64,000 nucleotides of DNA. Source: Nitrospirota bacterium (GTDB lineage: Bacteria; Nitrospirota; Nitrospiria; Nitrospirales; Nitrospiraceae). A model generated the notes under the pieces. The model was not told the DNA's origin. It ran no database searches and was given only the letters and a program-made list of their open reading frames with translations. Made by a program: the position numbers and the translations under genes. The stretch lies in contig JBFMAX010000017.1 in the NCBI GenBank assembly GCA_040755395.1, forward strand, positions 1-64,000, given 5' to 3'. This document shows positions 1 to 64,000 of this stretch, piece after piece (within the stretch, counting starts at the first letter, position 1; each line of letters begins with the position of its first letter).

Positions 1-83
1 TGGCCTAGGACCAACGATCTCGGGTCGACCCGACCCAGAGGTCGGACAAAACATCAACCACTTAGCCCCAGGAGGGGGGGGAA

Positions 84-121
84 TTTCAGATGAAAGAAAA
101 GGGTCCCTTTTCAGATGAAAG
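84..121. promoter_or_regulatory. Paired 13-bp direct repeats around a palindrome, possible operator
   Basis: The 13-mer TTTCAGATGAAAG occurs at 84-96 and again at 109-121. Each copy is itself a near palindrome (TTTCA, two bases, TGAAA). Between them lies the palindrome GAAAAGGGTCCCTTTTC (8+1+8). The block sits 46 bases before the radical SAM gene, so it could bind a dimeric regulator or form a hairpin that ends an upstream transcript. The function is inference, and no convincing -10 box follows the TTGACA at 122-127. Confidence 0.35.
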
Positions 122-167
122 TTGACACGCATCACGAACTGCCTAGCGGGTTACGGAGTTGAGTGCC

Positions 168-1751
168 ATGCATCGGCCCTCCTCGCCGGATTTGTTGCTT
201 GTGAACCCCGGTCAACCGGAGCGGTGCTATCAGACCCTGGCCACCAAGCTGACAGCGGTCGAACCGCCGATTTGGGCGGGGTTGATCGCGACGTTTGTCC
301 GTCGGCATGGTTGCTCCGTCGAGATTCTAGACGCACAGGCTGAAGGGTTGGAGCCGGAGGCTGTGGCCCGGAGGGTTGCCGCCCAGCGCCCACTCCTCGC
401 TGCGGTGGTGGTCTACGGGCACAACCCATCGGCCTCGACTCAGTTGATGTCGGCGGCTGGGGCGATTTGCAACATGATCAAGGCGTATTGTCCAGAACAA
501 CGGGTTTTGCTCGTCGGTGGACACGTGGCGGCGCTGCCTCGGCGCACCCTCGAGGAAGAAGCGGCCGATTTCGTCTGCGGAGGGGAGGGTCCGGTGACGA
601 CGCTGGACTTACTGCAGGCCTGCAAAGGCTCCACTCATCCGAATTACGCGCAGGTCCGCGGCCTATGGTACAGGAGCGACGGGTCTATTCGGACGACCCC
701 TCCCGCGCCTTTGGTGATGGACCTGGATGGAGCTATGCCGGAGGTCGCATGGGACCTTCTCCCCATGAGTCGCTATCGCGCCCACAACTGGCATTGCTTC
801 AGTCGTCTGCATGCGCGACAGCCGTATGCAGCGTTCTACACGACCTTGGGATGCCCCTTCCGCTGCTCCTTCTGCTGCATTCAGGCCCCCTTTAAAACAG
901 GTGAACTGGCGTCTGGATTTCACGAGGACACGAACAGTTACCGGTATTGGCGACCGGATACCATTATCGGGCAAATCGACATGCTGGTGAGGGACTATGG
1001 TATTCGCAACATCAAAATCGCGGACGAAATGTTCGTGCTGAATCGGCGACACGTCTCAGCCCTCTGCGATCGTCTCATTGAGCGAGGCTATGACCTGAAT
1101 CTGTGGGCCTATGCCAGGGTGGACACGGTGCAATCCGACGAACTCATCGCAAAGCTCCAACGTGCGGGCTTCCGATGGCTTGCCCTGGGCATCGAATCGG
1201 CGAGCGAGCACGTTCGCCAGGAGGTCAACAAAGGCTTCACCCAGGGGCTCATTGCCAGTGCGGTGAACAGGGTGCGCCAGGCGGGCATTCACGTCGTCGG
1301 AAACTATTTATTCGGCCTCCCCGAAGACGATAGAAACAGCCTTGAGGCCACGTTGGATCTTGCCTTGGCTCTCAACACGGAATGGGCCAATTTCTACTGC
1401 GCAATGGCCTATCCCGGCTCTGCTCTCTATACGCTGGCGCTCCGCGAGCAGTGGCCGCTGCCAAAGACCTGGTCGGGCTATTCGCAGTATGCCAGCGATT
1501 CGCACCCGTTGCCGACAAGATGGCTGTCCTCAACGGAGGTCTTGCAGTTCAGGGATCAGGCCTTCAGGACCTATTTCACCAATCCCCGGTATCTTGATCT
1601 GGTAGGTGCAACGTTTGGGAAGGACACACTTCCCCATATCCACGAGATGCTGTCGCATAAGCTGGAAAGACAGACCATCCCGTCGTGGTGCAAGGAGACG
1701 ACGTACTGGCGGAACGCAGACGGCGGTAGCCGGAGGCGGGTGTTGTTATGA
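168..1751 (+). CDS. B12-binding-domain radical SAM protein
   Basis: A 527-residue protein of the cobalamin-binding radical SAM class. The N-terminal ~130 residues have the Rossmann-like B12-binding layout (DLLLVNPG, then GGHVAALP). The radical SAM cluster motif is CPFRCSFC, with Cys229, Cys233 and Cys236 expected to bind a 4Fe-4S cluster. The TIM-barrel core follows, with IKIADEMF and ALGIES. Such enzymes often methylate or rearrange unactivated carbons in sugar, lipid or natural-product pathways; the substrate cannot be read from sequence. ATG 168 is preferred over TTG 159 because GGAG at 155-158 lies nine bases before it. The stop overlaps a tiny ORF by ATGA, and the glycosyltransferase fusion follows, so a role in the same glycan pathway is likely. 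Confidence 0.88.
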   Translation: MHRPSSPDLLLVNPGQPERCYQTLATKLTAVEPPIWAGLIATFVRRHGCSVEILDAQAEGLEPEAVARRVAAQRPLLAAVVVYGHNPSASTQLMSAAGAICNMIKAYCPEQRVLLVGGHVAALPRRTLEEEAADFVCGGEGPVTTLDLLQACKGSTHPNYAQVRGLWYRSDGSIRTTPPAPLVMDLDGAMPEVAWDLLPMSRYRAHNWHCFSRLHARQPYAAFYTTLGCPFRCSFCCIQAPFKTGELASGFHEDTNSYRYWRPDTIIGQIDMLVRDYGIRNIKIADEMFVLNRRHVSALCDRLIERGYDLNLWAYARVDTVQSDELIAKLQRAGFRWLALGIESASEHVRQEVNKGFTQGLIASAVNRVRQAGIHVVGNYLFGLPEDDRNSLEATLDLALALNTEWANFYCAMAYPGSALYTLALREQWPLPKTWSGYSQYASDSHPLPTRWLSSTEVLQFRDQAFRTYFTNPRYLDLVGATFGKDTLPHIHEMLSHKLERQTIPSWCKETTYWRNADGGSRRRVLL

Positions 1752-1828
1752 ACCACCCTCTACTGTTTCTTGGGTCGCCGCGAGGAACTCGCATCTTGAT
1801 CGCAGTAGGAAAGGGACATTGGACATGA
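1748..1828 (+). CDS. 26-codon mini-ORF bridging two genes by ATGA overlaps
   Basis: This ORF begins at the ATG that overlaps the stop of the radical SAM gene (ATGA at 1748-1751). It ends with a TGA overlapping the ATG of the glycosyltransferase fusion (ATGA at 1825-1828). The peptide starts MNHPLLFLGSPRGTRILIAV. The double overlap could couple translation of the flanking genes, or the ORF may be the remnant of a deleted glycosyltransferase gene. I recognise no family. Chance is possible at this length. Confidence 0.3.
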   Translation: MNHPLLFLGSPRGTRILIAVGKGHWT

Positions 1829-4800
1829 GTGACACGATCTCCCTGGATGGGGGAACCCCGTTCACCGTGCTCCTCATTCCGTTGGAATTTACCTCGTGGA
1901 GCATGGCCAAACCCTGGTCCTATACGGCCAACTTTGCCATTGAGGAGGGCTTGCGTGCCTGCGGCGCTCGTTGCACGGTCCTCCCCGCGCTCTGTCAAGC
2001 GCCGGACGTACCGCTCCGGTCGTGGTTGAACCACGCTCAACGTGTGATCGGCACCCAACGATTCGACCAGGTCTGGCTGTGGCTTGTGCACTGTCCGTAC
2101 CCGGAATCCTTTCTCGACTGGGTTGCGCAGTTGGCTCCCGTTCGGGTTGGCTTCGTCATGGAATCGTTGGAGTACGACGCCGAGGAGTACCGCCGGTACC
2201 CGCATCTCCGTGGGCGAGACGCGCGTGTGATGCAGGGGTGCCGGTACCTGACGCATCTTCTGACGGTTGATGAGGAAGACGCCAGGCGATGCAATGACCG
2301 CGGGCTGGTCAGAGCGCTCTTTTGGCCACCATCCGTGCCGGCGCGTTTTCTGACGGATACGATTGATCTCCCAAGCCACCCGAAGGGCGCGTTTTATGGT
2401 GAGTCGTATGGGGTTCGAGAGACGTGGCTGTCATGGCCGTCCCTCGCACCGTGGTTGGTGCACGCGCCGCAGGCTGAGTCCCGCACGACTTTTCCGCAGC
2501 GATTCGACGAACTCCATCGGCAGGTTGCTGATCAATTCCGCGCAGGCAGACGGTGGGACTTCGAGGCAATGGAACGATATGTCGCGGCCTTGCGCGAGCT
2601 GCGGGAACAAATTTTTGCGAATTGGCTGGCGCACCTTAAGCAATGGGCGGCAATTGTCAACCTTCCGACCCTGCTGAAGTCCTATCCCGGACGCGTGGTG
2701 GAAGCGATGGCCGCCGGTCGTCCGGTGCTCTCATGGTCGATACCGAACCGTCCTAACACGCGTGCCTTGTTCGAAGACAACCGCGAGATCCTGTTAGTTC
2801 CGAACACGAATCCCGATGCGTTGGCAGCCGAGTTGGAACTGGTGATCCGAGACTCATCCTTCGCCGCCACGCTGGCTCGAGCGGCGCTGCAAAAGATCCG
2901 GCGTTATCACACGAGCGAATACCGCCTTGACCAGACCTTGCGGTGGATGAGAACCGGTGCCGAGCCGGAATACGGCCTTGGCAGGGAGACGTCGCAACTG
3001 AACGCGTGCGGCCCCTCGTGCGGAGAGGATGAGGATCCGGCGCTCCGCCAGTCTTCCACCGCTCCGCAGCCCGCATTCCGTCTGGGCGGCAAGCACCAAC
3101 AAAAAGCGCAGGCCACGGCCGAACGCATTCAGCCTGGCGAGAGGAGAACGGATCATATGCGCACTGATGAGTTTTACACTCAGCTCTTTGTCAACCAGCC
3201 GGCGTGGTCTGGTCCCGAGCCCAATGCCGATGAAGCTGCGCGCTGGGCAAAAATCGCAGCATGTTTGGAATTCGTGCGACGAGACCTATTGGCAACAGAC
3301 GCCCATCGTTCCTTGCGCCTCATCGATGTCGGCTGTGGACGCGGCTGGCTGACGAATCTGGCGTCAATGTATGGCACATGCGAAGGGATCGAGCCAGTCG
3401 CAGCTGTGATCGATCATGCGCGGCGGTTGTTTCCTGAGGTGCGCTTCGAAGTGGGAACTGCCGAGACCGTCACCGCACGGCCGGATTTTGAGCCTTACGA
3501 TATCGTGCTCTGCTCGGAAGTGATTGAGCACGTGCCCTATGCCGACAAGGCCGCTTTTCTTCAAGGACTGGCTGCGCTGCTGAAGCCAGGGGGGTATCTC
3601 GTGTTGACGACGCCCCGCGGCGACGTGTGGGAGGAATGGCAAAAAGTCGCGCATCCCAACCAACCGATCGAAGACTGGCTGACGGAAAACCAATTGGGTC
3701 AGTTGTTGCGCGAACAGGGATTTCACCCGCGGGGTTGTGACCGGATCTATGTCGAGCTCCCTGCCCTCAGTTATGTTCCCGCACCGATGCCACGCGATTT
3801 TGCCACGCGCCGGCTGCTGCCGATTTATCAGGTCTGGGTCTGTCAATGGGCACCTGGAGAGACGGCTTTCCCTCGGCCTTTCTGCCGATCGGCGTTGGTG
3901 TCCGTGGTCGTCCCGACTTACAACCGTCCGGAACGTCTCCGCGAGGCATTGGCCAGTTTAGCCAGACAGACCTTTCGGGATTTCGAAGTGATCGTCGTAA
4001 ACGACGGAGGCCAGGACGTCTCGGCGGTGGTGGCCGAGGCCAACCGCGACGGCCGCATCACCTACATCGTGCATGACAAGAATCGAGGGCTTGCGGCCGC
4101 GCGGAATACTGGCCTGCGCCATGCGAGGGGGCGCTACATCGCCTACCTTGACGACGACGATCGCTTCCTTCCAGATCACTTGGAAGTTCTCGTCACCGCG
4201 CTCGCTGGTGGGACTCACAAGGTCGCCTATACCGATGCCTGGCGCGTGCACGAACGGAAAGAAGGGGATCGGTTTGTCGAGATCGGCCGCGATGTGCCCT
4301 ACTCGAGAGACTTCGACCCCGCCTTACTGCTCGTCAGTAATTACATTCCGGTCCTCTGCATTGTGCACGAACGAGCCTGCCTCGAACAAGTGGGGCTGTT
4401 CGACGAGAGTCTCTTCGCCCATGAAGACTGGGATCTGTGGATCAGAATGGCCACGCAATTCGCCTTTCTGCACGTCAAGAAAACGACAGCGGAATTCACG
4501 TGGCGAAACGATGGCTCATCCATGACGAGCGGGCGACCGGACGCGTTCGCCAGAACCACCGAGATCATCTATCGGAAATACAGCCCCTATAGCGACCACT
4601 TGCCGATCGTCCGTGCAGCTCAAGCACAGCGGAGCGGTCACTTGCGCCTACGACAGACGACTCGTGAAGTGACCTGCTCCATCATCATCCCGGTTTGGAA
4701 TAAGGTGGAGTTGACGAGACGGTGCCTGGAAGCTCTGGCGACCACACCGGATGAGCCGAGGTGGGAAGTCATCATTGTCGACAACGGCTCGACCGATGGG

Positions 4801-6372
4801 ACATCGGCGTTGCTTGCGGAACTCGGCGGCGACGTGCGGATCATCCGCAACGATGAGAATCTGGGGTTCGCGAAGGCCTGCAACCAAGGCGCGAAGGCGG
4901 CTAGAGGCCGTTATCTGGTGTTCCTCAACAACGACACCATTCCGCAATCTGGTTGGCTGGAGGCGCTGGTGCGGGAAGTCGAAGAGCATGCCGACGTCGC
5001 CGTGGTGGGCAGCAAGTTGCTGTACCCCGATGGGACGATCCAGCACGCCGGTGTGGCGTTTTCCCACGTGTGGTTCACGCCGTATCATTTGTACCAGGGT
5101 TGTCCAGCCGACTTGCCGGCGGTGAACCGGCGGCGTGAATTTCAGGCGGTGACGGCCGCCTGCATGCTGGTACGTCGAGAGGTGTTCGACGAAGTCGGGG
5201 GATTCGACGAAGGGTACCGGAACGGCTTCGAGGATGTGGATCTGTGCCTCAAGGTTCGCGAACGAGGATGGAAGATCGTCTATCAACCGAAGAGTGTGCT
5301 GTACCATCTCGAAAGCCAAACACCCGGACGCAAAGCCCATGATGCGGACAACAGCCGTCTGTTCCTGACCCGGTGGGGGTCATGCTGGTGGTTGGCGGAT
5401 GAAGACCTGCTCGCATTTGAGGATGGATTCTATTGCGAGTATCCCACCGTGAATTCGGTACAGCAACGTCCCCTCATCGATCCGGCGCAGCGAGAAAGGT
5501 GGCAAGTCGTTGCGGAGACCCAACTCGCAGGGCAACGGCGCAACTTCGAAGCGGTCCGGTCGCGACTCCGAAAGCCGGATCGGTGGCCGGACAATCCCAT
5601 GGTGCTGCGATGGGGAGCGCGGGTCGCGCAGGTGCTCGACGAAGCCGAAGCGGCAGAGCAGTTGTGGCGCCGTGTGCTGGAGCTGAAGGAAGATCCGGAG
5701 GCCAGGACAGCATTGGCCAAAGCAGCGCTCGCAGCCGGCCGGCTGGAAGAGGCTGAGGCGCAGTTGACCAGGATTCGGGCCGGCGCACAGGGTGGCGGAG
5801 AAGCCTGGCTCCTTCAGGGTGTCCTCGCCATGCAGCGACAGGCATTTGGCGAGGCAGCGGCGCCATTCGATGCCGCGCTGGCTGAGGGAGCCGATCGACG
5901 GAAAGCCCGGCTGGGACTGGTGATGGCACGTCTGGGGTTGTTGGAGACGGAATACTCAGAACAGCAAAAACCACATGACATAGGGCAAAAGCCAGCAGCA
6001 AGAAAGGACGCGCAAGAGAGCCCGGTCAGGCAATGGGCCCACCACGCAGAATCGGCGTGGGAGTTGGCGGTGGCGCTCCTCGAAGAGTGTCCCGACGACG
6101 CGGAGGTGATCCATTGGCTGCTCCGCGCAGGGAGGGTTCTAGAGCGCTGGGCGGCGTTAGCCGAGCGGCTCGCGCGGTTCGTCCAGCGAAATCCCGGTGA
6201 GCTGGCCATACGGTATGCGTGGGCTGGCGTCCTCCTCCGCTGCGGGCGAGTAGATGAGGCTAGGCGTGAGGCCGAAACGATCCGGCTGCTTCAGCCGGAC
6301 TTTCAGGGACTTAGGGATCTGGAAAAGGCATTAGAGGCAAACGGGCAAGAAGTCGAGGTGAACTCGGGGTGA
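1825..6372 (+). CDS. Multidomain glycosyltransferase / methyltransferase / GT2 / GT2 / TPR fusion
   Basis: About 1515 residues with five units. Residues 1-430 are a CgeB/GT4-like glycosyltransferase (SYPGRVVEAMAAGRPVL near 285-305). Residues 444-690 are a class I SAM methyltransferase (LIDVGCGRGW near 500). Residues 690-930 are a GT2 domain (VSVVVPTYNRP and AYLDDDDR). Residues 950-1190 are a second GT2 domain (IIIPVWNK, VDNGSTDGT, FLNNDT, NGFEDVDLC). Residues ~1255 to the end are TPR-like. ATG 1825 follows AGGAAAGG at 1807-1814 and is preferred over the earlier in-frame start at 1606, which lies inside the upstream gene. Residues ~385-443 look like a translated intergenic spacer, and a good internal GAGAGGAG-ATG stands before residue 444, so separate genes have probably fused. 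Likely role: glycan assembly, plausibly on flagellin given the neighbours. Confidence 0.85.
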   Translation: MSDTISLDGGTPFTVLLIPLEFTSWSMAKPWSYTANFAIEEGLRACGARCTVLPALCQAPDVPLRSWLNHAQRVIGTQRFDQVWLWLVHCPYPESFLDWVAQLAPVRVGFVMESLEYDAEEYRRYPHLRGRDARVMQGCRYLTHLLTVDEEDARRCNDRGLVRALFWPPSVPARFLTDTIDLPSHPKGAFYGESYGVRETWLSWPSLAPWLVHAPQAESRTTFPQRFDELHRQVADQFRAGRRWDFEAMERYVAALRELREQIFANWLAHLKQWAAIVNLPTLLKSYPGRVVEAMAAGRPVLSWSIPNRPNTRALFEDNREILLVPNTNPDALAAELELVIRDSSFAATLARAALQKIRRYHTSEYRLDQTLRWMRTGAEPEYGLGRETSQLNACGPSCGEDEDPALRQSSTAPQPAFRLGGKHQQKAQATAERIQPGERRTDHMRTDEFYTQLFVNQPAWSGPEPNADEAARWAKIAACLEFVRRDLLATDAHRSLRLIDVGCGRGWLTNLASMYGTCEGIEPVAAVIDHARRLFPEVRFEVGTAETVTARPDFEPYDIVLCSEVIEHVPYADKAAFLQGLAALLKPGGYLVLTTPRGDVWEEWQKVAHPNQPIEDWLTENQLGQLLREQGFHPRGCDRIYVELPALSYVPAPMPRDFATRRLLPIYQVWVCQWAPGETAFPRPFCRSALVSVVVPTYNRPERLREALASLARQTFRDFEVIVVNDGGQDVSAVVAEANRDGRITYIVHDKNRGLAAARNTGLRHARGRYIAYLDDDDRFLPDHLEVLVTALAGGTHKVAYTDAWRVHERKEGDRFVEIGRDVPYSRDFDPALLLVSNYIPVLCIVHERACLEQVGLFDESLFAHEDWDLWIRMATQFAFLHVKKTTAEFTWRNDGSSMTSGRPDAFARTTEIIYRKYSPYSDHLPIVRAAQAQRSGHLRLRQTTREVTCSIIIPVWNKVELTRRCLEALATTPDEPRWEVIIVDNGSTDGTSALLAELGGDVRIIRNDENLGFAKACNQGAKAARGRYLVFLNNDTIPQSGWLEALVREVEEHADVAVVGSKLLYPDGTIQHAGVAFSHVWFTPYHLYQGCPADLPAVNRRREFQAVTAACMLVRREVFDEVGGFDEGYRNGFEDVDLCLKVRERGWKIVYQPKSVLYHLESQTPGRKAHDADNSRLFLTRWGSCWWLADEDLLAFEDGFYCEYPTVNSVQQRPLIDPAQRERWQVVAETQLAGQRRNFEAVRSRLRKPDRWPDNPMVLRWGARVAQVLDEAEAAEQLWRRVLELKEDPEARTALAKAALAAGRLEEAEAQLTRIRAGAQGGGEAWLLQGVLAMQRQAFGEAAAPFDAALAEGADRRKARLGLVMARLGLLETEYSEQQKPHDIGQKPAARKDAQESPVRQWAHHAESAWELAVALLEECPDDAEVIHWLLRAGRVLERWAALAERLARFVQRNPGELAIRYAWAGVLLRCGRVDEARREAETIRLLQPDFQGLRDLEKALEANGQEVEVNSG

Positions 6373-6378
6373 AATCGC

Positions 6379-6934
6379 TCACGCGAAGATGGCACTCATA
6401 CAGACTTCAAGACCGAGGAAGGTCGGGGCAGTGAATGTGTGTCCCATGTCAGGGGGGCCGATCAGCCGATAGCCTTGCCGGTCAAGCTAATACAATTGCA
6501 CCGGTTTCGCCGGGGGCTCCAAGAACCAGCATTTCGACAGGCCAAAGCGGGCGTTGAGCTTCATCAAGTCCATGCCAAATGCTTAGTAAATGGAGAGCAG
6601 ATTTCGATTCCCAGATCGACGGGGTCTTCCGCACCTCGTATAGAGACACGGGACACATTCTCCTTGGCGAAAAACAGGAGATAAGGCTTCACGATGCCGG
6701 CCGGGGACCAGATGACGTCCAAGGGCGCGTACATGAGATTATTTAGGTCATGCTCTCTGATGACATGTTCAAACACCCCAAATAGGTTTGGGGGAGCTTT
6801 CTGACGGCGGAATTCCAGGGATAGCCTCATATAGAAATCGCCGTCGATCAATTCTTAACGTTTTCCGTCATCGAAAAGGGCGCACAAATCGTCGCAGGAG
6901 TATTTGAGGCCGCGTGGATCATTGTGGAACTCAT
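6379..6934 (-). pseudogene. Decayed Uma2-family (DUF820) endonuclease-like gene
   Basis: On the minus strand a full-length Uma2-like protein can be pieced together. It starts MSSTMIHAA at 6934. After a frameshift it gives DDLCALFDDGKR, a TAA where the family has Tyr, then ELIDGDFYM. The conserved block APLDVIWSPAGIVKP and then GIEICSP follow. Another frameshift near 6565 leads to LMKLNARFGLSK, then a TAG, and the typical C-terminal end TFLGLEVCMSAIFA with stop at 6379-6381. The total of about 185 codons matches the family. With two nonsense codons and two frameshifts it cannot make the protein. Uma2 proteins are PD-(D/E)XK-like and common as scattered accessory genes. The 5' end is close to the start of the GT9 gene on the other strand. 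Confidence 0.75.
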
Positions 6935-6967
6935 CGCTCGAGCGTCTCGCTTCAAACTGGAACGCGG

Positions 6968-8212
6968 ATGCTAGTCAAGGAAACTGTGGCAAGCAGGGCG
7001 CTGGTGATCCAATTGGCCCGCCTCGGCGACATCGTGCAGTCGGCGCCGGCAATCCTGGCGCTCAAGGCGCAGGACCGCGACCGACTCGTCGATGTGCTCT
7101 GCCCGGCCCCTTTGGCGACGCTGGCTGCCTGTTTGCCGGGAGTGTCAACAGTGGTCCCCTGGGACGGCATGCGGTGGAGGGCCCTTGCGCGGCGCTCGTC
7201 GCTGGACGAAGCCGAGGCGACGTTTCGCGAACTTGTGCCCGAGTTGTACCAGACGGTATTCAACCTCAACAATCACCCACTAGCAATTTACGCCGCCCAT
7301 CTGCTCGGCACACGCGTGGTTGGACCCGGCGAGGCCGGACCGTTGAGCGAGACGTTGCTGCCGTGGGCCGCGTATCTCCGTCAGGTCGCTCAGGAACCTG
7401 GGGCGAACCGGGTGCACCTCGCTGATGCCTGGTGCGGATTCTGTGGCGTGAAGCCCACTGGCCTGGCGCCTCGCCTTGAAGCTTTCCCGGTCGAACTGGA
7501 TTCCGATCTCAGGCGGTTTACTCAAAGTGACAGGCTTCGCATCGCAGTCGTTGTGGGAGCGGGAGATCAAACCCGGGTGATCCCGCCGTCGATGTGGGCG
7601 CAATGGATCACTGTTTTAGCCAAGGCATGCACTAATTGGACCGTCGTGTTGATCGGCGGTGCGGGCGAGCATGAAGCCGCATTGGCGATCCACGAGGCGC
7701 TGTCTCCTCTGGTGGGGGGACAGGTCTGGGATGCGACCGGCAGAACGACGCTTCGCCAATTGGCCGGGCTGTTGGCGTGCTGCCAGTGGGTGGTCGGTGC
7801 CGACACCGGGCCGCTCCATCTGGGCACGGCGGTCGGCGCCAGGGCGATGGGCTTCTATCTCGGCCGAGCCCGGGTGCATGAGACCGGGCCGTATGGAATC
7901 GGGCATTGGGTCTGGCAGGCCGATCCATCTGGACGGTTCGACCTTCACAGTTCGAAGTGCGAAGATGATGGATTCGGAGAGCATATGGGTTGGCCAATGA
8001 CGACCCTCGGACTTCGAACTTCGAACCTCGAAGGGACCTGGCCGGTGGAGGAGAGCATCGAGTTGTTGCTGACTGGGTCCTGTTCGTCCGTTCCGGAGGG
8101 CTGGTCGCTGTGGCAGAGTCATCTCGACCGATGGGGTGTGTACTACACGGTGGCGGGTGCGGCGGCTGAGCCGGACCTCAGCCGGGAGGATGTCTGGAGG
8201 CGACTGGCATGA
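6968..8212 (+). CDS. Glycosyltransferase family 9 (heptosyltransferase-like)
   Basis: A 414-residue GT9 protein. The N terminus has the family signature RALVIQLARLGDIVQSAPA, and the C-terminal domain has GADTGPLHLGTAVGA, which contacts the nucleotide-sugar. Family members transfer heptose or related sugars from an ADP-sugar to an acceptor, classically LPS core. In this island near flagellin the acceptor could also be protein. ATG 6968 is used, although the ribosome site is weak (GGAAC). Residues ~323-355 are encoded by an imperfect inverted repeat of intergenic type, inserted between the conserved HWVWQADP and WPVEESIELL segments. The stop overlaps the next start by ATGA. Confidence 0.85.
   Translation: MLVKETVASRALVIQLARLGDIVQSAPAILALKAQDRDRLVDVLCPAPLATLAACLPGVSTVVPWDGMRWRALARRSSLDEAEATFRELVPELYQTVFNLNNHPLAIYAAHLLGTRVVGPGEAGPLSETLLPWAAYLRQVAQEPGANRVHLADAWCGFCGVKPTGLAPRLEAFPVELDSDLRRFTQSDRLRIAVVVGAGDQTRVIPPSMWAQWITVLAKACTNWTVVLIGGAGEHEAALAIHEALSPLVGGQVWDATGRTTLRQLAGLLACCQWVVGADTGPLHLGTAVGARAMGFYLGRARVHETGPYGIGHWVWQADPSGRFDLHSSKCEDDGFGEHMGWPMTTLGLRTSNLEGTWPVEESIELLLTGSCSSVPEGWSLWQSHLDRWGVYYTVAGAAAEPDLSREDVWRRLA
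7949..8027. repeat. Imperfect inverted repeat inserted in a GT9 coding sequence
   Basis: The arms at 7949-7964 (AGTTCGAAGTGCGAAG) and 8012-8027 (CTTCGAACTTCGAACC) are complementary at 14 of 16 positions. The TTCGAA-rich wording looks like intergenic repeat DNA. It is translated in frame inside the GT9 gene and adds about 33 residues where the family normally has a short loop. Confidence 0.55.
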
Positions 8213-8367
8213 ACATTCTCCTCTTGGGCAATCCGTACTTCCGCCAGGACTTGGTCGAGCTCGGCCACGAGGTGAAGACTGCCAAGTTCGTGTGTCGAGT
8301 GGATGTGCAGGTCGGGCGACCGCCGATCGCTGCGCAATTGCGGAACAATATAAGGCCCTGGCCGTAG
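8209..8367 (+). pseudogene. N-terminal remnant of a CgeB-like glycosyltransferase
   Basis: A 52-codon ORF begins at an ATGA overlap with the GT9 stop. Its start, MNILLLGNPYFRQDLVELGH, is typical of the Rossmann N terminus of CgeB/DUF3880-type glycosyltransferases. It then runs out of conserved sequence and ends at TAG 8365. The translational coupling suggests that an intact gene once stood here in the operon. The rest is missing, and the next gene contains a complete CgeB-like domain, so a deletion or gene replacement is likely. Confidence 0.5.
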
Positions 8368-8413
8368 TTGCAGCGCGAACCGCGTGGAAAGCGGTGAGGA
8401 CAAGAGTCCGTTC

Positions 8414-10231
8414 ATGAAGAGCTTCTCAGCGAATTGTGCCCGTCTGGCCGGCCGTGATGCCTTGTTGGCAGCTCGCCTTCGCGAGAGCGGTGGAGGCGTA
8501 CTGTCAGTGACAGCGGCCAGGAACGGCCTGCCGACCGCAACAATCCATGGTCGCTGGGTCCATAGTGCCTATGATCCGTGGAATGAGGCGGAGGTGTGGG
8601 CTGAAGCGCAGGCGAAGGCCTATCAGTCCGGTGAGGTCGCGGTTGTGCTCGGGGTGGGATTGCTCTATCACGTGGAGGCGCTCGTGCGGCGGCTTCCGGC
8701 TGATGCGCGTGTGACAGTGGTTGTGCCGGACCTGCGCGAGCTGCACGATGCCTGTGAAGCACGGGATCTCACTGGATGGGTTGACCGTGCGGCATGGAGA
8801 TGGGGCGAGCCCGGGCAGATTGCGCGGGGGCTGGCGGAGTCGGACCGGCCGCTTCGGTTCCTGACATACGCGCCGGCCGCGCGGCTCCATGCCGACGTGC
8901 ATGCTCGGATCGAGGAAGCCCTGCGCCGGAGGTTGGCCGCTCAGGCCGGTGGCCAACTGCACGTCGCTGTGGTCGGACCCATTTACGGGGGTTCCTTACC
9001 CATCGCCCGCTACGCGGCATCGGCGCTGGAAACTCTCGGCCACCGTGTCAACTGGATCGACCATAGCGCCCATGACGGCAGCTATCGCATCCTGGGAGGG
9101 CTCAAGGAGCCGCGGCATCGCCTGACTCTTCAAGGCAAGTTTGCGGAGATGCTGGGCCTGCTGACGCTCGTGCGGCTAGCGGAGGATCCACCAGATCTGG
9201 TGATCGCTTTGGCGCAGGCTCCCCTGGAGATGCCGGTTTTGGAGCATCTGCGCCGCAAGAAATTTCTGACCGCCATATGGTTCGTGGAGAACTACCGCCA
9301 CCTCACCTACTGGCAACAGCTCGCCGCCGGGTACGACCACTGGTTCGTCATTCAAAAAGGGGCCTACGAGGAGATGCTCCGGCGTGCCGGTGCTCCGCAC
9401 GTCACCTATCTCCCGCTTGCCGCGGATCCGGCGGTGCACCGGTCCATCGAGTTGAGTGACAGCGAACGCGCGGAATTCGGGGCCGATGTCTCATTCGTCG
9501 GAGCCGGATACGCCAACCGCCGCGCGATCCTCCCCCGTCTGGTTAAGGCCGAATGGACCTTTAAGCTGTGGGGCAATGAATGGGATGGCGCGACAGATCT
9601 GGGAGGTGTGCTCCAGCGGCAGGGATCGCGAATCGACACCGAAACCTGCGTGAAAATCTTCAATGCCACCACGATCAATCTCAATCTGCATTCCTTCACC
9701 GGAACCACCTTGGATCCTCAGGGGGATTTTGTCAATCCGCGCACCTTTGAGCTGGCGGCCTGCGGCGCCTTTCAACTGACGGACCGCCGCTCGTTGCTGC
9801 CAGAGGTGTTCACGGCGGAGGAGGTCGCTTGTTTCGAGTCACCTGACGAGCTGCCGTCGCAGATCAGACAGTGGCTACATGAACCGGAGGCCCGACAAGC
9901 GATGGCGAAAGCCGCCCTTCGGCGAGTCTTGGCCGAGCACACCTACGTCCACCGAATGCGGGATCTGCTCGCTGAGGTGGGACTGAGGCAGCCCGACCGG
10001 GTCGGCTCGATCCTGCGCGGGGACCGTCAGGCGTCCCGGCTGGTGGCTTGCTGCGACAAGAGCCCTGAGTTGATCCCTCTGCTGCGGCAATTTCCGGACT
10101 CCCAGCGGGTGGAGCTCAAAGCGCTCGCCTCCCGAATCCGTGCAAAGGGACCGACCGCCAAGTTGTCGCGCGACGAACTGTTGGTGCTCATGCTCGATGA
10201 GTATCGGAGCGAAACGAGAGATCTGGTCTGA
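8414..10231 (+). CDS. Maf-like domain fused to a CgeB-type glycosyltransferase
   Basis: About 605 residues. The first ~180 resemble the core of motility accessory factor (Maf/MptE-like) proteins: a substrate entry segment (IHGRWVHSAYDPWNEAE) and then a Rossmann strand VAVVLGVGLLYHVEAL. Residues ~185-550 are a CgeB/DUF3880 glycosyltransferase (LHVAVVGPIYGG, then FVNPRTFELAACGAFQLTD near the C-terminal sugar-binding region). Maf proteins attach nonulosonic acids to flagellin in several bacteria, so this gene is the strongest flagellin-modification candidate here. ATG 8414 is chosen; GTG 8384 is in frame and would add ten residues. A Maf assignment is less certain than the CgeB one. Confidence 0.78.
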   Translation: MKSFSANCARLAGRDALLAARLRESGGGVLSVTAARNGLPTATIHGRWVHSAYDPWNEAEVWAEAQAKAYQSGEVAVVLGVGLLYHVEALVRRLPADARVTVVVPDLRELHDACEARDLTGWVDRAAWRWGEPGQIARGLAESDRPLRFLTYAPAARLHADVHARIEEALRRRLAAQAGGQLHVAVVGPIYGGSLPIARYAASALETLGHRVNWIDHSAHDGSYRILGGLKEPRHRLTLQGKFAEMLGLLTLVRLAEDPPDLVIALAQAPLEMPVLEHLRRKKFLTAIWFVENYRHLTYWQQLAAGYDHWFVIQKGAYEEMLRRAGAPHVTYLPLAADPAVHRSIELSDSERAEFGADVSFVGAGYANRRAILPRLVKAEWTFKLWGNEWDGATDLGGVLQRQGSRIDTETCVKIFNATTINLNLHSFTGTTLDPQGDFVNPRTFELAACGAFQLTDRRSLLPEVFTAEEVACFESPDELPSQIRQWLHEPEARQAMAKAALRRVLAEHTYVHRMRDLLAEVGLRQPDRVGSILRGDRQASRLVACCDKSPELIPLLRQFPDSQRVELKALASRIRAKGPTAKLSRDELLVLMLDEYRSETRDLV

Positions 10232-10307
10232 GAAATATGAACGATGAGTCCTGAATATTGAAAGGGGACCTGCAAACGGTCGTTTCCTCTGCGGTGCGTC
10301 GATAGCT

Positions 10308-12038
10308 ATGTCTCGACAGGTGCTCATCATCAACATTACCCGCATGGGAGACCTGGTGCAGACCGTGCCGCTTCTAGCTCGCCTGCGGCACGAGCGGCCT
10401 GAGGTCGAGGTTGACCTCGTGGTCGACGTGAGTTTTGCCCCGGTCGCCGCCTTGCTTCCGGGATTCCGGCAGGTCTTCGCGTTCAATTTTCACGGACTAG
10501 TGGATGACAGTCGAGCGATGGCCAAGGACCTCGTATCGCTTTACGCCGATGTCGAGGCGTGGGTCAAGCCGCTGCGCGACGCACGCTACGACCGGATCGT
10601 CAACCTAACCTTTAACCGGCGCAGCGGCCTGATGGCATCGTGTATCGGTGCTCCTGATATTCGCGGCGTCTCGGTATCGGCGGACGGCTCGACGCTCGTG
10701 CGCGATCCGTGGATGGCGTATTTCACCGATCTCCATCATTACCGCCGCCTCAACCGGTTCAATCTCGTGGACTTGTATGCCTTAGGTGGAAGCGGTCCCG
10801 GTCCCTTTTCGCCGCTCGCGGTCACAGTTCCTCGGAAGGCAGCCGAGTGGGCGAAGAGTTTTTTACGGTTAGCCGTGCGAAGTATCTCCCATTCTCCGGC
10901 CTTGAACGTGAAACCGAAGCTGTGGATTGCCGTGCAGGCCGGCGCGAGCGAGGCGATCAAGGCGTGGCGGCCCGAGTACTTCGGGCGTACGATGGCTGCG
11001 CTCAGTCACCGGCTTCGGGTGGGCTTCGTCATGATCGGGACGAAGCAGGAGAGGGGGATGGTAGAAGAAGCCATCGCCGCGTATCGTGCGGCGGGAGGTT
11101 TTAGTCCGTTGTGCAACGCGGTGGGACAGACGACGCTTCCCGAACTGGCTGCGCTGCTGGCCGAATGTCGGCTGCTTCTCACGAATGACACGGGACCCAT
11201 GCATCTCGCCGTCGGCGTCGGCACGCCGGTCATCGATCTCTCCGTCGGGCATGTCGACTTTCGCGAGACCGGTCCCTATGGGCCAGGGCATTGGGTCATC
11301 CAACCTGACATCGACTGCGCTCCCTGCGGCTTCGACCACATCTGCTTCCATCATGCATGCAAAGACCGGATAGACTGTGACCAAGTCGCCGAGCTCGGCC
11401 TCTATACGCTGCACGCCGGATCGTTTCCCGCCCACGCGACCGGCATCCGTCTTTATGAATCAGCCGTCGATGAAGACGGCCTAGCGGACTATGTTCTCCG
11501 CGCCGGGCGGTCCGACCCGTTGACCGAGTGGTACGGCTCGTTCTGGCGGCGATACTGGTTTGAGTCTTTGACCCGCCGTCCCAGCCGCCGTGCTCCCCTT
11601 TCGACGCCTGCGCCGGACTATGAGGCGGCAGGACAAGTGTTCAGCCGTCTTCAGCCCCTTGCCGATCAGCTCGTCGCTGAGGCGGAAAAGTTGGCTCAGC
11701 TCAGTCGCCAATGCCCTCTTCCGGTGAAATCGCTCAAAGAGGCGCAAGCACGATTCGGCGAGGCTCGGCAGCATGCTGTGCGCGTGGCCGCTTCCTCACC
11801 AGCCTTCGGCCCGCCGACGGTTGCCTTTCTGCGTGAAGCCTCCAATGCGGAGGACGAGGGCTTGCCGGCGTTAGCGCTGGCTCAGCTACGGGCCTGCCGT
11901 GTTTGGAGGAAGAGGCTGGCGGAGGTGGCGTGCCTGCTCGGAAGTGTGAAGAAGACGGAGATCGGGATCGAGCACGTAGCGGGTGTCGACCACTCGCGGC
12001 CCAGCTCGGTGCCCGGCTTTCAGCCTACCGTAAACTAA
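10308..12038 (+). CDS. Glycosyltransferase family 9 with C-terminal helical extension
   Basis: A 576-residue protein. Residues 1-360 are GT9 (QVLIINITRMGDLVQTVPLL at the N terminus, LTNDTGPMHLAVGVGTP in the donor-binding half). A cysteine cluster, CAPCGFDHICFHHACK, near residue 345 could hold a metal, as in other heptosyltransferases with this loop. The last ~140 residues are helical and charged without a recognised family. It is the second GT9 of the island and the last transferase before the flagellar genes. The start is ATG 10308 with a weak upstream ribosome site. Whether it acts on LPS or flagellin cannot be decided from sequence. Confidence 0.83.
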   Translation: MSRQVLIINITRMGDLVQTVPLLARLRHERPEVEVDLVVDVSFAPVAALLPGFRQVFAFNFHGLVDDSRAMAKDLVSLYADVEAWVKPLRDARYDRIVNLTFNRRSGLMASCIGAPDIRGVSVSADGSTLVRDPWMAYFTDLHHYRRLNRFNLVDLYALGGSGPGPFSPLAVTVPRKAAEWAKSFLRLAVRSISHSPALNVKPKLWIAVQAGASEAIKAWRPEYFGRTMAALSHRLRVGFVMIGTKQERGMVEEAIAAYRAAGGFSPLCNAVGQTTLPELAALLAECRLLLTNDTGPMHLAVGVGTPVIDLSVGHVDFRETGPYGPGHWVIQPDIDCAPCGFDHICFHHACKDRIDCDQVAELGLYTLHAGSFPAHATGIRLYESAVDEDGLADYVLRAGRSDPLTEWYGSFWRRYWFESLTRRPSRRAPLSTPAPDYEAAGQVFSRLQPLADQLVAEAEKLAQLSRQCPLPVKSLKEAQARFGEARQHAVRVAASSPAFGPPTVAFLREASNAEDEGLPALALAQLRACRVWRKRLAEVACLLGSVKKTEIGIEHVAGVDHSRPSSVPGFQPTVN

Positions 12039-12051
12039 ATGGAGAGACGCT

Positions 12052-12582
12052 ATGCAGGTCATATTGGACGAAGAACGATGGGAGATCGAAGACGGCGCGT
12101 CGCTCATGGAAGTCTTGGCCCAAGTGAGCGAGCGAACCAAGGCCAAGCAACGTATCGTCACCGGGTTGGAGATCGAAGGCCGGCGGATGACGGACCGAGA
12201 TTTAACCCCGGCGTTTCTCGCTCGCGCAGCGAGAGAGGTGGGCAACGTTCGGGCGACCTCTCAAACTGCACTGGAGATCCTGGCCGGAGCCCAAGCATCG
12301 ATCGAGCGGTTCGGCTCGCTGTTGAAAACCGAGGGCCGGCGGCTCGTAATCGCCTTGCGTGAAGGTCAAGGCGCCCTTGCGCCGGTCGATACCTGGCTGG
12401 GCCAACTCGCGGATTACCTTGAGGTCGCCGAAGTAGCCAGCCATAACCGGTCGTCCCTCGCCGGCAGGGAAGCCTTGGCAAGCGTGCTGGCCGATGTGAT
12501 GGAGGCTCGAGCGGCTGGCGACACCGTGCGCCTCGCGGATCTGGTCGAATACGAACTGTTGCCGAACCTCGACGGGCCGTGA
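12052..12582 (+). CDS. Conserved-looking hypothetical protein next to flagellin
   Basis: A 176-residue acidic protein with no signal peptide or membrane segment. It begins MQVILDEERWEIEDG, and GGAGAG at 12039-12044 gives a clear ribosome site. Residues 5-60 look alpha/beta, the rest mostly helical. I do not recognise a family. It starts 13 bases after the GT9 gene, so it is probably co-transcribed with the glycan island. A stretch of 203 bases with a sigma-28-like promoter separates it from fliC. Confidence 0.65.
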   Translation: MQVILDEERWEIEDGASLMEVLAQVSERTKAKQRIVTGLEIEGRRMTDRDLTPAFLARAAREVGNVRATSQTALEILAGAQASIERFGSLLKTEGRRLVIALREGQGALAPVDTWLGQLADYLEVAEVASHNRSSLAGREALASVLADVMEARAAGDTVRLADLVEYELLPNLDGP

Positions 12583-12634
12583 TCTCGTGCCTTCTTGTGC
12601 GCGGTTGCTGCTCGTTCCTGGATGGGGCGGCTAC

Positions 12635-12662
12635 TAAAGTCCGGCGTCATCTCTGCCGATAG
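12635..12662 (+). promoter_or_regulatory. Sigma-28 (FliA)-type promoter for flagellin
   Basis: TAAA at 12635-12638 and GCCGATAG at 12655-12662 match the FliA consensus TAAA ... GCCGATAA. The spacing is 16 bases, where the usual value is 15. It lies about 120 bases before the flagellin ATG, in the only gap between the glycan island and fliC. Sequence match and position agree with late-class flagellar control. Confidence 0.7.
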
Positions 12663-12785
12663 AGGTGGCGACGGTCGGGAGGGCTGATCGACCGCCCGAT
12701 CGCGTGGAAGATTCGTCCTGGTCCTTCGGCACGGATGCCGAGGGGTTCGTGGCAGTCAGTCGCTCTAGTCAAGGAGGAACATGCT

Positions 12786-13613
12786 ATGGCCCTCACCATC
12801 AACACCAACATCGCGTCGCTTTCCGCTCAACGCAATCTGAGTGTCAGCTCGGATTCGTTGCAGCGGTCGGTTGAACGGCTGTCGTCCGGACTTCGCATCA
12901 CGCGGGCGGCCGACGACGCGGCGGGTTTGGGCGTGTCGGAAACTTTGCGCGCTCATATCCGCAGCATCAACCAAGCGATCCGGAACGCCAACGACGGTAT
13001 CAGTCTGACGCAGATCGCTGACGGTGCCGCATCCACCATCGGCAATCTGCTGGCCCGGATGCGCGAACTGGCGTCGCAGTCGTCCAACGGCACCCTGGGT
13101 GCCACCGAGCGGTCGTACCTGGATCAGGAGTTCGTCGCACTCAGGTCGGAGATCGATCGCATCGCGACCGTGACGGAATTCAACGGCAATTTTCTTCTGA
13201 GCGGCGCTTCAAACAGCTTTACTCTCCAAGTAGGGTTCAAGAGCAGCGCCAACGATAAGCTGTCGATCAGCCTCAGGGACCTAGACCTGGCGTCTATCGG
13301 TCTCAGCTCGGTCAATGTGTCCACGGCGACCAACGCGCAGAGCGCCTTGGCAAACATCGACAGCGCGATCAGCGCAGTCGCCACTGCTCGCGCCGATTAC
13401 GGTTCCTACCAGAATCGGTTCGAGGCTACGATTGCGAGCCTCCAGGTGACGAGCGAGAACTTCTCTGCCGCCGAATCGCGGATTCGGGATGCAGACATCG
13501 CCTACGAGACGGCGGTCTTCACGCGGAACCAGATCCTCGTGCAGTCTGGCATCGCTGTGCTGGCGCAGGCCAACACTCTGCCGCAGCAGGCGCTGGCGCT
13601 GCTCCGGGGATAG
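12786..13613 (+). CDS. fliC: Flagellin
   Basis: A 275-residue flagellin, the subunit of the flagellar filament, exported by the flagellar type III system. The D0/D1 N terminus (MALTINTNIASLSAQRNL, RLSSGLRITRAADDAAGL) and C terminus (VLAQANTLPQQALALL) are both present. The central region is short, so there is little or no D2/D3 domain. ATG 12786 follows a strong AAGGAGG at 12771-12777. A FliA-type promoter stands upstream and a hairpin follows the gene. The glycosyltransferase cluster ends just upstream, which suggests that Ser/Thr residues of the exposed centre may be glycosylated. Confidence 0.95.
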   Translation: MALTINTNIASLSAQRNLSVSSDSLQRSVERLSSGLRITRAADDAAGLGVSETLRAHIRSINQAIRNANDGISLTQIADGAASTIGNLLARMRELASQSSNGTLGATERSYLDQEFVALRSEIDRIATVTEFNGNFLLSGASNSFTLQVGFKSSANDKLSISLRDLDLASIGLSSVNVSTATNAQSALANIDSAISAVATARADYGSYQNRFEATIASLQVTSENFSAAESRIRDADIAYETAVFTRNQILVQSGIAVLAQANTLPQQALALLRG

Positions 13614-13636
13614 AGTAACCCCGCCGTTCACCAGTC

Positions 13637-13660
13637 CTCTCTCCGCGCGAGCGGAGAGGG
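13637..13660 (+). terminator. Hairpin after flagellin gene
   Basis: CTCTCCGC (13639-13646) pairs with GCGGAGAG (13651-13658) around a GCGA loop, extendable by one wobble and one GC pair. No T-run follows, so it is not a classical intrinsic terminator. It may protect the fliC mRNA 3' end or reduce readthrough into flaG. Confidence 0.45.
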
Positions 13661-13696
13661 GGCGGTGGTGAACGGATTTGCCCAACGGAGGCTCCC

Positions 13697-14053
13697 ATGA
13701 TTCGTGAAGTCACCAGACGGGAGGAACTCCTCAAAGGCGCACAAGCGATGGACAAAACCTTTGCCAGGCCGCTCCTGGCGAAGGAGCCGATAGCGGTGGC
13801 CGAGCGCGTCGACTCGGGTCAGGTCGTTTTGGATCGACAGGATGTCGAGCGCGCCATCGCACGGGTGCGCGAGGTGCTCCAAAATGTCGGCCATCTGAAC
13901 ATCGAGGTGGACCAGGATCTCAAACGGGTCATCATGAAAGTCGTGAACTCTCAGACGGGGGAAGTGATCCGGCAAATTCCGCCGGAAGAAGTGCTCAACC
14001 TGGCCAGGAACCTCAACGGCGTGAAGGGGCTGTTGGTGAAAGAACACGTTTAA
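13697..14053 (+). CDS. flaG: FlaG family flagellar protein
   Basis: A 118-residue protein. The last ~65 residues fit the FlaG domain: a helix, then DLKRVIMKVVNSQTGEVIRQ and IPPEEVLNLARNL. FlaG proteins affect filament length in polar flagellates and usually lie between fliC and fliD, as here. The ribosome site ACGGAGG precedes the ATG. Confidence 0.9.
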   Translation: MIREVTRREELLKGAQAMDKTFARPLLAKEPIAVAERVDSGQVVLDRQDVERAIARVREVLQNVGHLNIEVDQDLKRVIMKVVNSQTGEVIRQIPPEEVLNLARNLNGVKGLLVKEHV

Positions 14054-14076
14054 TTTCGCAACCGTAAGGATTGTCC

Positions 14077-15459
14077 ATGGCATCCGGCATTAGTTTCGGG
14101 GGGCTCGGGAATGGGGTGGACTTCGGGCAGGTCGTCGATCAATTAGTGCGGATCCAACGACTGCCGATCGACAAGCTCTCGAAGACGCAGACCACGCTCA
14201 AGACCACGCTGACCGATTACGAGACGTTGGGCGCCAAGCTCCTTTCTCTCCAAAGCGCGGCGGATGCGCTTCGTCTCAGCGCGACGTTTGATCGGTCGTC
14301 ATCGTCGGTCAGCGACTCCACCGTATTGACGGCCTCCGCTTCCTCGACGGCGACGGCCGGCAGCTATACCCTTCGGGTCACTCAACTCGCGCAGGCCCAT
14401 CAACTGACCAACAAGGCGGCCAAGGCGGTCTCCAGTCCCTCCACGGATATCGTGAGCGGCGCCTCCGGCACGTTTACGTTCAGGGTCGGATCGGGGAGCA
14501 ATCAGACCGTCGCGTTGAGCAATACAGCGACGTTGGAGGATCTCAAGACCGCCATCAACGACCTGGGCGCCGGAGTCTCAGCGTCGATCGTGAACACCGG
14601 GACGGATACGGCTCCGGCGTACCGTTTGGTCTTGACTGCGGCAAGCACCGGAGCGAGCAATGCCATCACCATTGTGGCCGACAGCACGGATATGGACTTC
14701 CTCAATGCTAGCGGCACGGGTGGCACCGATGTCCTTCAGGCCGCTCAGGACGCAGAGATTGTGCTGGGCGACCCGGGCCAAAACCCCGTGACCCTTCGCC
14801 GCAGTTCGAATACCATCACGGATGCGATTGCCGGTGTCACGCTGACCCTGATCAAGGCGACGGGCATCGGGACGGTGAACGTGAACGTGACGAGGGACAC
14901 TGCGGCCGTGAAGGCGAACATCAAAGCATTGGTTTCGGCCTATAACGACATCGTGAAGTTTATCAACGAGCGCAACACCTACGACGTCGCCACAAAAACC
15001 GGCGGGATCTTTTTCAAAGAGAGCACGTCCAAGACGGTACTCAGCCAGCTCCGCCGGGCTCTGTCGGACGAGGTCAGCGGCCTCTCCACCTATACGGCGG
15101 TTGGCCAGATCGGCTTCAAGACCGAGCGGGACGGAACCATCACGCTGGATGAGACGAAGCTTGACTCGGCCCTGAGCGAGGACTACGGCGCGCTAAAATC
15201 GCTCTTCATCAGACAAGTGAGCACCACTGGCGTAGCCCAACGGATTGCCGATGCCGTCGATGCCCTCGACGATGTTGTCAACGGGGCGCTGACGTTGCGG
15301 AAACAGACGCTGACCGATCTGATCGAGGACCTCGGCGATGAAATCCGCCGGAAGGAGGACGCCTTGGACGCCTATGAACAGCGGTTGCGCGCTCAGTATG
15401 CCGCGTTGGATGGGTTACTCAGACAACTGCAAGGTCAACTGACGTTTCTTCAGTCGTGA
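14077..15459 (+). CDS. fliD: Flagellar filament capping protein FliD
   Basis: A 460-residue FliD (HAP2), which caps the filament and catalyses insertion of flagellin. The N terminus, GISFGGLGNGVDFGQVVDQL, and the C-terminal coiled segment (DLIEDLGDEIRRKEDAL ... LRAQYAALDGLLRQL) are typical. The Thr/Ala/Ser-rich centre is the variable exposed part. ATG 14077 is preferred (GTAAGGA at 14064-14070). The stop region overlaps an upstream in-frame GTG for fliS. Confidence 0.93.
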   Translation: MASGISFGGLGNGVDFGQVVDQLVRIQRLPIDKLSKTQTTLKTTLTDYETLGAKLLSLQSAADALRLSATFDRSSSSVSDSTVLTASASSTATAGSYTLRVTQLAQAHQLTNKAAKAVSSPSTDIVSGASGTFTFRVGSGSNQTVALSNTATLEDLKTAINDLGAGVSASIVNTGTDTAPAYRLVLTAASTGASNAITIVADSTDMDFLNASGTGGTDVLQAAQDAEIVLGDPGQNPVTLRRSSNTITDAIAGVTLTLIKATGIGTVNVNVTRDTAAVKANIKALVSAYNDIVKFINERNTYDVATKTGGIFFKESTSKTVLSQLRRALSDEVSGLSTYTAVGQIGFKTERDGTITLDETKLDSALSEDYGALKSLFIRQVSTTGVAQRIADAVDALDDVVNGALTLRKQTLTDLIEDLGDEIRRKEDALDAYEQRLRAQYAALDGLLRQLQGQLTFLQS

Positions 15460-15485
15460 GTACAACCGACACAAGGACAGAAACC

Positions 15486-15881
15486 ATGATTACGTACGGA
15501 GTCACTCAATATCAGCAGACCCAGGTCATGACCGCGTCAAGCGTCCAGTTGATCGTGTTGTTGTACGAATCGGCGATGCGCAGTCTGGAGCTGGCCCGCG
15601 AGGGCATTCTGCGCAACAATCATATGGACAAGGGTCGCTTTCTTGGCCGGGCCATCGCGATCGTGAGCGAACTGTCGAACACGCTGGATATGGAACGAGG
15701 CGGTGAGATCGCGGTGTCGCTTCGGCGCCTGTACGACTACATGCTAGGAGAGTTTACCTGGGCGAACCTCCGTCATGACCCGAAACCCCTGGAAGGACCA
15801 CTCCGCTGCCTTAGCACTCTGTGCGAAGCTTGGCAGACTGTGGCGCGCGAGGGAACCTCGCCACGAGCCGTCGGAAGCTGA
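15486..15881 (+). CDS. fliS: Flagellar export chaperone FliS
   Basis: A 131-residue FliS, the cytoplasmic chaperone that binds the flagellin C terminus and prevents premature polymerisation. The start YGVTQYQQTQVMTASSVQLI and the following helix (LIVLLYESAMRSLELA) are family hallmarks. ATG 15486 with AAGGACAG just upstream gives the usual family length. GTG 15456 is in frame and would overlap fliD. The order fliD-fliS-fliT is standard. Confidence 0.92.
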   Translation: MITYGVTQYQQTQVMTASSVQLIVLLYESAMRSLELAREGILRNNHMDKGRFLGRAIAIVSELSNTLDMERGGEIAVSLRRLYDYMLGEFTWANLRHDPKPLEGPLRCLSTLCEAWQTVAREGTSPRAVGS

Positions 15882-15890
15882 GGGACGGGT

Positions 15891-16205
15891 GTGTCGACCC
15901 GAGACGAAGAGGTGGAAGCCTTGACCCGTCTTGCGTTAGAAGCGGCCGAGATGGGCCGTTGGGACGCCGTTCTGCAGTCCTATGAGAAACGCGAGGCGCT
16001 CTTGGCCGGGGCGGATATGTCCGTATCCTTGGCCAGGCGGTTGCATGCCATCGATTGCGCGATCCACGAAAAAGTCCGCGTGGCCCTTGTCGCCTTGGGC
16101 GCCGCGCTCGGTGAGATCGCTGCCGCTCGCAGGCGGATGAGCGGCCTTGAGAGGCAACTCGCCTCCCGCTGGAACGGGAGCATCCTCATGAGCCACCGAG
16201 TGTGA
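15891..16205 (+). CDS. FliT-like flagellar chaperone
   Basis: A 104-residue, all-helical small protein starting at GTG 15891, nine bases after fliS. Position, size and a WDAVLQSYEKREALL segment fit FliT-type chaperones, which bind FliD. Sequence conservation in this family is low, so the call rests largely on context. Confidence 0.65.
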   Translation: MSTRDEEVEALTRLALEAAEMGRWDAVLQSYEKREALLAGADMSVSLARRLHAIDCAIHEKVRVALVALGAALGEIAAARRRMSGLERQLASRWNGSILMSHRV

Positions 16206-16324
16206 TCCACTCCAGTCCGTTCGTGTTGCTGCTTAAGCGTCCGGACGGGATCACACCTTTACACCAGAGGGCGCCCGGTGCGCGCCAGGCGAGCCGGAGC
16301 ATCTCTCGCACGCGGCAACAAGTG

Positions 16325-16376
16325 CCTGTTCTGAACAGGCTACACCCTCCTCCCCTTTTCTTTTGTGGGGGAGGGT
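16325..16376. terminator. Two hairpins after the flagellar operon
   Basis: CCTGTTC, T, GAACAGG at 16325-16339 is a perfect 7+1+7 palindrome. It is followed by ACCCTC (16344-16349) pairing with GAGGGT (16371-16376) around a C/T-rich loop. Together they could end fliC-fliT transcription. The rest of the 312-base gap 16206-16517 shows no gene. Confidence 0.45.
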
Positions 16377-16452
16377 GAGAATGGGGGGCTTCATGGTGCG
16401 CGGGCCTGCCGGTGCGGAAACGCCGACAGGTAAGCAGTCGCTCATGGGAACT

Positions 16453-16464
16453 TTGTTATAACAA
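16453..16464. promoter_or_regulatory. Perfect 12-bp palindrome before the PilZ gene
   Basis: TTGTTATAACAA is a perfect palindrome in a locally AT-rich stretch, 54 bases before the PilZ gene start. It contains a TATAAC that could serve as a -10 box. It could be an operator overlapping the promoter. No direct proof. Confidence 0.35.
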
Positions 16465-16517
16465 TACACGGCAGGGTTCTTGCGTCCTTATCACGGTTAG
16501 GGGGCCGAGATCGAGAG

Positions 16518-17141
16518 ATGTCGTTGATGAGCCACACGCTGGATCAGAACAGCTTTCGAGTGAATGATGCCCACCGGTCCGATGAGCGACGAGAGTGGCT
16601 GAGAATTGAAGACCGACTGTTGTTCGAGTACAGGCTGTTGGATCCGCCTGAAGTCAGGCCGCCTCACGTGTGCCCTCCAGAGATGGAGCAGACGATCGAG
16701 ACGTTCATTACGAAGCCGACGGCCGATTTGTTGTGCCATGCAGCGCCGTCGACCGCGGAGTCGCCTCTCGTTCCGTGGCTGCTGAAGATCGATTGGCTGC
16801 TGAACCTGATACTCAGGACCCTGGCGACTATGCATCCGGAAGGTATTGTTCTGCCCGAGGTCGCCTCCTTGAATATCAGCGGAGGAGGTATCGGGTTCGA
16901 AACCACGCGGGTGATCGACGTCGGCAATCGATTGTCGCTGATGCTGATTTTGCCGCCGTTCGCCGCGGTGCGCGCGGAAGCCATTGTCGTCGCCGTCACG
17001 CCGGTAAAGTGCGACCGGCCTCGCTGGCACGTGTCAACGGAGTTCACCGCCATCAGCGCCGACGACCGAGAACGCCTGATCCGCCACATCCTGCAGACCC
17101 AGGCCGAGCGGTTGCGTGAGCGCCGCACCGGTGCGGGCTAA
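16518..17141 (+). CDS. PilZ domain protein
   Basis: A 207-residue cytoplasmic protein. An arginine-rich segment (RREWLRIEDR near residue 24) is followed much later by LNISGGGIGFE near residue 118, the (D/N)xSxxG motif of PilZ. A beta-barrel-like remainder follows (MLILPPFAAVRAEAIVVAV, HVSTEFTAIS). PilZ proteins bind cyclic di-GMP and often brake flagellar motors. The ~85-residue helical insert between the two motif halves resembles the layout of PilZ proteins that have an N-terminal extension. Its place between flagellar and chemotaxis genes fits motility control. Confidence 0.8.
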   Translation: MSLMSHTLDQNSFRVNDAHRSDERREWLRIEDRLLFEYRLLDPPEVRPPHVCPPEMEQTIETFITKPTADLLCHAAPSTAESPLVPWLLKIDWLLNLILRTLATMHPEGIVLPEVASLNISGGGIGFETTRVIDVGNRLSLMLILPPFAAVRAEAIVVAVTPVKCDRPRWHVSTEFTAISADDRERLIRHILQTQAERLRERRTGAG

Positions 17142-17223
17142 CGCGAGGCTCAGACATTCCGGGTCTGTCCCCGAGTCCACAGCCCTCAAGTTTCCTTCCT
17201 GAACGACCGATATCGTATTCACT

Positions 17224-17451
17224 ATGAACGACACTCTGTCTGCATTAACCGATATGAATTCGGACGCAGTCGCTTCAGTACAGAGCGAGATTCTCACCGT
17301 AGAGGACGTGGCGCGGTTCCTGCGCGTTCCTAAGTCCACGGTGTATAAGCTCGCCCGGTTTGGACAGTTGCCGGCTTCCAAGATCGGGAAGCATTGGCGC
17401 TTCCTTCGCCGCGACATCCAGGACTGGATGCACGTCCGCGCCTCTCAGTGA
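17224..17451 (+). CDS. Excisionase-family helix-turn-helix protein
   Basis: A 75-residue MerR/excisionase-type DNA-binding domain: LTVEDVARFLRVPKSTVYKL, then GQLPASKIGKHWRF and the wing DIQDWM. In this short form such proteins act as small regulators or recombination directionality factors. Its function here is unknown. It stands alone 97 bases before the HEAT-repeat gene. Confidence 0.85.
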   Translation: MNDTLSALTDMNSDAVASVQSEILTVEDVARFLRVPKSTVYKLARFGQLPASKIGKHWRFLRRDIQDWMHVRASQ

Positions 17452-17547
17452 GAAGGCGCGGCACCGTTTTCGATCGCTCTGGATGGCTGCGCCGGATTCC
17501 AGGATGCGTGCCGTCCCGCAGGGGAATCCCCTCTGCCTGGAAGTTTC

Positions 17548-19389
17548 ATGATGGATGCGACGGCGACTTATACCCTCGAACGGCTTGCACGGGAGGATCC
17601 CGCGCGCCGGCGTGAAGCGCTCGAAGCGCTCGCGGAACGCGGGCGCCACGACGACGTGGAGATTCTCGTCGCCTGCCTGCGCGATTCCAACCCCGGTGTT
17701 CAGGAGGCGGCAATGAGCGCCTTGGCGCGAATCGGGGGAGACCTTGTCGTCAGGCGGCTGGTTGCGCTGCTGCGAGAGCCGCCCGCCATTCGGAACATGG
17801 CCGTTGAGGTGCTTAGGCAGATCGTCTCCGGCGCACTCGACTCGGCCCTGCCGATCTTGCGGTCGCCCGATCCGAATATTCGAAAATTCATGGTGGATAT
17901 CCTGGGAAGGCAGACCGATTCTCGGGTCGTGCCCCCTCTGATCGAGCTGCTGTCCGATCCGGACGCCAACGTGCGGGCAGCGACGGCCGAGGCGCTCGGC
18001 CGCCTCCGCGCTGCGGAGGCGGTTTCCGGGATCGTCTCTTTGCTCAGCGACGAAGAGTGGGTGGTGTTTGCGGCGATCACGGCGTTAGCCGAAATCGGGG
18101 AGCCGGCGGCCTTGCCGCCGCTGATCGATGTGTTGGAAAAGGGCAGCGAGGCCGTGCAATGCGCAGCGGTCGACGCTATAGCCCATCTCGATCGGGAGGG
18201 CGTTAGTCTCCCGGTCCTCATGCGATTGATCGAATCGTCGAATCCGGAATTGCACGCCGTCCTGATCAAGACGTTGGTCGCGATCACGGACCGCGTCGAA
18301 GCCGACATCTGGTCGACGTTGGATCCGACGAGGTGTCTGCCAATCCTGCGTGAACTTTTGCGCCGTCCGGACCCGGAACTCCGCACCGCGGCAATCGTCG
18401 CCTTGGGACGTCTGGGGGATAAGCGTGCCACGCGCCTGATTCTGAACGCCTGCCGACGATGGGAATATGCTGGCGAAGAGGTGATCGCTAGGGCGATTGC
18501 CGCGCTGACGTCTCTGGGAGACGCGCCCCAACTGATTCAAGCCATGCGGCCGGATGAAGACGACATGACGATAGGGACCATCCTGATCCGCACGCTGGGC
18601 CAGATGCGTTGCACCGATGCGGTGCCTGCGCTGGCGGCGGTCCGACTCGGCAGCCCCAATTGGGAATTGCGAAAGCTTGCGCTTCACTCACTGGCTCTGA
18701 TCGGCACGGACGAGGCGATGCACGTCATTCAACACGCCATCGGCGATCCGGCCGGCTACGTCCGCTGCGAAGCCGTGCGGCTGCTGGCCCAGTCCGGCCG
18801 AGCGACCGACATCAAGTCGCTGCTCGACCAGCTCAAAGCGGAACGCTACGAGGATGTGCGCGAAGCGATTGTCGATGCGCTCGCGGCTGTCGCGACGGCC
18901 GAGGTCGGAATCGAAGCCGTGGCCCTGCTCGACAGCACTTGCCCGAAGGTGCGGCGCGCGGGCGCGCAGCTCATCGGGCGCATGAGGCTGCCTGAAGGGC
19001 TGCAACCGCTGCTCGAGGCATTGAACGATCCGGACTGGTCAGTCCGCCAAGCGATTGCCGAGGCGCTCGGTTGTTTTGACGATCGGCGGGCGGCGGATGC
19101 GTTGCTGGTCGGCTTATCGGATGAGGACGAACGGGTGCGCCTCGCCGCCGTCATGGCGCTGTCGCAGACCGACCGTCCGGAGTGCCGCGCGGCGCTCATC
19201 GGCCAGGGCCTTCGAGACCCGGATATCTGGGTGCGCTATCGCTCAATCGAGCGTCTGGGCAGGGGCCGCGCCGCCGAGGCCGTCCCGGCGTTGACCATAA
19301 TCGCGAGAGATTCTCGCGAACCGGAGATGCTGCGGCGGGCGGCTGCGGAAGCTTTGGCGGCAATCGATAGGCGGGAGACGCGCAAATAG
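17548..19389 (+). CDS. HEAT-repeat protein
   Basis: A 613-residue protein built almost wholly of ~31-residue HEAT/PBS-lyase-like repeats (for example PPLIELLSDPDANVRAATAE and PLLEALNDPDWSVRQAIAEA). About 18 repeats would form a superhelical scaffold. There is no signal peptide or membrane segment. It directly precedes cheR, as HEAT-repeat genes do in some chemosensory operons, which suggests a protein-protein scaffold for signalling. No catalytic motif is seen. Confidence 0.88.
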   Translation: MMDATATYTLERLAREDPARRREALEALAERGRHDDVEILVACLRDSNPGVQEAAMSALARIGGDLVVRRLVALLREPPAIRNMAVEVLRQIVSGALDSALPILRSPDPNIRKFMVDILGRQTDSRVVPPLIELLSDPDANVRAATAEALGRLRAAEAVSGIVSLLSDEEWVVFAAITALAEIGEPAALPPLIDVLEKGSEAVQCAAVDAIAHLDREGVSLPVLMRLIESSNPELHAVLIKTLVAITDRVEADIWSTLDPTRCLPILRELLRRPDPELRTAAIVALGRLGDKRATRLILNACRRWEYAGEEVIARAIAALTSLGDAPQLIQAMRPDEDDMTIGTILIRTLGQMRCTDAVPALAAVRLGSPNWELRKLALHSLALIGTDEAMHVIQHAIGDPAGYVRCEAVRLLAQSGRATDIKSLLDQLKAERYEDVREAIVDALAAVATAEVGIEAVALLDSTCPKVRRAGAQLIGRMRLPEGLQPLLEALNDPDWSVRQAIAEALGCFDDRRAADALLVGLSDEDERVRLAAVMALSQTDRPECRAALIGQGLRDPDIWVRYRSIERLGRGRAAEAVPALTIIARDSREPEMLRRAAAEALAAIDRRETRK

Positions 19390-19470
19390 CGAGACCTGCG
19401 TGTAATGGAAGCGAGGTCCGCCTGTCCCGTCAGGACCAGCGCTCCTCGGTCGCGCGTTAGGAGCCGGTTC

Positions 19471-20292
19471 ATGGAACTCAGCCTCAGCACGTTCAAGGAG
19501 TTGCGCGACCTCATCTACGAACGAACAGGAATCTTTTTCCAGGAGAACAAGAAGTACGTGCTGGAGAGTCGTCTGCAACCGAGACTGCGCGAGCGCCGCT
19601 GCGCCTCATTCGATGAATACGCGAGGCTTCTTCGGTTCGACGCCTGGCGCGACAAGGAACTCAACATGCTGTTCAACCTTGTCACAACGAACGAGACGTA
19701 TTTCTACAGGGACTTGCCACAACTGGACGCGTTCATGAACGTCATTCTGCCGGCTGTCATGGAAGACAATCAGTCCACCTCGCAGCTTCGGATCTGGAGC
19801 GCAGCTTGCTCCACCGGCGACGAGCCTTATACGCTCGCCATCCTGCTTCTGGAGCACGCCCCGCTGGCCAAGTGGTCGATCGAGATCCTGGCGACGGACT
19901 TGAGCGAAGCCGTCCTGCACACCGCCCGCAGGGGCGTGTACGGGCCGTACGCGGTCCGCAACGTGCCGCCGGCGATTCTCCAAAAGTATTTCATGGTCGA
20001 AGATGGTCAGTATGTGCTGTCGGCCAAGGTGAAACACCACGTCAAGTTCGCCAACGTCAATCTTTACGACCGGCCGAGGCTCAAGTTGATCCGCGGGATT
20101 GATGTCATTTTCTGCCGCAATTGCCTGATCTACTTCGACGACTGTGCCAGACAGCGGGTTGTGAGCGACTTGTACGACTGTCTGAAACCGAACGGGTACC
20201 TTGTCATCGGATTTTCAGAATCCTTGCACAACCTGACGCGAGCGTTTCAGCCAGTTCACGCGAATCGGTCCGTGGTGTACAGAAAGACGTGA
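19471..20292 (+). CDS. cheR: Chemotaxis protein methyltransferase CheR
   Basis: A 273-residue CheR, which methylates glutamates of chemoreceptors using SAM. An N-terminal helical domain (FKELRDLIYERTGIFF) is followed by the SAM fold (WSAACSTGDEPYTLAI) and the C-terminal IDVIFCRNCLIYFD and LKPNGYLVIGFSES segments. ATG 19471 follows AGGAG and gives the usual length; the in-frame 19405 start is rejected. It opens the chemotaxis operon. Confidence 0.94.
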   Translation: MELSLSTFKELRDLIYERTGIFFQENKKYVLESRLQPRLRERRCASFDEYARLLRFDAWRDKELNMLFNLVTTNETYFYRDLPQLDAFMNVILPAVMEDNQSTSQLRIWSAACSTGDEPYTLAILLLEHAPLAKWSIEILATDLSEAVLHTARRGVYGPYAVRNVPPAILQKYFMVEDGQYVLSAKVKHHVKFANVNLYDRPRLKLIRGIDVIFCRNCLIYFDDCARQRVVSDLYDCLKPNGYLVIGFSESLHNLTRAFQPVHANRSVVYRKT

Positions 20293-20391
20293 TGCGTAAG
20301 CCGTGAAGCGTGATAGGCGATAGGGGAGAGGGACCGCCTGTCGGGGAGCATGACTGGCGGCTAACGGGTTACGGAAACTGAAATTGCGATC

Positions 20392-20796
20392 ATGGTCGAT
20401 ACCATTCTCATTGTTGATGACTGCATGACAACGCGTCGTCTGATCGCCGTGTACCTCAAGGGGGAAGGATACGATCTGATTCAGGCGGTCAACGGATTGG
20501 AGGCGTTGGAAAAACTGGCGCTCCGGTCCGTGGATTTGGTCATCACGGACATCAATATGCCGCAAATGGACGGGGTGGCGCTGACCCGCGCGCTCAAGCA
20601 GGACTCGGCGTTGAAACGGATTCCTGTGCTGATGTTGACGACAGAACATGAGGAGCGGGAGCGGCAGCGTGGGTTCGATGCCGGCGCCGAGGCCTACCTG
20701 GTGAAGCCGGTGACGCAGGAGCAGTTAGCTCAGGAAGTCCGAAGGATACTGAGAAGCGCACGCAACTCATTCGGGGAGGGCGGAAATGGCGGCTGA
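20392..20796 (+). CDS. Single-domain response regulator (CheY-like)
   Basis: A 134-residue receiver domain. The acidic pair is in LIVDDC, the phosphoacceptor Asp in [12 protein letters not shown], the Thr in MLTT and the Lys in VKPVT. It lies between cheR and a canonical cheY and overlaps the latter by 11 bases. It may serve as a phosphate sink or a second output of the kinase. Confidence 0.9.
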
Positions 20797-21166
20797 TCCT
20801 AACATGAAAATTCTTGTCGTGGACGACATGTCCACGATGCGCCGGATCATCAAAAACATCCTAAAACAGCTCGGCTTCAACAACGTCGAAGAGGCGGAGC
20901 ACGGACAGGAAGCTATCAGCAAACTGAAGGCGGACAAGTATGGGTTCGTCGTCTCCGACTGGAACATGCCGGTCATGTCCGGGATCGATCTGCTGCGCAC
21001 CATCCGGAGCGACGAGCAGCTCAAGGGGATCCCGGTGTTGATGGTGACAGCGGAAGCGCAGAAGGACAATTTGATGGAAGCCATTCAGGCCGGCGTCAGC
21101 AATTACATCGTGAAACCCTTCACCGCGGAAACGCTCCAGGAAAAAATGAACAAGATCTTCAAGTAA
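20786..21166 (+). CDS. cheY: Chemotaxis response regulator CheY
   Basis: A 126-residue CheY closely following the enteric pattern: [31 protein letters not shown] (phospho-Asp), MVTAEA and IVKPFT. Phospho-CheY binds the flagellar switch (FliM) and changes rotation. It is followed by cheZ, its phosphatase. The start overlaps the preceding receiver gene by 11 bases, which suggests coupled translation. Confidence 0.94.
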
Positions 21167-21259
21167 ACGGGCAAACAGTGGAGTGGCCAATAGCACATAG
21201 CTCCGAGCTATCGGCGGCTAGCTATTCGCTGCGTGCTGGCTCCTGAAAGGAAGGCGTTC

Positions 21260-21850
21260 GTGGACGATGTGAATCGACAACTGTACGAGGAACTGGGGCA
21301 GTTGGCCCGTTTTATCGAGACGGCGATGCGTAAGCTGGAGGAAGCCGGCGCGCCGGTGATGGCGACGACCGGCCAACTGTCTGAAGCAACCATGCACCTG
21401 ACGGATCTCTCTCGCTTGACAGAGGAGGGCGCTCACGAGGTCATGCGTTTGGCGGAAGCCATCCAGGACAACCATGCGCGGGTCATGAAGGCCCTGGCCG
21501 ATGTCGCCGGTCCACTGGCGGCCAGGGCCGACACGCAGGCACTAGCCAAGCAAGTGGATGAGGCTGCGCAAATTGTGGATCAGGACGACAAGCGACTGAT
21601 AGATCTCATGACGGCGCTGTCCTTCCAGGACCTGGTCGCGCAGCGCGTGAAGAAGTTGGCGGCGCTCATGAACGATGTCGAGCACAAGCTGCTCGAGATG
21701 ATCGTCGTCTTCGGGCTTGCGGAGAACCGGAGCACCCCCGCCGTAGACGGGAAGGCGGGAGACATACTGAAGCAACTGGAGGCCTCGAAGTCCACCGCGC
21801 TTAAACAAGAACTGGTCGACGACATTCTGACGCAATTCGGATTCAACTGA
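21260..21850 (+). CDS. cheZ: Protein phosphatase CheZ
   Basis: About 196 residues, helical. The catalytic signature is MTALSFQDLVAQRVKKL, with the Asp and Gln of CheZ. The C-terminal LVDDILTQFGFN matches the CheY-binding tail. CheZ dephosphorylates CheY-P. GTG 21260 is chosen because AAGGAAGG lies seven bases upstream; GTG 21233 is in frame. Confidence 0.9.
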   Translation: MDDVNRQLYEELGQLARFIETAMRKLEEAGAPVMATTGQLSEATMHLTDLSRLTEEGAHEVMRLAEAIQDNHARVMKALADVAGPLAARADTQALAKQVDEAAQIVDQDDKRLIDLMTALSFQDLVAQRVKKLAALMNDVEHKLLEMIVVFGLAENRSTPAVDGKAGDILKQLEASKSTALKQELVDDILTQFGFN

Positions 21851-21863
21851 TGAGTTGGCTATG

Positions 21864-21937
21864 AGCGAACAGCAAGCCGCGAATAATGCAGGCCTCAACA
21901 CCCAAGACCGTGATTGCCGGGCGGCTTGCTCTTCGCT
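21864..21937. repeat. Long stem-loop before cheA
   Basis: The arms 21864-21880 (AGCGAACAGCAAGCCGC) and 21921-21937 pair at 16 of 17 positions across a 40-base loop. The element ends about 25 bases before the cheA ATG. It could be an mRNA structure that sets cheA level relative to cheY/cheZ, or a small palindromic repeat. Confidence 0.55.
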
Positions 21938-21961
21938 ACGGGCTGTCCGCTGGAGGAGAAC

Positions 21962-23875
21962 ATGAGCGACGAGACACAAGAGATTTTGAAGGAGTTTTTG
22001 GCCGAATCGGAGGAAATGATCGAGGTGCTTGATCAACGGTTCGTCGCCCTTGAGTCCGATCCCGCCAACACAGAACTTCTCAACGAGATCTTCCGGGCCA
22101 TGCACAGCATGAAGGGCTCGGCCAGCTTCCTCGGGTTTACGCATCTGGTCGACGTCACCCACCGGGCGGAGAACATCTTGAACAAACTCCGCCAAGGGGA
22201 GATGGCGGTCATGCCCGACGTTGTCAATGTCATTCTGGAGGCCATTGACACCATCAAGCTGCTGATGGCCGACATTCGCGAATCGGGCACCGATACACAT
22301 GTGTCGACACAGGCCGTGGCGCAGAAGCTCGATGCGATCTTGTCAGGGCGGACGAGCCAGGCGCCTGGCGCGTGGCACGCGTCACATGACCGAACTGTTG
22401 CTGCCACGGCCGAAACGCAGCCGGTATCCGCTTCGTCCGCTGCTTCGCCGCCGAAACTCGGCGGGATTTTGATCAACGAAGATGCGGCGACGAAGGAGCA
22501 GGTGTTAGATGCCCTGAACGAACAGCAACACCAAGCGGAACCGAAGACTCCGCTGAGCGAGGTTCTGGTTCAGGCCAAGGTGACCACGGAGCGGGCGCTC
22601 GAATCCGCGTTGCAAAAACAGGAGAAATCCGGACGCGGCGCCGAAGACGACCAAACCATCCGAGTGGAAACGAAACGTCTGGATTCCGTCATGAACCTGG
22701 TCGGCGAACTGGTGCTCGGCCGTAACCGTCTCATCAAGATCGGGGGGCAATTGGAGCAGACTCATGAGTCCGACCCGACTGTGCGCGCACTGGGGGAGAC
22801 CCTGGCGCAGCTCAATCTGGTGACCACGGATCTCCAGTTGGCGGTCATGAAGACGCGCATGCTTCCGATTCGCAAAGTGCTGGCCAAGATGCCGCGCATG
22901 GTGCGGGATCTGTCGCAAAAGCTCGGAAAGCAAGTACGGCTGGATCTTCACGGTGAAGAAACGGAGTTGGACAAGTCAGTCGCCGATGAGATCGGCGATC
23001 CGCTGGTCCATCTCGTCCGCAATGCGATCGATCACGGCATCGAGACGCCTGCCGAACGGCACGCGCACGGCAAATCCAGCGAGGGCATGCTCCGCATCGC
23101 CGCCAGTCAGGAAGGCAACTGCATCGTGATCAGGATTCAGGACGACGGCCGCGGCATCGCGCTGGACAAAGTCAAGGCCAAGGCGTTGGCGAAGGGTCTG
23201 GTGAGCGAGGCAGAGCTGGCCTCCATGGAACCCCGCGAGATCATCAATCTGATCTTCTTGCCGGGATTCAGCACCGCGGAAAAGATCACGGACGTGTCGG
23301 GCCGAGGCGTCGGAATGGACGTCGTGCGCACCAATATCCGGCGCATCAACGGCACGGTCGAGATCGATTCTCAGCCCGGTAAGGGAAGCGCCGTGACGAT
23401 CAAGCTGCCGCTGACCATCGCCATTATTCAGGCGCTGATGGTTGAGGTTGAAGAGGCTACCTTCGCCATCCCGCTCAGTTCGGTCATCGAGGCGGTCAAG
23501 ATCACTCGGTCTGACATCAAGACTATTAACGGGCGGGAAGTGCTCAAGTTGAGAGAACGTGTCTTGCCGCTGCTTCGGCTGGCCGATGAGTTCGAGATTC
23601 CGTCCAGCGGTGAACGCGACAAATGTTACGTCGTCGTCGTTGGATTGGGTGAGAAGCAGGTTGGTGTGATTGTCGATCGGCTGCGGTCGCAGGAAGAAGT
23701 GGTGATTAAGCCGATGGGAGACTATCTGGCCGACATCAGAGGGGTTGCCGGTGCGACGATTACGGGGGAAGGGAAGGTCGTCTTGATCCTGGATATTTCC
23801 GAGTTGGTCCAAGACATCCGGGCCGGTCGGCCCGCCGTCGCCGGCCTCTCGTATATGACCGAGGAGGCGCCATGA
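21962..23875 (+). CDS. cheA: Chemotaxis histidine kinase CheA
   Basis: A 637-residue kinase. The HPt domain has the phosphoacceptor His48 in AMHSMKGSA. A linker of about 120 residues follows. Then come the dimerisation helices (VETKRLDSVMNLVGELVLGR), the ATP-binding domain (LVHLVRNAIDHGIE, then DDGRGI and GRGVGMDVV) and a C-terminal CheW-like domain. A separate CheY-binding P2 domain is not obvious. Residues ~165-235 resemble a repeat-poor spacer. ATG 21962 follows GGAGGAG. CheA phosphorylates CheY and CheB in response to receptors. Confidence 0.95.
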   Translation: MSDETQEILKEFLAESEEMIEVLDQRFVALESDPANTELLNEIFRAMHSMKGSASFLGFTHLVDVTHRAENILNKLRQGEMAVMPDVVNVILEAIDTIKLLMADIRESGTDTHVSTQAVAQKLDAILSGRTSQAPGAWHASHDRTVAATAETQPVSASSAASPPKLGGILINEDAATKEQVLDALNEQQHQAEPKTPLSEVLVQAKVTTERALESALQKQEKSGRGAEDDQTIRVETKRLDSVMNLVGELVLGRNRLIKIGGQLEQTHESDPTVRALGETLAQLNLVTTDLQLAVMKTRMLPIRKVLAKMPRMVRDLSQKLGKQVRLDLHGEETELDKSVADEIGDPLVHLVRNAIDHGIETPAERHAHGKSSEGMLRIAASQEGNCIVIRIQDDGRGIALDKVKAKALAKGLVSEAELASMEPREIINLIFLPGFSTAEKITDVSGRGVGMDVVRTNIRRINGTVEIDSQPGKGSAVTIKLPLTIAIIQALMVEVEEATFAIPLSSVIEAVKITRSDIKTINGREVLKLRERVLPLLRLADEFEIPSSGERDKCYVVVVGLGEKQVGVIVDRLRSQEEVVIKPMGDYLADIRGVAGATITGEGKVVLILDISELVQDIRAGRPAVAGLSYMTEEAP

Positions 23876-24852
23876 CCACGTTGATCAAGGAAGTTGACGC
23901 TCGAACCGGGTTGGCCGGAACAAATCAAATGGAGTTGCTGCTGTTCCATGTCGGCACCGACGAGATATTGGGCATCAACGTCTTCAAGGTCCGTGAGGTG
24001 ATGAAGGTGCCGCCGCTCACGCGAATGCCTGAAGCCGATTCCCGGATCGCTGGTATGGCGAATATTCGAGGAACCATGATTCCGGTCATCGACCTGAAGC
24101 GCACTCTTGGAATGGACCGCGACCCGCGGGAGGCAGAAGGCGGGATGCGGAATGCGGTCAGCGGGACGCGGGAGGCGGGAGGCAATCTGATCGTTGCTGA
24201 GTACAACATGAGCCTGCAGGCGTTCCATGTCGGCGCCGTGGATCGAATCCTGCGTTTGTCCTGGTCTCAGATCAAGGCGCCGCCGGCGCTCCTTCGAGAC
24301 ACGGCGAAAGGGATGGTCACGGCGGTCGCCATGCTCGACGACGGCCGGATGGTTCTGATCCTGGATGTCGAGAAAATTCTTGCGGAGATCTGCCCCAAGC
24401 CCGACGCAGAGGTGTACGCCGGACTCGAAACCAATCCACACCTCAAGGCCAAGCGGGTGCTGTTTGCCGACGACTCGACGGTCGCCCGCGCACAAATCCG
24501 GAAGACGCTTGAACAGCTGGGAATGGGTTATCTACAGGCGGCCACAGGGCGGGAAGCGTGGGATCTCTTGACCGCGCTGGCGGAGAAGGCCGCAGTGGAA
24601 GGGAAATCGGTCCGCGACGAGGTTCACTTGATTCTCAGCGATATCGAAATGCCCGATATAGATGGATTCACTTTGACGAGACGGATTCGATCGGATCCTC
24701 GGTTTGCTGGGATCCCGATTCTCCTGCATTCGTCGTTGACCGGCACGTGCAACGTGGACAAAGGGAAAGCGGTCGGGGCTACCGATTATGTCACCAAGTT
24801 TGATCCCAAGTGCCTGGGCGAAATGGTCTCCCGCTACGTCGAGAGATCCTGA
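23872..24852 (+). CDS. cheV: Chemotaxis coupling protein CheV
   Basis: A 326-residue CheW-receiver fusion. The CheW part covers residues 1-180 (QMELLLFHVGTDEILGINVF, ANIRGTMIPVIDL). The receiver covers ~195-326 (VLFADDSTVARAQI, LILSDIEMPDIDG, YVTKFDP). CheV couples receptors to CheA and adapts by phosphorylation. It overlaps the cheA stop by ATGA. An insert of about 19 residues near 86-104 comes from a G-rich repeat tract (see 24126-24183). Confidence 0.93.
   Translation: MTTLIKEVDARTGLAGTNQMELLLFHVGTDEILGINVFKVREVMKVPPLTRMPEADSRIAGMANIRGTMIPVIDLKRTLGMDRDPREAEGGMRNAVSGTREAGGNLIVAEYNMSLQAFHVGAVDRILRLSWSQIKAPPALLRDTAKGMVTAVAMLDDGRMVLILDVEKILAEICPKPDAEVYAGLETNPHLKAKRVLFADDSTVARAQIRKTLEQLGMGYLQAATGREAWDLLTALAEKAAVEGKSVRDEVHLILSDIEMPDIDGFTLTRRIRSDPRFAGIPILLHSSLTGTCNVDKGKAVGATDYVTKFDPKCLGEMVSRYVERS
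24126..24183. repeat. Short GCGGGA-type repeat tract inside cheV
   Basis: The tract is made of near-repeats of GCGGGA(A/G/T)GC, resembling intergenic low-complexity DNA, and is translated in frame in the CheW domain. It encodes Arg/Glu/Gly-rich sequence between VIDLKRTLGM and NLIVAEYNM, segments that are normally close together. Confidence 0.5.
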
Positions 24853-24955
24853 TGCGCTCAAAGTCATCTTTCGAAGGGCTCCACTTAAAAAAAAGACGTA
24901 CGTCGGAGCACAAAGTCAGAAGACTTCCCGGTGCTCTGAACCGCCCAAAAATGAG

Positions 24956-25320
24956 ATGATGATGCGCGGCTACTCCCTGGTAATCGTCGGATTGGTGATC
25001 GTATCGTTTCTCATCCCATCACTTCCGGCTCATGCGGAAGAGGCACTTCATATTCCGACGGAAGCCGGTCCTGTTTCCGTCACGATGGCCTTGCAGGCCG
25101 ACACCTTCTTCGGCTTTAACCCGCAGGTCTTCGGCACCTATGCGCTCACCGATCACCTGGCCTTCGCCTTCAATGCCGTTTACTGGACGGACATCCAAGG
25201 CATGGGCGTGCATGATTCCAATCCATGGTTGAATTTGATGTTGGCGTGAATTGGACTGCGTTCAATAGGCAATTATCGATTACTCCCGTGCTCGTACCGG
25301 TGCACGGGCAGTTACTCTGA
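24956..25320 (+). pseudogene. Frameshifted, 3'-truncated small outer-membrane protein gene
   Basis: The ORF begins MMMRGYSLVIVGLVIVSF with a signal peptide ending AHAEE. It continues with beta-barrel-like strands (VFGTYALTDHLAFAFNAVYW) and stops at 25249. Reading resumes in another frame at about 25228 as EFDVGVNWTAFNRQLSITPV, up to TGA 25318-25320. A single-base deletion near 25230 explains this. The 3' end also seems lost, because the barrel should continue. The family resembles small conserved barrels seen in related bacteria, but I cannot name it with certainty. Confidence 0.55.
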
Positions 25321-25357
25321 CTCTACGGTTCGCCAGCAAACGGAAGGGAGTAAGGCT

Positions 25358-25471
25358 ATGTTCAAGACGCAATCGATCAAGGTCAAGCTGATTCTTGCAT
25401 TTCTCGTTATCGGGCTCGCTCCGGCGGCCAGCGTTGGGTGGTTGGCGTACCTGAGCGGCGCGACGGCCTAG
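25358..25471 (+). other. N-terminal segment of the chemoreceptor gene, ended by an in-frame TAG
   Basis: ATG 25358, preceded by GGAAGGGAG, opens a typical receptor N terminus. The first 37 codons (MFKTQSIKVKLILAFLVIGL onward) encode the first transmembrane helix. TAG at 25469-25471 then interrupts the frame that continues without a gap into the receptor's sensor domain. The chemoreceptor gene is therefore really 25358-27367 with one nonsense codon. Confidence 0.75.
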
Positions 25472-25486
25472 GAAGCGAAAATCGGG

Positions 25487-27367
25487 GTGGCCGCAGCGCA
25501 TCTCGCCAGCGATACCTTGGACAAGGTGGATCGGAACCTCTTTGAACGCTATGGAGATGTTCAGGCGTTTGCCGGCAGCGAGGCGGCTCGGAGCCGTGAT
25601 CCGAAGCGGCTCACGGCCGTCATGAATCGGATGGTCCGCATCTATGCTCCTATGTATCGTCTGATGGTCATGGCGGATCGGAGCGGGAAGGTCATCGCGG
25701 TGAATACGGTCGGGCCGAAGGGCGAGGATCTGGATTCCACCTCGCTCATCGGCACCGACGTCAGTCATGAGCTGTGGTTCAGACAAGCGATCAGCGGGAA
25801 TGTGAAGGACGGCGAGACGCTTATCGGTGATCTGTACGAGGACTCCGCCGTGGCCAGCCTGTATCGGGATCAAGGCCGCGTTTTGGCCTTTACCTATCCG
25901 GTCAAAGACAGGGAGGGGAAACTCATTGGAGTGTGGTCTAACCGCTTTGACTGGAGCGTCGTGGAAGAATTGCTGAGAGAGGTCGAAATGCGCGCCGTGC
26001 AGAAAGCCGGGAATCACATCAGGCTCACGCTGGTGAATAAGGATGGATCGGTCATTGTGTCCCCGTCGGACATGCGCACGGTGCGGTCGAATTTACGAGA
26101 AAACCCCAGTGTGAGAGCCGTGCTGGAGCAAGGCAAGGGGGTGAGTGGGTTCATCGACGGAACAAATCTCTACACGGGAACGCCGGCCCTCTTGGGCTAT
26201 GCACGGGCGGCGGGGTATGGACCCTTCCAGGGATTTGGCTGGGGGCTCCTGGTGGGGCAGGATCGCGATGAGGCGTATGCCGCGGTGTATGCTCTGCGCG
26301 GCCGCCTGCTCTGGATACTTGTCATATTGACGGGGTTGGCAGTGGCGGCCGCCGTGGTGCTCAGCCGATCCCTCACGAAGGCGCTGGCCGACGCCATCAC
26401 GATGATCGCTACGATCTGCAACGACTGGGATCTGACGAGACGGCTCACAGTGAACGGAAAAGATGAAGTAGGCCGGCTGTGCGAAACCTTTAATCATTTC
26501 ATGGACAAGCTGGAAGATGCGATGACCCGAGTAGCCTCATTGATCGCGTCGTTGGCTGCATCAGTGGAGAAGCTGTCCGCCAATACAGGCCAGCTTGTCA
26601 AAGGCGGTCAAGAACAGGCTCAGCAAGCGATTCAGGCTTCAGCGGCGGTGGAGGAAATGTCCGCGACGGTGACCGAGATGGCGAAGCACGCACAGGTTGT
26701 GGCCTCTAAGGCTCAGGCCGCCAATCAGGCGGCCCGGCAGGGCAATGAAGTTGTCACGGCTTCGGTTACGGGAATGATGCACTTGGCGGAGACGATTCGC
26801 GATTCGTCCGGACGTATTCAGATGCTAGGCCAACGTTCGGAGCAAATCGGTGAAATCGTGCGGGTCATCGAGGAAATCGCCGACCAGACGAACTTGCTTG
26901 CCTTAAATGCGGCTATTGAGGCGGCCCGTGCCGGTGAGCAGGGGCGCGGATTCGCCGTTGTTGCGGATGAAGTCCGTAAATTGGCTGAACGAACAACCAA
27001 GGCGACAAAAGAGATTGCCGATACGATCCGAACCATACAGGGAGATACCACTGTCGCTGTGGAGGCGATGCAGGCGGCGACCCGCGAAACCGAGGAAGGT
27101 ACGGGACTGGCGCAGAGGGCGGGAGCGTGTCTCAGTGAGATCGTCGGGGCGGTCGAAACGGTGACCAATATGGTTCAGCAAATCGCTGCGGCGGTTGAAG
27201 AACAGTCCACGGTGACTCATCAGATCGCCAGCAACATCGAAGTGACCGCCGAGGTCAGTAAGCGGAATGAAGGAGGGATCGGACAGATCGGCGCGGCGTC
27301 GGCGGATTTGGCTCGGCTGGCCAACGAGCTTCAGGCCGTCGTGAGCGGGTTTAAGCTCCGTCACTGA
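25487..27367 (+). CDS. Methyl-accepting chemotaxis protein, Cache type (5' end interrupted)
   Basis: A 626-residue open part of a chemoreceptor. A periplasmic dCache-like sensor covers residues ~1-245 ([22 protein letters not shown]). The second transmembrane helix is near 265-285 ([19 protein letters not shown]). A HAMP domain follows, then the signalling tip, with the conserved [20 protein letters not shown] and [12 protein letters not shown]. If translation begins at GTG 25487, the first membrane helix is missing because of the TAG at 25469, and the sensor would not be exported normally. Readthrough, a suppressor tRNA or a sequencing error would restore it. Located between cheV and cheB. 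Confidence 0.85.
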
Positions 27368-27443
27368 GACGCGCCTGTGAGCCGCTGTCTCACTCGCCGT
27401 TGAGCGTTGGAGGCGGCGGGTTCTGCTGGAGGAGAGGGCCTTC

Positions 27444-28559
27444 ATGATGAACGATCCGATCCGAGTCCTCGTGGTCGATGATTCCGCGTTCATGCGGAAA
27501 GCGCTGTGCGGCATGTTGGCATCGGACCCCCGCATCACGGTCGTCGGGACCGGGCGCAACGGGGAGGAGGCGCTCCAAAAACTCGATGAGTTGCGCCCCG
27601 ATGTGGTGACGCTCGACGTCGAAATGCCGGTAATGAACGGGCTCGCGGCGCTTCAACGCATTATGGAGACCCGGCCTCTGCCGGTGCTGATGGTAAGTTC
27701 TCTGACGACGGAAGGAGCCAAAGAGACGCTGGCGGCGCTGGAATTAGGAGCGGTGGATTATATCCCTAAACAACTCGACGGCGTGGCGACACGCATCGTC
27801 GAGGTCAAGGACGCGTTGATCGACAAAATCATCGCGGCTGCGGGGGCGGCCGGCACACTGCGCCGAAGACGCACGCGGGCTTCTCTTTCGAGGCCAGACG
27901 GGCAAGGCGTGAAAGCCGGATCGGCGGCGCAATCGGGTCCCGGCGCTCATGTGCCGGGTACCGTGTCGGCTTCAGCACGAGCCAGTTGGGGAGACAAACT
28001 GGTCGCCATTGGATGTTCGACGGGAGGCCCACGGGCACTGAGCGAGATCTTGCCGTTGTTGCCGGAGGATTTTCCAGCCGGAATCGTGATCGTTCAGCAC
28101 ATGCCGAAGTTTTTCACGAAGCCGTTTTCCGAGCGGATGAATCAGATCTGTCGCTTGGATGTCCGCGAAGCGTCAGATGGGGACATCGTGAAACCGGGCG
28201 TGGTGCTCATCGCACCGGGCGGCGTCCAGTTGAGGGTCGCGCGGCGGAGCACGATGGACGTCCAAGTGGCGTTGAGTTCCGATTCCGAGGGCCTGATGCA
28301 CGCCCCCTCGGTCGACGTCATGATGCAGTCGGTGGCGTCGGTTTACGGCGAGCGGGGGATCGGAGTGATCCTGACGGGAATGGGACATGACGGTCTGGAA
28401 GGAATGCGCGCGATCAAGGACGCCAAAGGTCGCACCATCGCGCAGGACGAAGCGACGTGCGTGGTGTATGGCATGCCCAAGGCTGTGGTCGAAGCCGGGT
28501 GCGCCGAGAAAGTCGTGCCGTTACCTCAGGTGGTGGGAGAGATCGTCAATATGGTGTGA
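27444..28559 (+). CDS. cheB: Chemotaxis methylesterase/glutamine deamidase CheB
   Basis: A 371-residue CheB. The N-terminal receiver has VVDDSAFMRK, phospho-Asp58 in TLDVEMPVMNG and YIPK. The C-terminal esterase has the catalytic Ser in IGCSTGGP, His in VQHMP and Asp in GMGHDG. It removes methyl groups added by CheR, giving adaptation. GGAGGAGAG precedes the ATG pair at 27444. Confidence 0.95.
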   Translation: MMNDPIRVLVVDDSAFMRKALCGMLASDPRITVVGTGRNGEEALQKLDELRPDVVTLDVEMPVMNGLAALQRIMETRPLPVLMVSSLTTEGAKETLAALELGAVDYIPKQLDGVATRIVEVKDALIDKIIAAAGAAGTLRRRRTRASLSRPDGQGVKAGSAAQSGPGAHVPGTVSASARASWGDKLVAIGCSTGGPRALSEILPLLPEDFPAGIVIVQHMPKFFTKPFSERMNQICRLDVREASDGDIVKPGVVLIAPGGVQLRVARRSTMDVQVALSSDSEGLMHAPSVDVMMQSVASVYGERGIGVILTGMGHDGLEGMRAIKDAKGRTIAQDEATCVVYGMPKAVVEAGCAEKVVPLPQVVGEIVNMV

Positions 28560-28647
28560 GCCATCGGGCTCCAGGTAGCGTGACCTGATAGAGCAGCTTT
28601 CGCAGAGGAACAGGAAGCGCTCAAAACTGGAAAGAGGAGAAAATAGC

Positions 28648-30333
28648 ATGTGGAAATTTCTGAATAACATGAAAATCGGACCGAAGTTTATTGCGTACAT
28701 CTGCGGGATAGCATTGGTGGTGACAGGGGTCGGCCTCTGGTTCGTCTATCAGCAGGAACAGGTAAAGATTCTTGGGTTGCTGGAAGCTCGCAGCAAGGTC
28801 ATCGAGAGGCAGATCCAGATCACGCGGGCCTACGTCGCCCAAAATTATGTCGCCAAGATCAAGAACTCCAAGGCTGGCAAGGACATCATCATCGCCAAGG
28901 AGCACGAGTCCAACCCGAACGCGATCCCGTTCCCTGCGACCGCCACACGAGAAATGGGAGAAGAGGCGTCGAAGGGAGGACTGTTCAGCACCAGGCTCAT
29001 CAGCCAGGAGCCGCTCAATCCGGACAATGTGCCTCGAGACGTGTTCGAAAAGGAGGCGATCAGGGCGATCATGAGCGGAGCCGAGAGTTACGCGAAGGTC
29101 GAGGAAACATCGGGTGTTTTGATGTTTCGTCGTGCGACGCCGGACAAAGCGAGCACTGCGGCCTGCATTGGGTGCCACCAAGGCAAACAGATCGGGGACG
29201 TCCTCGGCGTCTTGACCGTCGGGATTCCGATGGCGGCTGCGAAGGCGGCGTCGAATGAGTCGATGTATCGGACGGGAACGGTCATAGTGTCGGTGGTGCT
29301 GGCCGTGCTGGTTATGGTATACGTCCTGTTGCGAATCCTCGTGCTGAAACCGCTCACCTTCATGACCAAGATTTCTCAGGACATCTCGGAAGGGGAGGGC
29401 GACCTGACCAAACGGGTGCCCGTCAAGGGGCGGGACGAAATCGCCGAACTGGGCGGATACTTCAATCTCTTCATCGACAAGCTCCAGAAGATGATCTCGA
29501 AGGTCGCTCATGTGACCGATAGGGTTGCGTCCGCCGCCGTCCAGCTTTCGGCAACCGCCGAAGAAATCGCGAAGGGAACGGAGACGTTGACGTCCAGAAC
29601 AGCCCAAACAGCCACCGCTGTGGAGGAAATGAACTCCACCGTCGGAGAGGTAGCCCAGAATTCCAGCAAAGCGGCCAATATCGCGCAAGAAACCGTGAAG
29701 ATCGCGAAGGATGGGCGAGCGGTTGTCGGGGAGACGATCTCTGGCATGAAGCGACTCTCGGATGCGGTGGCGAACTCCGCAACGATTATCTCGGCCCTGG
29801 GCCGGTCATCGGACCAGATCGGTCAGATCGTGCGCGTTATCGAGGACATCGCTGACCAGACGAATTTGTTGGCGTTGAACGCAGCCATCGAAGCGGCGCG
29901 AGCCGGCGAACAGGGCCGTGGTTTTGCAGTCGTTGCGGATGAAGTCCGTAAGCTGGCGGAGCGGACGACCAAGGCGACCAAGGAGATTGTGGATATGATC
30001 CGCGAGATCCAGCACGACACGAAAGGTGCTGTCGAGGCCATGGAGGAAGGCACGCAGAAGGTGGCCGGCGGCGTCGAATTGGTCAACAAAACGGGTGAAG
30101 CTCTGTCCCGCATCGCCGAGATGGTGACGCAGAGCGCGGACATGATCCGGCAGATCGCCGTGGCGTCCGAGGAACAGTCAGTCGCGACTCAGCAAATCGC
30201 GAGCGACATTGAAAACGTCGCAAAGATCACCAAGGAATCCGCGGCGGGCGCCAACGAGTCGGCGAAAGCCAGCCAGGACCTCAGCAAGCTGGCGATCGAG
30301 CTGCAAGCCATCGTCGGCGGGTTCAAAATGTGA
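28648..30333 (+). CDS. Chemoreceptor with periplasmic Tll0287-like heme-binding domain
   Basis: A 561-residue receptor. Transmembrane helix 1 is at ~15-35 ([20 protein letters not shown]). The periplasmic DUF3365/Tll0287-like domain ends with a c-type heme motif, Cys173-Ile-Gly-Cys176-His177. Helix 2 is near 210-232 ([17 protein letters not shown]), followed by HAMP and a full signalling domain ([20 protein letters not shown]). The heme motif suggests sensing of redox state or a gas such as O2 or NO. GAGGAG precedes the ATG, and cheW follows after 33 bases. Confidence 0.9.
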
Positions 30334-30366
30334 TCGCGGCGATGGAACAACGGAAAGGAACGCACA

Positions 30367-30903
30367 ATGATCGCGCAAGACACCAACATGCCGCCAACGG
30401 TTTCGTCCGCACGGGTCCAGGAAGTCGGCCGTGAGGCCAAGACGGCGGAAGAACTCTGCCAGTTTGTGACGTGCCGGGTAGGAAACGAAGAGTTCGCGCT
30501 GGACGTGCTGAGCGTCCAGGAGATTAACCGCATGGTGGAGATTACGCGGGTGCCGAAGGCGCCATCCTACGTGGAGGGTGTGATCAATTTGCGAGGACGG
30601 ATCATTCCGGTGCTGGACCTGCGCCGGCGCTTCGGGTTGCCGGGAGTCGAGCGCACCGCACGGTTCCGGATCGTGGTCGTGTCGGTCCGACAGCGCCTGG
30701 TGGGGTTGATCGTCGATTCGGTGGAAGAAGTGCTGAGGATTCCGAAGAGCGCCATTGAACCGCCGCCGACGATTGGCGCGTCGGCGGGAGCCGAATACAC
30801 CCAAGGAGTGGGCCGTATCGAAGATCGGCTCCTGATCGTCTTGGACTTGGTGCGGCTCCTGATGCCGGGCGAGGAAGCCGCGATCGAGGCGGTTACGGGG
30901 TGA
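30367..30903 (+). CDS. cheW: Chemotaxis coupling protein CheW
   Basis: A 178-residue CheW with a ~30-residue flexible N terminus. The fold motifs are QFVTCRVGNEEFALDVLSV, VPKAPSYVEGVINLRGRIIP, VLDLRRRFG and VGLIVDSVEEV. It links receptors to CheA. The 3' end overlaps a convergent small gene by 11 bases. Confidence 0.94.
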   Translation: MIAQDTNMPPTVSSARVQEVGREAKTAEELCQFVTCRVGNEEFALDVLSVQEINRMVEITRVPKAPSYVEGVINLRGRIIPVLDLRRRFGLPGVERTARFRIVVVSVRQRLVGLIVDSVEEVLRIPKSAIEPPPTIGASAGAEYTQGVGRIEDRLLIVLDLVRLLMPGEEAAIEAVTG

Positions 30904-31261
30904 TAGGGTTCGACGGAGGAGCGGGAGGCGAGGGCGGTTGCTCACGCTGCCGGGCACGGGACGCGTTCAATACCCGCTCGAGGATGCCGAGCGATTCGTT
31001 GAGCAGATCCGACGCGCAGGACAGGGTGACCTGGAACTGCTGCATCGCTTCTTCCCAGCGGCCTTCACGTTGGAGAGACTGGAACCGCTTGTGCTGTTCC
31101 TCGAGGATCGCCTGCTTCGCATCGAGGATCAGGTGATCGAGGGGACTCACGCGCTCCCTCCCTTGCTCGTTCAAAGTGGTGCCGCACCGTAACAGAGTCG
31201 AAAGCCGGACTGCAAGAGACTCCGGCGGCATTTCATATCCCGCTTTCGGTCTAGTGGCCAT
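30893..31261 (-). CDS. Small helical protein, opposite strand between cheW and motA
   Basis: A 122-residue ORF beginning MATRPKAGYEMPPESLAVRL, with a central amphipathic coiled segment (DHLILDAKQAILEEQHKRFQ, REGRWEEAMQQFQVTLSCAS) and a Pro-rich tail. Size and helicity resemble small flagellar chaperone-type proteins, but no family is recognised. It is the only minus-strand gene in the motility region. The ATG at 31261 has no strong ribosome site, so the start is uncertain. Confidence 0.5.
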   Translation of the reverse strand: MATRPKAGYEMPPESLAVRLSTLLRCGTTLNEQGRERVSPLDHLILDAKQAILEEQHKRFQSLQREGRWEEAMQQFQVTLSCASDLLNESLGILERVLNASRARQREQPPSPPAPPSNPITP

Positions 31262-31295
31262 ACCATCGAGGAAAAAGAGGGGGGGGTGATTAGAC

Positions 31296-32063
31296 GTGGA
31301 CCTTGCGACCCTCATCGGAGTCGTCATCGCTATCGGCTCGATTCTCGGCGGACAAGCGCTGGAGGGGGGGCACCTCGGCTCGATTCTCCAGTTGACCGCC
31401 TTCGTTATCGTGATCGGCGGGACTGTTGGCGCGATCTGTGTCCAAAATCCGTTGTCCGTCGTGGTCAAAAGCGTGGCACTGGCCAAGCTGGCGATTCAGG
31501 ATGTCAAGCGGGACCACAAGGGCACTATCACGCAGATTCTTGATCTGGCCAACCTGTCCCGGAAGCAGGGCCTCTTGGCGCTCGAAGGCAAGTTGAAGGA
31601 CATCAACGACCCGTTCTTCCGGAAAGGCGTCCAGTTGATCGTGGACGGAACCGATCCCAAGGTGGTGCACGAGATCCTCGAGATCGACGCCGAGCACCAC
31701 GAGACAGAGGGGCTGACTGCCGCCAAAGTGTGGGAAGCGGCGGGCGGATACGCGCCGACGGTGGGCATTTTGGGTGCCGTGCTCGGCTTGATCCATGTCA
31801 TGGAAAACCTGGCCGATCCTTCGAAGCTCGGCAGCGGCATCGCCACGGCGTTCGTGGCGACGGTCTACGGAGTCGGATCGGCGAACCTGCTGTTCCTGCC
31901 CTTGGCCAACAAGATCAAACTGAAACTCAAAGAAGAGACGGCCGCCCGCACGATGCTGATCATGGGCCTAGTCGGTCTAGCGCAGGGCGAGAACCCGCGG
32001 CTGCTACAAGAAAAGTTGGAAGGCTATCTGCCGAAGCAGGAACGCACGAAGGACAAGAAATAA
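31296..32063 (+). CDS. motA: Flagellar motor stator protein MotA
   Basis: A 255-residue stator subunit starting at GTG 31296 after a GGGGGGTGA ribosome site. The four membrane segments include LATLIGVVIAIGSILGGQAL near the N terminus and YAPTVGILGAVLGLIHVM in the conserved third helix. The cytoplasmic loop between helices 2 and 3 is charged, as needed to act on the rotor protein FliG. It pairs with the motB gene 94 bases downstream. Confidence 0.93.
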   Translation: MDLATLIGVVIAIGSILGGQALEGGHLGSILQLTAFVIVIGGTVGAICVQNPLSVVVKSVALAKLAIQDVKRDHKGTITQILDLANLSRKQGLLALEGKLKDINDPFFRKGVQLIVDGTDPKVVHEILEIDAEHHETEGLTAAKVWEAAGGYAPTVGILGAVLGLIHVMENLADPSKLGSGIATAFVATVYGVGSANLLFLPLANKIKLKLKEETAARTMLIMGLVGLAQGENPRLLQEKLEGYLPKQERTKDKK

Positions 32064-32157
32064 CGTGGCTCGTGAAGCGTGAAGCGTCTCTTGTAAGAGT
32101 CTAGCAACGTGCGGTTCATGAGGTGCGAACGACGGGGGACAAGCGGCGGCTTGCGCA

Positions 32158-32982
32158 ATGGCCAAGAAACACCAACACGAAGAACACGAGAATCACGAGC
32201 GCTGGCTCGTGTCCTATGCGGACTTCATCACGCTGTTGTTCGCCTTTTTCGTCGTGATGTATTCGGTCTCGGTTGTCAACGAGGGCAGGTTCAGGACGGT
32301 CAGCGAATCGATTAAGGCCGCCCTGCACCCCATCGTCAGCCCACCCACAACGCCCTTGGCGTTCAACATTGGGGACCACAAACCGGCGCTCGTGGCGCCC
32401 GATCTGCCCGGCAGCAAAGAACTTGTCATTCGGCGGCTGCGGGAGGTCGTGAAGTCATTGCAGCCGGCGGCACGGTTTGCGCTCATTCATGTCATGGAGC
32501 GGATGGACGGAGAAATCGTCATCACCATTCCGGATCACATCCTGTTCAACAGCGGCGAAGCCGTCATCCGCCAAAACGCGTTACCCTTTTTGTGGGCTTT
32601 GGCCGAAGTCCTGATTGAATTGGATCGACATGTTAAGGTGGAAGGCCATACGGACAACGTGCCGATCCGGACGACGCTGTATCCATCGAACTGGGAGCTT
32701 TCGGCGGCCCGCGCGGTCATGGTCGTGCGCGTGCTCACCGAACTGTATGGAGTGCCGGCGGATCACCTGGCCGCCATCGGCTATGCTGAGTCCCGTCCGA
32801 TTGCGGACAATCGAACCCCCGAAGGCCGAGCGCAAAATCGACGGGTGGAGATCGTCGTGCTCGAACGATCGCCGGCGTCGCAGACAACGGTTCCGCCTTC
32901 GGATGGGTCGTCGTCCGAAGCCAATTCGCCGGCTGCTCCGGCAGTTCCTGCTTCCGGACCATCCCAGACCGCGGCTGGGTGA
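32158..32982 (+). CDS. motB: Flagellar motor stator protein MotB
   Basis: A 274-residue MotB. A charged N terminus is followed by one membrane helix with the ion-carrying Asp22 in SYADFITLLFAFFVVMYSVS. The C-terminal OmpA-like peptidoglycan-binding domain contains EGHTDNVPI and LSAARAVMVVRVL, then IGYAESRP and NRRVEIVV. The Pro/Ser-rich tail is variable. The Ala next to the Asp and the overall pattern favour proton use, which is an inference. Confidence 0.93.
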   Translation: MAKKHQHEEHENHERWLVSYADFITLLFAFFVVMYSVSVVNEGRFRTVSESIKAALHPIVSPPTTPLAFNIGDHKPALVAPDLPGSKELVIRRLREVVKSLQPAARFALIHVMERMDGEIVITIPDHILFNSGEAVIRQNALPFLWALAEVLIELDRHVKVEGHTDNVPIRTTLYPSNWELSAARAVMVVRVLTELYGVPADHLAAIGYAESRPIADNRTPEGRAQNRRVEIVVLERSPASQTTVPPSDGSSSEANSPAAPAVPASGPSQTAAG

Positions 32983-33109
32983 CGCGAGCGTGAGATGTCG
33001 GCGTCGTGGCGCCCTACAGATCGCCGCAATGCGTGCCGATACAGTAGCAGCGTCCGGTTGAAGAGGACAGTATCCGTAGTTATGGATCCTTAACCAAGGA
33101 GTTATGCCC

Positions 33110-33469
33110 ATGGACGTGACGACTCGTGAGCTTCCGGATGCCGTCATCTGCGATTTGGCTGGAGACTTGACCTATGCCAATCGGCAGGCCTTCAAGGCTG
33201 CAGTCGATCGGGTCAAGCAAAGCGGGTGCCCGCATCTCATTGTGAATCTTGAACGAGTGCGGTTCATCGACAGCTCGGGATTGGGACTGTTAGCTCTCAC
33301 TGCCTCGACTTTTCAGGCGCAACACAAACATCTGAGTCTCCTAAGACCCCAGCCGTATGTCCGGGAAATCCTCACCTTGGCCAATCTGGCCAAGATGATC
33401 CCCATCTATGATTCGGAAACGGACGCTCGCCGGCAGCAAGGGGTTATGGGGCAGGCGAACGTCGTATGA
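33110..33469 (+). CDS. STAS-domain anti-sigma factor antagonist (RsbV/SpoIIAA-like)
   Basis: A 119-residue STAS domain with the phosphorylatable serine in FIDSSGLGLLAL. In partner switching the unphosphorylated protein binds an RsbW-like kinase. ATG 33110 lies eight bases after AAGGAG and is preferred over ATG 33104. It opens an operon with a PP2C phosphatase (next gene) and an RsbW-like ATPase (38689), the two enzymes expected to set its phosphorylation. Confidence 0.88.
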   Translation: MDVTTRELPDAVICDLAGDLTYANRQAFKAAVDRVKQSGCPHLIVNLERVRFIDSSGLGLLALTASTFQAQHKHLSLLRPQPYVREILTLANLAKMIPIYDSETDARRQQGVMGQANVV

Positions 33470-33473
33470 GCGC

Positions 33474-34688
33474 ATGAGCGATGGTCGAGTGCAAGATGAA
33501 TCGCTCCAGGCGACGTGTCGAGCGGGCGCCTGGGAGGGGGGCGGCACGATCGTGGTTGCGGACGACGATGCGGTCAGCCGCACCGCGACGGCTGCTAAGC
33601 TCAGGCGGCTCGGGCATCAGGTCCACGAAGCCGCCGATGGTGCGGAGGCCTTGGCGTTGATCACCCAGCTCAAGCCCGATTTGGCGGTCCTGGACTGGAT
33701 TATGCCGGGTTTTGATGGGCCATCGGTCTGCGAGGCCGTCCGACGCGAGCCCGAGCTGAAGTCGTGCCAACTGATCTTGCTGACTGCCCTCGATCAACCC
33801 GACCAATTGGTTGAAGGTTTGGCCCGGGGCGCCGACGATTTCTTGTCGAAGTCGGCCACCACACAGGAATTGCTGGCCAGAATCAAAGCCGGGCTGCGCA
33901 GCAGCCGCCTCGTGCGGCAGGTGGAAGCGGCCAACCGGGATCTGCAGGACGAATTGCGTGCCGCCAGCGCCTATGTGCAGACGCTCTTGCCGCGGCCAGG
34001 GTTCGTCGGCTGTCACGTTCGGTGCGACTGGAAGTACATCCCCTCACTCGCCTTAGGGGGAGATCTCTTTCTAGTCCACCCCGACTCCGACTGGGTCGCC
34101 CTGGCGATGTTCGACGCATCGGGGCACGGGGTGTCGGCCGCTCTCCGGGCTGCGGCCTTTGCGGCATTTTTGCGGGAGCGCTGGAGGACCCAACCGAATG
34201 CCGTCATGGTCCCTCACCTGGTGGTGGAGGAAGCGTCCCGTGTGTTCCCCCTGAGTGCCGAGGGCTTCTATTTTACGGTGTGGCTCGGCGGTTGGGATGT
34301 CCGGTCCGGTCGGCTGGTGTGGGCGAGTGCCGGCCATAGCGGAGCGCTCCTCGTGCGAGACGGCGGGTTCGAATGGCTGGCTTTTCCCTCGCTGCCGTTG
34401 GGGTTTGTGCCGGGGGAACCCTGCCCTGTGGCCGAAACGCGGATCGGGTCAGGCGAGCGGCTTGTGCTTGTGAGCGATGGGCTGTATGAGGCGCGGGATG
34501 CATCCGGAACGGTTTGGGGCCGGCATCGATTGGGGGAATCGGCATTCACCCACCGTCACGCAACGCTGGACCAGTTCGTCGCGCGGGTGGTAGAGGCGGC
34601 TCGGGCGTGGATGCCGAGCGACATGTTTCCCGACGATGTGGCCGTGTTCGCCGCCGAGGCTGTCCATGAGCACACCGTCAGCGGTTGA
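33474..34688 (+). CDS. Receiver-PP2C (RsbU/SpoIIE-type) phosphatase
   Basis: About 404 residues. The receiver domain covers ~25-145 (IVVADDDAVSRT, VLDWIMPGFDG, SKSATT in place of the usual Lys-Pro). A coiled linker follows, then the SpoIIE-type phosphatase: ALGGDLFLVHPD, MFDASGHGVSAAL, ASAGHSGALLV and LVSDGLYEARD carry the metal-binding aspartates. It should dephosphorylate the STAS protein when the receiver is phosphorylated, probably by the hybrid kinase downstream. It starts five bases after the STAS stop. Confidence 0.88.
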   Translation: MSDGRVQDESLQATCRAGAWEGGGTIVVADDDAVSRTATAAKLRRLGHQVHEAADGAEALALITQLKPDLAVLDWIMPGFDGPSVCEAVRREPELKSCQLILLTALDQPDQLVEGLARGADDFLSKSATTQELLARIKAGLRSSRLVRQVEAANRDLQDELRAASAYVQTLLPRPGFVGCHVRCDWKYIPSLALGGDLFLVHPDSDWVALAMFDASGHGVSAALRAAAFAAFLRERWRTQPNAVMVPHLVVEEASRVFPLSAEGFYFTVWLGGWDVRSGRLVWASAGHSGALLVRDGGFEWLAFPSLPLGFVPGEPCPVAETRIGSGERLVLVSDGLYEARDASGTVWGRHRLGESAFTHRHATLDQFVARVVEAARAWMPSDMFPDDVAVFAAEAVHEHTVSG

Positions 34689-34853
34689 GCCATTTGCCCG
34701 GGTACGCGCCAGGTCGATCGTTACCTTGGTGCTCGATGCCGGGGTGGGGCTGGCGGCGGAGTGTAGCATCACCGGGCTGACTGGTATGACGAGACGCAAC
34801 CCGCGTGGGCCATCGGAGGGCTTGGTCTCGCAGCGGTTGCGGGGCTGGTCATC
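34666..34853 (+). other. Frameshifted membrane-anchor region of the hybrid kinase
   Basis: ATG 34666, overlapping the phosphatase stop region, begins MSTPSAVEPFARVRARSIVT and runs into a hydrophobic stretch (LVLDAGVGLAAE). In the frame of the downstream kinase, after a TAG near 34765, the DNA encodes DWYDETQPAWAIGGLGLAAV and a further hydrophobic stretch, joining the kinase at 34854. A single frameshift around 34765-34790 would unite the two into a membrane-anchored kinase. Confidence 0.5.
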
Positions 34854-37800
34854 GTGGGGAAACGATTCAAACGGCAACTCCGGCAGGTCGATACCGAACG
34901 CGTAGCGGAACAGGACCGGACTCACGTAGCCGTCATGTTCGAAGCGGTCGGGTGCGGCCTTGTGCTGACCGACCGACGGGGTACGATTTTGCGCGTGAAT
35001 GGGGAGAGTGAACGCATGTTCGGCTATACCAGCGGAGAGCTGGTCGGGCAACCGATCACGCACCTGATCCCACACTCCGCAAGTGACGTCATGAATTCGT
35101 TCGACCAGGCGTGGGCCGGGATCCCGGTGACTGGAATAATGGAACGGGGCGTCATGCAAGTCGGTCGGCACAAAAACGGCGGAGTCCTGATGGTGCGGCC
35201 GACCATCGTGCACTTCGGCGACGAACCGGAAGCTCCGCTGCTGTGGTCGATCATCGATCTCACGGCGGAGGGCTGGCAACCGTCGGCCTCGACCGATTCC
35301 CCCCATCACTGGGAATCGATGATCGACACCATTGACGGCGTCGTGTGGGAAGCCGACCCTCACACGTTTCAATTTCTGTACGTCAGTCGGAAGGCGGAGG
35401 CGTTACTCGGGTATCCGGCCTCGTACTGGACGCAGCTGCCAACGTTTTGGATCGACCATGTCCATCCACTGGACCGCGATCGGGTCGTCGAATTTTACCG
35501 GCAGCACACGCAGGCCGGTCGATCCCACACGATGGAGTACCGGATGTTGGCCGCCGATGGTCGCACCGTGTGGGTCAAGGACCTCGTCGTTCTTGACCGG
35601 CTGCCGTCAAGCGCCACGAGACTCCGGGGCTTCCTCGTGGATATCACCGAGATTAAGCAGGCGTTAAACGCGGTGGCGGTTCAATACGAGATCGCCATGT
35701 TGGGTGCGGGCCGCAGCCGGCTGGAAGACATCGCCGGGCCGATTCTTCAATCAATGTGTCAGCATTGGGACTGGGATCTAGGCTGTCTTTGGCTGGTTGA
35801 TGCCAAGGCAGGGTGTCTGCGCTGGGAAACCGCCAGCGGCCTCTGCGAAGACCGCGTCCGTCTCGTCACGGACGTCCAGGCTGCCTGGACGCTTCGAAAA
35901 GGGGAGGGGCTTGCCGGAGCGGCATGGGCAACCAAGCAGGTCGAATGGCGCACGGACCTCGCGCACCTCCCGGACTACGCCGGCTGGAGTGGGGATGAGC
36001 GGATCGCCCTCTGTAGCGGCGTCGCGTTCCCCATACTAGTCCAGCAAGAGCCCATCGCCATCATCGAGCTGTTCAGCGTGGCGAGACGTGAGGCTGATGA
36101 CGCACTCGACACCGCGCTGCGAGGCATCGGGATACAACTCGGCCTAGGTCTTGAGCGTCAACAGGCCGAGGAGCGGCTGCGAACAAGTGAGCTGCGATTC
36201 CGACAGGCGATGGAGACCACGACCGACGGGCTTTGGGACTGGAACCTGGTGACCCGGCATGCCTACCACAGTCCAGCCTGGGTTCGGATGCTCGGTCTGG
36301 AACACCATGAGATTCCGCTCAACAACATCAACGACTGGCGCTTGCGGGTGCATCCGGATGACCGATCGCGATTCGATGAGATCCTAGATTCGCTAGGTCG
36401 TCCAGACGCACCCGATCACTTCGTGCTCGAACATCGCCTGCAGCATCGGTCCGGTCGCTGGATGTGGGTGTCGATGCGCGGACGAGTGGTGGAGCGAAGT
36501 GGAGACGGAACTCCCCTCCGGGTCATGGGCATCACCCAGGATCTCACCGAACGGATACAGACGGAAGAGACGCTGCGGCGCTCCGCTGCCGAGCTGGAAG
36601 CGGCCAATGCAGAACTGCTGAAGGCGCGGGATGAGGCGCTGAGCGCCGCGCGAGCGAAGGCTCAATTTCTCGCCATGATGAGCCACGAAATCCGAACCCC
36701 GATGAACGGAGTCATCGGGATGACCAGTGTGTTGCTGGAGACCGAGTTAACCGAAGAACAGCGCCGGCTGGTCGAGACAACCAAAAGCAGCGGAGAGGTT
36801 GCGCTGGCCATCATCAACGATATTTTGGATTACTCAAAGATCGAGGCTGGCAAACTTGAGCTGGAACGGATCGAATTCGATTTGCGCCTTTGCCTCGAGG
36901 AGGTCACGGACCTGTTCTCGAAGCAGGCGTATGGCAAAGGGCTGGATCTGGCGCTCGTGATCGAGGCTGGCGTGCCGGAGCGAGTTCTCGGCGATCCGAC
37001 GAGACTTCGCCAGGTCCTGCTCAATCTGATCGGCAATGCGGTCAAGTTCACGGAGTGCGGGGAAGTCGTCGTGCGGGTGACGCAGGAGACCCCCGGTGGC
37101 CACACCCCCGATGCCGTCACCCTCCGGTTCGTCGTCCAGGATACCGGCGTCGGGATCGGACGCGACGACCAACGGCGGCTGTTTCAGGTCTTCAGCCAAG
37201 TCGATGTCTCGACTACGCGGAAGTACGGAGGCACCGGCCTCGGGTTGGCGATTGCCAAGCGGCTGGTCGAGCTGATGGGGGGAACCATTGACGTTCAGAG
37301 CGAGCCGGGCCGAGGGAGCCGTTTTTGGTTTGACGTGCCCCTTTTCCTGGCGCCGACCCGAACTGCCGAGCCTCCGGATCGGGCTGTCACACTGGCCGGC
37401 CGGCACGTGCTGTGCGTCGATCATCATCGCGCCAGCCGAGCGGCGCTCGTGGGGCTCCTGGCCCGCTCGGAAATGGTGCCGATAGAGGCGAGCTGCGCGT
37501 CTGAGGCGACAGCGATCCTCCGGCGGGCGGCGGAAGCTGGTACACCGATCCCGCTCGTGCTGATGGACCTCCACCTCCCGGACGCGAACGGGTATGAATT
37601 GGCGAGAGTGATCAAGACGGATCCGGCCTTGGAAACGACCAAGCTGATTGCGCTCACCGCTGTGGGACGACAGGGCGAGGCGCGGGAGGCGCGTGAAGCC
37701 GGATTTGCAGCTTACCTCCACAAGCCGATCCGCCAGGCGGCGTTGATGGACTGTCTTCGGCTCGTGCTCGGGCAGGAGAACAGAGACGAGGCGAGCTCGG

Positions 37801-38297
37801 CGCCGATCATCACTCGGCACACCCTCAAGGAGGCGGCAAGACGACACAAAATCTTATTGGCTGAAGACAACCAGGTGAATCAACTGGTGGCGGTCACGAT
37901 GCTCCAGAAATTGGGCTATGCCGTCGAGGTCGTTTCGGATGGGGCTCAGGCCGTCGAAGCCGCCCAGCGCGGCGGGTATGCGTGTGTGCTGATGGACTGT
38001 ATGATGCCGAATCTTGATGGCTATGCGGCAACAGGCTTCATCCGCAAGGCGGAAACCGGGCGGCCCCGCGTGCCGATCATCGCCCTGACGGCCAACGCGC
38101 TGCCTGAAGACCGCCAGCGTTGTCTGGATGCGGGCATGGACGATTTTCTCACCAAGCCGCTTAGGATCAACCAGCTCGCGGCCGTGCTGGATCGGTGGAT
38201 ACCACGCGAGACCACACGGATGCCGGCTGAGACCTGGTCTCCTGAGAGTGCGGGCCGGTCTGGTGGGGAGTCCCATATGAAGGAGGGGACAGAATGA
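34854..38297 (+). CDS. Hybrid sensor histidine kinase: PAS-PAS-GAF-PAS-HisKA-HATPase-REC-REC
   Basis: A 1147-residue protein from GTG 34854. Two PAS domains cover ~20-270 ([20 protein letters not shown]; the second begins [20 protein letters not shown]). A GAF domain covers ~285-445 and a third PAS/PAC ~450-575. The dimerisation domain carries His611 in [12 protein letters not shown], followed by the ATPase ([17 protein letters not shown]). The first receiver, phospho-Asp905, has a degenerate acidic pocket (VDHHRAS). The second, Asp1048, is canonical ([21 protein letters not shown]). The stop overlaps the HPt gene by ATGA, giving a phosphorelay. The N-terminal anchor seems lost by frameshift. 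Confidence 0.9.
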
Positions 38298-38671
38298 ACG
38301 ATCCAGTGAATGGTTACTTCGCAGCGGCTGAGACGATGCCGGTGTGGGATGAAGCGAAGGCGTTAGCCGGCGTTGACGGGGATCGAGAGTTGTTGATGGA
38401 ACTGGCGAGCGTGTTCATCACCCAGGCAGAGGCTGACTTGGAGACCTTGCGCCGCGCCTGGTTTCAACAGGATGCGGATGCCACCGCCAAGGCGGCACAC
38501 CGACTCAAAGGCGCGGTGCTCCAGTTCGCGGCCGCCAGGGCCCATGGGGCCTGCCGGCGGCTTGAAGAAGCGGCTCGCTGCGGGAACTTGTCCGCTGCGC
38601 ATTCCTTTTGGTCGGAGACGGAGGCGGAAGTGACCGCGCTGATCCGCGCATTAGTGGCGTTGCGACGCTGA
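38294..38671 (+). CDS. HPt phosphotransfer protein
   Basis: A 125-residue four-helix HPt domain. The phosphoacceptor is His69 in AAHRLKGAVLQF. It overlaps the hybrid kinase stop by ATGA. It likely carries phosphate from the kinase receivers to another receiver, most simply that of the PP2C phosphatase or the single-domain regulators in this window. Confidence 0.9.
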   Translation: MNDPVNGYFAAAETMPVWDEAKALAGVDGDRELLMELASVFITQAEADLETLRRAWFQQDADATAKAAHRLKGAVLQFAAARAHGACRRLEEAARCGNLSAAHSFWSETEAEVTALIRALVALRR

Positions 38672-38688
38672 AGGCAAGGAGGTGGACG

Positions 38689-39588
38689 ATGGAATGCAGG
38701 GGGAGGAGTGTGCTGGTGATGGCCTGCATTTCTTGTTCGGATACGCGCAGCTGCCTTCAAGAAGCGTCGCGCGATCTGGGTTTCTCAGTGGTGATCGCCT
38801 CCGACCCGTCGGTGGCGAAGGCCACCGCCGAGTTGACGGATCCGGATATCGTCGTTGCCGAGCTGACCCCAGCGAGTGTCGAAACCGAGTCGTGGATTCG
38901 AGAATGGCATGAGTGCCGTCCCGCTTGTCCGATTCTCGTCGTCGGGAGCCTAGCCGAAGAGAGGGCGGTCTTGGAGGTGCTCAAGGTGGGGGTGCTGGAG
39001 TATCTGACGTTGCCGGTAGACAGGGCGCAGTGGCGCAAGGCACTGGAGATGGCTAAACGCGCGTTACCGATCAGGATCATTGATCTTCCCGCCATGAGTC
39101 GAGTGGAATGCACGATCGTCTGCGAAGCGGATCCGTCGCTCATCGAGCCGACGGTGAGTTGGGTCATGCAGAACGGGACGGCCGCCGTCGCGCCAGGCCG
39201 GCGAACGCACTTGCGCGCGGCCTTGCAAGAACTGCTATTGAATGCCGTCGAACACGGGAGTCTGGAAATTCTGTACAAAGAAAAGCAAGAGGCGCTGAAT
39301 CGAGGAACGTATGAGGAGTTGATCGCAGCGAAACTCCGCGATCCGCGGATAGCCAAGCGACGGGTGACCGTGCGATGTCTGTATGACAAGGCGCAAGGTC
39401 TGATTCGATACCAGATTGCGGACGAAGGCAAGGGGTTTCACTGGAAGAGCTTGCTTGGCCGTTCAACAGAGCCGTGCGAAGCCCGGGAGGCCAACGGACG
39501 AGGGCTTTTTCTTGTCCGGTCGTTTTTCCCCGATGTCGCCTACAACGAGCGCGGGAACGAAGTGACACTGACGATTCCGATGTCGTAA
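38689..39588 (+). CDS. Degenerate receiver fused to RsbW-like ATPase
   Basis: A 299-residue protein. Residues ~8-125 fold like a receiver but lack the acidic pair and have IVVAELTP where the phospho-Asp region should be, so it is probably not phosphorylated. Residues ~150-299 are a GHKL ATPase of the RsbW/SpoIIAB type: LRAALQELLLNAVEHGSLE (N box), IADEGKGF and GRGLFLVRSFF. ATG 38689 follows AAGGAGG. It would be the kinase and binding partner of the STAS protein at the head of the operon. No sigma factor is encoded nearby, so the final target is open. Confidence 0.83.
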   Translation: MECRGRSVLVMACISCSDTRSCLQEASRDLGFSVVIASDPSVAKATAELTDPDIVVAELTPASVETESWIREWHECRPACPILVVGSLAEERAVLEVLKVGVLEYLTLPVDRAQWRKALEMAKRALPIRIIDLPAMSRVECTIVCEADPSLIEPTVSWVMQNGTAAVAPGRRTHLRAALQELLLNAVEHGSLEILYKEKQEALNRGTYEELIAAKLRDPRIAKRRVTVRCLYDKAQGLIRYQIADEGKGFHWKSLLGRSTEPCEAREANGRGLFLVRSFFPDVAYNERGNEVTLTIPMS

Positions 39589-39835
39589 GGACCAGCATGG
39601 GACCAAACACCGGCGTTCGTTTGCCGATTGAGCAGCTCCCCGGCCGCCCGGTCCGCTGGCTGAACCCTGCCGCTACATCACCCGTAGATACTCGTACTTC
39701 GATCGTGGCGCTATGCCGCCTGCCCCAAACTGGCTCTTTTTCTGTCCCTTTGCCATGCCGGGCCGAAGGGTCGGATTGCCAAATGACGCAATGCGCTGTC
39801 TCGGGGTGAGATTGTCAATGACTCACAACGGAACC
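39589..39835. other. Gap without a recognised gene
   Basis: No convincing gene, hairpin with T-run or repeat is seen in this stretch between the RsbW-like gene and the promoter of the small lipoprotein. Short ORFs here lack ribosome sites. Confidence 0.5.
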
Positions 39836-39864
39836 TTGACGGCGGCCGGGCGGGCGAGTATGCT
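39836..39864 (+). promoter_or_regulatory. Sigma-70-type promoter for the small lipoprotein
   Basis: TTGACG (39836-39841) and TATGCT (39859-39864) are separated by exactly 17 bases and stand 39 bases before the lipoprotein ATG. The -35 box matches 5 of 6 and the -10 box 4 of 6 consensus bases. The -10 box lies in a small hairpin (GCGAG, TAT, GCTCGC). Confidence 0.5.
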
Positions 39865-39902
39865 CGCAGCCCGGTATGATCGATCCCACGGTCCGCAGAG
39901 CG

Positions 39903-40139
39903 ATGAGTCCATTTCTCACGATCGTCATCGGTCTCGTCATACTCGTCTCGGTCGCCTGCGGCTCGGCGGAGTGGGTTCATCCCAACAAACCGAAGGACGC
40001 CTTTGCCCAGGACTACAACAAGTGCGAAGGCGACGCCCTCCGCGATCCCAAGCTCCAGCAGGGAATTCGTCTGATGCTCCTCGAAGCCACCGAGCGGTGC
40101 CTCCGCAAGATGGGCTGGCAGTTGGTGGAGAAAGAATAA
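39903..40139 (+). CDS. Small lipoprotein
   Basis: A 78-residue protein. The signal peptide MSPFLTIVIGLVILVSVAC ends in a lipobox, with the lipidated Cys at residue 19. The mature part is short and charged (WVHPNKPKDAFAQDYNKCEG). Two further Cys residues could form a disulfide. Its function is unknown. It has its own promoter candidate. Confidence 0.75.
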   Translation: MSPFLTIVIGLVILVSVACGSAEWVHPNKPKDAFAQDYNKCEGDALRDPKLQQGIRLMLLEATERCLRKMGWQLVEKE

Positions 40140-40275
40140 CGCCGGCGGTCAGCTTGCTCCGCTGCGCTTTCCTCACGTTATTCTCCCCGGGTAAGGCCTC
40201 ATCCCATCCCCCAAGGCGATCAACCAGTCGATGCGAGGCGAAGTTCTGTGAACCGCGGTCGGCACCGGTCCGAGA

Positions 40276-40304
40276 GTTAACATGTTTGTAACACTGCCGT
40301 TATC
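40276..40304 (+). promoter_or_regulatory. PhoB-box-like site before pstS
   Basis: Three 7-base units, GTTAACA at 40276, TGTAACA at 40287 and CGTTATC at 40298, repeat with an exact 11-base period (7 bases plus 4-base spacers). This is the geometry of tandem PhoB half-sites. It lies 104 bases before the PstS-like gene. The rest of the 268-base gap 40140-40407 holds no gene. Confidence 0.65.
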
Positions 40305-40407
40305 TGCATGAAACCCACTCCTGGCAAATGATGATGCAGACAGATGCTTTCGGATCCCGCGCAACAGGGAGCAGGGTCCGCCATTAACGACACTCCAGGA
40401 GGTTGCG

Positions 40408-41523
40408 ATGTCACAGTTCAGGTCACCTGACCCTCTCCGACGTAAGGTCTTCAGCCGTCTTGCTCTTGCTACGGCGGTTCTGGGTGCGACAGCCTGGCTG
40501 TGTGAGCCGACCTGGGGTCAGGAGAGACTGGTCGTTGCCGCAGCGATCGAGCCTTATGTCCCATCGGCCGAACTCTCGGGCCGGCTGACGATCGCCGGGT
40601 CCGATACCATGCAGCCGTTGTTGAGCCGGCTGGCGGCCGAATTTATGCGCCGGCATCCTGACGTAAAAATCGGCGTGGAGGGAGGCGGGTCCAAAGCGGC
40701 ACTGACGGAATTCGTGGTCGGTTACTCGCTCCAGGGCCGCGGCGACAAGGCGAGAGACGGGGGGCATCAAGGCGCGTCCAAGGCGTCGCTCTTGGCGACT
40801 TCGCGTGCGCTCACCCCCGAGGAAATTCGCCGGTTCACGTCCAAGTACGGCTATGAGCCGCTGGCTATTCCGATCGCGATGGACGCGGTGGCCATCTTCG
40901 TGAACAAGGAGAATCCGATTCAGGGGCTGACCCTGGCGCAGGTGGACGCCATCTTCAGCAGCGCTCGTCGACGCGGTTATCCCTCGGAAATTGCCGCCTG
41001 GGGAGATCTCGGGCTGAAAGGCGGTTGGGAACGCCAGCCGATCCGGCTCTATGGACGCAACGAACGCTCCGCGACACGCGAGTTTTTCATGCACGCAGCT
41101 CTCGGAGATGCCGAGATCAAATCCGAGATACGAGTGCAGCCCGGTACGGCCTCGCTCATACTGGCCCTGGCGAAAGACCCTCTCGGGATCGGCTATGCCG
41201 GGATGGGCTATCCCTCGTCAATGGTCCGAATCGTCCCTCTGGCGGAGGAAGATGGGAAGCCGTTTGTCGAACCGACTGTCGAGTCGATCGCAGACGGCCG
41301 GTATCCACTCAGCCGGTTCCTCTATCTTTACGTGAACAAGGCGCCTGACGCGAAGTTCGATCCCGTCACACAGGAGTTTTTGAAGTTCATCAACAGTCGT
41401 GACGGCCAGGACGTGGTGCTCCGGGCCAGGTTTTTCCCTCTGACCAGCAGCCAGGTCGAGAAGAATCTGGCCTTGCTCGTCGGGAGCCCAGTCACCGCCA
41501 CGCTTCCACGCTCCGCCCAGTGA
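40408..41523 (+). CDS. pstS: PstS-like phosphate-binding protein
   Basis: A 371-residue periplasmic substrate-binding protein. A Tat/Sec-like leader (RRKVFSRLALATAVLGATAW) precedes the mature start. Phosphate-family motifs are LTIAGSDTMQPLLSRLA, EGGGSKAAL and GRNERSATREFF. The PstSCAB permease genes are not adjacent. Lone pstS-like genes can have roles in phosphate sensing, or the permease is elsewhere. It lies downstream of a PhoB-box-like site and upstream of a phosphate-type porin on the other strand. Confidence 0.85.
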   Translation: MSQFRSPDPLRRKVFSRLALATAVLGATAWLCEPTWGQERLVVAAAIEPYVPSAELSGRLTIAGSDTMQPLLSRLAAEFMRRHPDVKIGVEGGGSKAALTEFVVGYSLQGRGDKARDGGHQGASKASLLATSRALTPEEIRRFTSKYGYEPLAIPIAMDAVAIFVNKENPIQGLTLAQVDAIFSSARRRGYPSEIAAWGDLGLKGGWERQPIRLYGRNERSATREFFMHAALGDAEIKSEIRVQPGTASLILALAKDPLGIGYAGMGYPSSMVRIVPLAEEDGKPFVEPTVESIADGRYPLSRFLYLYVNKAPDAKFDPVTQEFLKFINSRDGQDVVLRARFFPLTSSQVEKNLALLVGSPVTATLPRSAQ

Positions 41524-41676
41524 CGCGGATTCACGCCGTGCTCTCTTTTTTTCATGCGCTTCTGGTATATAAAGACTGGGCGAGAGGCTCGGGGCGAGGG
41601 GAAGAGCACCGGGTGTCATTTCCGCCTCTCGCCTAGGGCCTCAAGCCTTGCGCCTATTTTCAAGGAAAGCGTTTCC

Positions 41677-42372
41677 ATGCCTCGGATTGGCAGAGTTTCC
41701 GCGATCAGCGCGTTGCTTCTCTCGGTGGAGATCGGTTGCAACAGCCTCCCGCCGCCTCGTCCCGTCTACCAGGATCAATTGACTTCCATCCAGTTGCGGG
41801 TCGATGCGCAAGCCGGAGGCGGCCATACCCATCCGGCTTCGATTTCACCTGAACGAATGGCGGGAATTCTGGCCGGCATCAGGGTCCAGAAGCTTCAGGA
41901 CCCGGTGTTTCGTTTGGTCACGGGAGAAAAGCCCCTTGGACCGGCGTTCAGCGCGGAGGAGATTCGGGTGATCGCTCCGCAGCTCAGCCGAGCGCTGGCC
42001 CTGGCCACGCCCCGAGAGATGGCAACCTTCTATCGGCGCTTTTCCAATGCGAACGTCGGGCTGGCCGTCACGTCCGGCGGATTATTCGTCCGCGACGGTC
42101 GCCTGTATCTCGTCCTTGCAAACCACCGCGCCCTTCCTTCCGATTTGATGAGACAGGTCAACCCGGCTTATGAGATGGATCCAGTAGATGCGCCGCTCTT
42201 GGCTCTGAGAGCCGGTGACTTCAAACTCTCGTTCTCGCCTCCGGAAGCGGAAGTTCATCTTCCTGACGGACAGCGTGGGTGGAACTATCCCGACCCAGCT
42301 AAAGTCCTTGTGGTGGATCTCTTCCTTGCCCAGAAGCGCCCGGAGCTACCAGCACATCCACGACAGCCTTAG
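41677..42372 (+). CDS. Putative lipoprotein of unknown function
   Basis: A 231-residue protein with a short leader and a lipobox-like LLLSVEIGC (Cys near residue 20). The mature part starts NSLPPPRPVYQDQLTSIQLR. AAGGAAAG precedes ATG 41677; the in-frame start at 41554 is upstream of any ribosome site. No family is recognised. Position between pstS and the porin suggests envelope function under phosphate control. Confidence 0.7.
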   Translation: MPRIGRVSAISALLLSVEIGCNSLPPPRPVYQDQLTSIQLRVDAQAGGGHTHPASISPERMAGILAGIRVQKLQDPVFRLVTGEKPLGPAFSAEEIRVIAPQLSRALALATPREMATFYRRFSNANVGLAVTSGGLFVRDGRLYLVLANHRALPSDLMRQVNPAYEMDPVDAPLLALRAGDFKLSFSPPEAEVHLPDGQRGWNYPDPAKVLVVDLFLAQKRPELPAHPRQP

Positions 42373-42424
42373 CCTCGCCGTATCACGTTGTATCCATGAG
42401 GGCGACAAGTCGGGACAACATGCA

Positions 42425-43915
42425 TCAATTCCAGAACCACTGCGCCTGGATTCGGAAGAGGTTCCCAGCGAATTCGACTTGGGGCGCGTTATTCGGGAGA
42501 TCCACATTTGGGCGGATCAGGGAGGAATGCAGACCTTCCTTGTACATCCATTCCGCGACGAACCGCCAATGGGTATCCGGCTCCCAGACGAGCCCCACGT
42601 TGATCGTCTTGGACCGGCCGTCAACCCCGTTGATTGATTTGATCCCGCCGTAGTATTCGCCCCAGCGGAAGTAACCGGTCAGCAATCCCACATCCGAATA
42701 TCGCCACGTATAGTACGGTTGCACATAGCCGCCATAGAGGTGAGCTTCGCGGATGAAGCCCTGCGCGTCGCGCTTCGGTCCGCGCCCGAGTGTGTATTCC
42801 GCCAGCAACCCCCAAGGTTGTGGCGGCGTCCACACATACCAGGTGAGCCGTTCGTCGCGCACCTGACAACCAGTCGATTTGCCGTCCCGCACGTGTGAGG
42901 AGATCGGGCAGCGCGCCACCTTGCCGGGGTCCACCACAAACTGTCCGCGGTAGGCGAACATGCCGGCCTCCAGGAGCCGACCATCGGGCAACTCGAACGG
43001 ATGAGCGAGACGAATCCCGACATGCTTGTCGTCATTCAACTCCGGCTTATTGCGTGTCTGACCGTTCCAGACCATGATGCCGAAATCGCCGTAGTCGCCG
43101 GGGCCGTTGTGGTAGGTGGCCAGTTGCGCATATCGCTGCTGGGCGATCTTGGGGCTCCAGTAATAGGCGATTCCCAGATCGCGCTCGCCCGGCGCGCCGC
43201 TCTGGATGGACTCGTGCCGGTCCAGCTCCTGCCGGTTGCTGCTCGACCGATAGGTATCAAAGGCGTTCGGGGTCCGATGCTGGCCGAAGCGGATCCGATG
43301 CTCCTTGTCCTTGGTGATGAAAAAATCCGCAAAGGCGTCGACGATCTCTTTGTTAAAAAGATTCTGTTGATCGCCTTCGAATGCGGGCTGGAAGTAGAAG
43401 GCGAGGCGTTCCGAAATCTGCCCCTGGAAGACCAGGCGGATCCGCCGGATGTAAAACGTGTTCGAATCGCGCGTGGCCAGTTTGTCGCCCAACGGAATAT
43501 CCATCATCGGATTGTCGAGCAAGGCGTAGCGATTCTGGATGTACCCGTTGATCCGGATCCGCTCGTACCATCGGGGACTGCTGATCATCCCCATTTCCGC
43601 GCTCGTCTCCTCGGCCTTTTTTTCCTCTTGCGCCTTGATCCTGATCCAGTCGTCCATCGTAATGAGGCCTTTTTCCAACAGGATGTCTTCAAGCGGCGTG
43701 GGCTCCGTCTCCTTGAGATAGGTCCCGGCCTGGGCAGGACGATCCGCCACCGGAACCGGTCCGATCGGTTGGGATGGCGACCGGAGTCCGCCATCTCTAG
43801 GGACGTCTTTGCCGGGCTCAGTGGGTTCGGCCCAAATCGGTTGGACCGAAAGCCAAAGGAGCGTCACAAGCATGATCTGTCCGCCCCGCTTCATTGAGCT
43901 TATTGGGAAGGCCAT
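42425..43915 (-). CDS. Phosphate-selective porin (OprP/OprO family)
   Basis: A 496-residue outer-membrane barrel. The signal peptide ends IWAEP. A charged N-terminal region with LLEKGLITMDDWIRIKAQEE, as in many members of the family, is followed by barrel strands (RIRINGYIQNRYALLD, FYIRRIRLVFQGQISERLAF, HRIRFGQHRTPNAFDT) and ends in the aromatic RIQAQWFWN. Family porins pass phosphate or polyphosphate. ATG 43915 follows CAGGAGGAGG. A PhoB-box-like site lies 104 bases upstream. It is convergent with the preceding lipoprotein gene. Confidence 0.85.
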   Translation of the reverse strand: MAFPISSMKRGGQIMLVTLLWLSVQPIWAEPTEPGKDVPRDGGLRSPSQPIGPVPVADRPAQAGTYLKETEPTPLEDILLEKGLITMDDWIRIKAQEEKKAEETSAEMGMISSPRWYERIRINGYIQNRYALLDNPMMDIPLGDKLATRDSNTFYIRRIRLVFQGQISERLAFYFQPAFEGDQQNLFNKEIVDAFADFFITKDKEHRIRFGQHRTPNAFDTYRSSSNRQELDRHESIQSGAPGERDLGIAYYWSPKIAQQRYAQLATYHNGPGDYGDFGIMVWNGQTRNKPELNDDKHVGIRLAHPFELPDGRLLEAGMFAYRGQFVVDPGKVARCPISSHVRDGKSTGCQVRDERLTWYVWTPPQPWGLLAEYTLGRGPKRDAQGFIREAHLYGGYVQPYYTWRYSDVGLLTGYFRWGEYYGGIKSINGVDGRSKTINVGLVWEPDTHWRFVAEWMYKEGLHSSLIRPNVDLPNNAPQVEFAGNLFRIQAQWFWN

Positions 43916-44018
43916 TCCTCCTCCTCCTGTCTTGTAATTTCTGCCAATCAAGCACTACGCGGCCGATAGCGGCAGTGCATCGCCGGAGGAGGAGATTAGA
44001 AGCGGAAGGTATCGCGGA

Positions 44019-44047
44019 AGTAACAGAGGTGTTACAACTGCGTTAAT
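44019..44047 (-). promoter_or_regulatory. PhoB-box-like site before the porin gene
   Basis: Read toward the porin, the units are ATTAACG, TGTAACA and TGTTACT at an exact 11-base period (plus-strand unit starts 44019, 44030, 44041). The order and wording of the units match the site before pstS. The distance to the porin ATG (104 bases) is also the same as in the pstS site. Confidence 0.65.
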
Positions 44048-44140
44048 TCAGAGGCGAGCGGGACGCTCGTACCCGGTGAAATGTGACAGGAGTGTGGGGA
44101 GGCAAACAGGATAGGACACGACCTCACACACTCGCCTCGT

Positions 44141-45091
44141 CTATTCGATGCGGGAAAAGAGAACGGAACTGGCTCCGGTCGCTTCGTCCCGCCGTAGCAC
44201 AATGTACACGGCCTTGTTCACCTCATTGACCGTAATGCCGATCCGGGCGGAGAAGATGTTGGTTTTCACGTCGTAGGCTTGCAAGAGTCGCAGTTCCTTG
44301 GCGATGGGTTCGAAGTTGCTGATCTGGTCGAGGTCCTGGACGGTGCGATAGGGACGACCTTGGACGATCTCGCCAGCCATCGCCGGGGTGATTCGGGGAT
44401 CAAGAGCCTGGATGACGATCGGATCGGCGGTATTCAGGTTCACGCGTCCCTCGGCGCCGTTTCGTGGGTGGACGGTGACATAGGGTTCCAGCCGTTGCAC
44501 GACCTCCTTCGTCACCCCTTTAATAAGGTAAAGCTCGGACAGGGTCTGCAAGGGAGCGTTGGCGGCCATGTAGGGTGGCCGGAGCGTTTGATAGTAGGCG
44601 CTCTCGGCGCCGCTGGCTTCCGGCACGTCGTCTGCATCCACCCAGTCCGCAATCGCCTCGGCCAGGTCGGGGCGTACCTGAAGCAACTCGAACAGCCGTT
44701 TCAGCCGCTTGAGCTTGCTTTCGCGTTGCTTGGGATCCTGGACGTTCGCTAGCTCATTCAGGTTGAGCTTGCCGGTTTCGTCCTCGATTCGGGCGGACAG
44801 CGCTCCGTCGCCCAGTTGGTACCCGGCGATCGGCAGCGCCCAGACATCCGTCAGGGCGTCGAACCGCTGGTTCGTGAGCTTCTGAATCCTGTGGTCCTGC
44901 AACAGCACCGCCCGCGCGGCCTGGACGCCGGCTCGGGTCAGCGCGTTGACCTTGACGTTGTCTCGGAAGGCCGCCGCATCGCGATATTCCCGGCGGGCCT
45001 CGGCGTCGAACTCCAGGATAAGCGCGACGAGCAGGGTCAGGATGAGCAGCGCCAGGATCAGGGCGACGCCCCGTTCATCGCGGCCTATCAT
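44141..45091 (-). CDS. gspK: Type II secretion minor pseudopilin GspK
   Basis: A 316-residue GspK, the large minor pseudopilin that caps the T2SS pseudopilus tip with GspI/J. A short basic leader is followed by the class III cleavage site and helix: RGVALILALLILTLLVALI. The helix-hairpin-helix-like segment (NLNELANVQDP, GRVNLNTADPIVIQAL) is typical. ATG 45091 overlaps the gspM end by 17 bases. It is the last gene of the operon, an unusual place for gspK. Confidence 0.9.
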   Translation of the reverse strand: MIGRDERGVALILALLILTLLVALILEFDAEARREYRDAAAFRDNVKVNALTRAGVQAARAVLLQDHRIQKLTNQRFDALTDVWALPIAGYQLGDGALSARIEDETGKLNLNELANVQDPKQRESKLKRLKRLFELLQVRPDLAEAIADWVDADDVPEASGAESAYYQTLRPPYMAANAPLQTLSELYLIKGVTKEVVQRLEPYVTVHPRNGAEGRVNLNTADPIVIQALDPRITPAMAGEIVQGRPYRTVQDLDQISNFEPIAKELRLLQAYDVKTNIFSARIGITVNEVNKAVYIVLRRDEATGASSVLFSRIE

Positions 45092-45626
45092 GGGAGACCA
45101 CGCGCAGGTTGGCGTCCCACAGAGACGGCGCATCATACTTCGGTTTGATCTGCAGGTGCCGGACTTGGACGTCATAGGGAGCTTGTTCCAACTCGACCAG
45201 CAACGCCAACAGGTCGGTGAGAGGCACCCCGTCCAATCTCACATCCACCGACGTTTCCTGATAGCTCTGTATCACCGCCGGAGGTTGCGGCTGCATGCCG
45301 ACGATCCGTTCGCGCACGCGCGCCTGCGCCGCCGCGTCTTCCACGAAGGCCACAAGGGAAAACTGCGCCTCGGGGGGCGGCAGCCGGTTTTCGAGCGTCG
45401 AGAGGCGCGCCCGCAGAGCGGCGTACTGGGCGCCGAGCGTCGCGAGCTCGCGAATCTCCCGTTGCTTTCGGCCGGCCTGCCGTTCCAGCACCTCCTGCCG
45501 CTCGAGCAACGGATCGACGACGCCGACGAACAACAGCGCAGCGGCGATCACGGCCGTGCCGATGCCGATCGTGAGCCGTTCGCGCGGGGAAAGAGCCTTC
45601 CAGCGTTGAGCCAAACCCTGCGTCAT
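45075..45626 (-). CDS. gspM: Type II secretion protein GspM
   Basis: A 183-residue inner-membrane protein. A cytoplasmic start (RWKALSPRERLTIGIGTAVI) runs into one membrane helix. A periplasmic coiled coil (LLERQEVLERQAGRKQREI) and a C-terminal ferredoxin-like fold (VDVRLDGVPLTDLLALLVEL) follow. It forms the GspL-GspM platform. It overlaps gspL by ATGA. A longer open frame reaching 47183 is only a shadow of gspL. Confidence 0.85.
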   Translation of the reverse strand: MTQGLAQRWKALSPRERLTIGIGTAVIAAALLFVGVVDPLLERQEVLERQAGRKQREIRELATLGAQYAALRARLSTLENRLPPPEAQFSLVAFVEDAAAQARVRERIVGMQPQPPAVIQSYQETSVDVRLDGVPLTDLLALLVELEQAPYDVQVRHLQIKPKYDAPSLWDANLRVVSHDRPR

Positions 45627-47197
45627 GGCGCCTGCACCTTGAACGCCAGTCGGAACACCACTTGTTTGGCCGACGCGCCGACCCGCGTGTCGCTGACGGC
45701 GACTTCCTGGAACGCCGGCGACGCGGCGAACGCCTGCTTGACCTTCTCCACCGCTTCGAAGGAATCCGTCTCGGCCTCCAGATGAACGGCGCCGTTTTCG
45801 ATGGTCAGTTCCCGCACAGCGAAGGGCAGGCCGCGGGGAATGTGTTTGACGACCTGGGCGAACACCGGCAGCGCCCGCGTCTGCGATCCGTCGACGATGC
45901 TCAACGCTTTCTTCACCCCCTCCAGTCGAGCGCGGGCCTGGTCCATCTCTTCGCCGGGCGCGGCTCCGCCGCCGAAATCCCGTTGAAACTGCGACTGCAG
46001 CGCAGCCTTCAGTTCCTTCACGCGGGCGTCTTTGAGCGAGACCCGCACGGAAAGATCGGCGAGCGCCAACAGGCAGAGCACAAGGACTCCGGCCGCCGCG
46101 AACCACACATCCCGGCGCGCGACGGCGGGTTTCGTCTCCGCCGACTCCGCGATCTGCTTCAGATCGAGCGCGACCGCCGACCGCGGGGCGCGGATCTTCC
46201 ACCGGGGCCGCACGAGCTTCGGATGAATCGCCAGTCCAAAGGCCACGGAGAACGCGCGCGGGCAGTCGGCGCCGAATCCCTGTCGGGGACCGACGGGAAC
46301 CAGTTCGAGTTGGCGGGCCAGGTATCCGTTGACCTCCCGGAGCTTCGAACCTCCGCCGGAGACCCAGCAGTGCGTGATCCGCGTCCGTGTCGTCGACTCG
46401 AACGCATGCAGGGTCATCCGGACGTCTTTCAGCAACGGATCCAGCCAGGGTTCCACCTGTGACGCGGCCATCCCCCGCTTCCGCCGCTCCGCTTCGGCGA
46501 ACGAGCAGGCGTACCGGGCGGCCAGGGCCTCGGTCAACCGGTCTCCGCCCCACGGGATCGTGCGCAGGAGCAGGGGCCGGCCCCGGTGAATCAGGCAGAG
46601 CGTGGATTTGGAGGCGCCGAGGTCGATGACGGCCAGATCTCCGGGGACGTCGGCGCCTTCCTGCTTGAGGAATTCCGTCACGGAGAACAGGGCCAAGCCG
46701 TCCACGTTGATGGCGGCGGGATCGAGATCCGCCTCGGCCAGAAACCTCATGTGATCCGCCACCGCGCTCTTGGGCGCCGCCGTGACGAGAACCTCGGAGG
46801 CGGCGCCGGCTGGTCGCGCGGTCTTGGTCGCTCCCGGCGGCAGCACGACGCTCCCGACCGCTACGTCTTCCAAGGGGAGGGGAATCAGGTTTTCGACTTC
46901 GAAAGGCACGACCTGGGCCAGTTTGCCGGCGTCCTGGAAGGGGAACGACAGGGTGCGGATGAAGATGTCGCGGCAGGGGATGGCTGTGACCAGGTCTCCG
47001 TGGTAGAGGCCGTTCTGCCAGAGGAATTTCCGGAGAAGAGAGGCCTTGCGGGCCGGCTCCAGCGCTTGCTCGTGCGCGTACGGCATCGGCTGGTGGAAGT
47101 AGTCCACCGACTCCCGGCCGCTGAGCGTCCGGCGGAATCGCACCGCTTTGATGGCGGTCCGCCCCAAGTCGAGTCCGATGCAATCAGCGACCATCAT
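45623..47197 (-). CDS. gspL: Type II secretion protein GspL (PilM/PilN-like)
   Basis: A 524-residue protein. The N-terminal actin-like domain (CIGLDLGRTAIKAVRF, AVIDLGASKSTLC) is of the GspL/PilM type and binds the GspE ATPase. The membrane helix near 370-388 (VWFAAAGVLVLCLLALADL) is followed by a periplasmic coiled coil and ferredoxin-like domain of the PilN type. It anchors the ATPase to the inner-membrane platform. Two tandem ATGs at 47192-47197 mark the start. Confidence 0.87.
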   Translation of the reverse strand: MMVADCIGLDLGRTAIKAVRFRRTLSGRESVDYFHQPMPYAHEQALEPARKASLLRKFLWQNGLYHGDLVTAIPCRDIFIRTLSFPFQDAGKLAQVVPFEVENLIPLPLEDVAVGSVVLPPGATKTARPAGAASEVLVTAAPKSAVADHMRFLAEADLDPAAINVDGLALFSVTEFLKQEGADVPGDLAVIDLGASKSTLCLIHRGRPLLLRTIPWGGDRLTEALAARYACSFAEAERRKRGMAASQVEPWLDPLLKDVRMTLHAFESTTRTRITHCWVSGGGSKLREVNGYLARQLELVPVGPRQGFGADCPRAFSVAFGLAIHPKLVRPRWKIRAPRSAVALDLKQIAESAETKPAVARRDVWFAAAGVLVLCLLALADLSVRVSLKDARVKELKAALQSQFQRDFGGGAAPGEEMDQARARLEGVKKALSIVDGSQTRALPVFAQVVKHIPRGLPFAVRELTIENGAVHLEAETDSFEAVEKVKQAFAASPAFQEVAVSDTRVGASAKQVVFRLAFKVQAP

Positions 47198-47220
47198 GAG
47201 ACCGTGATGCGTAATGGGCC

Positions 47221-47357
47221 GTCACCCCCACCCTCCCCTCCCCCTTCAAGGGGGAGGGTCTCGGGGAGGGGGTTTTCGAGGCACCCGTTGCTCTTCTCGT
47301 TGCAACGGGTGCAAGCAACGGGTCAAACAGGGTGAACCCGAGGCTCATGAAGACTGC
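47221..47357 (-). repeat. Composite dispersed repeat, copy A (with an 11-bp stem-loop)
   Basis: One end (47221-47249) is identical over 29 bases to 55437-55465 in inverted orientation. The other end (47329-47357, minus strand) carries CAGTCTTCATGAGCCT and TCACCCT, shared with 55375-55403. Between them, 47281-47291 and 47302-47312 form a perfect 11-bp stem with a 10-base loop. It fills the 231-base gap between gspL and gspN. Confidence 0.7.
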
Positions 47358-47428
47358 TTTTGTAAGAACGCCGAGCGCTCGCAATCACTCAATGACTCAC
47401 TGGCTTAATCGCTTTTTCCTCATAACTC

Positions 47429-48322
47429 TCACATGAACGCCACTTGCGGTCGTGACAATGCGCCGGAGATGCTCAATTTCAACGGTACACCGGCGGCCGC
47501 CAATGGCAGGCCCGACGCGGCGGCGCGCTGCGCAAACGCAGGAGAAGGCGTCACGGAGACGGACAACGCCAGGGTGCTGTTCCGGAACGGCCGCCGGAGC
47601 GTGATCTGGCCGTCTCCCTGAAAAAACCCGTCTGTTCCGTCCCCGGTCAACTCCTGGACGCGGCAGACGGCGGCCCGGCATTGCAGGGTCATCCTGGCGT
47701 TGGCCAGCGTGACAGAGGGGAGACGGATCTGACCCGAGGCAATTTGCTCGATCAACACGTCCGCCACGTCGATGGTCCACGTTCCTTCCAAGCCCGCCGT
47801 GCCGCCCGCCGACGAAGTCCCTTCCCATCGCTGAGTAAAATCGACGTTCAGGCGCCCGCGGCGCGCGGCCGGAAAGCCCAGAGCGGAGAGAGGCAGGTGT
47901 TCGATTCGCCCGGCGACCGACGTCGCGCTGTTGCCGGACCAGGAGTCCGCCGTCACCCGGACGGTCGCACGTCCGCCTCCGGTGGGTGCGTCTCCGTGCA
48001 ACGAGGCGACCATGTCGGCGGCCAAGCGGCCGGTCAGCACGCTCGCCGCGTTGAATGTGACCCGGAGCTCGTCCATCTGCACCCGCACGTTCTCCTCCGT
48101 GAACAGGCTGACCCCTCGCCAGCCCAGGCCGAACGGCCAATCAATCTCCCACTGGTCGGCGTTGATCTCGACGCCGGTCCGGCCGGACACCTCCGCCAGG
48201 ATGCGCTCCTGAAGAGCGTCATAGGGAAAGGTGACCGCCAGAAAGAACGCGCCCAGCCCGAACAGCACCGCCGTCCAACCGGCGGCAAGCTTGACCTGCG
48301 GCGACCGAACCAGCTTGAACAT
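47429..48322 (-). CDS. gspN: Type II secretion protein GspN
   Basis: A 297-residue bitopic protein. One membrane helix near the N terminus (LAAGWTAVLFGLGAFFLAVT) precedes a periplasmic AsmA-like beta domain (GVEINADQWEIDWPFGLGWR). GspN is found in a subset of T2SS operons. Its position between gspJ and gspL is unusual. Start ATG 48322 lies just after the gspJ stop. Confidence 0.78.
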   Translation of the reverse strand: MFKLVRSPQVKLAAGWTAVLFGLGAFFLAVTFPYDALQERILAEVSGRTGVEINADQWEIDWPFGLGWRGVSLFTEENVRVQMDELRVTFNAASVLTGRLAADMVASLHGDAPTGGGRATVRVTADSWSGNSATSVAGRIEHLPLSALGFPAARRGRLNVDFTQRWEGTSSAGGTAGLEGTWTIDVADVLIEQIASGQIRLPSVTLANARMTLQCRAAVCRVQELTGDGTDGFFQGDGQITLRRPFRNSTLALSVSVTPSPAFAQRAAASGLPLAAAGVPLKLSISGALSRPQVAFM

Positions 48323-48327
48323 CAGGA

Positions 48328-48945
48328 CTACGCTCCGACGTGAATCCATTCTCTGATGGTCCGCACATCTTCATCCGCAACTTGGAGCGTCAGCTCGATC
48401 AACACCGCCTTCGGTTGGGACCGCCTGTTCCGCCCGTCCCATTCGTCCACCCAGGCCTGGGACAGTTCGTCGAAATATCGCACATTGAACCCGATGACCT
48501 TGTCCGCCAGATCGGTTCGCTCGAGCCACTCGTCGGTGAGACCGTACAGATTGCGCCGTGCCATCCTGATCAGACGCGTTCCCTCGCGCGTGTAGAGCAC
48601 CCGGGCGAGCTCGCTTTCGGCGGCCGCGTCATGGGTTCTGATCTGGCTCGAAGACAGAAACGCCACAATGTCCGCGGGCCGACCGTTCTGTTGCCCATTC
48701 TGACCGATCCACGGCGACGACGGATGGATCTGGGCCGACATCAGCTCGTCGGCCATCAACCGGAGACTGCTGCGGATCAGTTGCTCCCGCGCGGCGGCGT
48801 CCCTGACCGAGTCCGTCAGGCGGATGGTGGAGGCCAGGGAGGCAAAGATCAATGCCGCAATCGTCGCCAACGCCGCGACCGCCAGGAGGACTTCGATCAA
48901 GGTAAAGCCGCCCTGTTCGTCAGGACACGGCGGATCGAAAGACAT
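48328..48945 (-). CDS. gspJ: Type II secretion minor pseudopilin GspJ
   Basis: A 205-residue minor pseudopilin. The 13-residue leader ends at the prepilin site GG-FTLIEVLLAV, followed by a hydrophobic helix and a soluble beta domain. It forms the tip complex with GspI and GspK. It overlaps gspI by 26 bases. Confidence 0.87.
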   Translation of the reverse strand: MSFDPPCPDEQGGFTLIEVLLAVAALATIAALIFASLASTIRLTDSVRDAAAREQLIRSSLRLMADELMSAQIHPSSPWIGQNGQQNGRPADIVAFLSSSQIRTHDAAAESELARVLYTREGTRLIRMARRNLYGLTDEWLERTDLADKVIGFNVRYFDELSQAWVDEWDGRNRRSQPKAVLIELTLQVADEDVRTIREWIHVGA

Positions 48946-49351
48946 AGGTGCTCACCTCGACCATTTCTTCGATGTCGCCTCTCGGCCAGATCACCTGCAC
49001 ACGGACTTCGCGCACCAGATCCAAAGGCGTCGGCGAGACGATCCGCTTCCAGCGGTAGCCCGGCGCCCGGTCGCCGGCCTCGGCGGCTGTCTGAACTCCC
49101 GGCGGCAGGCTCTTAAAATCTCCGCTCACTTCGCCCAGCGGGAGAAACCCGGCGAGTTCCGCTTCGAGCAGTTTCTCCTGAGCCAGCAGCGTGGCGGTCG
49201 TCAAATCGCGCGCCCGCAGATGCAGGTTCACGTCCCAGTTGCGCAGTCCCAACAGGACGGGGAGCGCGATGGCCAGGATCGCAAGCGCGATCATGACCTC
49301 CAAGAGCGTGAATCCGTCGTCGTCCCGGCGGCCGGGATCCGATTCGCTCAT
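48920..49351 (-). CDS. gspI: Type II secretion minor pseudopilin GspI
   Basis: A 143-residue pseudopilin. The leader ends DDDG-FTLLEVMIALAILAI, with the conserved Glu at position 5 of the mature chain. A short globular part (TTATLLAQEKLLEAELAG) follows, as in GspI. It overlaps gspH by ATGA and gspJ by 26 bases. Confidence 0.88.
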   Translation of the reverse strand: MSESDPGRRDDDGFTLLEVMIALAILAIALPVLLGLRNWDVNLHLRARDLTTATLLAQEKLLEAELAGFLPLGEVSGDFKSLPPGVQTAAEAGDRAPGYRWKRIVSPTPLDLVREVRVQVIWPRGDIEEMVEVSTYVFRSAVS

Positions 49352-50049
49352 GGCTTCCCTCCGCCGACCGGCGCGGGCCCGGCCGTGAGCCCGACGAGCG
49401 GCTGGAGCAGGATGCGAAGCCGATCCGGAACCGGTTCCAGCGGCTTGTCTTCGGCCGCGCGATCGCTGATCTGCAGCGCGCCCGTCACGGCGTGAATCTT
49501 CACCGTCAGCATGCTCCGGTCTTCATCCGCGAGCGTGATGACTGCAGGCTCCGTCTTGCCCGTCGGCAGCACCTGAATGTACACTCTGCCGGACTCCACC
49601 CTTCCTCTGTTCGGCGCGGTCACGGCGAGAAATCTGATCGTCTCCGGCAGCGTCTCGCGCCGGGCGAGCACGGGATCGACCGGCGTCCGTTCTTCTCCTC
49701 CGTCCAGCATCACCGCCCAGTACGTCTGCTGATCCAGATCGAGATGGAGGCGAAACGGCTTCTGCGCCGACACAGCGGCCGTCTGCAAAGAACGGATCGC
49801 CGCTGCCACGTGCCGGGTCGCCGACGGTAAATGGTTCGCAATGCCGGTGCGGGGAAGGACCAGCGTCAGCAGCATTCCCAACAGGAACAGCACCAGGATC
49901 ATCTCCACGAGCGTGAAGCCTCCCGACGGTGAGGGGTGAGGGATGAGGGATGATGAGCGATGGGTGAACCGGTACCTGTGAGGCGTGAAACGTGAGGCGT
50001 GAAACGTGAACCATTGACGATTGGCGATTGACGAATGACGATTGACCAT
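49348..50049 (-). CDS. gspH: Type II secretion pseudopilin GspH with repeat-encoded leader
   Basis: A pseudopilin with the cleavage site SGG-FTLVEMILVLFLLGML. The soluble domain (RHVAAAIRSLQTAAVSAQKP) is of the GspH/FimT kind. No start codon exists between the repeats and the cleavage site, so the leader must be read through repeat DNA: heptamers 50013-50054 and 14-mers 49978-50005. ATG 50049 would give a 46-residue leader. ATG 50253, inside the MITE-like element, would give 114 residues. Normal leaders have 6-15 residues. Neither ATG has a good ribosome site. Confidence 0.8.
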   Translation of the reverse strand: MVNRHSSIANRQWFTFHASRFTPHRYRFTHRSSSLIPHPSPSGGFTLVEMILVLFLLGMLLTLVLPRTGIANHLPSATRHVAAAIRSLQTAAVSAQKPFRLHLDLDQQTYWAVMLDGGEERTPVDPVLARRETLPETIRFLAVTAPNRGRVESGRVYIQVLPTGKTEPAVITLADEDRSMLTVKIHAVTGALQISDRAAEDKPLEPVPDRLRILLQPLVGLTAGPAPVGGGKP

Positions 50050-50054
50050 TGACG
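49978..50054. repeat. Tandem 14-mers and six heptamers in the gspH leader
   Basis: GTGAGGCGTGAAAC occurs twice in tandem at 49978-50005. Six consecutive heptamers at 50013-50054 read ATTGACG, ATTGGCG, ATTGACG, AATGACG, ATTGACC, ATTGACG. A less regular GGTGAGGGATGA-type tract covers 49928-49970. Heptamer and 14-mer gain or loss changes the reading frame of the leader. Confidence 0.8.
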
Positions 50055-50056
50055 GG

Positions 50057-50269
50057 CTAGCCCGCATTATTCGTGACGGTTCGTCGCGAAATCGCTGAGC
50101 CGCGTCGCGAGACGGGCGCGTGGAGCCGCGAAGGACCGACGCGTACTTGAAACAGTACGTGGAGGGACTGAGCGGCGAGCCCGCCCGCCCCCGACTGAAC
50201 CTATCGGGGGCTTGTCGCAGCAGCGGATCGGCGATTGCAGCAGAAGTGCTCATGAATAATGCGGGCTAG
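50057..50269. mobile_element. MITE-like element with 20-bp terminal inverted repeats
   Basis: Both ends read CTAGCCCGCATTATTC inward (perfect 16 bases, then one mismatch and TGA), giving 19 of 20 matches. The outer CTAG may be a 4-bp target duplication. The 213-bp element encodes no transposase. An internal hairpin (CGTACT ... AGTACG) is present. The right end supplies the TAG stop of gspG, and an ATG in the right TIR opens the longest gspH frame. Confidence 0.78.
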
Positions 50270-51144
50270 TCCTTGTCCAAATTCCAGTTCGTAATATCGG
50301 CATTGACCCCTTCGCCGCCGACTTCGCCATCGGTGCCCAGCGAGATGATTTCGTATTCGCCGCGGGGGCTGGGGCTGAGATACTTATACGGGTTGCCCCA
50401 AGGATCCTCCGGGATCTTCTGCAGGTATCCGCCTAGCTTCCATTTTTTCGGAATCACCCCGACGGTCGGCTTTTCGACCAGGGCCCTGAGCCCCTGATCC
50501 GTCGACGGATAGACGCCGTTGTCCAGTTTGTAGAGTTGCAGGGCGCCCTCGATGTTGCGGATCTGGACCTTCGCCGCGGTCCGCTTGGCCTCATCGGTGC
50601 GGCCCATGATGCGCGGCACCACCAAAGCGGCGAGAATGGCCAAGATGGCCACGACCACCATGATCTCGATGAAAGTAAAGCCGCCTTCCTTTGAACAATG
50701 ATCGAGTGATTGGTGATTCAGTGATTGGTGATTGCGCAATTGTGAGGCAACAGACTGCTTGGATTTTTGACGGCGTTGAGAGGCGATATACGCGTTCAAT
50801 CCTTTGATGAGGTTGAGAACCATGCCTTTGAATCGGTTGCCTTGCGGTTGCTCCATGTATCCGGCGTCAAGGCAAGCGTTAAAGTCATCCAGCCATTCGT
50901 TGGCCGACCCTCGGTGAAGAAGGCAAAAATGTATATTCTTTTGAAAGTGGAATCTGCCGAACCCTTCGGCAATGTTGTTCGTAATCGATAAGGCCGCCAA
51001 CCGCATTTGGTTCGCAAGCACAAACCGTTCCTCGTGAGGTAGAGACCGCCTATAGATCCAAACCTCGCGCCTGATTTCTCTGGCCTGCTTGTACACGTCA
51101 AGTTGTTCGAATGAGGTGATCGTTCCAGTCGACGTCACTGCCAT
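50266..51144 (-). CDS. gspG: Four-helix-bundle (23S-IVP type) protein fused to pseudopilin GspG
   Basis: A 292-residue open frame. Residues 12-120 are a four-helix-bundle domain of the 23S-rRNA-IVP/S23 family (SFEQLDVYKQAREIRREVWI, SITNNIAEGFGRF, RGSANEWLDDF). Residues ~134-150 come from two 15-base repeats (NHQSLNHQSLDH). The GspG part begins at the prepilin site KEGG-FTFIEIMVVVAILAI (cleavage after residue 155) and has the calcium-type C terminus (IPEDPWGNPYKYLSP). GspG is the main pseudopilin, with normally a leader of about 6-10 residues. No ribosome site precedes the few internal TTG/CTG codons. ATG 51144 follows ACGGAGTG. The stop TAG lies in a MITE-like end. Confidence 0.85.
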   Translation of the reverse strand: MAVTSTGTITSFEQLDVYKQAREIRREVWIYRRSLPHEERFVLANQMRLAALSITNNIAEGFGRFHFQKNIHFCLLHRGSANEWLDDFNACLDAGYMEQPQGNRFKGMVLNLIKGLNAYIASQRRQKSKQSVASQLRNHQSLNHQSLDHCSKEGGFTFIEIMVVVAILAILAALVVPRIMGRTDEAKRTAAKVQIRNIEGALQLYKLDNGVYPSTDQGLRALVEKPTVGVIPKKWKLGGYLQKIPEDPWGNPYKYLSPSPRGEYEIISLGTDGEVGGEGVNADITNWNLDKD

Positions 51145-51190
51145 ACCCACTCCGTCCCTAATCACTCAATCACTTAATCCCCAATCACTG
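50704..51190 (-). mobile_element. Four-helix-bundle cassette bounded by inverted AGTGATTGG repeats
   Basis: The IVP-type reading frame is enclosed by related repeats in opposite orientation: AGTGATTGGTGATT units at 50705-50734 (plus) and AGTGATTGGGGATT/AGTGATTGAGTG units at 51158-51190 (minus). The cassette begins three bases after the gspF stop and ends in the gspG leader. This suggests insertion of a discrete unit between gspF and gspG. No transposase is present. Confidence 0.55.
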
Positions 51191-51192
51191 TC

Positions 51193-52428
51193 TTAACGAA
51201 CCATCTGTCCCATTTCGAAAATCGGCAACAGGATCGCCACGACGATGAAAAATACTACGACGCCCATGATAAGGATCATCACCGGCTCAAGCAGCGAGGT
51301 GAGCCGCGTGATGACCCGGTCCACCTCCCCGTCGTAAATCTGGGCGATCCGCCGGAGCATCTCCTCCATCTCGCCGCTCTTTTCGCCGACCGCGATCATG
51401 TGCGTGACGAGGGACGGAAATTCCCCGCTGCGCTTCAACGGCTCGGCGACGGCCTGCCCTTCCCGGATGTTCTGCCGGGCCTCCTCGACCGCCCGTTCGA
51501 GCACGCGATTGTTCATCACCCGTTTGGCGACGTCCAGGGCGTCCAGCAATTGCACCCCGCTCGCCAGCATGGTGGCCAACGTGCCGGCCAACCGCGAGAT
51601 CGAGACCATCCGCGCCACGTCGCCGATCAGGGGCAGTTTCAACAGAAACCGGTCGGCGGCGAGACGCCCGGCGGGAGTCTTCAGAAGACGCTGAGCGCCT
51701 CCCAGCGCCAGGCCGATCCCGCCAAGAAGAAACAGCCAATAATCCGCCAGAAACCGGCTGATCCCCATCAGGACCACCGTCGGCCACGGCAGCGCCTGCT
51801 TGAGATCGGCGAACACCGCGGTGATTTTGGGCACCACGAACGTCATGAGAAAGAACAGCACGGCGACGCCGACTATGAGCATGAGGACCGGGTACAGTGT
51901 GGCGTTGGTGACTTTGTGTTTCAGCGCAAGTTGCTTCTCCAGAAAATCGGCCAGTCGGAACAGGATATGGTCCAGCGCGCCGCTGGCTTCGCCGGCGCGC
52001 ACCATATGGACGTAAATGGAAGAAAAGTCCCGCGGATAGCGTTCCAACACGGCGCTGAGCGCTTTGCCGCCGCGGATCTCCTCGCGCATGTCCGCAAGAA
52101 GACTCTTGACGGCCTTCTTGTCCGATTGTTCGACCAGGATGCCGAGCGCGTCCACCAGCGGCAGACCGGCCACCAGCAGGGTGCCCAATTGTCTGGTCAC
52201 GACGGCCAGCTCCTGGACGGACAACGAGGCGGAACGTCCCTCTGCCGACTGCACACGTACCGCCGGTCCGGCTCCGCCGTCGCGACGCTGCCCCTGCTCG
52301 ATGACATCGGTCGGATAGATCCCGCCTTTGCGGAGCTTCAGCCGCGCGACCTTGGGGCTCTCGGCGTCGATGATGCCGCTGGCCGTCGCGCCGTCCGCGC
52401 GAACGCCTTTGTACTGATAGACCGGCAT
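51193..52428 (-). CDS. gspF: Type II secretion inner-membrane protein GspF
   Basis: A 411-residue platform protein. Two homologous cytoplasmic helical domains (LAVVTRQLGTLLVAGLPLVD; RLAGTLATMLASGVQLLDAL) are separated by membrane helices (LMLIVGVAVLFFLMTFVV), and a final helix closes the protein (VMILIMGVVVFFIVVAILL). GspF connects ATPase motion to pseudopilus assembly. It is ten bases from gspE. Confidence 0.93.
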   Translation of the reverse strand: MPVYQYKGVRADGATASGIIDAESPKVARLKLRKGGIYPTDVIEQGQRRDGGAGPAVRVQSAEGRSASLSVQELAVVTRQLGTLLVAGLPLVDALGILVEQSDKKAVKSLLADMREEIRGGKALSAVLERYPRDFSSIYVHMVRAGEASGALDHILFRLADFLEKQLALKHKVTNATLYPVLMLIVGVAVLFFLMTFVVPKITAVFADLKQALPWPTVVLMGISRFLADYWLFLLGGIGLALGGAQRLLKTPAGRLAADRFLLKLPLIGDVARMVSISRLAGTLATMLASGVQLLDALDVAKRVMNNRVLERAVEEARQNIREGQAVAEPLKRSGEFPSLVTHMIAVGEKSGEMEEMLRRIAQIYDGEVDRVITRLTSLLEPVMILIMGVVVFFIVVAILLPIFEMGQMVR

Positions 52429-52438
52429 GGGGGGTTCG

Positions 52439-54178
52439 CTATAGTTCGACTTCCTGCTGCGTGATGCGCATCACTTCCTCGGTGGTGGTCACCCCCTGCG
52501 CGACCTTGAGCGCGCCTTCCTGCTTGAGGGGAACCATCCCTTTGGCGATGGCGGCCTGCTTGATGGCCGCCGAGTCCGCCTTGGCGCCGATCAGGCGGCG
52601 GATGTCGTCGTCCATCAACAGCAGTTCGTAGATGCCGGTGCGGCCGCGGTATCCGGTCTGGGAGCAGGCCGCGCAGCCGGCGCCGCGAGAGAACGTCGGA
52701 CGGGGCGTGGTGAGGGGAAGCCCGAGCCGGGTGAGCTCTTCGTCGCTCGGACGGTAGGGGCGCCGACAATCGGGACAGATCTTCCGCAGCAACCGCTGAG
52801 CCAGCACGGCGACGACCGACGACGCGACGAGGAACGGCTCGATGCCCATGTCGATCAGGCGGGTCGGGGCGCTGGCCGCATCGTTCGTATGCAAGGTGGA
52901 AAACACCAGATGGCCGGTCAACGAAGCATGGATGGCGATCTCGGCGGTTTCCAGGTCCCGGATTTCCCCGATCATGATGACGTCCGGGTCCTGGCGCAAA
53001 ATCGACCGCAACCCGGAGGCGAAGGTCAGGTTGATCTTCGGATTCACCTGCATCTGGCCGATGCCCTGAAGCTGATACTCGACGGGGTCCTCGACCGTGA
53101 TGATGTTTTTGTCCGGCGCATTGATCTGGCTGAGCGCCGCGTAGAGCGTCGTCGTCTTGCCGCTGCCGGTCGGGCCGGTCACCAGGATGATGCCGTGCGA
53201 CAATTGGATGAGCTGCTGCATGACCGCCAGCTTATCGGGCGAGAACCCGATTTCCGAGAGGTTCAGCAGCCGGTTCTCTTTTTCGAGCAGCCGCAACACC
53301 ACGCGCTCGCCGTGCGACGTGGGGAGAACGGACACGCGGAGATCGACGTCTTTCCCCGCCGTCCGGATCCCGAACCGGCCGTCCTGCGGCAGCCGTTTCT
53401 CCGCGATGTTCAGCCCCGCCATGATTTTCAGGCGCGCGATAATGCTGGCTTGCAGGTGTTTGGGCGGAGTCAGCACCGGATACAGCACGCCGTCGATCCG
53501 GTAGCGGACGACCAAGCCTTTCTCGAACGATTCGAAGTGGATGTCGCTGGCCCGCTGCTTGACGGCCTGGAAGAGAATGGAATTGACCAGGCGAATGATG
53601 GGCGCTTCGTCGGTGGCGTCCAGCAGATCCTGGGGTTCGTCCAGTTCCCGGGCGAGGCGGTCCAGATTCTCGTCCGCCGCCAGATCCTCCATGACCTGCT
53701 CGGCGGCGGCGGGATTGGCGGCTTGGTCATACACGTGATTCAGGCAGGAGAGCAACGACACGCTCGTCGTCAAGACCGGCGCGACCGGCGAGCCGAGCAA
53801 CAGGCGAAGATCGTCCAGGGCGGCCGTCTCCAGCGGGTCGCAGGTGGCGACGGTGACGACGCCGTCTTCAGCCCGTAAAGGGAGCACCCGGTACCGGCGG
53901 GCGAAACCGATGGGAACGGATTTCAGGAGAGCCGGATCGACCTGGTTGGGCTCCAGTTGCGGAAGCCACGGCAATTCGAACTGATGGGCGAGGGCCTGGA
54001 GCACTTCGTCGTCCCGCACGGCGCGCAGCCGCACCAACACGTCCCCGAGCCGCCCTCCTTTGTCCCGCTGTTGCGCGAGCGCCTCTTCCAGCTTGGCTTC
54101 CGGGAGGTTGAATTTCTCGCCGAGAATGGTTCCCAGCAGAGGCCGTCCGTATCCCACAGCCCCACCGCTCCCGCTCAC
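52439..54178 (-). CDS. gspE: Type II secretion ATPase GspE
   Basis: A 579-residue hexameric ATPase. An N-terminal GspE_N domain (LGDVLVRLRAVRDDEVLQAL) is followed by the ATPase: Walker A GPTGSGKTTT, Asp box IITVEDPVEYQL, Walker B LRQDPDVIMIGEIRD and His box LVFSTLHTNDA. The four-Cys zinc site is in CPDCRRPY and GCAACSQTGY. It powers pseudopilus growth via GspL and GspF. The 252 bases upstream (54179-54430) hold no gene and may contain its promoter. Confidence 0.95.
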   Translation of the reverse strand: MSGSGGAVGYGRPLLGTILGEKFNLPEAKLEEALAQQRDKGGRLGDVLVRLRAVRDDEVLQALAHQFELPWLPQLEPNQVDPALLKSVPIGFARRYRVLPLRAEDGVVTVATCDPLETAALDDLRLLLGSPVAPVLTTSVSLLSCLNHVYDQAANPAAAEQVMEDLAADENLDRLARELDEPQDLLDATDEAPIIRLVNSILFQAVKQRASDIHFESFEKGLVVRYRIDGVLYPVLTPPKHLQASIIARLKIMAGLNIAEKRLPQDGRFGIRTAGKDVDLRVSVLPTSHGERVVLRLLEKENRLLNLSEIGFSPDKLAVMQQLIQLSHGIILVTGPTGSGKTTTLYAALSQINAPDKNIITVEDPVEYQLQGIGQMQVNPKINLTFASGLRSILRQDPDVIMIGEIRDLETAEIAIHASLTGHLVFSTLHTNDAASAPTRLIDMGIEPFLVASSVVAVLAQRLLRKICPDCRRPYRPSDEELTRLGLPLTTPRPTFSRGAGCAACSQTGYRGRTGIYELLLMDDDIRRLIGAKADSAAIKQAAIAKGMVPLKQEGALKVAQGVTTTEEVMRITQQEVEL

Positions 54179-54430
54179 GCACCACCAATTTGATTCAAGG
54201 TGACCGTCACACGAATCACGAGCCTGTACCGCGCCGGCTTCAGACTCTACTCAAAGAAACTGCGTGGAACCCTCTGATATTCAGGCGCGAAGCAGGACAA
54301 ACATACTCTTCCTCTCGTCCGATGGCAAGATGCGGAAACGTGAACGATCCTGTGAGCGCAAAGGACCTCAACATTTGGTTGATGTTTGTCTCTGAAAAAA
54401 TGATTTTCACGTGCTCCGTGTGAAGTATCG

Positions 54431-55252
54431 TCAAAACCGATAGGCGATTCCTCCGACAGCGTGAAACATGCTGTACGCGCCGCTCACGCCGAATGTCGGA
54501 TCGAACGTGCTGATGGTAGCATAATTGTATTTCCCTTCCGCGAAGACGCCCCATTCGTCGGTGAAGAACACTTTGAATCCGGCAAGCACGTTCAGTCCCG
54601 GAACCCACTGCCGGCCTTGAACCGGACCCGATGAGGACGAAAAATAAAACGCGCCGGCTCCGACGCCGAGATAGGGCTGCACGATTTCGCCCGGATACCG
54701 AGCGAGCACGTTGAATGCGACCGTGGTCACGCGAAGATCCGATTCTTCAGCAAGCGACACTTGACCGTCGGATCTGATGAATTTCGGGCAATTGCTGGGC
54801 GGGATGGGGTTTTGGCAGTTGACGCCGGCATCCTGGTTCGGCGTATAGGTGATCTCCTGATGAGAGCGAACCGTCTGTTTCCGGATCGACGGCTTGGTGG
54901 TATAGGCTTCGACTTCCACTCCCAGCCACGGAAGGCCCTCATCCGAAAAAAAGTATCCCGCTTTGCCGCCGAAGATCAGTGAGCTTTTCAAGGAGAGATT
55001 CTCGGTGTTGAAGGATTGGGTGAACGACCCGAACGCCACGTCGTTGGGATCAAAGATCCCCGGCGGAAGCTGCTGAAGCGCCAGACGTTCGCCCAGGTTA
55101 TTCATCGTGACGTCCCTCAAGGCGCCGCCGGTGCTGACGCCGCCGTAGCCTGCCACATACCACTCGGCGGAAACCTCGTGGTGCGCGGCCGAAAGCCACA
55201 GGAGCAGAGCCAACGCGCTCGCGCGCGTGGCTCGACGTTGTGAGGGATTCAA
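54431..55252 (-). CDS. Outer-membrane beta-barrel protein inside the T2SS locus
   Basis: A 273-residue protein with a clear signal peptide (RASALALLLWLSAAHHEVSA) and an eight-strand-type barrel: AEWYVAGYGGVSTGG, LIFGGKAGYFF, PYLGVGAGAFYFS and a final AVGGIAYRF. TTG 55252 follows CGGAGG and is preferred; longer frames would run into the PhoB-box-like site. It interrupts the usual gspD-gspE order. Function unknown; it may be a co-regulated envelope protein rather than a secretion component. Confidence 0.78.
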   Translation of the reverse strand: MNPSQRRATRASALALLLWLSAAHHEVSAEWYVAGYGGVSTGGALRDVTMNNLGERLALQQLPPGIFDPNDVAFGSFTQSFNTENLSLKSSLIFGGKAGYFFSDEGLPWLGVEVEAYTTKPSIRKQTVRSHQEITYTPNQDAGVNCQNPIPPSNCPKFIRSDGQVSLAEESDLRVTTVAFNVLARYPGEIVQPYLGVGAGAFYFSSSSGPVQGRQWVPGLNVLAGFKVFFTDEWGVFAEGKYNYATISTFDPTFGVSGAYSMFHAVGGIAYRF

Positions 55253-55333
55253 ACCGGTCCTCCGGTCAACAAGTGATTGCGGTGCGGCTTCATCGCGGCG
55301 TGTGGGAAGGTACCACCGGGAAGGCAACGGCGC

Positions 55334-55362
55334 AGTTTCGCGCAGATTAACTTCGCGTTAAA
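55334..55362 (-). promoter_or_regulatory. PhoB-box-like site before the barrel gene
   Basis: Read toward the barrel gene, the units are TTTAACG, GTTAATC and CGAAACT at an exact 11-base period (plus-strand starts 55334, 55345, 55356). It lies 81 bases before TTG 55252. The third unit is the weakest match. Confidence 0.55.
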
Positions 55363-55374
55363 TTCCGCTTCTCC

Positions 55375-55465
55375 ACAGTCTTCATGAGCCTTGAGCTCAC
55401 CCTAGAGCATCCCCCCTCTTCCGAAGACCCTCTCCGTTGAAGGGGGAGGGGAGGGTGGGGGTGAC
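55375..55465 (+). repeat. Composite dispersed repeat, copy B
   Basis: It starts CAGTCTTCATGAGCCT, contains a TGAGC/GCTCA stem and TCACCCT, and ends with a 29-base stretch identical (inverted) to 47221-47249. The remaining gap to 55598 contains runs of CTATCGGCTAT-like words but no gene. Confidence 0.7.
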
Positions 55466-55598
55466 GCTACTGGCTGTTCGCTATTTGCTGCTGGAGATAT
55501 TCAAAGAAGTGAATAACCGGTAGCGATCAGCTCTGAAAGTTGCGACCAGCAAATGCTCTTAGCTACTCGCTATCGGCTATCCGCTGTTGGCTGAAGAT

Positions 55599-57170
55599 TT
55601 AGGGTGAGGATGATGCCGGGACCTGTTTTCCGGCGGCGTGAGGATCTGCGGGTTGTTGGTTGCGCGGTTCGAGATGCTCGATCACTTCCTGTTTCAGGCG
55701 GGTCGGTTCCTCGATGCGATTCTCCCGCTGAAGCGTGCCCACATCCGCGGCCTTGCGCTGATTCAGTTCGACCATGTCGACCTCGTCCCTGATGATGTGC
55801 GGGGTCAGGAAGACGAGCAGGTTGAGCTTTTCCACCTGCCGGCTCTGAAACCGGAACAGCCAGCCGAGCAGTGGAATGTCTCCCAGCAGCGGAATCTTGC
55901 GTTCGCTCAGGGTGACGTTGTCGCGTACCAGTCCGCCGATGACGAGGGTCTGTTTGTCCCGAGCGACGGTGGTGGTCTCCATCGCGCGCTTGGTGGTGGT
56001 CGGGCCGACCGGCACGGTCGCAGCGCCGGTCCCGATCGTCTGGGCCACGCTTTCCGCGATCGCCGTAATCTCCTGTTTGATTTCCAAACGCACGAGATCG
56101 TTTTCCAACACCTGCGGCGTGATTTCCAGCGTGACCCCGACGTCTTTTCGCTCGATCGTCACGAGCGTGCCGCCGGTGATGCCCTGCGCCTGTCCGGTCG
56201 GGAAGGGCCGATTCTCGCCGACGACGATCTTCGCTTTTTGATTGTCCGCAGCCATGACCTGCGGCGTGGACAGGATATTCGTGTCCGTCAGGTTCATCAG
56301 AAGTTGCAGAAACGCCCGCACGTTGATCGTGTTGAGCACGGTCAGCGCGCCTCCCGTCGCGGCTCCCGTCACCGCGCTTGTGCCTATTCCGCTGATCGTC
56401 TGAGCGAGCGAGGCCAGATCTTCGGGGGCCCGGTTGAATCCCCCGATGGCTTGTACTGACCCGCGGCTTCCCGCGGCGATCGCCTGGAGCGGGTCGCTCC
56501 CGATTTGCCGCAGGCGATCCACCTGCACTTCGAGAATGACCGCCTCCACGAACACCTGGTGGCGGCGCGTATCGATCTCGCGAAGCACGGACTGGAGCCG
56601 GTTATAGGCCGTGCGGGTGGCGCTGATGACGACGCTGTTGGTGGCTTTGTCGGCGAACACCTGAACCGGCGCTTCAAATTCCGTCATCGGCCGGAACGGC
56701 GGGCGGCCGGTCGGGGTCGCGGCCGGCACAGCTGAGGATTTGGCGACCAGGTTCGTCAGCAGCGCGGCCGTGTCGCTGGCGTTGGCGTACTTGAGTTTGT
56801 ACACGTAGACGTTCCGCTCGGGCGGCACCTCCGCCGTTTGCACGATCTGCACAACGTTTCCCTTCGGAATCGCCATCAGCCGGCTGACTTCCAAGGCGGC
56901 CAGGAACATGTTGTACGCCTGGTCCACGCTGACTTTGGTGGGAGAAAACAGCGTGATTTTCCCGGCTGTTTTCTTGGCGGTGTCGTCCAGGACGAAATTT
57001 TTCCCGGTCAGTTCGCTGATGAAGCGCACGAACACCGGCAGCTCGACCTCGTTGAAATCGAGCGTGACGCGACCGGGCTGGGGCGTTCCGTTTTGCGCCG
57101 CCGCAACGAACGTATTCATCAGCGGCAGCGCGGCCAAGGCGACGACGGCCAGCGGCTTAGCGAATCTCAT
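55599..57170 (-). CDS. gspD: Type II secretion outer-membrane secretin GspD
   Basis: A 523-residue secretin, shorter than the ~650 residues common in enteric GspD. After the signal peptide (cut near VAAAQ) come an N0-like domain (TLDFNEVELPVFVRFISELT) and N1/N3-like domains (YKLKYANASDTAALLTNL, NSVVISATRTAYNRLQ). The secretin core follows (STPQVMAADNQKAKIVVGEN, LVIGGLVRDN, IPLLGDIPLLGWLF). One periplasmic repeat domain appears to be missing. It forms the exit pore. It overlaps gspC by 14 bases. Confidence 0.93.
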   Translation of the reverse strand: MRFAKPLAVVALAALPLMNTFVAAAQNGTPQPGRVTLDFNEVELPVFVRFISELTGKNFVLDDTAKKTAGKITLFSPTKVSVDQAYNMFLAALEVSRLMAIPKGNVVQIVQTAEVPPERNVYVYKLKYANASDTAALLTNLVAKSSAVPAATPTGRPPFRPMTEFEAPVQVFADKATNSVVISATRTAYNRLQSVLREIDTRRHQVFVEAVILEVQVDRLRQIGSDPLQAIAAGSRGSVQAIGGFNRAPEDLASLAQTISGIGTSAVTGAATGGALTVLNTINVRAFLQLLMNLTDTNILSTPQVMAADNQKAKIVVGENRPFPTGQAQGITGGTLVTIERKDVGVTLEITPQVLENDLVRLEIKQEITAIAESVAQTIGTGAATVPVGPTTTKRAMETTTVARDKQTLVIGGLVRDNVTLSERKIPLLGDIPLLGWLFRFQSRQVEKLNLLVFLTPHIIRDEVDMVELNQRKAADVGTLQRENRIEEPTRLKQEVIEHLEPRNQQPADPHAAGKQVPASSSP

Positions 57171-58032
57171 ACGTCAGGGTCGTGGGTTGATTGTTGCGCA
57201 AGACATCGACTTTGACCGTCCGCTCGTTCTTCACCTGTTGAAAGACGCGCAGCATGGTGCCGGGGTCGCGGACCTCCACGCCGTTGACCCGTTGCAGGAC
57301 GTCGCCGTAACTCAACCCGATCTTTTCATAAAAGCTTGCCGGAGCGATGAAGTCGATGCGGAACCCGTCCAGCGCGCCGTTGGTGAAATGCGGCACGGCA
57401 TGGGCCTGGGTCAACAGTTTCGAGACGTCCGCCATCGCCTGTTCGACTTCGCGGCGATCCAGCACCCGGTTGACCGGAGGAGGCGCGTGCTTGCGTCCCG
57501 CGAACGTCGCCGGAGAGGCGGACGTCGCCGGCGTCGCCCCCGCTTGACCCTGGTCAAGCAGCACGAGCGGGAGCAATTCCTCCTGGCCGTCTTCCCGGAT
57601 CACGACCCCGTCCTTCCTGATCTCCGCCAACTCTCCCACATTGGGAATCTGCTCGTGCAGCCGAAACAGGTTCTGTCGTTTCGTCGCCAGATCTTCGAGG
57701 ACGGCGGAGATGCCGCCCCGGTCGCCCATGACCGTGCCCAACAGTTTTACTTTTCTGGCCACGTCGAGGGGCGGACGCTTGGCTTTGGCCGGTTGGCCCG
57801 GAAGCGCGACATCGGATGACTCTTCCTCGGGGAGCGGGAAGAGGCCGCTGGCGCGGATTTCAGCCGCCAGCTGAGCCGGCGGGACGGTCGGCGCGGCGGG
57901 TTCGGCGACCGAAGAAAACGACTGCGGAGTGAACGGCACCGAGAGCGAATGCGCGATGAACGCGTTGATCGTATGGGCGATGAAGAACGCGGACAGTGTC
58001 AGAAACAGCGCGAGTCCTATCCGCCGCCACAT
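57157..58032 (-). CDS. gspC: Type II secretion protein GspC
   Basis: A 291-residue bitopic protein. The N-terminal membrane helix (IGLALFLTLSAFFIAHTI) is followed by a Pro-rich linker and the HR domain (VKLLGTVMGDRGGISAVLED). The C-terminal PDZ domain (RIDFIAPASFYEKIGLSYGD, VLQRVNGVEV) completes it. GspC links the inner-membrane platform to the secretin and helps select substrates. It is the first gene of the operon, 120 bases from a PhoB-box-like site. Confidence 0.92.
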   Translation of the reverse strand: MWRRIGLALFLTLSAFFIAHTINAFIAHSLSVPFTPQSFSSVAEPAAPTVPPAQLAAEIRASGLFPLPEEESSDVALPGQPAKAKRPPLDVARKVKLLGTVMGDRGGISAVLEDLATKRQNLFRLHEQIPNVGELAEIRKDGVVIREDGQEELLPLVLLDQGQAGATPATSASPATFAGRKHAPPPVNRVLDRREVEQAMADVSKLLTQAHAVPHFTNGALDGFRIDFIAPASFYEKIGLSYGDVLQRVNGVEVRDPGTMLRVFQQVKNERTVKVDVLRNNQPTTLTYEIR

Positions 58033-58152
58033 AAGCCAATCGCTCTCATGAACACGCGGACGAAGCGGGTCGTCTGCTCAAGGCGCTGTATGGTATCCCG
58101 ACTGCCTCCACATCTGCAATGGGGTGACTGCATGGAATGCGTCGAATGGAAC

Positions 58153-58196
58153 AGTTAACAGGCCGCGAATGCGTCGATAACTCGCCCGTAACATTC
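58153..58196. promoter_or_regulatory. Four-unit PhoB-box-like site between gspC and tpsB
   Basis: Units AGTTAAC, CGCGAAT, CGATAAC and CCGTAAC start at 58153, 58164, 58175 and 58186, an exact 11-base period. The second unit is degenerate. It sits in the 393-base divergent gap, 120 bases from gspC and 229 from tpsB. It could serve either or both operons. No gene lies in the gap. Confidence 0.6.
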
Positions 58197-58235
58197 GCCC
58201 GGTAGATCGCTTCGCAGTTTCACAGGCTTCTGTTG

Positions 58236-58258
58236 TCATGAGCCTTCGGCTCACCCTG
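58236..58258 (+). repeat. Dispersed hairpin element, copy C
   Basis: TCATGAGCC, TTC, GGCTCA then CCCTG forms a small hairpin (TGAGCC/GGCTCA) and matches the first module of the composite repeats at 47329-47350 and 55382-55403. Confidence 0.6.
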
Positions 58259-58425
58259 TGTTAAGGAGAAGGTAAGGAGGCAGTTTCAGAACAGTCGATC
58301 GGGAAAATGGAACTCGGCACATCAACAGGAAAAAGAACAGCGCGAGTCCCGGCGCGAACCAAAGCAAGGCCCAAGGGCGGGCTGAGCGTTCTGCGTGACG
58401 GGCGCTTTGAGGAAAGCGATGGCGC

Positions 58426-60285
58426 ATGAAAGGACGGGGTGGGGTGGCTTTCCTTGCCCTCGCGCTCTGCGCCGGTCTGGTCGCCGCCATGATTGAGCCG
58501 GCGACGGTCGTTGAAGCCGCTCCATCGGGCAGACCGGACGATCACCGGAAAGCCCGAACCGTTTCTCGATGGGGCCATGCGCAGGAGGCTGAACCGAGAA
58601 AGGTTGCGAAAGCGGATAGCGCGACGTCCGGCCGGGAAGCAGCCAATCCGCCTGTCGCCCAGACGCCGGAGCCCCCTTCTCCGACACCCGAGCCTCCGGG
58701 CTTTGACATAAAAGCATTCATCGTAGAAGGAAGCTCGCTGCTCTCTCCGGAAAAGATCAACGGCGTGCTCGATCAACACAGAGGTTCGGGGAAGACCATT
58801 GCCGACATCGAGAAGGCCCGGCACGAGCTGGAGAGAGCCTATCAGGCGTTGGGGTATCCCACCGTCATCGTCATCATTCCTGAACAGACCATCGAGAACG
58901 GCGTCGTGCGCCTGACGGTTGTGGAAAGCCGGATCGGCGAGGTCCGCATGGTCGGGAACACCTACTATTCCCGCTACAACATTCTCGCCAAACTGCCGTC
59001 GCTCCGTCCCGGCGCCCTGATCCATGAGCCCACTCTGGTCAAAGAGCTCGACGCCGTCAACGTGAACCCGGATCGCAAGATCACGCCGGTGCTGAAACCG
59101 GGAACGGAAACGGGCACGGTGGATGTCGAGCTGAAGGTCAACGAGCGGCTGCCGCTGCACGCCCGGATGATCGGCGACAACAAGGGCCCGTTCACGACGC
59201 CGGCCAACCGGCTGACGGCGGAGGTCCAGTACACGAACCTGTGGGACGAAGATCATATTCTGACTCTGCAGACGACCCAGACGCCGGAGGACTGGGGCGC
59301 GGTGCAAGCCTACGGCTTCAGCTACGTCGCGCCGATCATGGGGCCGCAGCATGTGCTGGCCGTGTACGCGTCGAAAGTCACGAGCACGTCGGTGTTGGCC
59401 GGAACGACGTTGGCGTTGAGTCCCGGCGACGTATCGGTCGCGGGGAACGCCACCATCGCCGGCCTCCGATATTTCTTCCCTGTGTTCGAAGGGACGACGA
59501 CCACGCATCAGATCGCGCTGGGCGCAGACTACAAACGTCTCGAGAAAACCGAGGCGACGTTTCCCGGACCGCTCGGCACGGCCGTCGTTTTGAGCCCGAT
59601 CCAATACACGCCGCTCTCTCTCGGATACACCGGCATCCGTCCCGATGCATGGGGCATCACCCAATTTTCCGTCACGGCGAAAGGCTACTGGCCGATCATC
59701 CCGGGCGGAAAGAAGGCGGACTTCGCCGGAGACCCGGCCGATCCGTTCAACAAACCGGGCAACCGCGCCGGCTCGACCGGAAGATTCGCGGTCCTGCAGG
59801 CCGGCCTGGATCGAACTCAACCCTTGCCGCTGGGGTTCAGTCTCTCGCTGCACGCGGACGGCCAATGGGCCAGTGAACCCCTGGTGCCGGCCGAACAATA
59901 TTTCGCCGGCGGGATGGACACGGTCCGGGGCTACATCCAGAACGAATCGCTCGGCGACCACGCGGTGCGCGGGCGGGCGGAGCTGCTCTCCCCGCCGCTG
60001 CCGGAGATCCCGCTTGATCGGTTCTGGCAGCGACGGCGCGCGTCGTCGCTCAAGATCACCTGGAAGGTGCTCGCGTTCTATGACGCCGTCACTCTCTGGG
60101 TGCGGGATGCGCCGATCGGGCAGAAGGATCAGTTTCGATTGGAAGGCATCGGTGGGGGAGTCCGCGCGCAACTGGTGCCCTACAATCTCCAGCTCCAGGT
60201 GGATCAAGGGTTCGCGTTGCAAGACGCGACCGTCACGCGGGCGGGCGACACCTTCGTCCATTTCATGGTGAGTCTGGCCTATTAA
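58426..60285 (+). CDS. Two-partner secretion transporter TpsB (ShlB/FhaC/HecB family)
   Basis: A 619-residue outer-membrane transporter. Signal peptide at the N terminus, then a Pro-rich periplasmic stretch (TPEPPSPTPEPPG). POTRA domains cover ~93-250 (IKAFIVEGSSLLSPEKINGV, VRLTVVESRIGEVRMVGNTY). A 16-strand barrel follows with the conserved VRGY motif in GGMDTVRGYIQNES. The aromatic end is FMVSLAY. It exports the TpsA protein encoded 16 bases downstream. Confidence 0.92.
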   Translation: MKGRGGVAFLALALCAGLVAAMIEPATVVEAAPSGRPDDHRKARTVSRWGHAQEAEPRKVAKADSATSGREAANPPVAQTPEPPSPTPEPPGFDIKAFIVEGSSLLSPEKINGVLDQHRGSGKTIADIEKARHELERAYQALGYPTVIVIIPEQTIENGVVRLTVVESRIGEVRMVGNTYYSRYNILAKLPSLRPGALIHEPTLVKELDAVNVNPDRKITPVLKPGTETGTVDVELKVNERLPLHARMIGDNKGPFTTPANRLTAEVQYTNLWDEDHILTLQTTQTPEDWGAVQAYGFSYVAPIMGPQHVLAVYASKVTSTSVLAGTTLALSPGDVSVAGNATIAGLRYFFPVFEGTTTTHQIALGADYKRLEKTEATFPGPLGTAVVLSPIQYTPLSLGYTGIRPDAWGITQFSVTAKGYWPIIPGGKKADFAGDPADPFNKPGNRAGSTGRFAVLQAGLDRTQPLPLGFSLSLHADGQWASEPLVPAEQYFAGGMDTVRGYIQNESLGDHAVRGRAELLSPPLPEIPLDRFWQRRRASSLKITWKVLAFYDAVTLWVRDAPIGQKDQFRLEGIGGGVRAQLVPYNLQLQVDQGFALQDATVTRAGDTFVHFMVSLAY

Positions 60286-60301
60286 CCCTGTGGGAGGCGG
60301 T

Positions 60302-63300
60302 GTGACACGACCGGCATTCTCGGCGATGGCCTATCTCATAATCGATGGGCGAAGACTACGACGGTGCATCCTGAACCTGCTGGGCCGGAGCCGGGGCGTC
60401 ATCGTCACGGCCTGGCTCGTCATCGGCTGGGCATTCCAGCTCACAGTCCCTTTAGAGGTGGTCGGTCAGGTCAACGGGCTCTCCGTTGTGCATGGAGAAG
60501 GCACGATCACCGGCTCCGGGACCGCCAACATCACGCTCCAGCAGCAGACGGGGAAACTCATCGCCCACGCCAATCAGTTCGATATCATCCAAGGTCAGAC
60601 GGTTCAGGTGCTCCAGCCGGTCGGAGCGGCCGCGCTGATCCGCGTCTTCGACAACAAAGCGAGCGTCATCAACGGGAATCTGTTCGCCAGTTCGTTGCTG
60701 TTTTTACTGAACCCGAACGGCGTGTTGTTCGGACCGACCGCCCAGGTCAATGCCGGGGGGCTCGTCGCCTCGACTCTTCATATGAGCGACGCCGACTTTC
60801 TGGCCGGGAGTTACCGGTTGGGCGTCGCCTCCACGCACGTCGGCCTGCCCGATACCATTGCGAACAGCCTGGTCCGCAACGAAGGGTCGATCACGGCCGG
60901 CGCGCAAGGCGTCTATCTCTTCGCCCACAACGTCGAAAACGCCGGCATCATCAAGAGCCCCGACGGTCATATCGCGCTGGCGGCGGGATCAAGCGCCTTT
61001 CTCTCGAACCGTCCCGACGGCCGAGGCTTGTTCGTCGAAGTGACGGCGCCGGCCGGACAGGCGGCGAATCTGAACGAACTGATGGCCGACGGGGGCCAGG
61101 TGAGTTTGTTCGGACGAGTGGTCAACCAAAGCGGTTTAGTCCAGGCAAACAGCGTGCGCGAGCGCAACGGCCGCATCGAATTGGTCGCCGACGAACGCGT
61201 GGCTTTCACGGCCGGCAGCCGGACATTCGCCAAGGGCGACGGCCAAAGCGCATCGGACGGAGGCACGATCATCGCCATGGCGACGGGGGGAAGCGGCGCG
61301 CAAGGGCAGGTCGCGGTCGAGGCCGGCGCGACGTTGGATGTCTCGGGAAGCGCGCAGGGCGGACACGGGGGGCTGATCGCGCTGGGAGGTGGATCACAGG
61401 GGACGAACGTGACGCAGAACGGGACCCTGTCGCTCTTCGCTCAGCCGGGATTCGTGACTGGCCGCTTCCAGCTTATTCCGGAGAATCTGGAGATTGTCGA
61501 CCTGAACAATCTCCCGCGGGTTCCCGATCTGACGCTCATCGCGATGAAGGACATCACGGTGAACGGCAGCTTTTTCAATCTCGCCCAGTTGCCGTTGGAT
61601 GCCGGCCGAACGGGCACGTTGCGCCTCAAGGCGGGCGGCAACATCCGCTTCACGGATTCGTTCGTCAACGGAGGAGCGGGCGGGCGCTGGGATATTCAGC
61701 TCCACGCGCGGAACGATATCCTTCTGACGGGCGCCGACTTCATCACCACGAGGTCGGGGAGCCTCGAGCTGACGGCCGGGCGGGACATTCAGTTGCTGGA
61801 GGGAAGCTTCGGGCTCTCCAGTCTCCAGACCCTGCAGGGCGGCGATATCACGCTCAGCGCCGGGCGCGATGTCATCGCACCGGCGGCGTTTGAATCCGGC
61901 AAAGGCATTCTGGTCGGCGGACCCGGCGACCTGTGGATCACAGCGGGCCGGGATTGGTTGGGCAGTCTTCCCGGGTCGCCCGTTCAGACCGGCCCGGGGT
62001 TCCTCTTGACGAACGGAACCGCGACGGTCGTCGCGGGGCGGAACATCGGGTCATCGAAGGCCTATGCCAATCTGACGTTGGGCAGCGCGCAAGTGACCAT
62101 GACTTCAGTCGGCTCGTCGTTTTTAGGTTTGGCCGAAGATGCCGGCGTCGCCGCCGACCCGAATCGGATCGATGTCACCGCCGATCCGAACAACAGCCTG
62201 AACCTTCGCTCCGTGACCGGCCATATCTTCCTGAAGCCGCCGGAGTTGGCGAATTTTGAAAAGCTCCGCACAATTTATCCTGCGTCATTCACGGCCAAGG
62301 CGGACCAGGGCGATATCGTCGTCGAAAGCAACCTCAGTTTTTGGCCGTCGGTGACCGGGCGTCTCGACTTTTTTGCCGGCAACAGCATCAGAGGGGTGAA
62401 CAAGACGCTTCCGCCGGAACCGGACGCCACCGCCAGGCTCATCTTTGTCGGCCTGCCGGGACAGGGCGGGCAATGGCGATGGGTGACGCTCGAACAAGCT
62501 GAGGCCGACCCCGTGCTGAACACCTTGTATCTGGCGCAAACGCCGCCGCCCGGCGCGCCCCCGATACCCTCGGACCTGCTCAATAATCCGCCTCTGGTGA
62601 TCAACCAAACGCCGGCGCCGGTCGTCAAACTGTTTCAGAACGAGCTGCAAAGCGCCATCGCCGACAACGCTACGGGGTCGGCCGAGGGACTGCTCAGCGC
62701 GCTCGACAAGCCAGCTCAAAACGTGCCGGTCCATCAGCCGGCTCCCGTCCGCTTTACAACGGGGGCCGGGAGCATTTCGACGCTTCGTCTGGATCTGTAC
62801 AGTCCGTCGCTCAAGAAACAGATCGACGTCTCGTCGGCTGCGGACATCACGGCTTTCTCCTCCCGCATGGCGGCGCCGGATTTGGGACGCGACGCCGCAG
62901 GGGCTCCGATCGCGGGTGCACGGGTCAGCGCGGAAGGCGACATCGACCTGAAGAAGCTCGGCACGCAAAATGCGCCGAGCGGACTGGAATTTTACGGCAC
63001 GGGAGTCGCCGTCGTGCGGGCCAAGGGCGATCTCAATCTGGCGGACAGTCGCGGGATCGTGCACGATTTGCGGCCGGGGCGTCCGGGAGATTCCGATCAG
63101 GGCGGACTGCTGGACATCGCGGTCGGCGGCAATCTCGAGATGGTCCAGACCAAGATCAACACCGGCAACGGCGCCTCGATCTTCATTCACGGACTGGATG
63201 TCGGACCGTTGCTCGATGCGAACGGGGATCCCCTGACCGATGTCAACGGCCGACCGGCCGTGGGCCCGGGCAGTGTGCTGACCGGAACCCAGCCGGCCCG

Positions 63301-64000
63301 GGGAAGCAATCCCGGCACGGTCGGTCGGCCGGTCCTCGCTGAAGTCGCGAAGAACGGAGAAGCGTCCGCCATCCTGATCTTCGGCAAGGAAGTCCTCGTG
63401 AATGACACGGCCGTGCTGACGCAGGCCGATGTTCGTCACGACACGTTGGTCCTGGACCGAAATCCCGTCATCGTGGAGCAGTCCGGCAAGATGTACATCA
63501 TTGCGGACGGCAAGGCCTACCAGGTGGATCGCAATCCCGTGATCGGTGCGGACGGTCGGCCGGTCCTGGCCGACGGAAGACCGGCTCTGGTGAACGGGCG
63601 ACTCGTGCTCCAGGTCGAGGGGCGGCCGGTCGCGATCGTCAATCCGGTCGGGGGCCGCGTCAACGTCGGGACCAATACGCGGCGACAGGCGGAGGACACC
63701 GGCATCGTCACGCTCCGCGGAGGAGGTATCGACATCAAAGCCGTCGGCAACGTGGAGGTGAATCGATCGCGCGTCGCAACCTTGGGCGGCGGAGACACCG
63801 CCATCTCGTCCATGAACGGCGACGTCAATGCCGGCAGCGGCGGCAAAGACGAACGGACCGCGTTCAACGTGGAAACGGTCCTTCCGAACGGAACAAGCAT
63901 TTTCACGACCTACGAGGTACCGGGCAGCGGCATTTTCACATTCCATCCCAACGACCCGGAGTTTCCGCTTCCGTTCCCGAAGTTCGACACGCCGGCGATC
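60302..64000 (+). CDS. TpsA exoprotein, filamentous haemagglutinin-type (3' end outside window)
   Basis: An open frame of 1233 codons from GTG 60302 to the right edge without a stop. The long N-terminal leader has a hydrophobic core near residues 33-48 (GVIVTAWLVIGWAF), as in extended TPS signals. The TPS domain contains SLLFLLNPNGVLFGP and AQVNAGGLVAST. Glycine-rich beta-helix repeats follow. Near residues 960-1120 short GRPVL/GRPAL/GRLVL and DRNPVI repeats occur. It should be secreted by the upstream TpsB and act at the cell surface or be released. Substrate or adhesion target unknown. GGAGG precedes the GTG. Confidence 0.9.
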   Translation, partial: MTRPAFSAMAYLIIDGRRLRRCILNLLGRSRGVIVTAWLVIGWAFQLTVPLEVVGQVNGLSVVHGEGTITGSGTANITLQQQTGKLIAHANQFDIIQGQTVQVLQPVGAAALIRVFDNKASVINGNLFASSLLFLLNPNGVLFGPTAQVNAGGLVASTLHMSDADFLAGSYRLGVASTHVGLPDTIANSLVRNEGSITAGAQGVYLFAHNVENAGIIKSPDGHIALAAGSSAFLSNRPDGRGLFVEVTAPAGQAANLNELMADGGQVSLFGRVVNQSGLVQANSVRERNGRIELVADERVAFTAGSRTFAKGDGQSASDGGTIIAMATGGSGAQGQVAVEAGATLDVSGSAQGGHGGLIALGGGSQGTNVTQNGTLSLFAQPGFVTGRFQLIPENLEIVDLNNLPRVPDLTLIAMKDITVNGSFFNLAQLPLDAGRTGTLRLKAGGNIRFTDSFVNGGAGGRWDIQLHARNDILLTGADFITTRSGSLELTAGRDIQLLEGSFGLSSLQTLQGGDITLSAGRDVIAPAAFESGKGILVGGPGDLWITAGRDWLGSLPGSPVQTGPGFLLTNGTATVVAGRNIGSSKAYANLTLGSAQVTMTSVGSSFLGLAEDAGVAADPNRIDVTADPNNSLNLRSVTGHIFLKPPELANFEKLRTIYPASFTAKADQGDIVVESNLSFWPSVTGRLDFFAGNSIRGVNKTLPPEPDATARLIFVGLPGQGGQWRWVTLEQAEADPVLNTLYLAQTPPPGAPPIPSDLLNNPPLVINQTPAPVVKLFQNELQSAIADNATGSAEGLLSALDKPAQNVPVHQPAPVRFTTGAGSISTLRLDLYSPSLKKQIDVSSAADITAFSSRMAAPDLGRDAAGAPIAGARVSAEGDIDLKKLGTQNAPSGLEFYGTGVAVVRAKGDLNLADSRGIVHDLRPGRPGDSDQGGLLDIAVGGNLEMVQTKINTGNGASIFIHGLDVGPLLDANGDPLTDVNGRPAVGPGSVLTGTQPARGSNPGTVGRPVLAEVAKNGEASAILIFGKEVLVNDTAVLTQADVRHDTLVLDRNPVIVEQSGKMYIIADGKAYQVDRNPVIGADGRPVLADGRPALVNGRLVLQVEGRPVAIVNPVGGRVNVGTNTRRQAEDTGIVTLRGGGIDIKAVGNVEVNRSRVATLGGGDTAISSMNGDVNAGSGGKDERTAFNVETVLPNGTSIFTTYEVPGSGIFTFHPNDPEFPLPFPKFDTPAI

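Follow-up and report, generated by a model that had tools for sequence, protein, structure and literature searches.

In the opa genes of Neisseria, near-perfect CTCTT repeats lie in signal-peptide-coding DNA and are phase-varying, with OFF states being common. An excess of heptanucleotide repeats is known from several bacteria, such as the GGGAATC type of Xanthomonas and Nostoc (PMC4692102), the TAACTGA repeats of Beggiatoaceae (PMC4679880) and those of Geobacter (PMC2700814), and phase variation was judged unlikely for the Xanthomonas and Nostoc repeats (PMC4692102). The 23S rRNA IVS of Coxiella, which encodes an S23/IVP protein, has a PF05635 open reading frame located between complementary ends that are able to form a stem (PMC4990558).

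We compared these systems with the gspG-gspH locus of a Nitrospirota bacterium, contained in a window that comprises the whole stretch of 64,000 nucleotides analyzed. As in opa, the DNA that encodes a cleaved N-terminal leader contains a repeat unit that is out of frame, but the gspH units are imperfect copies and the reading frame is retained. The Nitrospirota arrays are like the intergenic heptanucleotide repeats of the three reports cited above in their 7-bp period, their degeneracy, their occurrence at many loci per genome and their unexplained function. They differ by having many unrelated unit sequences and frequent inverted pairs, and in that they appear to have settled repeatedly inside two pseudopilin leaders predicted to be translated. 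Overall, the repeats are probably degenerate tandem-heptamer elements of a genome-wide Nitrospirota class, which settle in the parts of gspG and gspH that encode the leaders and turn over there, and they are best read as relics of heptamer elements that were domesticated as prepilin leader sequence.

The original prediction placed six tandem heptamers in the gspH leader, and both their presence and their location were confirmed. TRF called ATTGACG at 50013-50054 with 6.0 copies and 82% matches, no period-7 array of comparable score arose in 20 runs of a Markov null built on the window, and the six heptamers are not a product of chance. On the minus (coding) strand, these imperfect units of the CGTCAAT type read CGTCAAT, GGTCAAT, CGTCATT, CGTCAAT, CGCCAAT and CGTCAAT. 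They are followed on the same strand by a second heptamer family at 49978-50010 (CGTGAAA/CGTGAGG, or TTTCACG/CCTCACG on the coding strand) and by a third at 49930-49962 (TGAGGGA/GATGAGC). The three consecutive families run from 50054 down to 49930, a 125-nt tract that makes up almost the entire gspH leader and halts 6 nt short of the cleavage-site codons for Gly-Gly (49923-49918) and Phe(+1) (49917-49915).

The gspH open reading frame (49348-50253, minus strand) has candidate starts at 50253, 50067 and 50049, in-frame ATGs that lie 110, 48 and 42 codons upstream of the cleavage site. As had been claimed, no start is available between the heptamers and the cleavage site (ATG, GTG and TTG are all absent there), every plausible start lies upstream of or within the array, and gain or loss of one unit would shift the gspH frame. 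The claim that translation must pass through six units holds for ATG 50253, which crosses all of them, but not for ATG 50049-50047, from which only about five are crossed because this codon spans units 1 and 2. ATG 50049-50047 is the probable ancestral gspH start, judging from its position 7 nt past the gspG stop once a MITE-like element is set aside, and from its context (GTCAATGGTC), which is the same in many relatives.

The other two ATGs (50067 and 50253) both fall inside this MITE-like element, which spans 213 bp at 50057-50269 (no strand assigned), has inverted ends (CTAGCCCGCATTATTC) and contains the gspG stop codon (50268-50266) in its outer CTAG. ATG 50253, supplied by the element, is in frame 12 nt after the gspG stop. 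The insertion would have come later in the window species, parting gspG from the candidate ancestral gspH start. We recovered 22 distinct same-orientation elements of this family with both ends from the window's own genome, and a CTAG target duplication at the MITE ends is plausible, yet not uniform across copies. When partial copies are counted, the family (L037-L066) has 59 own-genome matches, including two on contig C1 that lie 1.45 kb from each other. A search for the MITE in plasmids gave no match.

These features could also mean that gspH is decaying in the window species, with the MITE and the repeats having severed the gene from its ribosome binding site. A distance of 16 nt now separates the AAGGA at the end of gspG from ATG 50253, and one of more than 200 nt separates it from ATG 50049; no other start site is evident. 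Decay nevertheless seems distinctly unlikely. The frame runs uninterrupted across the MITE and the repeats as far as the stop, even though just four of the 22 MITE copies (the window copy among them) are open in that frame, and both the N_methyl and the GspH domain are intact.

Almost all of the closest matches to GspG in public genomes came from records named Nitrospira, Nitrospiraceae or Nitrospirae/Nitrospirota (G000 alone represented its genus in this search). Our comparison set consisted of eighty named loci, and for those that included both the gspG stop and the gspH cleavage site the interval between the two was read. Of 78 junctions, 56 had their first ATG no more than 16 nt from the gspG stop, and in 53 of these 56 Nitrospira junctions the near ATG was in frame and open. 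Among the heptamer-bearing junctions with a near ATG, 33 of 36 were in frame where 12 would be expected (binomial P about 4e-13 under a random frame with junctions treated as independent, which overstates their independence because the species are related). The in-frame heptamer-bearing junctions form 29 distinct clusters, and the unit sequences vary between species. In L068 and L103, the first near ATG is out of frame and a second near ATG is in frame.

Changes in repeat number were evident among near-identical relatives. In three loci where the start of mature gspH is 96-100% identical (L085, L086, and L102), junction lengths differ by 0 or 21 nt, with both L085 and L102 differing from L086 by exactly 21 nt, or three units. 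Thus, heptamer copy number changes, and the best-resolved change preserves the frame. Because length varies across species while the frame stays, we read the heptamers as tolerated genomic repeat elements and not as an on/off switch.

Slippage in the six heptamers had been proposed to turn gspH translation, and hence secretion, on and off. Repeats within a putatively translated leader, with a unit length that is not a multiple of three, would suit such phase variation, and relatives do differ in unit number; arrays of four to five perfect units are present in some of them. In one relative (L126), a long array of heptamers is accompanied by a first near ATG that is out of frame and by an in-frame ATG only at 53 nt, possibly reflecting an OFF state or a later start. 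However, adjacent units are never identical in the six-unit array, which is a poor slippage substrate because its longest perfect period-7 overlap is only 6 matched bases, and which falls short of the long, nearly perfect tandem array of a contingency locus. Such a locus would also show OFF alleles among relatives, whereas 33 of 36 junctions are in frame and two of the three exceptions (L068 and L103) have a second near ATG that is in frame. The clearest recent copy-number change involved three units. The accompanying premise that GspH is needed for the T2SS is weak, as mutation of xcpU (GspH), like that of pulH, is reported to leave secretion almost unaffected, and GspH is largely dispensable in the systems tested (PMC6211770). 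With an imperfect array and near-dispensable GspH homologues, phase variation is highly improbable, and the switching of the secretion system by slippage is unsupported, although slippage at a low rate is conceivable.

In place of a single-gene switch, the data point to a pattern across the Nitrospira family, in which leader segments of a secretion operon would serve as a landing zone for the heptamer class. Across Nitrospira and close relatives, leaders of GspG and GspH repeatedly consist of imperfect 7-base tandem repeats. Nitrospira moscoviensis (L067), for instance, carries an array of its own at the gspG-gspH junction. Across 77 loci, 28 period-7 arrays occur in 9.7 kb of gspG-gspH junction compared to 29 in the remaining 574 kb, a density about 57-fold that of the rest of the same loci. 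Most of the arrays outside the junction (22 of 29) fall in the gspF-gspG or gspG-leader area, at 250-500 nt upstream of the gspG stop. In the window's own genome, an array is present in only 14 of 245 intergenic gaps (based on heuristic gene calls). Own-genome sequence was sampled over 400 kb, and a survey of repeat periods covering 464 kb recovered 25 arrays of period 7, whereas each of the other periods in the range 4-12 yielded 0-4; the window repeats thereby share the genome-wide over-representation of period 7 that defines the heptanucleotide class. For many arrays, an inverted partner is located no more than 400 bp away (16 of 36, compared to 1 of 36 in the control). The median distance from the end of a leader array to the downstream cleavage codon is 11 nt, and the leader arrays are biased in orientation, with 42 of 53 gspH leader arrays and 27 of 28 gspG leader arrays being stop-free on the coding strand versus 65 of 144 strands genome-wide. 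This bias, together with the 53 of 56 near ATGs in frame, supports translation through the repeats, and we infer that the heptamer arrays are translated.

Prepilin peptidase removes prepilin leaders, and so their sequence and length would be nearly free as long as the frame is open. In whichever frame they are read, heptamers in the TCA orientation are mostly without stops, and they could be translated from an ATG just past the gspG stop. Units would come and go while selection removes frame-breaking versions, which would leave a gspH leader that is hypervariable yet constitutively in frame. On these grounds, tolerance rather than function would explain the hot spot. However, leader tolerance alone fails to explain the choice of the gspG and gspH junctions because other prepilin leaders rarely attract arrays; also counting against it, these array junctions are among the few gaps of an otherwise tightly packed operon. 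Positive charge of the heptamer-encoded leaders was rejected as a reason for tolerance, since the other frames are equally positive. A general attraction of arrays to all prepilin leaders was unsupported, with one clear case in about 36 outside gspG and gspH. In this case (L244; G000:C28:10383-10451), the heptamer array of another prepilin gene ends 12 nt before the cleavage site.

Inverted arrays or MITEs past the gspG stop could instead form stem-loops, acting as an intercistronic regulatory hairpin that sets the amount of the major pseudopilin GspG relative to that of the minor ones. One quarter of the junctions fold with z < -2, the window junction has a z of -3.5, and inverted pairs and unrelated hairpin elements sit at the same junction in different species. 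Yet the median junction z is only -0.66 and many species have arrays in a single orientation, without a hairpin, making this explanation unlikely. Folding of the junctions is on average stronger than that of the neighboring coding sequence, but not generally so, and a conserved hairpin as a universal function was rejected. A regulatory role is possible in some species, because about a quarter of junctions form strong RNA hairpins. In four loci (L071, L078, L143, and L145), the gspG-gspH junction is occupied by a different element (TGCTGAAAAAGTCCGCCAGC...).

The reading of the repeats as domesticated heptamer elements extends to gspG, whose open reading frame (50266-51165, minus strand) is an in-frame fusion to an upstream 23S_rRNA_IVP domain (PF05635; 50794-51108, minus strand) inserted between gspF and gspG. 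Heptamer-type arms lie on either side, also on the minus strand: one at 50705-50742, in the stop-free orientation, encodes the gspG leader and is the inverted partner of the other, beside the IVP gene at 51167-51189. In the resulting cassette (50705-51189), the IVP frame has no stop and reads through one arm into gspG. Two species, that of the window and that of L137, have this in-frame fusion of an IVP domain with the prepilin leader of gspG. As in the 23S rRNA IVS of Coxiella (PMC4990558), the window cassette has a PF05635 open reading frame between complementary ends; however, it is located between gspF and gspG and not in 23S rRNA, and the ends of such cassettes consist of tandem heptamers that vary in sequence between loci.

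Matching inverted heptamer arrays lie on either side of PF05635 genes at 26 of 32 loci in the family and at 13 of 20 loci in other families of the phylum, compared to none of 200 control open reading frames. Examples of PF05635 genes between such arrays are L168, L174, L175, L177, L180, L181, L186, L189, L190, and L005. One IVP cassette shows insertion polymorphism, with 488 bp versus 26-68 bp at the equivalent place in relatives. We tentatively suggest that PF05635 genes and their inverted tandem-heptamer arms may constitute an uncharacterized family of insertion elements in Nitrospirota, possibly with a wider distribution. The arms, with or without the gene, might have been repeatedly domesticated as prepilin leader DNA, including an IVP-GspG fusion from which prepilin peptidase would release the IVP domain, and the gspH arrays could be relics of such IVP-type elements. 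In the literature searched, which covered only a minority of subscription journals, neither the leader hot spot nor the association between IVP and heptamers had been described. Degenerate heptamers, so far of unclear origin, are here linked to the inverted arms that flank PF05635 genes and to the insertion polymorphism seen there, a concrete handle on the origin and spread of such repeats. At the site of the G133 IVP cassette, other species (L229-L234) carry an unrelated hairpin-forming sequence of 130-178 nt.
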